A stretch of DNA of 33,427 bases from Opitutia bacterium (GTDB taxonomy: Bacteria > Verrucomicrobiota > Kiritimatiellia > CAIQIC01 > Lenti-01): the NCBI GenBank assembly GCA_009928955.1, contig SABN01000026.1, positions 1 to 33,427 on the forward strand, read 5' to 3'. The translations under genes were made by a program, and so were the position numbers. Shown here in pieces: positions 1-33,427 of the stretch. Positions within the stretch are counted from its first letter, which is position 1; every line of letters begins with the position of its first letter. The notes below the pieces were generated by a model. That model ran no database searches. It saw nothing but the letters and a program-made list of their open reading frames with translations, and was not told the DNA's origin.

Positions 1-479
1 ATCCCAACACGGCGCTGCAGATCATCCCGCCGTTCTCCCTGTGGTGGATCGCCATGCTTCACGACTACGCCCTGCGGCACGATGAGCCGGAGCTGGTCCG
101 CGCCATGCTGCCCGCCGTCCGGCAGGTGCTCGCCACGTTCGCCGCCACGGCGCGCCCCGGTTCGGAACTGGTCACCGGGCCGGTTGGCTGGAACTTCTAC
201 GATTGGGTGGAGGGCTGGCCCGCGGGTGTCCCGCCCACCCAGAAAGATTGGACGTGGGGGCATCTGCCCGAAGTGGAGGATTGCGGCGCGCCGCCCAGCC
301 CCGACGCCGTCCCGGCCGGGCTCATGAACCAGCACTACGCCATGACTTTGAAAATGGCCGCCGAGCTGGAGGGTTATGTCGGGGTACTGGAGAACGCCGC
401 GCGGTTCATCGCGGCGAAATCCGCCTCCGTCAGGCCATGGAGCTGCGCAAGCATCCGGTACTCGTGGTTGAGGTCGTAA
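1..479 (+). pseudogene. GH78-like alpha-L-rhamnosidase fragment (5' cut by window edge, 3' truncated)
   Basis: The frame is open from position 3 and its first residues include IIPPFSLWWIAMLHDY, then WNFYDWVEGWP. This looks like the (alpha/alpha)6 catalytic barrel of GH78 alpha-L-rhamnosidases, which hydrolyse terminal rhamnose from glycans; the tryptophan-rich DW segment is typical of that barrel. Recognisable similarity continues through LMNQHYAMTLKMAAELEGY and ends near position 378. The remaining codons to the stop at 477-479 are antisense to the 3' end of the adenosine deaminase gene and look random. A complete enzyme would carry well over a hundred further residues, so the gene is broken here. 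It could also be another six-hairpin glycosidase. The family call comes from motif recognition, not from a search. Confidence 0.6.
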
Positions 480-1342
480 TCGAACACCCCCGGATCGTCG
501 GCATTGATGCAGACCTTCACGCCCGCCGCCCGGATCCGATTGATCGGATAGGCCGCCGGCGCGGCAATGGACTTCGTCAAGATGTTGCTCGTGGGGCACA
601 GCTCCAAGAGGACGCCGCGCCGCGCCACTTCTTCCATGAGGGCGGGATCCTTGTGGATCTGGACCCCATGGCCGATGCGCTCCGCGCCCAAGTCATCCAA
701 GGCGCTCAAGATCGACTGGCTGGACGTCGGAATGAGGGATTCGCCCGCATGCACCGTCAGATGCAGCCCGGCGCTCCGGGCCTTCCGGAACAGGCCGGCA
801 AACGGCTTGCCGTCGAAATTCGCCTCGTCGTTGGCCAGATCCATGCCAATGACCGTATCCTTGTTCTCGATGAAGAAATCCGTCACGCGCGTCGCCGTCC
901 GGAGATCCCACTCGCGGCCCAGGATGCCGATCAGCCCCACGGCCATCGGACAGGACTTCACGGCCTGCTGAATCCCCTGCAGGATGGCCGCATGGATCTG
1001 GTCGAAGCCCAGGTGCTTCCGCGCCCCCTGGATGAAAACGGGGGAATAGCGCAGCTCCAGCACCCGCACCCCCTCGGCATAGGCGTCTTGGCAGGCCTCG
1101 CAGGCCATGCGCTGGATGCGCGCTTCGCTGGACAAAACTTGATGGATCAGCCCGAATTTCTCGAGGAACACCTTCAAGCCGTCCACGGGCTTGTCGATCA
1201 GGATGAAATCCTTGAATTGCGCTTCCGGGCTCGACGCCGGCAGCAACCGGTCCGCCACCACCCACTCTTTCATCGTGCCATAGCGGAGGGCGCCTTCGAG
1301 GTGACGGTGCAGTTCAACCTTGGGAATCGCGTTCACGTTCAT
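374..1342 (-). CDS. add: Adenosine deaminase (slightly 3'-truncated)
   Basis: Zinc-dependent deamination of adenosine (or a related purine such as adenine) to inosine (or hypoxanthine), a cytosolic purine-salvage step. The 322-residue product begins with the metal-binding motif VELHRHLEG (H12, H14). It continues with VHAGES, ERIGHGVQ, CPTSN and the INADDPGVF segment carrying the paired metal/catalytic aspartates, all in family order. The start is placed at MNVNAIPKVELHRH because the first barrel strand follows immediately. The carboxyl end is odd: after AAMNRAAF only SSTPT and a stop follow, whereas relatives usually carry roughly 15-20 further residues. The stop lies inside the sequence that reads as the GH78-like fragment on the other strand, so the two genes share one breakpoint. 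The catalytic core looks intact. Adenine deaminase specificity cannot be excluded. Confidence 0.88.
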   Translation of the reverse strand: MNVNAIPKVELHRHLEGALRYGTMKEWVVADRLLPASSPEAQFKDFILIDKPVDGLKVFLEKFGLIHQVLSSEARIQRMACEACQDAYAEGVRVLELRYSPVFIQGARKHLGFDQIHAAILQGIQQAVKSCPMAVGLIGILGREWDLRTATRVTDFFIENKDTVIGMDLANDEANFDGKPFAGLFRKARSAGLHLTVHAGESLIPTSSQSILSALDDLGAERIGHGVQIHKDPALMEEVARRGVLLELCPTSNILTKSIAAPAAYPINRIRAAGVKVCINADDPGVFDYDLNHEYRMLAQLHGLTEADFAAMNRAAFSSTPT

Positions 1343-1566
1343 GGAACCGGTGTGTAGGCGAACCGGCCGGCCTTGTCAAAACCATAAGAACCGAGCCGCT
1401 TGCCGCAGACCCCGCAGTAAGGGTTGGACGGCTCGCCGAGCAGTCCGGCCCGCTCGCTCGACGACCAACCATTAACCACCAACGATCCACCGCACCCTCC
1501 GGGCGCTGCCCCCCTCCCGGCTTGCCAATCGCCGGAATAACCATCACCCTTCCGGATCAGAAACAA
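1339..1566 (-). CDS. Possible small zinc-ribbon-like ORF or gene remnant upstream of add
   Basis: This minus-strand frame ends in TGA overlapping the add start codon (ATGA), a spacing typical of translational coupling. Its last residues include NPYCGVCGKRLGSYGF, with a CxxC pair that could be half of a zinc knuckle. The upstream part is low-complexity and unconvincing. A GTG at 1479 would give only 46 residues. It may be the tail of a gene whose 5' part was lost when the neighbouring cassette arrived, or a chance frame. I do not recognise a family. The rest of the gap from 1343 to 1605 shows no other gene. Confidence 0.22.
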   Translation of the reverse strand: MFLIRKGDGYSGDWQAGRGAAPGGCGGSLVVNGWSSSERAGLLGEPSNPYCGVCGKRLGSYGFDKAGRFAYTPVP

Positions 1567-1605
1567 AAGGGACCCCGCATCCGATCCGCCGTGAATTCAA
1601 AACAT

Positions 1606-1641
1606 CATTTCATAGGACTGACCCCTTTACTGACCCCTTTA
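1606..1641 (-). repeat. Left inverted repeat of the A+T-rich cassette (AAAGGGGTCAG x2)
   Basis: Two copies of CTGACCCCTTT lie at 1618-1628 and 1630-1640, twelve bases apart. Read on the minus strand they are AAAGGGGTCAG followed by TCCTATGAAATG. The same motif in the opposite orientation lies beyond the three-gene operon at 4050-4094 and 4236-4270, where the second group is also followed by TCCTATAA. The copies therefore bracket the operon as terminal inverted repeats. Confidence 0.75.
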
Positions 1642-1729
1642 CGAATTTTTAATGATGGACGATTATCTCGAAATATGGCAATGTTTTATTAGGCAAACGA
1701 AGATCATTAATCAGAAGGGGCAGGTGTCT

Positions 1730-2350
1730 ATGTTAGACAGCTTTTTAACCGGAAACAATGCGCAGCAGGAGCTCGACGTATTTCATAATATCGTGTCAGG
1801 GTTGACGGGATTTGACATCGACACCCAGACTCGAATTCTTCAATCCGCAATTACCTTTTTGAAATTAGGCAGGATTTCCTTAATCGGATCGGCGGAATTC
1901 TCTGCGCGCGAGGCCTCTAATTCAGTGCCATTGTCCGCACACAGTATTGTAGACACCTCAACCGTCGAACCAAAGCAGTTCATGATTGAAAAGGCACCTC
2001 ATACAGACATTGAAAGAGTTGCGTGCCTTGCATATTATCTAACTCATTATAGAGAAACACCCAACTTCACGACGTTAGAAATAAGTAAAACAAACACCGA
2101 AGCAGCTCAACCCAAGTTCGCGAATGCCGCTCAAGCCGTTAAAAACGCAACGTACCGCGGGTTCCTTGTCCCGAGCATTGGGGGGAAAAAACAACTTGGA
2201 GCGACAGGTGAACAGTTTGTACAGGCACTCCCAGATCGCGATGCCGCTAAGCAAGTGCTGATTCGCTTGCGCGTTAGAAAACAGCGAAAGGGGGGAGGTA
2301 AAATAAAGAATGAAGGTGCTGCGCATTCGGCCAATAAATCGGAGAAATAA
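1730..2350 (+). CDS. Unknown protein with C-terminal winged-helix-like region; first gene of ParA-Rel operon
   Basis: I do not recognise a named family. The frame is open from ATG 1652, but I prefer ATG 1730 (206 residues) because AGAAGGGG sits nine bases before it and residues before MLDSF look non-structured. The N-terminal segment (LDVFHNIVSGLTGFDIDTQ) is a predicted helical pair of the kind seen in small accessory proteins of defence and mobile loci. Residues around ERVACLAYYLTHYRETPNF to LGATGEQFVQAL have the helix-helix-basic-wing pattern of a winged-helix fold, with paired lysines (GGKK) in the likely wing. The C-terminus is lysine/arginine-rich. It ends two bases before the ParA start, so the genes form one transcript. 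A DNA-binding regulator or recognition subunit is plausible, by inference only. Confidence 0.6.
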   Translation: MLDSFLTGNNAQQELDVFHNIVSGLTGFDIDTQTRILQSAITFLKLGRISLIGSAEFSAREASNSVPLSAHSIVDTSTVEPKQFMIEKAPHTDIERVACLAYYLTHYRETPNFTTLEISKTNTEAAQPKFANAAQAVKNATYRGFLVPSIGGKKQLGATGEQFVQALPDRDAAKQVLIRLRVRKQRKGGGKIKNEGAAHSANKSEK

Positions 2351-2352
2351 TA

Positions 2353-3339
2353 ATGCCTCTTGCGGCAAAGCGCCTCTGCATTTTCAACCACAAGGGGGGG
2401 GTTGGGAAGACCACTCTTACTGTTAATATTGCTGCCGCGCTTGCGGAATTGGGGAAAACGGTTCTGCTTATAGATTCTGACCCTCAGTGCAATCTTACCT
2501 CTTACCTTATCGAGGACTCGGTTGTAAACGACCTCTTGGAGAAATCAGATTCAGCAACTGGCGAAACAATATGGTCTGCCCTGAAACCCATAGTTGAGGC
2601 GCGGGGACAAATTCGTAAAATCCCACACCTAGAGACATCTATTCGTGGAGTATTTCTCATTCCTGGCGATATCCGCCTTTCAGAATATGAAGTTGAACTG
2701 AACGACTATTGGTCTGCTTGTTTCCAACGAAAAGTCAGAGGTTTTGATGGATCGGCCTCGTTAAGCACACTGGCGAGCATGTATGCCCGCGAAATCCGAG
2801 CGGATTATATATTTTATGATACTGGACCTAATATAGGACCCCTGAATCGCGTTATTTTACTTGATTGTGATTACTTCATTATTCCTGGAGCCTGTGATTT
2901 ATTTTCTGTTAGGGCGCTGCGCACCCTTGGGCTGACTCTAGCAAAATGGATTCGGGACTGGGCGGCAGTTTCAGTCTTGGCTCCCGACGGGGGGCAAATA
3001 CTTAAAGGCATGCCCCGTTTTCTAGGTTACATTCCTCAAGGTTTCCGCGTGTATGGTCACGGAATGGCGCGACGCGCCTCTGTTTACAAGTCACGCTTCG
3101 AAAAAGAACTAAGGGGCAATATTATTGCCTCGCTGCGGGCGATTGACCCCTCTCTCGCGGAACCACTCCTTCCCGACTCAAAAATTGGCGAAGTTAAAGA
3201 TTTTGCGGCTCTCGTTCAGGCGGGTCAAATGCAGGGTGTCCCATTGTGGAAAACCACTGACACTCAACAGTATCAACGGGACCAGGCGTTCACATCTTTC
3301 ATTGAGATTGCCGAGAACATCATTGCCAAAGCCACATGA
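2353..3339 (+). CDS. ParA/MinD-type deviant Walker ATPase
   Basis: The 328-residue product carries the deviant Walker A motif KGGVGKTT (signature K14, K19, T20), the switch I-like LIDSDPQ (D41, D43) and a Walker B-type strand ending FYDTGPNIG (about residues 154-162). These are the hallmarks of the ParA/MinD/Soj superfamily, which dimerises on ATP and acts in DNA segregation or positioning. GGAG lies eight bases before the ATG. No parB or parS-like gene is beside it. It is sandwiched between an unknown winged-helix-like protein and an alarmone synthetase, so a plasmid-partition role is not the obvious reading; a sensor or switch ATPase for the neighbouring Rel protein is my inference. Its stop overlaps the next ATG by four bases (ATGA). 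Base composition is A+T-rich like the rest of the cassette. Confidence 0.88.
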   Translation: MPLAAKRLCIFNHKGGVGKTTLTVNIAAALAELGKTVLLIDSDPQCNLTSYLIEDSVVNDLLEKSDSATGETIWSALKPIVEARGQIRKIPHLETSIRGVFLIPGDIRLSEYEVELNDYWSACFQRKVRGFDGSASLSTLASMYAREIRADYIFYDTGPNIGPLNRVILLDCDYFIIPGACDLFSVRALRTLGLTLAKWIRDWAAVSVLAPDGGQILKGMPRFLGYIPQGFRVYGHGMARRASVYKSRFEKELRGNIIASLRAIDPSLAEPLLPDSKIGEVKDFAALVQAGQMQGVPLWKTTDTQQYQRDQAFTSFIEIAENIIAKAT

Positions 3340-4061
3340 GAAAACCCCGCAACAATGGAGAAGCCAAGACCGGGCTTAAGACGGCGATAGCGGAAATTGT
3401 GTCTAAATACGAAACACAGCGTTCAGAATTCGAAATGCTGGCTCAAACACTCCTCGCGAATCTCACTGAATTCCCACCCCTTAAGCCACTAATCCACTCT
3501 GCTAAATACCGCACAAAAGCCCCTGATCACCTTGTGGACAAGCTCTGGCGCATGTTCAACGCCGCAGAAAAAGCCAATAAATCCTTAGTTATTACCCCGA
3601 GCAACTTTTACCGAAAAGTTGAGGACCTCGCAGGAGTTCGCCTCCTCCATCTGCACACAAAGCAGATGGCCGATATTCATCCGCTCATTGTAAGCCTCCT
3701 TAACGAGCACAGGTACAGATTGATTGGAAGGCCTATTGCATATACATGGGACATCGAAAATCAGGCGTTCTTTTCGGGCATTGGTTTTAAAACACGACTT
3801 CGTCCCTCAATGTATACTAGCGTCCATTACATTGTAATGGCAAATCGACGGACCGAAATGCGGTGTGAGTTGCAGGTTCGCACCCTGATGGAGGAAGTAT
3901 GGGGCGAGGTTTCCCACACCATAAACTACCCTCATGAAACCAATATTCTGTGCTGTCGAGAGCAACTTAGGGTATTAGCACGCTCTGCATCGGCATGTAC
4001 ACGGCTTGTTGATTCAATCTTTTCCTCGCACTTAGATCATAAAAAAGAGAAAGGGGTCTGA
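3336..4061 (+). CDS. RelA/SpoT-domain (p)ppGpp synthetase-like protein, possible toxin or effector
   Basis: This 241-residue protein has only a RelA/SpoT nucleotidyltransferase domain, with no HD hydrolase, TGS or ACT domain. Visible motifs are YRTKAP (substrate lysine/arginine region), DLAGVR (D97, R102), MYTSVHY (Y160, H164) and CELQVRT with E178, Q180 and R182, followed by W.EVSH. These match the ATP-binding, guanosine-stacking and catalytic positions of small alarmone synthetases and ToxSAS toxins, so activity is plausible. The family would transfer pyrophosphate from ATP to GDP/GTP, or in toxic members to adenosine nucleotides or tRNA CCA ends. No adjacent hydrolase is present. Translation is coupled to the ATPase (ATGA overlap). 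The last codons, Lys-Gly-Val-stop, are made by the first right-hand AAAGGGGTCTGA repeat, so the repeat supplies the terminus. The exact product is unknown. Confidence 0.85.
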   Translation: MRKPRNNGEAKTGLKTAIAEIVSKYETQRSEFEMLAQTLLANLTEFPPLKPLIHSAKYRTKAPDHLVDKLWRMFNAAEKANKSLVITPSNFYRKVEDLAGVRLLHLHTKQMADIHPLIVSLLNEHRYRLIGRPIAYTWDIENQAFFSGIGFKTRLRPSMYTSVHYIVMANRRTEMRCELQVRTLMEEVWGEVSHTINYPHETNILCCREQLRVLARSASACTRLVDSIFSSHLDHKKEKGV

Positions 4062-4094
4062 AAAGTCGGAGAAGGGGTCAGGAGAAGGGGTCAG
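4050..4094 (+). repeat. Right inverted repeat of the cassette (AAAGGGGTC[T/A]G x3)
   Basis: Three copies lie at 4050-4060, 4071-4081 and 4084-4094, in opposite orientation to the pair at 1618-1640. The first copy contains the stop codon of the RelA/SpoT gene. Confidence 0.75.
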
Positions 4095-4099
4095 TTTCA

Positions 4100-5211
4100 T
4101 AAATTAATATTTCTGAAACGCTCTGCGGCTTGGTGTTTCAGCTCCAAATGGCCCCATTTTTCCCCGCGGACCAAGATCCCGCCCTTCGAATCCCGTCCGG
4201 CGCCAATTTTCCGAAAATTTCGCGTAAAATCCCGGAAAGGGGTCAGGAAAGGGGAAAGCGGTCAGTCCTATAATCTATAATTTTTGTCCCTCGCCCCCCC
4301 CATTTCCCCGCAGACAACCTCCCCGCCCTTCGAATCCCGTCCGGCGCCATTTTTCCGGCAATTTTGCGCTAAAAATCACGTTTTCGGGCCTCTCGGCCCC
4401 TCTCAGCGGTCCATGCCTCCGGCTTGGTAAACTCTGTGGCAAAATCGTTCGAATTTTTCGTGTTTTTCGTGCATTTCGTAGTTTCGGCCTCTCCTGGCCC
4501 ATAAAATCGGCATTTTGGGCTGATTTTTGCGGTTTTTGGCCTCAAGGACTCGACTAAAAGCCCTGAGCGTTGTCCGGCCGAATCGGAATCCGATCCGAAG
4601 AATTCCTCTCGCAAAGAGCGCCAAGCTTGCCACGCCAACGGCATGGTTCGCCAAGAGGCATCGGGCATCGCAAGGGCTTCTTTGCGCTCTCCGCGTCCTT
4701 GGCGAGAAAATGGACCGGGACGGGGTCTTGGGGACTTTAATTTTCTCGATGATCCGAAATTTCGCGCTAAAAATCCCGTTTTCAAGCTCTCGGCCCCCTC
4801 TTGGCGGCCCATGCCTCCGGCTTGGTAAACTCTGCGGCAAAATCGGTCTCAAATTGGCCCCAAAATCGGCGATTTTCGCCTCCTGCGGCATCCAACAGCA
4901 TCGGGAACTCACGGCCCCGATCGGGTGAACTTCTTGGCGACTTTGGCGAAAAAACGCCTGGATTTTCGTGTTTTTCGTGCATTTCGTAGTTTAGGACCTC
5001 TCCTGGCCCGAAAATCGGCATTTTTGGCCTGTTTTTTCGTTTTTTAGTCTGTTTTCGGCTTTTGGACGCCCCGAAGACTCCGTCGGGGTCATTTCCCGCG
5101 CCTGCCGGGTCATCGCCCCGGCCTACAGCAGATCCCGGCAGTTCTATCCCCCACCCTCTGTTTCCTCTGCGTCCTCTGTGGCAAAAAAACGCTTTTCGGC
5201 TGTTTCCGGGC
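4100..5211. repeat. Geneless mosaic of duplicated intergenic repeats
   Basis: No credible gene is seen here. GCCCTTCGAATCCCGTCCGG occurs at 4181 and 4325, a 144-bp tandem step. The stretch ATGCCTCCGGCTTGGTAAAC occurs near 4413 and 4810 within similar flanks. TTTTTCGTGCATTTCGTAG followed by CTCTCCTGGCCC and AAAATCGGCATTTT occurs near 4463 and 4970. Thus a block of about 170 bp is repeated about 400-500 bp later, with an insertion in the second copy. Between the blocks, CGCAAAGAGCGCCAAG near 4610 and TTTGCGCTCTCCGCG near 4681 form an inverted pair. CTCTGCGTCCTCTGTGGC lies near 5165. Short minus-strand frames spelling NYEMHEKHE arise from the repeats and are not genes. Confidence 0.7.
4236..4272 (+). 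repeat. Further AAAGGGGTCAG copies, one diverged
   Basis: AAAGGGGTCAG lies at 4236-4246 and AAAGCGGTCAG at 4255-4265, followed by TCCTATAA. The continuation TCCTAT matches the left-end copy better than the 4050-4094 group does, so this may be the true outer end of the element or a second insertion. Confidence 0.6.
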
Positions 5212-5239
5212 TTGATTTTCGCGGCAAACCCCCTATAAA
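5212..5239 (+). promoter_or_regulatory. Candidate promoter for the leuB-like gene
   Basis: TTGATT (5212-5217), 16 bases, TATAAA (5234-5239). A transcript from here would begin only a few bases before ATG 5251. That argues against the in-frame ATG at 5239, which overlaps the -10 box. Confidence 0.5.
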
Positions 5240-5250
5240 TGGCCGGCCTT

Positions 5251-6315
5251 ATGAAAAAATCCTATTCCATCGCATTGATTCCCGGCGACGGGACCGGCCC
5301 CGAAGTCACCCGCGAGGCCGTCAAGGTCTTGGAGGTCGCTTCCCAGAAGTTCGGTTTCAAGCTCAACTACACGAATTACGATGTCGGCGGCGAGCGCTAC
5401 CTCAAGACCGGTGAAACGCTTCCGGACTCGGCCATCGAAGAGCTTCGCAAGCACCACTCGATTTTCCTGGGCGCCATCGGCCATCCCGACGTCAAACCGG
5501 GCATCCTCGAGGTCGGCATCCTGCTCAAGGCCCGCTTTGCGCTGGACCAGTACATCAACCTGCGCCCCGTGAAGCTCTACCGCACCGAGGACTGCCCCCT
5601 CAAGGGCAAGGAGCCCAAGGACGTCGATTTCGTCGTGATCCGCGAAAACACCGGCGGCATCTATACCGGCGTCGGCGGCGTCGTGCAGAAGGGCACGGAC
5701 ATGGAAATCGCGACGCAGGTCATGGTCTACGGCCGGCCCGTCGTCGACCGCTGCATGAAGTACGCCTACGAATACACCCGCCGGCGCAACAAGAAGAACA
5801 TGCTCACGCTCGTCCACAAGTGCAACGTCCTGACCCATTGCGGCGACCTGTGGGTCCGCGCGCACAAGGAGATGGGCGACCGCGACTATCCCGAGATCAA
5901 GCAGGACTACAACCACGTGGACGCCTGCACGATGTGGTTCGTGAAGCAGCCCGAGTGGTACGACGTCATCGTGACGGAAAACCTGTTCGGCGACATCATC
6001 ACCGACATCGCGGCGATCATCCAGGGCGGCCTGGGCGTCGCCGCGGGCGGCAACATCAATCCCGAAGGCGTCTCGATGTTCGAGCCCATGGGCGGCAGCG
6101 CCCCGAAGTACACCGGCAAGAACGTCATCAACCCCATCGCGGCCATCGCGGCAGCGGGCATGATGCTGGACACCCTCGGCGAAACCGAAGCGGCCATCGC
6201 CATCGACAAGGCCGTCACCGGCACGCTCAACGGCGGCAAGATCCAGTCCCTCGCCGCCGGGCGCATGGGTATGGGCACCACCCAGGTCGGCGATTTGATC
6301 GCCTCCGCCGTGTAG
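5251..6315 (+). CDS. leuB: Isocitrate/isopropylmalate dehydrogenase family, probably 3-isopropylmalate dehydrogenase
   Basis: NAD-dependent oxidative decarboxylation of 3-isopropylmalate in leucine synthesis is the likely reaction. The 354-residue product starts with LIPGDGTGPEVTREA and has the substrate loop EVGILLKARFALDQYINLRP. It also carries VIRENTGGIYTG, LVHKCNVLTHC with the catalytic lysine, and DVIVTENLFGDIITD with the metal aspartates. NAD-type features follow: GGNINPEG, FEPMGGSAP. The order and length fit the family; the ILLKAR loop resembles actinobacterial-type LeuB more than isocitrate dehydrogenase. Isocitrate, homoisocitrate or tartrate dehydrogenase activity cannot be excluded from sequence alone. 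I chose ATG 5251 because the upstream in-frame ATG at 5239 overlaps a -10 element. No leuCD genes are nearby; asd follows, with its own promoter. Confidence 0.82.
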   Translation: MKKSYSIALIPGDGTGPEVTREAVKVLEVASQKFGFKLNYTNYDVGGERYLKTGETLPDSAIEELRKHHSIFLGAIGHPDVKPGILEVGILLKARFALDQYINLRPVKLYRTEDCPLKGKEPKDVDFVVIRENTGGIYTGVGGVVQKGTDMEIATQVMVYGRPVVDRCMKYAYEYTRRRNKKNMLTLVHKCNVLTHCGDLWVRAHKEMGDRDYPEIKQDYNHVDACTMWFVKQPEWYDVIVTENLFGDIITDIAAIIQGGLGVAAGGNINPEGVSMFEPMGGSAPKYTGKNVINPIAAIAAAGMMLDTLGETEAAIAIDKAVTGTLNGGKIQSLAAGRMGMGTTQVGDLIASAV

Positions 6316-6323
6316 CCGTCGAT

Positions 6324-6351
6324 TTGACAAGACATCCACCCGGGGTAGATT
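6324..6351 (+). promoter_or_regulatory. Promoter for asd
   Basis: TTGACA (6324-6329), 16 bases, TAGATT (6346-6351) lies in the 64-bp gap between the two genes, followed by an AGGAGAA ribosome site about eight bases before ATG 6380. Confidence 0.6.
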
Positions 6352-6379
6352 CACCGCCCCTACACAGGAGAACAGCACA

Positions 6380-7399
6380 ATGAAGAAATACAATGTTTGC
6401 ATGGTCGGCATCGGCGCGGTCGGGACGGAAATCGTCCGCCTGCTCCGCAAGCGCAACTTCCCCATGGCCAAGTTGACGGCGTTCGCGACTCGCGAGCGCA
6501 CCGAAATGATCGACGGCCTGCCCCTCGACGTGAAGGTCGCCACGGGCGGCGAGTCCTTCAAGGGCTACGATTTCGCCTTCTTCGCGGGGACCGAGGGCGC
6601 CAAGGGCGCCTCGAAGACCCTTGGATGGGCCGCAGCCGAAGCCGGCTGCGTCGTCGTGGACAACGGCGACGACTTCCGCATGGATCCGCGCGTGCCCCTG
6701 TGCATCCCGGAAATCAACGCGGACGCCTTGAAGGGCCACTCGAACTTCATCGCGAACCCGAATTGCTCGACCGCCATCGCGCTGGTGCCGCTCTACGCGC
6801 TGCACCGCGAGGCCAAAATCAAGCGCATCGTCTGCTGCACCTACCAAGCCGTCTCCGGCTCGGGCAGCGCCGCCATCCGCGAACTCGAAACCCAAACCCG
6901 CGCCTGGGCCGAGGGCAAACCCTTGACCCACGAGGTCTATCCCGCGCAGATCGCCTTCAACGTCATCGCGCAGATCGGTTCCGAGGCCAAGGACATGCCC
7001 GGCTACACGAGCGAAGAGGCCAAACTCGGTCGCGAAACCCGCAAGATCATCGGCGACGACTCCATCCAGGCGGTCTCCACCTGCGTGCGCGTCCCCGTCT
7101 TCAACGGCCACAGCGAGGCGCTCCACGTCGAATTCCACCACCCGATCACCCCCGAGCGCGCCACGGAAATCCTCTCAAATTTCCCCGGCGTGCAAGTCGT
7201 GGACGACCTGGCCAAGTCCCGCTTCCCGATGCCCATCGAGGCCTCGGGCATCTACGACACGCTGGTCGGCCGCATCCGCAAAGACCCCACGGTCCCCAAC
7301 GGCCTCTCGCTGTTCGTCTCCGGCGACAACATCTGGAAGGGCGCCGCCCAGAACGCCATCCAGATCGCCGAAAAGATGATCGAGATGGGCCTCAAGTAA
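6380..7399 (+). CDS. asd: Aspartate-semialdehyde dehydrogenase
   Basis: NADPH-dependent reduction of aspartyl phosphate to aspartate semialdehyde, the branch step to lysine/diaminopimelate, threonine and methionine. The 339-residue product has the dinucleotide motif GIGAVGTEIV (G10-G15), FAGTEGAK, DNGDDFR and the catalytic cysteine in NPNCSTA (C129). It continues with YQAVSGSG, an active-site RVPVFNGHSE segment and a C-terminal SGDNIWKGAAQNAIQIAE. These match the bacterial enzyme from end to end. A strong AGGAGAA site precedes the ATG and a promoter-like element sits just upstream. It follows the leuB-like gene in the same direction; both are amino-acid biosynthesis genes of the aspartate/branched-chain pathways. 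Nothing looks broken. Confidence 0.95.
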   Translation: MKKYNVCMVGIGAVGTEIVRLLRKRNFPMAKLTAFATRERTEMIDGLPLDVKVATGGESFKGYDFAFFAGTEGAKGASKTLGWAAAEAGCVVVDNGDDFRMDPRVPLCIPEINADALKGHSNFIANPNCSTAIALVPLYALHREAKIKRIVCCTYQAVSGSGSAAIRELETQTRAWAEGKPLTHEVYPAQIAFNVIAQIGSEAKDMPGYTSEEAKLGRETRKIIGDDSIQAVSTCVRVPVFNGHSEALHVEFHHPITPERATEILSNFPGVQVVDDLAKSRFPMPIEASGIYDTLVGRIRKDPTVPNGLSLFVSGDNIWKGAAQNAIQIAEKMIEMGLK

Positions 7400-7425
7400 G
7401 CAGCGAACCCCTGCGCCCCCGTGCG

Positions 7426-7444
7426 GCCCCCGCCGCCCGGGGGC
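7426..7444 (+). terminator. Hairpin downstream of asd
   Basis: GCCCCCG (7426-7432) and CGGGGGC (7438-7444) form a seven-base-pair stem with a five-base loop 27 bases after the asd stop. The following T-run is short (ATTTC), so termination may be partial. Confidence 0.5.
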
Positions 7445-7490
7445 ATTTCGCGTCCAGTCCTCCCCACCCTTCCGGATTTCATCTTGCGCG

Positions 7491-7512
7491 CTTATGCGCA
7501 TATGCGTATAAG
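7491..7512. promoter_or_regulatory. Near-perfect 22-bp palindrome, probable ArsR-type operator
   Basis: The 22 bases starting CTTATGCGCAT form a dyad with 20 of 22 positions symmetric, centred at 7501/7502 and ending ten bases before the start codon of the ArsR-like gene. Size and placement fit autoregulation by that repressor. Confidence 0.65.
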
Positions 7513-7521
7513 CATATATAT

Positions 7522-7830
7522 ATGAACGCCGCACAAGCCAAAGCCAAGGCCGACATCCTGAAATCCCTTGGACACCCCATCCGCGTCCAGATGCTCGAGG
7601 CCCTCAGCCGCGGCGACCGCTGCGTCAATGACCTGCGGATGCTGGCGCTGGTGAGCCAGCCGACCATTTCGCGCCATCTGGCCTGCCTCAAGCGCGCCGG
7701 CCTCGTGACCGAGCGCCGCGCGGGCCCCCGGGTAATCCACCACCTCGCCTGCCCCGGCATGCTGCAAGCGTTGAAATGCGCCGAAGCCGCCGCCGTTGCG
7801 GCGAGGAAACGCCGCGACAGCGAAAGCTGA
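7522..7830 (+). CDS. ArsR-family winged-helix transcriptional repressor
   Basis: A 102-residue single-domain regulator. KADILKSLGHPIRVQMLEAL is the classic ArsR first-helix region, SQPTISRHLACLKRAGLV the recognition helix and RRAGPRVIHHL the wing. The arsenic-type metal box (ELCVCDL) is only partly present as DRCVNDL: C34 remains but the second cysteine is Asn36. Other cysteines are C55, C77 and C86, so a thiol or metal sensor using a different set, or a non-metal sensor, is possible. No Shine-Dalgarno sequence is visible before ATG 7522; translation may be nearly leaderless from a promoter within the palindromic operator at 7491-7512. No efflux, reductase or methyltransferase gene follows; the next gene is convergent, so its targets lie elsewhere or it controls only itself. 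Confidence 0.88.
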   Translation: MNAAQAKAKADILKSLGHPIRVQMLEALSRGDRCVNDLRMLALVSQPTISRHLACLKRAGLVTERRAGPRVIHHLACPGMLQALKCAEAAAVAARKRRDSES

Positions 7831-7889
7831 GCCCCCGCCCATTGGCGGAAACGCTCCGCCGGTGGCTTCCCGCCCCCGCTGAAAAAGGG

Positions 7890-7925
7890 TTCCACGCCGC
7901 GGAAAAATCACTCCACGGCGTGGAA
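7890..7925. repeat. Two TTCCAC...GTGGAA-type palindromes between convergent genes
   Basis: TTCCACGCCGCGGAA (7890-7904) and CTCCACGGCGTGGAA (7911-7925) start 21 bases apart between the convergent arsR-like and serA-like genes. The same family occurs at 28175-28247, again between convergent genes. Each can form a small hairpin followed by A/T-rich bases, so a bidirectional terminator role is possible. Confidence 0.65.
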
Positions 7926-7969
7926 AATCCGAACCGGCGCGAGGCCGGAGCCTTGTGTTTCCCGGCCGG

Positions 7970-8908
7970 CTAGGCGCGGTTGACCACCGCCTTCGCGATG
8001 CCCTTGTCGTCGAGATCGATCAGTTCCTGCGCGGCCAGTTCGGCGGCCTTGGCGTTGGCTTCGCGCGTGCTGGCGCCCAGGTGCGGCACCATGATGTCGG
8101 CGATGTCCGCGACGCTCTTGGGGCCTTCCTCGTCCTTGGGATAGACGTCGTTCAGGAAGCGGATCTTCTTTTCGGCCTTCAGGGCGCGCAGATCGGCCTC
8201 GTTGACGATGCCGGCGCGCGCGCAATTGATCAGCGTGGCGCCAGGCTTCATCTGGCCGATCAGGTTGCGGTTGACCATGCCCTTGGTCTCGGCGATCTCG
8301 GGCAGATGCAGGGTGATGTAGTCCGACTGGGAGAACAGTTCGTCGAGCGAGACCAGCTTGACGCCCAGTTCCGCGGCCTGCCTCATCGTGATGCCCGGAT
8401 CGTAGCCCAGGAAAGTGGGTTCGAAGCCGGACAGGCGCTTGACCACCAGCCGGCCGATGTAGCCCAGGCCGACGATGCCCACCGTCTTGCCGGTGATCTC
8501 GGCGCCCATGAACGCGGTCTTCTCCCACTTGCCGGCGCGGCAGGAGGCGTCGGCGGAAATGAGCTTGCGCGCGTCGGCCAGCATCAGGGCGACGACTTCC
8601 TCGGCAACGCCGTTGGAGTTGGCGCCGGGGGTGTTCATCACGTCCACCCCCTTCTTGCGCGCATGGACGATGTCGATCGTGTTGTAGCCGGCGCCGGCGC
8701 GGAGGACGACCTTCAACTGCGGGGCGGCGTCGATGATCTCCGCCGTGATCTTCTCGCTGCGCACGATCAGCGCATGGACATCGGGGTTGTCGCGGACGAG
8801 TTGGAGCACGTCGCACTTGGGAACCTGCACCACCGCATAGCCGCCATGGGCCTCCAGCGTCTGCTTGGCCACGGAATCCAGCGCCGTCGGAATCAATACC
8901 TTTTTCAT
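7970..8908 (-). CDS. serA: D-3-phosphoglycerate dehydrogenase-like 2-hydroxyacid dehydrogenase
   Basis: NAD-linked oxidation of 3-phosphoglycerate to 3-phosphohydroxypyruvate, the first step of serine synthesis, is the likely role. The 312 residues comprise the substrate domain (VLRAGAGYNTIDI), the nucleotide motif GIVGLGYIGR (about 144-153) and the catalytic set: R231 in NCARAGIVNE, an acidic residue near E260 and H276 in PHLGAST. PHLGAST and the compact length suit the short SerA type that lacks the C-terminal ACT domain, so serine feedback through ACT is absent. Other D-2-hydroxyacid dehydrogenases share this fold, so the substrate is inferred. An AAAGGAAAAGAAGAG stretch precedes the ATG. 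It is divergent from argG, with a promoter at 8952-8980. Confidence 0.85.
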   Translation of the reverse strand: MKKVLIPTALDSVAKQTLEAHGGYAVVQVPKCDVLQLVRDNPDVHALIVRSEKITAEIIDAAPQLKVVLRAGAGYNTIDIVHARKKGVDVMNTPGANSNGVAEEVVALMLADARKLISADASCRAGKWEKTAFMGAEITGKTVGIVGLGYIGRLVVKRLSGFEPTFLGYDPGITMRQAAELGVKLVSLDELFSQSDYITLHLPEIAETKGMVNRNLIGQMKPGATLINCARAGIVNEADLRALKAEKKIRFLNDVYPKDEEGPKSVADIADIMVPHLGASTREANAKAAELAAQELIDLDDKGIAKAVVNRA

Positions 8909-8951
8909 CTCTCTTCTTTTCCTTTTTCTCTATTTCAATATGAGTCCGGAC

Positions 8952-8980
8952 ACTTTATCCCGCCCGGATTCCGCGTGCAA
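8952..8980 (-). promoter_or_regulatory. Promoter for the serA-like gene
   Basis: On the minus strand TTGCAC (8980-8975), 17 bases, TAAAGT (8957-8952), about 44 bases before the start codon. Confidence 0.55.
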
Positions 8981-9006
8981 GCCCTTCCCATGGGACTTTC
9001 CTCCGC

Positions 9007-9034
9007 TTGCTTTCCTGGGAAAACCTCCTAGTAT
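9007..9034 (+). promoter_or_regulatory. Candidate promoter for argG
   Basis: TTGCTT (9007-9012), 16 bases, TAGTAT (9029-9034), about 40 bases upstream of the argG start. Confidence 0.45.
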
Positions 9035-9073
9035 TCCCGTTTTTGCGCTTTCGTGCGCGGCAAAGGACAAACC

Positions 9074-10297
<1,224 letters not shown>

Positions 10298-10347
10298 CCG
10301 CCCCGTTTGCCCGCATCGACTCCAAGACCGTGATGGAAGGAACGCCC

Positions 10348-11919
10348 ATGAAAAACACAAACGCCCCGCATATGAACCGAATCCTCGTCCTCCTCCTCGG
10401 CCTCGCCTGCGGACTCGCCGTCCGCCCGGCCCGGGCCGCCCTGACCGATCCCGCCCAGATTCAGACCGAGGCGTATGTGAACCTCGTTCAAGCCGATCAG
10501 AGCCTCGATGCGGGCCGGATGGACGAAGCCCTCTCCCAGTATCGGGCTGCGCGCAACTACTATCTCCAGCTCGGCAAGGATTTCCCCGGCTGGGAGCCGC
10601 GCGTCATCCAGTACCGCAAGACCTATTGCGACAACCAAATCGCCGACATCGAACGGCGCAAGAGCGGCGGACAGCCCGACGAGCGGCCCGGGCTGCGGAC
10701 CGAGCCTCCTCCGGCTGGGTCGCAACCGCAAGATTCGGCCCCGGTCGTTGCCGCCGGACGCGCGCCGGAACGAGCCCCCGAAGCCGACCGCGCCGTCGAA
10801 ATCAATTACCTCAAAAGCCGCATCGCCAGCCTCGAAGCCGAGCTCGCGGAATTCGAATCCCTCCAAGACGAGGCCGAAACCCTCACGGCCCAAAACAACC
10901 AGTTGCGCCAGGACATCGACGCCGCCAACCAGAAGCTTGGCGAAAAAGCGAACGGCGAACAGGCCGTCCTCGATGGCCTCCGGGCCGACTTGAAGGCCAA
11001 GGACGACCAGATCCAATCGCTCCAGCAACAGATCGATGCCAAGAAACAGCTCGATCAGGCCCTCAACGACATGGAAGGCAAGGTCAACGAACTCCGCGAC
11101 CAAAACGACCGCCTGAACAAGGAAATCAAGACGCTCGACCAAGAGCTCGACGACGCAGAGGCCCGCGCCGACAAGGCGGAGCGACAAGCCAAGCAGGCCG
11201 AGGCGAGGCAAAAAGACGCCGAGCAGGATCTCCAGAAGGCCCGCGCCGACCGGGACGGCGCCGAAAAGGAACTTGCCGCCGTCCAGCGCAAGCCCATTTT
11301 CGAGAAGTCCGCCAACGAAAAAGCCAAGACGGTGGCCAAGGCCGCGCCCGAAGCCAAGCCCGCCGAAAAGGCCGCCGAGAAGGCGAAGGCCGAATCCACG
11401 CCGGCGGCCGCCCCCGCCTCGCGGTTCCTGGCGACGGTCCCGCCCAAGCCCATCCCGGACGGCCTGTCCGCCGCCGACTATGTCCGCCAGCTCCTGCAGG
11501 AAGGTGACAATGATTCCGCCCTCGCCACCGTCCAGAACGCCCGCAAAGCCGCCCGGACCGACATGAACCTCGCCCTCATCGAAGGCATCGCGATGATCCG
11601 CCTGCAACGCTACTCCGATGCGGCCGCCATGCTCATCGACCTGGCCAAGAACAATCCGCGCAACGCGGAAGTCCACGCCACCCTCGGAGCCGCCATGATG
11701 GGCGCCGGCTTCCATGCGGAAGCCCGCGAAACCCTCTTGATGGCCGTCAAGCTCGACAAGAACCTGCCCGAGTGCCACTACAATCTCGCCCAGCTCTATG
11801 CCTTTATCGATCCCATCGATCTCAAACTCGCCCGCAAATCCTACAAGCAGGCCCGCGATTTCGGTCTCGCCGCCGACCCCCAGCTCGAAAAAATCCTGAA
11901 CCCGCCCGTCAAACGTTGA
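10348..11919 (+). CDS. Exported coiled-coil/TPR protein, paralogue 1
   Basis: Family not recognised. The 523-residue product has a signal peptide (hydrophobic RILVLLLGLACGLAV, cleavage likely after ARA near residue 31). An N-terminal helical repeat contains EAYVNLVQADQSLDAG and DFPGWEPR...YRKTYCDNQIADIE. A proline-rich linker follows, then a long coiled coil at about residues 151-312 rich in Lys/Glu/Gln/Ala and an Ala/Lys/Pro linker. C-terminal TPR-like repeats run from about 376 to 515 (AEVHATLGAAMMGAGFHAEARE, ECHYNLAQLYAF). ATG 10348 follows GGAAGGA; ATG 10372 is an alternative. The next gene has the same architecture and 16 identical residues in the N-terminal motif, so the pair arose by tandem duplication. 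Location is probably periplasmic. A scaffold in envelope organisation, loosely like CpoB but with helical repeats at both ends, is conceivable and unproven. Confidence 0.8.
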   Translation: MKNTNAPHMNRILVLLLGLACGLAVRPARAALTDPAQIQTEAYVNLVQADQSLDAGRMDEALSQYRAARNYYLQLGKDFPGWEPRVIQYRKTYCDNQIADIERRKSGGQPDERPGLRTEPPPAGSQPQDSAPVVAAGRAPERAPEADRAVEINYLKSRIASLEAELAEFESLQDEAETLTAQNNQLRQDIDAANQKLGEKANGEQAVLDGLRADLKAKDDQIQSLQQQIDAKKQLDQALNDMEGKVNELRDQNDRLNKEIKTLDQELDDAEARADKAERQAKQAEARQKDAEQDLQKARADRDGAEKELAAVQRKPIFEKSANEKAKTVAKAAPEAKPAEKAAEKAKAESTPAAAPASRFLATVPPKPIPDGLSAADYVRQLLQEGDNDSALATVQNARKAARTDMNLALIEGIAMIRLQRYSDAAAMLIDLAKNNPRNAEVHATLGAAMMGAGFHAEARETLLMAVKLDKNLPECHYNLAQLYAFIDPIDLKLARKSYKQARDFGLAADPQLEKILNPPVKR

Positions 11920-11984
11920 TTCCCGCCCGGCCCCCGATCGAGGAACGGCCTTTTTGTCCGTGAATCCCGGACGGGAGGCCCGCG

Positions 11985-12000
11985 GCCGGCGCGCGCCGGC
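11985..12000. terminator. GC-rich perfect palindrome between the two paralogues
   Basis: GCCGGCGCGCGCCGGC is a 16-bp perfect palindrome in the 195-bp gap, followed by a weak T-containing stretch (CCTTTGTTTCC). It may be a terminator for the first paralogue or simply GC-rich spacer DNA. Confidence 0.3.
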
Positions 12001-12114
12001 GCCCCGCCTTTGTTTCCGCGCTTGTTTCCTCCCCGGAAACTTGGTATGGATTTCCCCATGCTAATCGTTGGATGCCATCCTCGCCGATCGCCAACCCCAC
12101 AGGACGCCAGAACC

Positions 12115-14130
12115 ATGAACCGAATGCTGCCGATCGCCTTCGCCTGCTGGCTCGTCGCCAACACCCTTCACGCCGCCCCGGCCGATCCCTCCCGGCTCCA
12201 GAACGAGGCGTATGTCAACCTCGTCCAGGCCGACCAGAGCCTCGATGCCGGTCAACTGGAGCAAGCGCTTTCCCAATACCGCCTCGCGCGCGACGCCTAT
12301 CTCCAACTCCTTCAAGACTTCCCCGAATGGGAGCCGCGCATCGCCCAGTCCCGCAAGACGTATTGCGACCAGCAGATCGCCGACATCGAGCAACGCGCGG
12401 CGAACCCTCCGGCGGACGCGGCGCCCGCAGGGGAGTCGCCTCCTCCGGCCTCCCCCGTTCCGGAACCGATTCCCGCGGAAAGCGCCGAATCGCCCGCGCC
12501 GGAATCCGCCCCCGCCGATGTCTCCGCCGCCGATGTCTCCGCCGCCGAAACCGATTCGCCGCGCGAGGAATCCGGCCCCGGGCCGCAGCTCGAACAACCG
12601 CCGAACAACGCGGAAGCGGCGTCTCTCCCCGCCGAACGGAGCGACAAGAACAAGAAGCGCCGGTCTGCGGATAAAGACCAAGCCGCGCTGCGCAAGCAGC
12701 TCGACAAAGCCGAGGAATCCCTCCGGCGCCTTCAGGACGAGCTGACGGCAAAAGACGGACAGATCAAGGAAACGGACGCCGCGCGCGCCGCCGAAATCGA
12801 GCAGCTCCAGACACGCATCTCCGGCTTCGAGGCCGAACGTGCCGAAACCGGATCCACCCAAAACGCCCAGCAGGCGCTCGCCGACGAGAACGCCGCCTTG
12901 CGCAAAGAACTCGACGACGCCAAGCAACGGATCGACAAGCCGCGGCGCGATGAAAACGGGGCTCCTCTCCGCGCCCTCCGAACCGAGCTGGCCGACACGG
13001 CCAAGAAGCTCCGCGCCACAGACAAGGACAATCGGCAGCTCCGCAAGAAGCTGGACAAAGCCGAGGCATCTCTTCTGCGAATTCAGTCCGAACGGGCGGA
13101 ACAGGACGGAAAGATCAAGGAAACGGACGCCGCGCGCGCCGCCGAAATCGATCAGCTCAAAGCGCGCATCGCCGGCCTCGAAGCCGAACAGGCCCAGCCC
13201 GAATCCGTCCTGAAAGCCCAGCTGGCGCTCACCGCCGAAAACGAATCGTTGCGCAAGGAGCTCGACGACGCGAAAACCAGCCTCCAAAGCCTCCGGACCG
13301 ATTTGGACGTCCAAACAGACGAGACGAAAGTTCTCGAGGAATCCACGCGGCAACTCCGCGATCAGCAGGGCAAGGATCAGGACGGACTCCGGGACCTCCG
13401 CGACCAGCTGGCCGCCAAAGACCAGCAGATGGACAATCTCCGGAAGGAATTGGACCGCCGGAAGAATCTCGATTCGGCCATCCAGCTGGCAGAGAAGGAG
13501 TCCGCCCGGCTGCGGGGCGAGATCGACCGCCTGAACCGGCGGATCGCGGATCTCGAGGCGGCGCTTCAGGCCTCCGAATTCCGCGCCGGTCTGGCCGATA
13601 CCAAGGCCCGTCAGGCCGAGGCCAAGCGAAAAGAGGCCGAACAGGCCCTCGCCCAGGCCGGCGCCGGCTCCACGCCCGCATCGATCGGGCCGAATCCTTC
13701 CGATGCCGTCCGCAGCCTGATGCAAAGCGGAAACGACCGCGCCGCCCTTGCAGCCGTCCGAGAGGCCCGACGCGCCTCTCCGGACAACCTGGATCTTGCG
13801 CTCCTCGAAGGCACCTCGTTGATCCGCCTGCGCCTCTACCCCGAAGCGGTCTCCCTGCTCTCCGGCCTCGCCCAAAAGAATCCGCGCAAGGCGGAGATCC
13901 ATGCCGCCCTCGGCGCGGCCCAGATCGGCATTGGTTCGTACGAGGAGGCCCGCACGACCCTTCTGGAGTCGGTCCGGCTCGACAACAACCTCCCCGAAAG
14001 CCACTTCAACCTCGCCCAGATCTATGCCCGCATCGAACCCAAGAACCTCGCGCAGGCCCGCAAATGCTATCAACAGGCCCTCGAACTGGGCCTCGCCCCC
14101 AACGAGCGTTTCGAACAGGCGCTGAAGTAG
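12115..14130 (+). CDS. Exported coiled-coil/TPR protein, paralogue 2
   Basis: Same unrecognised family as the preceding gene but longer (671 residues). A signal peptide ends near LHA at residue 20. The conserved N-terminal motif follows: EAYVNLVQADQSLDAG, then DFPEWEPR...RKTYCDQQIADIE. A Pro/Ala/Glu-rich, acidic linker contains a short DVSAA repeat. A long coiled coil at about residues 190-516 includes an internal duplication: KETDAARAAEIEQLQ recurs as KETDAARAAEIDQLK 117 residues later, matched by a 351-bp DNA step (12761 and 13112). The C-terminal region (about 530-671) is TPR-like: AEIHAALGAAQIGIGSYEEAR, ESHFNLAQIYARIEP. ATG 12115 puts the signal peptide first. An in-frame ATG at 12058 would add 19 polar residues and is less likely. 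Probably periplasmic; function unknown. Confidence 0.8.
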   Translation: MNRMLPIAFACWLVANTLHAAPADPSRLQNEAYVNLVQADQSLDAGQLEQALSQYRLARDAYLQLLQDFPEWEPRIAQSRKTYCDQQIADIEQRAANPPADAAPAGESPPPASPVPEPIPAESAESPAPESAPADVSAADVSAAETDSPREESGPGPQLEQPPNNAEAASLPAERSDKNKKRRSADKDQAALRKQLDKAEESLRRLQDELTAKDGQIKETDAARAAEIEQLQTRISGFEAERAETGSTQNAQQALADENAALRKELDDAKQRIDKPRRDENGAPLRALRTELADTAKKLRATDKDNRQLRKKLDKAEASLLRIQSERAEQDGKIKETDAARAAEIDQLKARIAGLEAEQAQPESVLKAQLALTAENESLRKELDDAKTSLQSLRTDLDVQTDETKVLEESTRQLRDQQGKDQDGLRDLRDQLAAKDQQMDNLRKELDRRKNLDSAIQLAEKESARLRGEIDRLNRRIADLEAALQASEFRAGLADTKARQAEAKRKEAEQALAQAGAGSTPASIGPNPSDAVRSLMQSGNDRAALAAVREARRASPDNLDLALLEGTSLIRLRLYPEAVSLLSGLAQKNPRKAEIHAALGAAQIGIGSYEEARTTLLESVRLDNNLPESHFNLAQIYARIEPKNLAQARKCYQQALELGLAPNERFEQALK

Positions 14131-14289
14131 CCCCCCCTCTGCGGCCTTGAGCCTCGGGGGCGGGTTCGGCCTGTGGCGCCCTCGCGCCAAGTCGTCCGCC
14201 GCCAAAGGCTTCGCCCGCCATGCAAAGGGGAACCGGAGTTCTTGCATTCTGCTTCCCCTCGGCCCCCGACCCTCGCTACACTCCCCGTC

Positions 14290-15060
14290 ATGAGAATCGC
14301 GACCTTCAACTGCAATTCCATCCGCTCGCGCCTGGACATCGTTCTGCGCTGGCTCGCGGACCACACCCCGGACATCCTCTGCCTGCAGGAAACCAAGGTG
14401 CAGGATGCCGAATTCCCCCTCGACGCCTTCCGTCTGGCGGGCTGGCACGTCGCCTTGAAGGGCGAGAAATCCTACAACGGCGTCGCCATCGTCTCCAAGA
14501 AACCCGCCGACGAGATCTCCTTCGGCCTCGATTCCGAACCCTCCGACGCCCCCCGCCTCGCCCATGCCCGCTTCGGCAAGCTCCACGTCGTCAACACCTA
14601 CGTCCCGCAAGGCCGCGAGCTCGACCACGCCATGTACGCCTACAAGCTCGAATGGTTCGCCCGCCTGAAGAAATATTTCGAAACGCGCTTCACCCCCGCC
14701 ACGCCGCTGCTCTGGTGCGGCGACCTCAACGTGGCGCGCCAGCCCATCGATGTCACCCATCCCGAAACCAAGACGAACCACGTCTGCTACCACCAGGCCG
14801 TGCGCGACGCCTTCGAGGATGCGATTTCCTTCGGCTTCACCGACCTTTTCCGCCAGCACAACCCCGCCCTCGTCGACTACTCCTTCTACGACTACCGCGC
14901 CCCGTTCGATCCCGGCCAGAAGCGCGGCTGGCGCATCGACTACGTCCTCGCCACGCCGCCCCTCGCCCAAATATCCATCGCCGCCGCCATCGACATCGTC
15001 CCCCGCACGCTTCCCAAGCCCTCCGACCACTGCCCTCTCTACGCGGACTTGAAGGATTGA
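14290..15060 (+). CDS. xthA: Exodeoxyribonuclease III (AP endonuclease family)
   Basis: Mg-dependent DNA repair nuclease that cleaves at abasic sites and trims 3' ends. The 256-residue protein has the EEP-fold motifs in order: MRIATFNCNSIRSR (N7), LQETK (E34), YNGVAIVSKK, NTYVPQG, WCGDLNVAR (D and N), GWRIDYVLA and SDHCPL with the catalytic Asp-His. Length is normal. The ATG is chosen because it begins the first strand. TACACT lies at 14277-14282, seven bases before it, so the transcript may start at or next to the ATG and no Shine-Dalgarno sequence is visible. Its stop overlaps the start of the downstream nucleotidyltransferase gene (TTGA), implying coupled expression of a DNA repair and a tRNA-processing enzyme. 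Confidence 0.95.
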   Translation: MRIATFNCNSIRSRLDIVLRWLADHTPDILCLQETKVQDAEFPLDAFRLAGWHVALKGEKSYNGVAIVSKKPADEISFGLDSEPSDAPRLAHARFGKLHVVNTYVPQGRELDHAMYAYKLEWFARLKKYFETRFTPATPLLWCGDLNVARQPIDVTHPETKTNHVCYHQAVRDAFEDAISFGFTDLFRQHNPALVDYSFYDYRAPFDPGQKRGWRIDYVLATPPLAQISIAAAIDIVPRTLPKPSDHCPLYADLKD

Positions 15061-16394
15061 ACGCGAACATTCCAACGGCGCCGCTGAGCCTCCTGCGCAC
15101 GTTGCGCGAAAACGGCCACGAGGCGTTTCTCGTCGGCGGAGGCGTCCGCGACCTCCTCCTCGGCCGCGCGCCCAAGGACTGGGACATCGCCACCGACGCC
15201 TTCCCCGACCGCATCGAGTCCCTCTTCCCCAAGACCGTCGCCATCGGCAAGGCCTTCGGCATCATCACCGTCGTGCCCGCCGACGGCGATCCCGTCGAAG
15301 TCGCCACCTATCGCGTCGATTCGCCCTATGCCGATGGACGCCGGCCCGAATCCGTCGGCTTCACCGACGCCCGCGAAGACGCCCTCCGCCGCGACTTCAC
15401 GATCAACGCCCTCTTCCTCGATCCGACCACCGGCGAGATCCGCGACTACGTCCATGGCCGCGCCGATCTCGAGGCGCGCCTCGTCCGCGCCATCGGCGAT
15501 CCCGCCGTCCGCTTCGCCGAAGACCACCTGCGCATGCTGCGCGCCGTCCGCTTCGCCGCCACCCTCGGCTTCGCCATCGAACCCGCCACCTTCGCCGCCA
15601 TCCGGCGGCTCGCGCCGCAAATCCAGCGCATCAGCGCCGAACGCATCCGCGATGAATTGTTCCGCCTGCTGACCGAATCGCAAAAGGCCGGCGAAGCCCT
15701 CCACCTCCTGCGCGACTCGGGGTTGCTGAAGGAAATCCTGCCCGAGATCGACGCCATGGTCGGCGTCGAGCAGCCGCCCGAGTTCCATCCCGAAGGCGAC
15801 GTGTTCACGCACACCCGCCTCATGCTCGACGCCCTGCCGCCGAATCCTTCGCTGCGGCTCGCGCTCTCCGTTCTTCTTCACGACGTCGGCAAGCCGCCCA
15901 CCGCCGCGCTCGTCACGCTCCCCGACGGCACTCCGCGCTGGAGATTCGAATCCCATGCCGCCGTCGGCGCCGACATGGCCCGCGCCATCCTCGAACGCCT
16001 CCGCGCCCCCCACGCGCTCGTCGACGACGTCTGCGCCATCGTCGGCAACCACATGCGCCTCGCCGACGCCCCCAAGATGCGCGCCCCCAAGCTCCGCCGC
16101 CTTTTAGGCGCCCCCACCTTCGAAGACGACCTCGAACTGCACCGCCTCGACTGCCTGTCCTCGCACGCCCTGTTCGAGGTCTACGATTTCCTGAAAGCGG
16201 AAAAGGGGAAGTTCGCCGCCGAGCCCGTCCTGCCTCCGCCTCTCGTCACTGGACGCGACCTCATCGCCCTCGGCCACCCACCCGGCCCGCAGTTCTCGAA
16301 GATCCTCCAGGACGCCTACGACCGCCAACTCGAAGGCCTTTCCGACAAGTCCGCGCTCCTCGCCACGCTCCCGCCCCCGGACCTTCAGAAGTAG
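15057..16394 (+). CDS. cca: CCA tRNA nucleotidyltransferase / poly(A) polymerase family with HD domain
   Basis: Class II nucleotidyltransferase that adds or repairs the 3' CCA of tRNA (or polyadenylates RNA), 445 residues. Visible elements are GGGVRDLLLGRAPKDWDIATD with the metal aspartates D41 and D43, RRDFTINALF and the RNA-binding head FAEDHLRMLRAVRFAATLGF with ISAERIRDEL. An HD phosphohydrolase-like domain (VLLHDVGKP, GNHMRLAD) sits in the second half. The start is odd: no ATG lies before the first strand. TTG 15057, overlapping the xthA stop as TTGA, is my choice; GAAGGA directly precedes it with almost no spacing, so ATT 15069 or a later codon is possible. The 3' end overlaps the convergent outer-membrane protein gene by ten bases. 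CCA-adding and poly(A) activity cannot be separated by eye. Confidence 0.9.
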   Translation: MNANIPTAPLSLLRTLRENGHEAFLVGGGVRDLLLGRAPKDWDIATDAFPDRIESLFPKTVAIGKAFGIITVVPADGDPVEVATYRVDSPYADGRRPESVGFTDAREDALRRDFTINALFLDPTTGEIRDYVHGRADLEARLVRAIGDPAVRFAEDHLRMLRAVRFAATLGFAIEPATFAAIRRLAPQIQRISAERIRDELFRLLTESQKAGEALHLLRDSGLLKEILPEIDAMVGVEQPPEFHPEGDVFTHTRLMLDALPPNPSLRLALSVLLHDVGKPPTAALVTLPDGTPRWRFESHAAVGADMARAILERLRAPHALVDDVCAIVGNHMRLADAPKMRAPKLRRLLGAPTFEDDLELHRLDCLSSHALFEVYDFLKAEKGKFAAEPVLPPPLVTGRDLIALGHPPGPQFSKILQDAYDRQLEGLSDKSALLATLPPPDLQK

Positions 16395-17314
16395 GAGACC
16401 GCCCCCAGTTCGATGAGGCCTTCCTTGCTGTCGCGCGGATGTTCGTCGAGAAGATGCGCGCCCAGGAGGAGGGAGAGGCCAAAGCCCCTTGGATTGAATG
16501 CCACCTCCAATTCCACCCGTTCGCGCGAATACCATTCGTCGTCGCCGTCGAGCAGCACCTGCGTGCGGCTGTTCGCGAACAAGAGCCAGCGGTCGGCGGC
16601 GTGCAGGAGCAGCCGGAGGTCCGCCGTCAGGTCGGCGGTCCAAGCGTTGCCGCCGGCGAGGGATTCCTCGTCCATGCCGGGCAACGAGCGGAGATAGCCC
16701 CCGGCCTCCACGTACCAAATCACGCGCGGCGGAACCGGCCCGCCTTCCCTTCTCCCGAAAAACACCTGCCGCAGAATCTCCGGCCGGATCTCGCGCCGCC
16801 CCGCCCCGAGAAACAACCGGTTGTAATAGACGTCCGGCGGCACGTTGTTGCTGCCGGCGGCGACGTACCACGGCGTCTCGTTGTCCTTGTAGATCAGATG
16901 TTGGCAAACGTGGTTCCATCCGAAGCGAACCAGGTGGGCCGCCGTCCGATATTCCACGAACGGCGTGATTTCATAGGCCGTTTCCTTGGGCGAAAAGGGG
17001 AGGTTTTCCGCGACGGAGGTCCCCATGTTGGCGAGCAGGGTGAACCGGGACCGGAGCGACAGCTTTTCCGCGAACGAGATGAAAGTGAAGTCGAGGGCCA
17101 TGGCGCCTTCGGTGAGGAAGCGATCCTCCTGCAGCTCGTCCTGGTGGTTGGCGAAAAACAACAGGCGGCCGGTGCCGCTGAATTCGGACAGGAACCGCAC
17201 GGAATCCGCCGGGACCTCTGGCTCCGGCGACGCCCATGCCGGCGGCTGACAGACCGCCCAGGCGACGATCCATGCGCCGCCCCATCGAGCGAGATTCAAG
17301 GGGCATCGGTTCAT
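16385..17314 (-). CDS. Predicted outer-membrane protein of unknown function
   Basis: A 309-residue exported protein: N-terminal signal (WGGAWIVAWAVCQPPAWA), then alternating hydrophobic/aromatic beta-strand patterns (LSLRSRFTLLANMG, YEITPFVEYRTAAHLVRFGW, RVELEVAFNPRGFGLSLLLG). The C-terminus is LGAVSYF; a terminal phenylalanine preceded by alternating hydrophobic residues is the classic BAM recognition signal of barrel proteins. I do not recognise a named family. AAAGGAG precedes ATG 17314, which overlaps the stop of the DUF3187-like gene (ATGA), so the two are coupled and probably functionally linked. The 3' end overlaps the convergent cca gene by ten bases, leaving no room for a separate terminator. 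Confidence 0.7.
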   Translation of the reverse strand: MNRCPLNLARWGGAWIVAWAVCQPPAWASPEPEVPADSVRFLSEFSGTGRLLFFANHQDELQEDRFLTEGAMALDFTFISFAEKLSLRSRFTLLANMGTSVAENLPFSPKETAYEITPFVEYRTAAHLVRFGWNHVCQHLIYKDNETPWYVAAGSNNVPPDVYYNRLFLGAGRREIRPEILRQVFFGRREGGPVPPRVIWYVEAGGYLRSLPGMDEESLAGGNAWTADLTADLRLLLHAADRWLLFANSRTQVLLDGDDEWYSRERVELEVAFNPRGFGLSLLLGAHLLDEHPRDSKEGLIELGAVSYF

Positions 17315-18312
17315 AGGCTCCTTTTGAGGCTGAAGTGGAACACGACGTCGGGAGTGGTGTTCACGGCGATATCCTCGGCCACGGCGATGTCGAGCATGAA
17401 CCCCCGCGGCAGGAAAATCGTCGCCCCGGTGACGAGTTCCACCGCCCAGTCGTCGAGCGGCGCCATCTCCGTGCCCGAGAAGAATGGACTGTGCCAATCC
17501 ACCTGCAGGCGCGGCTGCAACCAATCGGCGAGGCGCCAGCCCAGCGAGAAATTTCCATATCCGGCGAAGGGCTCCTGCCGGTCTTCCATGAGGTCTCCCG
17601 GCGTCAGGGCGAGCACGCCGGCGGACCCATGGAGTTCCAACCGCCATCGGGACCAGGAAGCCAGATCGCAAGCGGCCAGCCCGAAGGAAAAATCGGTGCT
17701 GCCGCTGCCGAGCAGGCGGTCCGGATCGCCCGTGGGCAGTTCCACGCCCGCCACCGCATCCACGGCGCGCGCGCCGGCCTTGCCCCGCCACAGCGGAGCG
17801 GAGACGGACAGGCGCACATCGCCCACCCCGGTGGCGGGATCCATCAGGCTGAACGGCGTGGCGTCCCCCCGGCGATAGCGGTATTCCAGGCGGTCGGAAG
17901 GCCGCCGCTTCCGGTTCCCGTCCGGCAATCCCATGGCCTCGTGATACCCCTCGATAAACCCATCCGACACGCCCCCCCGATGCGCCACGACCGGAACGCG
18001 CATCGCGACGCGCCAGCCGTTCTTCCATCCGTGACGCAGCGCAACCCTCGCGCACCACGTCTCGCCATCGAGGACGAGTTCATCCGCCCCGGCGGCCTTC
18101 TCGAAGGAATTGTTGGCGACATCGAGCGCGACGACCAGTTGAAACCCGGCTGGCGCGGCGGCGGCGGCGTCCTCCCCCGAAGGCAGCCCGTACAGACGGC
18201 AGAGGGGATTCTCGTTCTGCGTCATGAACGGAGCCCCCGGCGGTTCCGCACGCACGCCGCCGGCCGCGGCCAGAAGCGCAAGCGCGATGGAAATGGGAAT
18301 CAGAGCCCTCAT
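17311..18312 (-). CDS. DUF3187-like outer-membrane protein
   Basis: A 333-residue exported protein with a clear signal peptide (LIPISIALALLAAAGGVRA). It shows long amphipathic beta-strand segments and the segment DGFIEGYHEAMGLPDGNR, followed by GVGDVRLSVSAPL, VELPTGDPDRLLGSGSTDFSFGLA and the C-terminal FHFSLKRSL. The dispersed G-D-V/L-P-T-G and FH-ALGLP-type signatures are what I associate with DUF3187 proteins, putative outer-membrane barrels of unknown role. It is the first gene of a two-gene unit with the barrel-like gene at 16385-17314 and is divergent from marR. The shared 150-bp region holds the MarR operator, so MarR may also control this pair. Function is not known. Confidence 0.7.
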   Translation of the reverse strand: MRALIPISIALALLAAAGGVRAEPPGAPFMTQNENPLCRLYGLPSGEDAAAAAPAGFQLVVALDVANNSFEKAAGADELVLDGETWCARVALRHGWKNGWRVAMRVPVVAHRGGVSDGFIEGYHEAMGLPDGNRKRRPSDRLEYRYRRGDATPFSLMDPATGVGDVRLSVSAPLWRGKAGARAVDAVAGVELPTGDPDRLLGSGSTDFSFGLAACDLASWSRWRLELHGSAGVLALTPGDLMEDRQEPFAGYGNFSLGWRLADWLQPRLQVDWHSPFFSGTEMAPLDDWAVELVTGATIFLPRGFMLDIAVAEDIAVNTTPDVVFHFSLKRSL

Positions 18313-18409
18313 GTCCGTAGAGCGAACCTTATCGGGTTCCCCGGGAATTGCGACGCCAAAACCGGCCGGCGCGGCCGCCGTCCCCGCGCGCCTCCCGTTT
18401 CCGAGCCGC

Positions 18410-18437
18410 TTGACAATATAGTCCAATATTGTACTAT
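18410..18437 (+). promoter_or_regulatory. Promoter of the marR-efflux operon
   Basis: TTGACA (18410-18415), 16 bases, TACTAT (18432-18437); AAAGGAA then precedes the marR ATG by about seven bases. This is one of the strongest sigma-70-like matches in the window. Confidence 0.7.
18413..18432. promoter_or_regulatory. Inverted repeat overlapping the promoter, probable MarR operator
   Basis: ACAATAT (18413-18419) and ATATTGT (18426-18432) are perfect seven-base arms separated by six bases. They fill the space between the -35 and -10 boxes, so bound repressor would block polymerase. This size and A/T content are typical of MarR-family sites. Confidence 0.7.
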
Positions 18438-18462
18438 CCAATTTCGAACAAAAGGAATCGTT

Positions 18463-18948
18463 ATGCCCCCCCCGTCTTCCAAATTCCCTTTGCGGCGCGA
18501 CTGCCGCCCGCCGGACCAGCTGCCGGCCACCAGCATGCTCCCCCTCTGGCGGCGCGTCCATCAGGAGCTGATGATCCGCGCCCAGAAGTGGAAACTCCCT
18601 TCCAATGTCGCCATGGTCCTCGTCCATCTGCATCTCCATCCCGAGGACTCGGAGCCGGCCACCATGGCTGCCGCCAACGACTTCCCCCGCCAAACCATCA
18701 CCTTCATTCTCGACGCTTTGGAGAGTCAAGGGCTGGCCGCCCGCCAACCTCACCCCAACGACCGGCGCCGCAAGCTCGTCGAGCTCACGCCCGAGGGCAA
18801 AACCAAGGCCGAGGAGATGTTCCAAGACATGATCGCCTTCGAATCCGCCGCCCTCCGCACCATCGAAGACGTCGACATGGACCGTCTGCGGAACTTCCTG
18901 GCCCGTTACGCCGATGCGCTGGCCGCCCAGAACGACCGCGACATATAA
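18463..18948 (+). CDS. MarR-family transcriptional regulator
   Basis: A 161-residue winged-helix repressor. The helical dimer region includes LWRRVHQELMIRAQKW. The recognition region is SEPATMAAANDFPRQTITFILDALESQGLAAR, the wing is HPNDRRRKLVELTPEGKTKAEEMF, and the C-terminal dimer helix follows. The D-RR-K-V-LT-G signature is characteristic of MarR. ATG 18463 follows AAAGGAATC. It is the first gene of an operon with an outer-membrane factor, an adaptor and an RND pump, and an inverted repeat lies inside its promoter, so autorepression released by a pump substrate is the likely control. The ligand is unknown. Confidence 0.9.
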   Translation: MPPPSSKFPLRRDCRPPDQLPATSMLPLWRRVHQELMIRAQKWKLPSNVAMVLVHLHLHPEDSEPATMAAANDFPRQTITFILDALESQGLAARQPHPNDRRRKLVELTPEGKTKAEEMFQDMIAFESAALRTIEDVDMDRLRNFLARYADALAAQNDRDI

Positions 18949-18966
18949 GACTTGAAAGGATCCCCC

Positions 18967-20349
18967 ATGCGTTCCCCTCCCCTGTTCCATCCGATGTTCC
19001 TCGGCCTGCTGGCCGCGCTGCTGGCGTCCGGCTGCCGCAGCTTCGAGCCGGCCCGCGCCCGCCGTGAACAGACCGGGTCGTTCACGACCCATCTCGCGCG
19101 CCTCGCCGAGGCCGAGTTGGCCAAACCCCTTGCGCTCGACGACTGCATCCGCCTCGCCATGACGAACAACTACGCGGTGCGCAAGGCCGACCTCGACCGC
19201 GAACTCTACCGCATCGGCAAGAACGTCGCCTTCACCGCCTTCCTGCCGAACGTCGCGGCTTCGGCCGGCTACCATTCCTATGAAAAAGAAATGCCGCAGC
19301 AACACGAAAAGCGGTTCGGCACGGCCGACCTCACGGCCAGCATGCCGATCTTCATGCCGTCCACGTGGTTCCTCTACGCGGCCGCCCGCCACGGCTATGC
19401 CGCCGCCGGCGTCGCCGCCCACTACGTGCGCCAAGGCATCGTGCTGCAAACCAGCGTCAACTACTACAACGTCCTCGTCCAGCAGGACACCCTCGCCGCG
19501 CTGGAAAGCCAGTGGCAGGCCGCGCGCGAAACCGCCGACCGCGTCTCGGGCCTCGCCGACGAAGGCCTCGTGACGAAATGGGAAGGCGACCAGGCGCTCT
19601 TTGCCGCCGAGTTGCGCGAAGCCGAACTGAACCGCGCCCGGCGCCAGCTCGCCGTGCTGCGCGGCGAACTGCTCCAGGGCCTCGGCCTCTCGCCGGCCGC
19701 GCCAATCGAGCTCTCCGGCGAAACCGGCGAAAAAACCATGCCGGCGGGCTCTGTCGAGGACCTCGTGCTGCAGGCGCTGGAAATCCATCCCGAACTGGCC
19801 TTGGCCGACCGGCAGGTCGTCATCCAGGACCATCAGGTGCGGCAGGCGTTCTGCAACTTCCTGCCGACGATCTCCCTCTTCTCCACCGGATCCTGGACCG
19901 GCAACGACCTGGCCGCGCACGCCGAAAACTGGGTCACCGGCTTCCGCGGCGCTTGGACGATCTTCGACGGCCTCGCGAACGTGGCGCGCTACAAGGCCGC
20001 CAAGGTCGAGCGGCGGCAGACGAAGCTGGAGCGCGAAAACACCTTCCTCTCCGTCATGGTCGGCGTCGTCGCCGCCGAGGCCGCCGCGCGCGACGCCGCC
20101 GAAGGCGCCCGCGTCCGCCAGCGCGCCTACGACGTCGCCGCCGCCAAATGGGCGGACTACGACGCCAAGGCCCGCGAAGGGCTTGTCCCCCTGAGCGACG
20201 CGCTCGACGCGCGCGGGGCCATGGACCTCGCGCAAGTCGCGCTCGTCCAGAGCCGCTATCAGGAAAAGATCGCCATCGCGACCCTCGAACTGGCCATGGG
20301 CCTCACCCTCGTCCCCGAACCGAACACCGAACCGAAAGCAGAGAAGTAA
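18967..20349 (+). CDS. TolC/NodT-type outer-membrane efflux lipoprotein
   Basis: The 460-residue outer-membrane factor of a tripartite pump. The N-terminus is a lipoprotein signal with lipobox LLASGC. After that come LALDDCIRLAMTNNYAVRKADLD, the usual start of the first TolC half, long helical stretches, and a second half beginning VEDLVLQALEIHPELALADRQ. The repeated helix-strand halves match the family's internal duplication. Gene order (regulator, outer-membrane factor, adaptor, transporter) supports the call. The start is ATG 18967, with AAAGGA seven bases before it. Only one base separates its stop from the adaptor ATG. Substrates cannot be inferred. Confidence 0.9.
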   Translation: MRSPPLFHPMFLGLLAALLASGCRSFEPARARREQTGSFTTHLARLAEAELAKPLALDDCIRLAMTNNYAVRKADLDRELYRIGKNVAFTAFLPNVAASAGYHSYEKEMPQQHEKRFGTADLTASMPIFMPSTWFLYAAARHGYAAAGVAAHYVRQGIVLQTSVNYYNVLVQQDTLAALESQWQAARETADRVSGLADEGLVTKWEGDQALFAAELREAELNRARRQLAVLRGELLQGLGLSPAAPIELSGETGEKTMPAGSVEDLVLQALEIHPELALADRQVVIQDHQVRQAFCNFLPTISLFSTGSWTGNDLAAHAENWVTGFRGAWTIFDGLANVARYKAAKVERRQTKLERENTFLSVMVGVVAAEAAARDAAEGARVRQRAYDVAAAKWADYDAKAREGLVPLSDALDARGAMDLAQVALVQSRYQEKIAIATLELAMGLTLVPEPNTEPKAEK

Positions 20350-20350
20350 C

Positions 20351-21514
20351 ATGAAAACCAAGCGCATCGCCCGTTCCCTCCTCGCCGCCGCCCTGTCCGC
20401 CGCCGTTCTCGCGACCGGCTGCGGGAAGAAGGAGGCCGCCGCCGAAGAAGCCACCCGCGCGCTGGCCGTCCGCGCCCAAGCCGTCGCCCCGCGCGGTTTC
20501 GAACGGCGCCTGACCGTGCAGGGCACGCTCGAAGCCAAGAACTATGCGAACGTGGCCTCCCGCGCCGAGGGCAACCTCGACGCGATCTGGGTCGATGAAG
20601 GCGATCCCGTCGTCGCCGGCGAAACCGCCCTTTTCCAGATCGATCCCGTCAGCCGCGAGAACTCGCTGACCATCGCCAAGCAGAACCGGGCCGTCGCCGC
20701 CGCCTCCCTGAAAGTCGCCGAGGCCTCCGCCCGGAAAACCGAGGCCGAAGCCCGCAAGGCCACGCTCGATTTCGACCGCTACGAACGCCTCCATCAGGAC
20801 GGCAAGGTCAGCGACAACGAATACGAGTCCGCCGAAGTCCAGCGCGCGCAGGCCCAGGCCGGCATCGCCGTCGCCAAGGCCCAGGTCGACCTCGCCGAGC
20901 GCCAGGTCAAGCAGGCCGAGGCCTCCCTTTCCATCGCGGAGAAGAACCTCGCCGACACCCAGATCCTCGCGCCGATCTCCGGCGTCGTGAGCTCCCGCAC
21001 GGCCGAGCCCGGCGAGCAGATGGCCGTCGGCAAAGTCGTCCTGCGCATCGACGATCTCGCCGTCGTCGAAGCCGCCGCTTATCTTCCCGCCCAGTACTAT
21101 CCCGAAGTGGTTCCCGGCGAAACGACCTTCCGCCTCGGCGTCGGCGGACGCGAGGCCGGCACGCACGCCATCACAACCCGCAGCCCCACCATCAATCCCA
21201 CCCTGCGCACGTTCGAAATCAAGGGCCAGGTCGAGGCCGCCGATGGCCTCGTCGTCCCCGGCCAAATGGCCGACCTCACGATCGTCTTCGAAACCCGCGA
21301 AACCCTCGGCGTCCCCTCCGCCTCCGTTCTCGTCCGCGGCGGCAAGCCGGTCGTCTTCGCCGTGCAGGACGGCAAGGCCATCTCCCGCCAAGTCGAAACC
21401 GGCCTCCAGAACGACGCCTGGACCGAAATCCGCTCCGGCCTCGAGGCCGGCGAAATCGTCGTGACCGAAGGCCAGACCCAGCTCCGCGACGGCATGGCCG
21501 TCGAAGTCCTTTGA
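20351..21514 (+). CDS. RND efflux periplasmic adaptor (membrane fusion protein)
   Basis: A 387-residue adaptor with a lipoprotein signal (LSAAVLATGC) that would anchor it to a membrane, probably the inner one. The N-terminal lipoyl half (VQGTLEAKNYANVASRAEGNLDAIWVDEGDPV) and C-terminal half (ADTQILAPISGVVSSRTAEPGEQM) flank an Ala/Glu/Lys-rich coiled hairpin of about 110 residues. A beta-barrel and a membrane-proximal domain follow (PSASVLVRGGKPVVFAVQDGKA). This is the standard AcrA/MexA/MdtA layout. It lies one base after the outer-membrane factor gene; the pump gene follows only after a 150-bp spacer that contains a long hairpin repeat. Confidence 0.93.
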   Translation: MKTKRIARSLLAAALSAAVLATGCGKKEAAAEEATRALAVRAQAVAPRGFERRLTVQGTLEAKNYANVASRAEGNLDAIWVDEGDPVVAGETALFQIDPVSRENSLTIAKQNRAVAAASLKVAEASARKTEAEARKATLDFDRYERLHQDGKVSDNEYESAEVQRAQAQAGIAVAKAQVDLAERQVKQAEASLSIAEKNLADTQILAPISGVVSSRTAEPGEQMAVGKVVLRIDDLAVVEAAAYLPAQYYPEVVPGETTFRLGVGGREAGTHAITTRSPTINPTLRTFEIKGQVEAADGLVVPGQMADLTIVFETRETLGVPSASVLVRGGKPVVFAVQDGKAISRQVETGLQNDAWTEIRSGLEAGEIVVTEGQTQLRDGMAVEVL

Positions 21515-21518
21515 AGTT

Positions 21519-21612
21519 CCAACCACGGATAAACACGGATGAACACGGATAAAATCATAATTGGGTCGAGGATCGAAGCCATCCGTGTCCATCCGTGTCC
21601 ATCCGTGGTTGG
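21519..21612. repeat. Long hairpin of six 10-bp CACGGAT units in the efflux operon
   Basis: Three direct units (ACCACGGAT, AACACGGAT, AACACGGAT; ten-base period, arm 21519-21550) face three inverted units (ATCCGTGTCC twice, then ATCCGTGGTT; arm 21581-21612) across 30 unrelated bases. The arms are complementary at 29 of 32 positions. It lies between the adaptor stop and the pump ribosome site, so an mRNA stem here could reduce pump translation or block transcript decay. Confidence 0.85.
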
Positions 21613-21664
21613 CTTCTTTCTTTCCGTTTTCTTTTCCACCAAGTCATAACCGGAGTCCGCCCCC

Positions 21665-24600
21665 ATGTTCCTCGCCAACGCCTCCACGAAACGACCCATC
21701 GCGATGGGCTGCCTGCTCATCGCCCTCGTCGTGCTCGGACTCAATTCCGCCCGCAAGCTTTCCATCGAGGACATACCTGCGGTCGACATCCCCTACATCG
21801 CCGTGATCACCGCCTGGGTCGGCGCCTCGCCCGAAGACGTGGAGAAAGACGTCAGCAAGTACATCGAGGACGCCGTTTCCGGCATCGACGGCCTCAAGCA
21901 CATCGAGTCCTCCAGCCTCGAGAACGTGTCCCAGGTCGTTCTCGAATTCAACCTCTCCGTCGACGTGGATACGGCCGCGCAGGACGTGCGCGAAAAGCTC
22001 GACCCCATCCTCTCCAAATTGCCTGCGGACGCCGAACGCCCCGTCATCCAGAAGATCAACATCAACGCCAAGCCCATCGCCAACGTCTTCCTCTCCGGCG
22101 AGGCGCCCATCGACGATCTCTACGACTACGCCGACAACGTCGTCGCCGACCGCTTCGCCACCATTCCCGGCGTCGCCGAAGTCCAGGTCATCGGCGGCAA
22201 CGAACGCGAAGTGGGGGTCGAACTCGACCGCGACGCCCTCGCCGCCGCCGGCTTGACCACCTTCGACGTCACGGCCGCCTTGCAGGGCGGCGTCCTCTCC
22301 CTCCCCGGCGGCCGCATCCGCGAGCGCGGCAACGAATATTCCATCCGCTTCGACGCCGAATACCAGGACGTCGCCGACATCGCCGGCCTCGAAGTCGCCA
22401 CCCGGGGCGGCGCCCGCCGCCGCCTCGGCGATCTCGGCACCGTCCGCCTCGCCACCGCCGAAATCCGCCAGCGCGCCATCCTCGACGGCCGGCCAGGCAT
22501 CGTGCTCAAGATCGTCAAGAAGGCGGAGGGCAACATCGTCTCCGTCGTCGCGGAATCGCGCCAGCGCTTCGAGGAAATCCGCCGCACCCTTCCGGGCGGC
22601 ATGGAACTCGCCTGGGTGTCCGACGAGGCCGAAAACATCCAGGCCTCCGTCGATTCCGCCATCTCCGGCGTGCTTCAGGCCGTCGGCGTGTGCGCGCTCA
22701 TCCTCTTCATCTTCCTCGTCAACGTCCGCACGACCATCGTCGTGGCCATCACCATGCCCGTCACCATCTTGATCGGCCTGTTCTTCATGCAGCTCGCCGG
22801 GCAGACGCTCAACACCGTCACCTTGCTGGCCATCGGCCTCTCCACGGGCGTGCTGGTCTCCAATTCCATCGTCGTCCTCGAAAACATCGTTTCGAAGTTC
22901 GAGACCATGGACGACCATTGGGCCGCCGCCGGCGAAGGCGCCTCGGAAGTCACCGTTTCCGTGCTGGCCTCGGCGGGCACCAACGTCATCGTCATGTTTC
23001 CCATCGCCATGATGTCGAGCATGGTCGGCCGCATCCTCGCCCCCTTCGCCGTCGCCACCCTCATCGTCAACGCCGCGTCCATTTTTGTCAGCTTCACCCT
23101 CACCCCCATCCTGTGCGCGATCCTGATGCAGCCCGCCTCGAAGCGCAAGGACACGGCGCTGGCCCGCTTCGGCCAGCGCTGGGACGCCGGCTTCCAGGCG
23201 TTCGCCGTCCGCTACGCCAACGGCCTCCGCCGCATCGCCCGCAGCCGTTTCTTCACCGCCGCCATCGTTCTCGGCTTCGTCGTGCTCTTCTTCGGCACGA
23301 TGAAGTTCGGCGGCGGCCGGCTCGGCTTCACGTTCTTCGAAACCGCCGACAACGGCCGCATCTTCGTTCGCGTCGAAACGCCCCCCTACTACGACCTCGA
23401 AAAGACCGTCGCCCGCCTCGAGGGCATCCAGGCGCGCCTGATGGGCTCTTCCGACCTCCAGCACGTCCTCACCACCGCCGGCAAGGCCGAGTCCATGAGC
23501 GGCCAGGCCAGCGAAGGCGTCTACATGGGCCAGATCGAGCTGTTCTTCGCCCCCAAGACCGCGCGCCGCTGGAAGATCGTCGACCGCATCGGGGAAATCC
23601 GCGCCCTGCTGCGCGACGAAACCGACTGCATGGTCTCCGCCGCGCTGCCCAGCAAGATGGGCGGCCAGAATTTCCAGATCGACCAGAACCTCTCCGGCGA
23701 CGACCTCGAAACCCTCGACCGCGCCGCCCTCGCCATCCAGTCCGCCGCGCTCGCCCTGCCCGGCGTGAGCACGCTCGAAACCACCGTCCGCGACACCAAG
23801 CCCGAAATCCGCATCCAACCCAAGCGCGCCGTCCTGTCGGACCTCGGCCTGCCGGCCTCCCGGCTTGGGGCCATCGTCCGCGCCAATGTCGACGGCATCG
23901 AGGCCGCCAGCTACAAGCGCGGCGACCGCACCTACGACATCCGCGTCAAGCTCGCCGAGCGCGAAGGCAAGGACCAGATCCGCCAGTTCATGCTGCCCGG
24001 CGCCGACGGCCGCCCCATCCCCCTCGAGACCGTCGCCGACGTCGTCGATGCACGGTCCCTCATCCAGATCTACCGCGTCGACAAGCGCCGCACCGTCAAG
24101 ATCCTCGGCGACATCCGGCCCGACGCCACCATGAGCGGCGTCGGCGCCGACATGGCCCGCGCGATTAAAGAAAAGAACCTGCTCCCGGCCGGCTACACCC
24201 TCGGCAACTCCGGCATGTCCGAAATCATGGACGACGCCATCGCCGACTTCGGCGAGGCGATCCTGCTCGCCGTTTTCCTGACGCTGCTCACCCTCTCCGC
24301 CATCCTCGAATCCTGGAGCCGGCCTGGCTTCGTCCTGCTCACGCTCCCCATGGCCCTCATCGGCGTCGTCGCGTCCCTCGTGTTCAGCGGCTCCGCCATC
24401 ACCATCCTCGTCCTCCTCGGCATCCTCATGCTCATCGGCGTCGTCGTCAACGGGGCCATCCTCATCGTGGACAAGATGGCCCAGCACCTCCGCGAAGGCG
24501 TCTGCCGCCGCGAAGCCATGCTCACCGCCATGGTCGAGCAGTTCCGCCCCGTGCTCATGGTCGTGCTGGCCTCCGGGCTCGGCATGCTGCCCATCGCCCT

Positions 24601-24772
24601 CAGTTCCGGCATCGGCTCCGAAAACCGCGCCGGCATCGGCATCGCCTCCGTCGGTGGAATCCTCGTCGCCGGCGTCCTGACCTTGACCCTCCTGCCGCTG
24701 ATCTACACTCTCTTTGCCGGCAAGCCCAAGGCCGAACACCCCGGCGAGCCCACGGAGCCCTGCCCGCATTGA
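21665..24772 (+). CDS. RND-family efflux permease (HAE-1-like) with altered proton-relay residues
   Basis: The 1035-residue inner-membrane pump subunit. The layout is the usual one: TM1 (KRPIAMGCLLIALVVLG), a first periplasmic loop (WVGASPEDVEKDVSKYIEDAVSGI), TM2-6, a long soluble linker, TM7, a second loop, and TM8-12 ending LTLLPLIYTLFAG. It is the right length and position for the partner of the preceding adaptor and TolC-like gene. Oddity: where AcrB has V-D407-D408-A in TM4, this protein reads VSNS (S399, N400), and where AcrB has K940 in TM10 it has N929; the TM11 threonine position is valine. Only the TM11 arginine (FRPVLM) is kept. The family normally uses these residues for proton coupling, so the energy coupling may differ. 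GGAG lies nine bases before the ATG. Confidence 0.9.
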   Translation: MFLANASTKRPIAMGCLLIALVVLGLNSARKLSIEDIPAVDIPYIAVITAWVGASPEDVEKDVSKYIEDAVSGIDGLKHIESSSLENVSQVVLEFNLSVDVDTAAQDVREKLDPILSKLPADAERPVIQKININAKPIANVFLSGEAPIDDLYDYADNVVADRFATIPGVAEVQVIGGNEREVGVELDRDALAAAGLTTFDVTAALQGGVLSLPGGRIRERGNEYSIRFDAEYQDVADIAGLEVATRGGARRRLGDLGTVRLATAEIRQRAILDGRPGIVLKIVKKAEGNIVSVVAESRQRFEEIRRTLPGGMELAWVSDEAENIQASVDSAISGVLQAVGVCALILFIFLVNVRTTIVVAITMPVTILIGLFFMQLAGQTLNTVTLLAIGLSTGVLVSNSIVVLENIVSKFETMDDHWAAAGEGASEVTVSVLASAGTNVIVMFPIAMMSSMVGRILAPFAVATLIVNAASIFVSFTLTPILCAILMQPASKRKDTALARFGQRWDAGFQAFAVRYANGLRRIARSRFFTAAIVLGFVVLFFGTMKFGGGRLGFTFFETADNGRIFVRVETPPYYDLEKTVARLEGIQARLMGSSDLQHVLTTAGKAESMSGQASEGVYMGQIELFFAPKTARRWKIVDRIGEIRALLRDETDCMVSAALPSKMGGQNFQIDQNLSGDDLETLDRAALAIQSAALALPGVSTLETTVRDTKPEIRIQPKRAVLSDLGLPASRLGAIVRANVDGIEAASYKRGDRTYDIRVKLAEREGKDQIRQFMLPGADGRPIPLETVADVVDARSLIQIYRVDKRRTVKILGDIRPDATMSGVGADMARAIKEKNLLPAGYTLGNSGMSEIMDDAIADFGEAILLAVFLTLLTLSAILESWSRPGFVLLTLPMALIGVVASLVFSGSAITILVLLGILMLIGVVVNGAILIVDKMAQHLREGVCRREAMLTAMVEQFRPVLMVVLASGLGMLPIALSSGIGSENRAGIGIASVGGILVAGVLTLTLLPLIYTLFAGKPKAEHPGEPTEPCPH

Positions 24773-24782
24773 TCGAACCGAC

Positions 24783-25487
24783 ATGGCCGCGTCCCGCCCA
24801 TCCCCGCCCGCCGCCCCTCCGGAAAAAATCCTGAAGGAGTCCCGCCACTGGGAACTCCTGCGAATACGCCGCGCCAAGGAAACCCGGCGTTCCGTGTTCC
24901 GCGTGGATGGCCATTACGTGGTCAAGAAATTCGAGATCCCGCTGGATGTCCGCCGCTACCGCCGCCCCTGGCTGGCGGAGGACGCCTGCCTGCGCCGCCT
25001 CGACGGCATCGGCGCCCCGCGCTCCTACGGCTGGTGCGAGGAAACCGAGGCCGACCAGCGCGTCGTCTGGCTGGTGAAGGAATACGTCGCCGGCAAGCCC
25101 GTCGACACCTTCGCCGCGGCCGACCTGCCCGCCGTCGCTCGCCTCATGGCCCGCATCCACAGCCAGCAGATCATCACCGACGACGCCAGCGCCGGAAACT
25201 TCATCCGCACCCTGGACGGGGAGATGCAGTTTTTGGATTTCGGCCGCGCCAAACTGTTCCGCCGGCCCGGCTTCCGGTTCGATCTGCATGCCGGCGGGGA
25301 ACTGGCCAAGTTCCGCCGCGAGGGTCTTCGCTGGAACGCCGAACTCTGGCAGGCCTTTGTCCCGCTCTACGTCGAAGCCTTCGGCGGCTCGCGCTTCCGC
25401 CGCGTCCGCCTCCACGCCGCTTGTTCCGCCGCCACCGCCCTCCGCAGGCTGCGCAAAATTTCACAAGGAAAATCCCCCAGGAGCTGA
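24783..25487 (+). CDS. Lipopolysaccharide kinase-like (Kdo/WaaP-type) protein
   Basis: A 234-residue compact kinase fold. VVKKF (K48/K49) fits the ATP-binding lysine and E66 in WLAEDACLRRL the paired glutamate. LVKEYVAGKPV is the hinge, IHSQQIITDDASAGNFI (D133/D134, N139) the catalytic loop, and FLDFGRAKLFR the metal-binding aspartate (D152). The arrangement resembles WaaP/KdkA/InaA kinases that phosphorylate Kdo or heptose in the LPS inner core, and less so RIO or other small kinases. It follows the RND gene after ten bases and precedes a glycosyltransferase and a PagL-like deacylase, which supports an LOS/lipid A role. ATG 24783 has only a weak ribosome site, so translation may be coupled to the pump gene. 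The substrate is inferred. Confidence 0.7.
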   Translation: MAASRPSPPAAPPEKILKESRHWELLRIRRAKETRRSVFRVDGHYVVKKFEIPLDVRRYRRPWLAEDACLRRLDGIGAPRSYGWCEETEADQRVVWLVKEYVAGKPVDTFAAADLPAVARLMARIHSQQIITDDASAGNFIRTLDGEMQFLDFGRAKLFRRPGFRFDLHAGGELAKFRREGLRWNAELWQAFVPLYVEAFGGSRFRRVRLHAACSAATALRRLRKISQGKSPRS

Positions 25488-25493
25488 CTTCTC

Positions 25494-26585
25494 ATGACCC
25501 GCGTCCTTCTATCCGGCCTCAGCAACGACCGCGTCGAACTGAACCTGGCCTGCGCCCTCCGGAAATCCGGCGTCGAGCTGTTCGCCATCGACGATCCCCA
25601 CAGTTCCGCCATCGAATGGTGCCAGTCCTGCGGCATCCCCCATATGGACCACGAATTCCACAACCGCTTCGAACACGAGGCCATCGTGATCTATCGCGAG
25701 CTCCTGCGCGCGCACGCCTTCGACATCCTCCATTGCCTGACCAACCGCGCCCTCTCCACCGCCCTTCTCGCCACCCGCCACATGGATCGCCCCCCGACAA
25801 TCATCGCCTACCGCGGCACCATGGGCCACCTCCACCACTGGGACCCCGCCTCCCGCCTCTCCTATCTCAGCCCCCGCGTCGACGCCATCGTCTGCGTCTC
25901 CGACGCCGTTCGCCGCTACCTGAAGGAGTTCGACATCCCCGACTCCCGCCTCGACGTGATTTGGAAGGGGCACGATCCCGCCTGGTATTCCGCCTCCCCG
26001 CGCACGGCCCTGGCCGAATTCGGCATCCCTCCCGACGCCGTCGCCGTCGGCTTCGTCGGCAACATCCGCCCCGTCAAAGGCGCCGATGATCTCCTCCGGG
26101 CCTTCGACGGCATCCGCCCCGGGGAAAACATCCACCTCGTCCTGATCGGGGAAGTCCGCGACCGCCACATCGAGAAACAGATTGGCCGGCATCCCCACGT
26201 CCATTTCCTCGGCTTCCGCCCCGACGCCGCCCCGCTCGTCGGCGCCTGCGACGCCGCCGTCATGCCGTCCATCGAGCGCGAAGGCCTCCCCAAAGCCATG
26301 CTGGAAGCCATGGCCCAAGGCATTCCCCCCATCGTGACCGATGTCGGCGGCATGCCCGAGCTGGTCGAGCACGAGGCCTGCGGCCTCGTCGTCCCTCCGC
26401 GCGACCCCGCCGCCCTTCGCGACGCCATCCGCCGCCTGGCGCGGGATGCCGCCCTCCGCCGCCGGATGGGCGCCGCCGCCCGCGCCCGCATCGACGGCCC
26501 CTTCCATTTCCGCCACACCGTCGAGAAAACCCTCGCGCTGTATGCGCGACTGCTGTCCACAGGAACGGAAGCCGCCCGCCTGTGA
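25494..26585 (+). CDS. GT4-family glycosyltransferase
   Basis: A 363-residue retaining GT-B enzyme. The N-terminal domain (RVLLSGLSNDRVELNLACALRKSGVELFAI, AYRGTMGHLHHWDPASRLSYLSP) would bind the acceptor. The C-terminal domain has VGFVGNIRPVKGADDLLRAFDGI, VHFLGFRPDAAPLVGACDAAVMPS, the EX7E motif in EREGLPKAMLEAMAQG, and VTDVGGMPELVEHEACGLVVPP, all typical of family GT4. AGGAG at 25479-25483 precedes ATG 25494. It sits six bases after the kinase-like gene and overlaps the PagL-like gene (GTGA), so the three form one unit. Transfer of a sugar to lipid A/LOS core is the likely job by context; donor and acceptor are unknown. Confidence 0.88.
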   Translation: MTRVLLSGLSNDRVELNLACALRKSGVELFAIDDPHSSAIEWCQSCGIPHMDHEFHNRFEHEAIVIYRELLRAHAFDILHCLTNRALSTALLATRHMDRPPTIIAYRGTMGHLHHWDPASRLSYLSPRVDAIVCVSDAVRRYLKEFDIPDSRLDVIWKGHDPAWYSASPRTALAEFGIPPDAVAVGFVGNIRPVKGADDLLRAFDGIRPGENIHLVLIGEVRDRHIEKQIGRHPHVHFLGFRPDAAPLVGACDAAVMPSIEREGLPKAMLEAMAQGIPPIVTDVGGMPELVEHEACGLVVPPRDPAALRDAIRRLARDAALRRRMGAAARARIDGPFHFRHTVEKTLALYARLLSTGTEAARL

Positions 26586-27130
26586 TCCGGCCACCCCCGA
26601 CTTGGCTCGCCGCTCTGGCGCTTCTGGTCGCGGACACCCCTCCCGCCGCCGCGCATGAGTGGTTCGCGGATGATCCGCCCCTGCTCAGCCTCAGCGTCGG
26701 CGCCGCCCAGATCTTCGACGCCCACCAGGAGGTCTTCTGGGGCGTCGAATACCGCCCCGCTTTCCGCTTCTGCCGCTTCGGACCTTGGTTCTTCTTTGGC
26801 AGCGGGAAAAACGCGGCGTTCTACGCCGCCGCCGGCGTGCAGCTGAACCTCGAACTGGGCCGCGGCTGGGTGCTGACCCCCAGTTTCGGCGGCGGCTACT
26901 ACAACGCCGAAGACGGACTGGACCTCGGCTTCGACGCCGAATTCCGCACCGCCGTCGAGCTGGCCAAGCGTTTCCCCAACGGCCATCGCCTCGGTCTTTG
27001 CGCGGCCCATCTCTCCAACGGATCCCTCAGCGAAAAGAACCCCGGCACCGAGACCCTCGGCCTCGTCTATTCCCTCCCGCTCGACGCCCGGTTCCGCCGC
27101 CGCCCCGACCCCGCGCCCCCCGCCGAATGA
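26582..27130 (+). CDS. PagL-like lipid A 3-O-deacylase
   Basis: A 182-residue exported outer-membrane enzyme-like protein. The signal peptide (AALALLVADTPPAAAH) is followed by barrel-like strands (LLSLSVGAAQIF, FWGVEYRPAFRF, GWVLTPSFGGGYYNAEDGLDLG). The active-site segment is HLSNGSLSEKNPGTE, giving H143, S145 and E157; the spacing H-x-S then E 14 residues after H equals that of the catalytic triad of Pseudomonas aeruginosa PagL (H149, S151, E163). The enzyme would remove the 3-O acyl chain of lipid A. It starts with GTG overlapping the glycosyltransferase stop (GTGA), so it is translationally coupled and completes a kinase-GT-deacylase set. The Arg/Pro-rich tail after the last strand is unusual. 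Confidence 0.82.
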   Translation: MIRPPPTWLAALALLVADTPPAAAHEWFADDPPLLSLSVGAAQIFDAHQEVFWGVEYRPAFRFCRFGPWFFFGSGKNAAFYAAAGVQLNLELGRGWVLTPSFGGGYYNAEDGLDLGFDAEFRTAVELAKRFPNGHRLGLCAAHLSNGSLSEKNPGTETLGLVYSLPLDARFRRRPDPAPPAE

Positions 27131-27144
27131 CCCGCGCGCAACCT

Positions 27145-27173
27145 TTGCCACACCGCCCCGCATGGGGTATAGT
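27145..27173 (+). promoter_or_regulatory. Promoter for the AEC permease
   Basis: TTGCCA (27145-27150), 17 bases, TATAGT (27168-27173). A start about seven bases later leaves almost no leader before ATG 27186, and it rules out the in-frame ATG at 27162. Confidence 0.6.
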
Positions 27174-27185
27174 CCCTTTCCGCAT

Positions 27186-28127
27186 ATGATGTTCTTCTTC
27201 CAGATCCTGTGCATCCTGGGCCTCGTCGCGTGCGGCTTCTTCGCCCGCCGCCGCGGCATGCTTTCGGCGCACGGCACGAACGACCTCGCCCACGTCGCCC
27301 TCTCGCTGATCTACCCCGCCCTCATCTTCGTCTCCATCACTCAACTCTCCTTCGCCGATCTGCGCGCCAACCTCGCCCTCCCCCTCCTCGTCATGGCCAT
27401 CGCCCTCGTCGGCTTCGGCCTCGGCCTGCTCTCCGTCCGCTTTCTCGGAAGCGTCCATTCCGACACCGCCCGCGCCTTCCTGTTCCACTGCCTCGTGAAC
27501 AACTATCTCTTCCTGCCCCTGCCCCTCGTCCTCTTCCGCTACGGCGACCATGGCGTCGCCCTCCTCGTCTTCTCCTCCGTCGGCTACGAGCTCCTGCTCT
27601 GGTCCCTCGGCGTCATGCTCTTCTCCCGCGCCGAGCGCAAGCGCGACCAGCTCAAATCCCTCTTCAGCCCCCCCTTCGTCACCCTCCTCTTCAGCCTCGC
27701 CGTCGTCGCCGCCCGCGATCTGTTTCCTTGGCCCGAAATGCCCGCGTGGCTTTCGATGGCCCACGACACCCTCCGCTCCGGCTTGAAATCCCTCGGCGCC
27801 GCCACCATCGCCCTCTCGATGCTCGTCGCCGGCAGCCGCTTCGCCGTCTTGAAATTCCAAACCATGCTCGGCTGGCGCATCTGGTTCGTCTCCGCCATCC
27901 GGCTTGTCGCCGTCCCCCTCGTCATGATCCCCTTCCTCGCCCGGATCCCCATGGACCCCGCCGCCCGCGGCATCCTCACCATCATCGCCGTCATGCCCTC
28001 CGCCATGGTCAGCGTCCTCTTCTCCGAACGCTACGGCGGCGACACCGATTTCATCGCCGGCGGCCTGTTGCTCACCCACCTCTGGGCGCTCGTCACCGTC
28101 CCCCTCCTCCTCGCCTGGGCGTTCTGA
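27186..28127 (+). CDS. AEC-family (auxin efflux carrier-like) permease
   Basis: A 313-residue inner-membrane protein with about ten predicted transmembrane segments in two groups of five around a charged cytosolic loop (FSRAERKRDQLKSLFSP). Features of the AEC family include the first helix FFQILCILGLVACGFFARRRG, LAHVALSLIYPALIF with the conserved proline, FHCLVNNYLFLPLPLV and the C-terminal IIAVMPSAMVSVLFSERYGGD. Members move organic acids, amino acids or similar anions; the substrate here is unknown. ATG 27186 (or 27189) is chosen because the promoter's -10 box ends at 27173. It has its own promoter and is probably separate from the lipid A genes. It is convergent with purB, with palindromic repeats between. 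Confidence 0.85.
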   Translation: MMFFFQILCILGLVACGFFARRRGMLSAHGTNDLAHVALSLIYPALIFVSITQLSFADLRANLALPLLVMAIALVGFGLGLLSVRFLGSVHSDTARAFLFHCLVNNYLFLPLPLVLFRYGDHGVALLVFSSVGYELLLWSLGVMLFSRAERKRDQLKSLFSPPFVTLLFSLAVVAARDLFPWPEMPAWLSMAHDTLRSGLKSLGAATIALSMLVAGSRFAVLKFQTMLGWRIWFVSAIRLVAVPLVMIPFLARIPMDPAARGILTIIAVMPSAMVSVLFSERYGGDTDFIAGGLLLTHLWALVTVPLLLAWAF

Positions 28128-28142
28128 CGGCCCAGCCATCTC

Positions 28143-28168
28143 CTATCACATATAATTATTAGTGATAG
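28143..28168. other. Short A/T-rich inverted repeat after the permease gene
   Basis: CTATCAC (28143-28149) and GTGATAG (28162-28168) are perfect seven-base arms around an A/T-rich 12-base loop, just after the permease stop and before the TTCCAC palindromes. Its role is unclear; it could be part of a terminator region. Confidence 0.4.
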
Positions 28169-28174
28169 CTTGGG

Positions 28175-28247
28175 TTTTCCACGCTATGGAAAACTTTTCC
28201 GCGATTTTTCCACACGATGGAAAACTTTTTTCCACACCGTGGAAAAC
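28175..28247. repeat. Three TTTTCCAC...GTGGAAAAC palindromes between convergent genes
   Basis: Copies lie at 28175-28194, 28206-28225 and 28228-28247. Each is a near-palindrome with TTTTCCAC and (A/G)TGGAAAAC arms around a four-base core that varies (GCTA, ACGA, ACCG). They share the pattern of the pair at 7890-7925. Each hairpin has T- and A-runs on both sides, which would allow termination on either strand. Confidence 0.8.
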
Positions 28248-28257
28248 CCGCCCCCGC

Positions 28258-29559
28258 CTAGCTCAGCGGCAGCCCCACGGCGCGGAACGTGCGCTTCACG
28301 TCGCGGAAATGCCGCTTCAGGTCGAAGCACGCCGCGAGTTCCCGGCGCGTCGCCGCCTTCGCGATGTCGGCATCCGCCGCCACCAGCTCCAGCAACGGCT
28401 GGCCGCTCTTCCACGCTTCCATCGCGTTGCGCTGCACCCAGCGATAGGCCTCTTCGCGCGCCACGCCCTTCTCCACCAGCAGCAGCAAGACCTGCTGCGA
28501 ATGGATCAGCCCGTGCGTCAGGTCCAGATTTTCCCGCATGCGTCCCGCGTCGACCTTCATTCCCCCCACCAGCGCCGCCAGCTTGGCCAGCATGTAGTCC
28601 AGCAGGATCGTCGCGTCCGGCAAAATGATCCGCTCGGCGGAGGAATGCGAGATGTCGCGCTCGTGCCACAGCGCCACGTTCTCCATCGCGGTCAGCGCAT
28701 AGCCGCGCAGCACCCGCGCCAAGCCGCACAGCTGCTCGGCGATGATCGGATTCCGCTTGTGGGGCATCGCGCTGGAGCCCTTCTGGCCTTTGCCGAAGAA
28801 TTCCTCCACCTCGCGCACCTCGGTGCGCTGCAGGTGCCGGAACTCCTGCGCCCAGCGCTCGATGCTCGTCCCCGCCAGCGCGACCGCCGCCACGAATTCC
28901 GCGTGCCGGTCGCGCTGCAAGATCTGCGTCGAGACCGCCGCGGCCTTCAGCCCCAGCTTTTTGCAGACCGCCGCTTCGATCTTCGGATCCAGATGCGCAT
29001 GCGTGCCCACCGCGCCCGACAGCTTGCCCACGCGCACGGTTTCGCGCGCGGCTTTCAGCCGCGCCAAGGCGCGGCCGAACTCATCGACCATCAGCGCCAT
29101 CTTGAGCCCGAAGGTCGTCGGCTCGGCATGGATGCCGTGGCTGCGGCCGATCATCGGCGTGAACGCGTGCTGCCGGGCCTGGTTCGCCGCCGCCGCCCGC
29201 ACCTGCGCCACCCCCGCGATCAGCAGGTCCGCCGCCGCGACGAGATTGACCGACAGCGCCGTGTCCACCACGTCGGAGCTGGTCATCCCCTTGTGGATGT
29301 GCCGTCCCGCCGGGCCGACGGTCTCGGACACGTTCGTCAGGAACGCGATCACGTCGTGCCGCGTCTCCGCCTCGATCTGGCGGATGCGCTTCACGTCGAA
29401 CGAGGCCTTGCGGCGGATCGCGCTCCACTCCTTCTGCGGAATCAGGCCGGAGTCCGCCATCGCCTCGCAGGCCGCCAGTTCCACCCGGAGCCACGTCCGG
29501 AACTTGTGCTCGTCGGTCCACAGCGCGCCCATTCCGGGCCGGGTGTATCGCTCGATCAT
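28258..29559 (-). CDS. purB: Adenylosuccinate lyase
   Basis: Cleaves SAICAR and adenylosuccinate with release of fumarate in purine synthesis. The 433-residue protein opens with MIERYTRPGMGALWTDEHKF, the usual PurB start. It has ETRHDVIAFL, KGMTSSDVVDTA, GRSHGIHAEPTTFG and the family signature GSSAMPHKRNP in the flexible catalytic loop. Later come ERIILPDATILLDYML and a C-terminal helical domain. Length and order fit the short bacterial type. The start lies one codon before the conserved IERY. The upstream gene on the same strand has its own terminator, so purB is probably transcribed separately. Downstream, the TTCCAC palindromes separate it from the convergent permease. Confidence 0.96.
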   Translation of the reverse strand: MIERYTRPGMGALWTDEHKFRTWLRVELAACEAMADSGLIPQKEWSAIRRKASFDVKRIRQIEAETRHDVIAFLTNVSETVGPAGRHIHKGMTSSDVVDTALSVNLVAAADLLIAGVAQVRAAAANQARQHAFTPMIGRSHGIHAEPTTFGLKMALMVDEFGRALARLKAARETVRVGKLSGAVGTHAHLDPKIEAAVCKKLGLKAAAVSTQILQRDRHAEFVAAVALAGTSIERWAQEFRHLQRTEVREVEEFFGKGQKGSSAMPHKRNPIIAEQLCGLARVLRGYALTAMENVALWHERDISHSSAERIILPDATILLDYMLAKLAALVGGMKVDAGRMRENLDLTHGLIHSQQVLLLLVEKGVAREEAYRWVQRNAMEAWKSGQPLLELVAADADIAKAATRRELAACFDLKRHFRDVKRTFRAVGLPLS

Positions 29560-29582
29560 GGTCTGCCTCCTGGCCGCCAATG

Positions 29583-29612
29583 AAAACGCCGGAAGCCTCG
29601 CGGGTTCCGGCG
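29583..29612 (-). terminator. Rho-independent terminator after the YfgM-like gene
   Basis: On the minus strand CGCCGGAA (29612-29605) pairs with TTCCGGCG (29594-29587) around a ten-base loop and is followed by TTTT. It sits 28 bases after the YfgM-like stop and 24 bases before the purB start. Confidence 0.75.
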
Positions 29613-29639
29613 CTTCTTCATCGGCCTCTCCGTTCCGCC

Positions 29640-30533
29640 CTATTCCGCCGCCGGTTCTCCGGCAGCGCCGCCGTCCGCGACCGGCTTCTCCGCCGCCTTC
29701 TTCTTCGCGGACTTCTTCTTCTTCGGCTCGGAATCCTCTTGCGCCGCCTTCTTTTCCGCCACGGCCGCTTCGGCCGCCGCGGGGGCGACGGCTTCTTCCG
29801 CGTCTCCGGCGGGTGCGGCCGCGACCGTCTCCATCATGTCCGGGGTGGCTTCGAACACGACTTCCGGCGCGGGAGCCGGCATGGCCTTGGCGCGCTCGGC
29901 CTTCTTCAAGAACAACAATCCCGATTCGGCCTGCGGAAGCCACGTGCTGTCCGGATGGGCGGCGATGAAATCCTCGTAGAGCGCCCGGGCCTCGTCGAAA
30001 TCCCCCAGTTGCTCGCGGCAGCGCGCGGCGCCCATCACGGCTTGGGGCCGGAGCGGGCTGGCCGCATTCGCGGCGGCGAACGCCTCGTAGGCTTCCGCGG
30101 CGGACGTGAAATCCTCCTGCGCTTCGAGACTCGCGGCCACGCCCACCGCCGCATCGGGCGCCAGCATGTGGCCGGGGTAGAGGGAAAGAAAACGCTGATA
30201 GGCCGCCAAAGCCTCGTCGTAGCGGTTCTGCGCGTAGAACTCCGCCGCGGCCGTGGCCAGCGCCATCGGCGCGGTCACCGCCTCCGGATCGGTGGAGGCC
30301 AGCTGCTGGAACTCTTCCGGGCTCCGCCCTTGGAACAGCGCCTGCACGGCCTCCGCCGCCTTCGATTCCTTCTGGTTGCGCCAGATCGAAATCCCCAGCA
30401 TCACCATCACGGCCACCGCCAGCCCGATCAGCGCCGGACGGCCGTATTCCGCCATCCATTTCGAAAATTGCTGCGCGTCCTCGTTCGCCGCCGGCGGCGT
30501 CTCGGTCTCTTGGCTCGGAATTGGCTCGTCCAT
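29640..30533 (-). CDS. YfgM-like membrane-anchored TPR protein
   Basis: A 297-residue protein with a short cytosolic N-terminus, one transmembrane helix (PALIGLAVAVMVMLGISIW, about residues 33-51) and a periplasmic TPR region from about 85 to 200 (YAQNRYDEALAAYQRFLSLYP, LGDFDEARALYEDFIAAHP). The tail is a long low-complexity Ala/Glu/Lys segment with a KKKKSAKKKAAEK cluster. The N-terminal layout resembles YfgM/BamB-linked proteins that work near the Sec translocon or with periplasmic chaperones; the basic tail is unusual for that family and could bind nucleic acid or membrane. ATG 30533 follows GGAG seven bases earlier; an upstream in-frame ATG at 30557 lacks a site. Exact role unknown. Confidence 0.7.
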   Translation of the reverse strand: MDEPIPSQETETPPAANEDAQQFSKWMAEYGRPALIGLAVAVMVMLGISIWRNQKESKAAEAVQALFQGRSPEEFQQLASTDPEAVTAPMALATAAAEFYAQNRYDEALAAYQRFLSLYPGHMLAPDAAVGVAASLEAQEDFTSAAEAYEAFAAANAASPLRPQAVMGAARCREQLGDFDEARALYEDFIAAHPDSTWLPQAESGLLFLKKAERAKAMPAPAPEVVFEATPDMMETVAAAPAGDAEEAVAPAAAEAAVAEKKAAQEDSEPKKKKSAKKKAAEKPVADGGAAGEPAAE

Positions 30534-30602
30534 AAATGCTCCATCCTTGGGTTTCAAAATCGGGACGGAATTGTCGCCGCTCCCCCCCGAAAACGCAAGA
30601 AA

Positions 30603-30628
30603 ATCGTTCAGGGCGCCGGGCGGCGCCC
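30603..30628 (-). terminator. Hairpin at the end of the oxidoreductase operon
   Basis: GGGCGCC and GGCGCCC (30611-30617 and 30622-30628) form a seven-base-pair stem with a four-base loop overlapping the stop codon of the beta-gamma gene. On the minus strand TGAACGATTTTCTT follows, so the T-run is displaced by several bases. Confidence 0.5.
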
Positions 30629-32049
30629 TAGGGCTTCTGCCGGGCGGCCCACTGCCGGGCGCAGGCGAAAACGGCTTCGTTCTGCTGGATCACGGCTTCC
30701 TTGCCGGCGAAGTTCGTCGCGATGGCCTGGCGGTACGCCTCATCGGGCAGGCCCAGCCCGCCCAGCGCGGCCAGCACGCCGATCATGGCCGTGTTCGCGG
30801 CGCGCGGACTGCCGCCCTCCGTCGCCAGCTCCTGCGCGGGCACCGCCAAGGCGCGCACCCCGGCGGGCGCCTGGAATGCCCCGATGGCCGCGTTGTAGAG
30901 CAGCCATCCGCCGGGCTTCACCTCGCCCGCGAATTTCTCCAGCGAGGGCCGGTTCATCGCCACCAGCGCGTCGGCCTCGGTCACCACCGGCGAGCCGATC
31001 GGGCTTCCGGAGATCACCACCCCGCAGTTGGCCGTGCCGCCGCGCTGCTCGGGACCGTAGGACGGATACCACGAGACGAACTGGCCCGCGCCGCACGCCG
31101 CGCGCGCCAGCACCACGCCCATGCTCAGCACCCCCTGCCCCCCGAACCCCGCCATCTTGACGGCATGGGTCGGCGCGGACGGATCGAGCTGCGCGTCGGG
31201 CGCCTGGTCCGCGTCCAGCCCCAGCAGGTGGTCCAGCGTTTCCTTCCGGTAGTCGCTCCGCGCCCGCACGATGGGCGCCGCCTCCGCCACGCGGTCGCGG
31301 AGCACCCCCAGCGGAAATTCCGCCTCCATCTGCTCGGCGACGAACCGGGTCGCCGCCTCCACGTTCATCTTCTGGTTGGTGGGGCACGCCATCAGCACCT
31401 CCACGAACGCATACCCCTTGCCGTCGCGCTGCGCCTCGAGCGCCTTGCGGATCGCCTGCCGCGCCTGCCGCAGCTTGGCCATGTTCGAAAACGACACCCG
31501 CGCGACGTAGACCGGCGCCTGCAGCTGGCTGATCAGCTCCGCCATGTGCAGCGGATAGCCGGCTTGCTGCGGATCGCGCCCCTCCGGCGAGGTCTCCGTC
31601 TTCTCCCCCACCAGCGTCGTCGGCGCCATCTGCCCGCCGGTCATCCCGTAGACCGTGTTGTTCACGAAGAACACCGCGAGCTTCTCTCCCCGGTTCGCCG
31701 CCTGCAGCGTCTCGTTCAGGCCGATCGACGCCAGGTCGCCGTCCCCTTGGTACGACAGCACCACCGCCGGGTCCCGCGCGCGGGACAGGCCCGTCCCCAC
31801 GGCCGCCGCCCGCCCGTGCGCCACCTGGAGGTTCCCCGTGTCGAAATAATAGTACGCGAACACCGCGCAGCCCACCGGGCTGATCATCACCGCGCGGTCC
31901 TGCAGCTCCAGGTCGGAGAGCGCCTCGCCGATCAGCTTGTGCAGCACCCCGTGCTCGCACCCGGGACAATAGTGCGTCGCCGTCTGCGCCGAGCCTCCCT
32001 TGTGCGGAAACGTCTTGTAGAGGCCCCGGGTTTGGATCACTTTCTCCAT
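30628..32049 (-). CDS. 2-oxoacid:ferredoxin oxidoreductase, fused beta and gamma subunits
   Basis: A 473-residue fusion. Residues 1 to about 285 are the thiamine-diphosphate-binding beta subunit: [12 protein letters not shown] (C28, C31), [20 protein letters not shown] (102-113) and the cofactor asparagines in [15 protein letters not shown] linker near [15 protein letters not shown] leads to the gamma subunit (about 297-470): [41 protein letters not shown] and AEDAL-like [18 protein letters not shown]. The enzyme oxidatively decarboxylates a 2-oxoacid with CoA, passing electrons to ferredoxin. The two subunits are separate in many organisms; here they are joined in one frame with no internal stop. 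It starts 16 bases after the alpha gene on the same strand. Substrate (branched-chain, 2-oxoglutarate or pyruvate) is not decided by this subunit. Confidence 0.9.
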
Positions 32050-32065
32050 CGCGCGCCCTCCTGCC

Positions 32066-33124
32066 TCAGGCTTTCTTCGCCGTCTCGCGGATCTTCGCCA
32101 GCACCTGCGCCTGCGTGACCAGGTTCCCGCCGAGCCGGTTCGCCAGATGCACCGGACACCGGCACTCGACCGCCAGCTTGAGGTCGTCGCGCATCTGCCC
32201 GTTGCTCATCTCCACGCTGATCAGTTGCTTGCCGCCCCGGCCCACGAACGCGTTCAGCGCGTCCTTCGGGAACGGATACAGCGTCTTCGGCCGGAACAGC
32301 CCCGCGCGGATCCCCTCCGCCCGCGCCGCGTCCACCGCGCCTTGCGAGATGCGCGCGCTGATGCCGTACGCCACCAGCGCGATGTCCGCGTCCTCCATCC
32401 GGCAGCTCGCGGAGTCCTGCTCCGCCGCCTCCACCGCCGCGTACTTCGCCTGCAGCAGGTTGTTGAATTCCTCCTGCTGGTCGAAGTTCAGGAAGATCGA
32501 CGTCACCACGTTCGGCCGCGTCTCCGCCGTCCCGTCCACCGCCCAGCTTGTGTCCGTCTCCGGCGCGACGCTGCGCTCCGGAAACCGCAGCGGCTCGATC
32601 ATCTGCCCCAGCACCCCGTCCGCCAGCACGAACACCACCATCCGCCACTTCTGCGACAGCTCGAAGGCCCGCATCGTGAAATCGCACATCTCCTGCACGC
32701 TGTCGGGCGCCAGCACGATCGTCCGGTAGTTGCCGTGCCCCCCCCCCTTCACCACCTGGTTGTAGTCCCCCTGCTCCGGACCGATGTTCCCCAACCCCGG
32801 CCCCGCCCGCATGATGTCCACCACCACCGCCGGCAGTTGCGCGCCCGACAGGTACGAGATCCCCTCCTGCTTCAGGCTGATCCCCGGCCCCGACGACGCC
32901 GTCATCGCCCGCCGCCCCGACGCCGCCGCCCCGAACACCATGTTGATCGCCGCCTCTTCGCTCTCCGCCTGCACCACCCGCCGCCCCGCCCCCGGGAATT
33001 TCTTCGCCGCCTCGTGCAGAATCTCGCTCGCCGGCGTGATCGGATACCCGAAGAAGCAGTCGCACCCCGCGTACAGCGCCCCGATGATGACCGCCGTGTT
33101 GCCCTTGACCAGTTGCGTCGCCAT
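32066..33124 (-). CDS. vorB: 2-oxoacid:ferredoxin oxidoreductase alpha subunit, VorB-like
   Basis: A 352-residue alpha subunit carrying the pyrimidine-binding and dimer domains: [81 protein letters not shown] and [21 protein letters not shown]. The later domain ([42 protein letters not shown]) is the transketolase C-terminal type. This pattern is closest to what is annotated as VorB (branched-chain 2-oxoacid, 3-methyl-2-oxobutanoate) rather than pyruvate PorA; 2-oxoglutarate synthase KorA is the main alternative. ATG 33124 overlaps the stop of the ferredoxin gene (TAATG). The operon runs ferredoxin, alpha, beta-gamma, giving a complete enzyme. Confidence 0.85.
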
Positions 33125-33387
33125 TATCCGTTTCCCCGTCCCGCCGGATCCTTCACCGGCACATGCACCTCGATCGCGTTCGGCTCCGGACACACGTAGA
33201 AGCAGTTCAGGCACCCGATGCACCCCGCCCCCGCGTACTTCGCGAACACGTACCCGCGCGAATTCAGCTCCGTCCCCATCGCGATCACCTTTTTCGGGCA
33301 CGCCGCGATGCACCGCCCGCAGGCCTTGCACTCCAGCGGGTCGATCACCGGATACGGCTCCGGGGCTTTCGTTTTCGGATCGCTCAT
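33124..33387 (-). CDS. 2x[4Fe-4S] ferredoxin subunit of the 2-oxoacid oxidoreductase
   Basis: An 87-residue delta-type subunit with two cysteine clusters, [13 protein letters not shown] and [13 protein letters not shown], the CxxCxxCxxxC arrangement that binds two 4Fe-4S centres. It hands electrons from the catalytic subunits to external ferredoxin. It is the first gene of the operon: GGGAG lies seven to eight bases before ATG 33387, and TAGACT on the minus strand at 33424-33419 could be the -10 box, with its -35 box beyond the window edge. The stop overlaps the alpha start (TAATG), so expression is coupled. Confidence 0.92.
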
Positions 33388-33427
33388 GCGGAATCTCCCA
33401 ATACGCAAAATCCGGACGAGTCTACCC

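Follow-up and report, generated by a model that had tools for sequence, protein, structure and literature searches.

The RND permease encoded in the window (the whole stretch of 33,427 nucleotides analysed here) belongs to one old tripartite RND clade that has, almost certainly, exchanged its titratable proton site for a constant array of polar residues without charge. Across AcrB-like pumps, D407 is reported to be highly conserved and essential for converting the proton-motive force. RND proteins and tripartite operons are already known; for the D407-less clade with its neutral site, searches of the open-access literature on RND pumps that lack the relay or use Na+ gave no earlier description.

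An RND permease without the AcrB relay

Profile, fold and operon place the window protein among the RND tripartite permeases (Table 1). Its open reading frame is intact, and the match to PF00873 spans residues 5-1017 with a score far above the cut-off of 28 bits. The AlphaFold model (pLDDT 86, pTM 0.78) has the AcrB fold, with a TM score of 0.91 against AcrD/AcrB in Foldseek. The curated cut-offs of the named subfamilies, on the other hand, are not reached: for HAE1 the scores are 400.5 against 940 (TIGR00915), 598.7 against 1250 (NF033617) and 445.2 against 1250 (NF000282), and for HME 332 against 701 (TIGR00914, CusA/CzcA). The references fetched for comparison were E. coli AcrB (NC_000913.3), MdtB, MdtC and CusA; among those of HAE1 type, MdtB is the nearest by sequence.

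Table 1. Coordinates of the efflux operon and of the coupling-site residues in the window
Feature	Position	Strand	Evidence
MarR-family regulator, start codon uncertain	18505..18948	+	Pfam MarR_2
TolC-type outer-membrane factor (OMF), probable lipoprotein	18952..20349	+	Pfam OEP PF02321, 140 bits
Periplasmic adaptor (MFP), probable lipoprotein	20351..21514	+	TIGR01730, 190 bits vs cut-off 94.9
Palindromic dispersed repeat in MFP-RND gap, outside the pump itself	21523..21608	.	More copies in genome
RND permease (ACR_tran), D407-less clade member, 1035 aa	21665..24772	+	Pfam PF00873, 684 bits
TM4 site: S393 (AcrB A401), S399 (D407), N400 (D408), S401 (A409), E406 (E414)	22841..22882	+	AcrB alignment
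TM5 N440 (AcrB L449), clade-specific invariant Asn, lines former proton site	22982..22984	+	111/111 clade
TM6 N469 (AcrB M478; T or N in clade), S472 (AcrB S481)	23069..23080	+	AcrB alignment
TM9 T893 (AcrB V904), invariant clade Thr	24341..24343	+	110/110
TM10 N929 (AcrB K940)	24449..24451	+	110/111 clade
TM11 Q959 (AcrB R971), R961 (AcrB R973), V966 (AcrB T978)	24539..24562	+	AcrB alignment

Where AcrB has D, D, K, R, R and T at positions 407, 408, 940, 971, 973 and 978, the window permease has S, N, N, Q, R and V, and all five relay residues (407, 408, 940, 971 and 978) are replaced. An earlier note on this DNA had placed S399 and N400 in a VSNS motif of TM4, N929 in TM10 and a valine at the relay threonine; the AcrB alignment and the codon positions bear out each of these, coordinates included (VSNS at 22856-22867, S399 at 22859-22861 and N400 at 22862-22864). 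Its statement that only the arginine remains has to be corrected, however. The arginine in question, R961, aligns with AcrB R973, and the relay arginine R971 corresponds to Q959, so that the loss of the relay is more complete than first claimed. The TM4 motif G403-X3-D407-X6-E414 likewise reads G395-X3-S399-X6-E406, and neither R971 nor T978 is retained.

The same note had named acidic residues elsewhere at the same membrane depth as a finding that would overturn its reading. We looked for them and found none: across the TM cores of the window permease, no helix has an ionisable or charged residue in its core, and the clade has acquired no acid of its own in the membrane core. E406 and D936 sit at the cytoplasmic ends of TM4 and TM10 and are common to the clade and to canonical pumps.

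Which of these losses are unusual was calibrated on 50 canonical pumps, namely 39 pumps of the same class, E. coli AcrB, MdtB and MdtC, the genome's own paralogue L001 and seven near neighbours. Asparagine occupies position 408 in 22 of the 50 and position 940 in 24, and the paralogue itself reads DNN-RT at the relay positions; D407, R971 and T978 are each kept in all 50. As N408 and N940 are ordinary among canonical pumps, the true anomaly is the loss of D407 and, in the window permease, of R971 and T978 as well. In the literature, a review describes D407 as highly conserved within GX3DX6E, D408 as less so and the basic residue of TM10 as not essential (PMC5719797), and a Burkholderia survey of 254 RND proteins found the TM4 motif in every one and reported that R971 and T978 are conserved throughout (PMC2891726).

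Extent and history of the D407-less clade

D407 is absent in all 112 clade members read at that position, and its loss is thus not due to chance; these and the following clade tallies leave out L117 and the basal or degenerate L159, L209, L208 and L210, which are reported apart. Homologues in 145 related genomes are 39-81% identical to the window permease, after which identity drops to 32% and below, and the clade as a whole ranges over 31-81%. With the group profile, about 100 genes in about 90 of 338 genomes of the phylum score at least 1216 bits, followed by a gap down to 1032; the gene count is a lower bound made by hand, with two candidates scored per genome and the site read in part of them.

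Beyond the phylum, a scan of GTDB genomes with the group alignment gave 80 loci whose labels span more than ten phyla: Kiritimatiellae, Lentisphaeria/Victivallales, Phycisphaerae, Hydrogenedentota, Riflebacteria, Muiribacterium, Thermogutta, Ignavibacteria, Kapabacteria, Cloacimonadota, Calditrichaeota, Fibrobacter, Latescibacterota, Desulfobulbaceae and others. As the clade records are mostly MAGs, individual labels may be wrong. At position 407, 79 of the 80 loci carry T, A, S or (once) M, the exception being L117 with D. In a maximum-likelihood tree of 65 proteins from which the trait columns were removed, all D407-less proteins form one branch with 100% SH-aLRT, and the D407 state changes twice in all; the tree is a quick one without bootstraps, and its canonical sample comes mostly from one phylum. 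The suggestion that the pump may represent a distinct subfamily is borne out by this single branch and by its spread over MAGs whose labels come from more than ten phyla.

The remaining relay residues were given up less uniformly, R971 being kept in 13 clade members and T978 in 30; since members near the base of the clade keep R971, this residue was lost after D407. Two proteins near the base, L159 and L209 (the latter outside the tree), have asparagine at 407, 408 and 940 and retain R971, and appear to be natural intermediates between the canonical and the neutral site. L117, from the Lentisphaerae MAG SIG94, reads VDNS in TM4 and keeps N449, T478, T904 and K971, an apparent reversion to D407 within the D407-less clade. 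Two degenerate paralogues, L208 and L210 (G146:C1 and G192:C4), adjoin an MFP gene and have an almost non-polar TM4/TM10 core (LAACSIPV, GVALAGAY); both genomes also hold an ordinary clade copy elsewhere. At one further locus, L059 (G029:C146), the RND frame stays open into a signal peptide and a TolC-like OMF, 1476 aa in total, as a result of either gene fusion or a stop codon lost in assembly.

A neutral set at the former proton site

The residues found in place of the relay are largely uniform across the clade. In AcrB numbering, the clade has N408 in 112/112, N449 in 111/111, N940 in 110/111, T904 in 110/110 and S481 in 109/109 of the sequences read, followed by S401 (108/114), S409 (108/112), T or N at 478 (108/110) and T, A or S at 407 (111/112). 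Translated to the window permease, N400, N440, S472, T893 and N929 are invariant in the clade, and S393 and S401 nearly so. In canonical pumps, position 449 is T, L, V or F, whereas 904 is usually S, A or G and 401 usually A.

Homology to AcrB suggests that these replacements cluster at one site. In an AcrB inhibitor structure, L449, the L404 carbonyl, D407, D408 and K940 surround a bound charged piperazine (PMC8749003), and the AcrB proton site can thus already accommodate a cationic group; S481 is hydrogen-bonded to D408 (PMC4359379). Given that L449 lines the D407/D408/K940 site and S481 bonds D408, the new asparagine, N449, the most important of the replacements, would occupy the old proton site. 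L208 and L210 have lost N408, N449, T478, T904 and N940 together, and such a joint loss of five members would be expected if the neutral set worked as one functional unit.

What may drive the pump

The earlier note had proposed another ion or coupling path, an alternative with which the neutral replacement site is compatible. Our own preference, which we hold tentatively and which comes from comparing sequences, is that the clade consists of active tripartite exporters with a neutral coupling site that use a non-proton cation, Na+ being favoured. Substrate would be taken up from the periplasm or the outer leaflet and exported through the MFP and OMF, with transport proceeding by the usual three-state rotation. 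The clade site would be made up of T, S or A at 399, N400 and S401 (TM4), N440 (TM5), T or N at 469 and S472 (TM6), T893 (TM9) and N929 (TM10). The TM4/TM10 interface would then be flipped by a cation, most likely Na+, held on amide, hydroxyl and backbone oxygens, and not by a carboxylate-bound H+; cation binding would add a positive charge to a neutral site, the counterpart of protonation in AcrB, which takes a negative charge away.

As the membrane core has no titratable group left, a carboxylate-held proton is an improbable driving ion. The leaning towards Na+ comes from the RND proteins PTCH1 and DISP1, which have been linked to Na+ at the equivalent position (PMC9949057), although known Na+ sites of RND proteins use carboxylates and the present site has none, which counts against Na+, and from VcINDY, whose Na+ sites consist of Ser/Asn/Thr motifs and backbone carbonyls, helped by helix dipoles (PMC9098524). 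A third pointer, the RnfD/NqrB-type and V-type ATPase K subunit genes carried by the genome, is weak and confounded by taxonomy; OadB was absent in a search of the genome for Na+-pump genes. The subunit K of the V-type ATP synthase (L201:1219-1683) has SQ, Q and ET residues, which we take to resemble those of Na+-type rings. The more sweeping proposition is that, in a whole multi-phylum branch of tripartite RND exporters, the proton-carrying aspartates have given way to an Asn/Ser/Thr site without any charge, in a membrane core free of acidic residues, and that a cation other than H+, probably Na+, binds there and powers transport; this we regard as possible and hold with greater reserve.

It is unlikely, if still worth serious consideration, that the pumps have remained proton driven, with H+ travelling along a water wire and binding to E406 and D936, and the Asn/Ser/Thr set only orienting the water. 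The two acids are conserved at the cytoplasmic ends and could still be carrying protons: the equivalent of E414 is found in 111/111 clade members and that of D947 in 106/110, and in AcrB R971 and E414 are in contact over the interface between the repeats (PMC8277102). However, canonical pumps conserve both carboxylates to about the same degree and yet never lack D407; the two acids lie outside the membrane core, and the partner R971 is gone in most clade members.

Selection on the clade

The gene is constrained, yet its rate of evolution is roughly double that of the canonical paralogue. Within the genus, dN/dS of the window gene family is 0.21-0.40, and in one species pair it is 0.40 for this gene versus 0.22 for the paralogue, at nearly equal dS (0.41 and 0.40). 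The faster rate could reflect a partly relaxed function, and, together with the loss of every canonical coupling residue and the paralogues L208 and L210 that have lost even the neutral set, it speaks for an uncoupled relative, an RND protein acting as a gated conduit or a substrate-sensing scaffold in the MFP-OMF complex. On balance we consider this improbable, somewhat more so than continued proton drive. In the TM core (TM4/5/6/10/11/12; pairs at 25-40% overall identity), identity is 0.517 in the clade (0.350 overall) versus 0.451 in canonical pumps (0.320 overall), and TM4, TM5, TM6 and TM10 are each more conserved than in working pumps; TM11, the former carrier of R971 and T978, is alone in being less conserved. 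A disused energy domain predicts the opposite, which argues against decay of the clade, and a passive scaffold would leave polar residues that are invariant across phyla unexplained.

Operon and genome context

The gene order MarR-OMF-MFP-RND provides both partners of a tripartite efflux system, and a promoter-like site (18410-18437) lies directly upstream of the MarR gene. Clade RND genes usually have an MFP and often an OMF alongside, and in most clade loci with enough flank an adaptor match is found about 2 kb upstream of the RND gene; the window adaptor itself finds no match at many distant clade loci, where search sensitivity may be limiting. The repeat array between the MFP and RND genes consists of CACGGATNNA units and forms a predicted hairpin of -55.9 kcal/mol (z -5.8); its motif recurs in several other contigs, and it thus looks like a dispersed repeat element. 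On the minus strand, a DUF3187 protein (17311-18312) is divergent from the MarR gene and adjoins a second protein (16385-17314).

Downstream, the end of the RND gene is overlapped by a kinase-like protein (24714-25487; a weak ABC1/atypical kinase match, below the cut-off), followed by a GT4 glycosyltransferase and then a PagL-like protein; an AEC-type transporter is also found downstream. All four neighbours recur in close relatives only. The kinase-like, GT4 and PagL-like genes are possibly an envelope-lipid cluster limited to those relatives, and a link to LPS as a trait of the clade was dropped on account of this restriction.

The context also bears on whether the permease could be a subunit that borrows energy by sharing a trimer with a canonical D407 pump, in the manner of MdtC in MdtB2C. 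Unequal subunit roles are known in MdtB2C (PMC4338810), and the same genome does hold canonical RND genes. MdtB and MdtC, however, are encoded by adjacent genes, whereas a second RND gene is present in none of 35 clade neighbourhoods and in 4 of 80 wider loci, there several kb away, and the canonical paralogues are merely about 29% identical. The heteromeric MdtBC arrangement, with its adjacent second RND gene, is thus not seen in the 35 neighbourhoods, and we consider a mixed trimer very unlikely. Finally, although the genome is a draft MAG of 345 contigs, a decaying pseudogene or a sequencing or binning artefact is refuted by the recurrence of the same residues in over 110 sequences drawn from many genomes and by purifying selection (dN/dS well below 1), with the reading frame intact and the operon complete.

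Implications

With D407 lost from a large natural clade and all other parts of the machine still in place, one can test directly which residues are needed for RND energy coupling and whether RND pumps can use Na+. L159, L209 and L117, as natural intermediates, may reveal how one coupling site turns into another. In more practical terms, the annotation "efflux RND permease" does not by itself mean proton drive.

Comparison with known systems

With MdtBC and MuxBC, where one subunit contributes less to proton coupling, the likeness ends at that feature: their genes are paired and both MdtB and MdtC retain the relay, whereas the window permease has no partner gene. The Na+ transporters of the DASS family, such as VcINDY, hold the ion with side chains near Ser-Asn-Thr motifs and with carbonyls; their fold is unrelated, and they serve as an analogy only. 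Eukaryotic PTCH1 and Dispatched have the RND fold in common with the clade and a proposed non-proton cation at the TM4/TM10 site, but they hold Na+ with a carboxylate triad and lack MFP and OMF partners; the window permease, with its uncharged TM cores, has no such triad on TM4/TM10. Canonical single-Asp pumps (VDNA...GVVVNNAI type, e.g., L001) share N408 and N940 with the clade but retain D407, R971 and T978, and are without N449 and mostly without T904 and S401. With the HAE1-type permeases (AcrB, MdtB, AdeJ and CmeB) the window permease shares the fold, the length, the 12 TM helices, the porter and docking domains and the OMF-MFP-RND operon; these pumps keep D407 of GX3DX6E, whereas the window permease has lost it along with R971 and T978 and carries the neutral N/S/T set instead.
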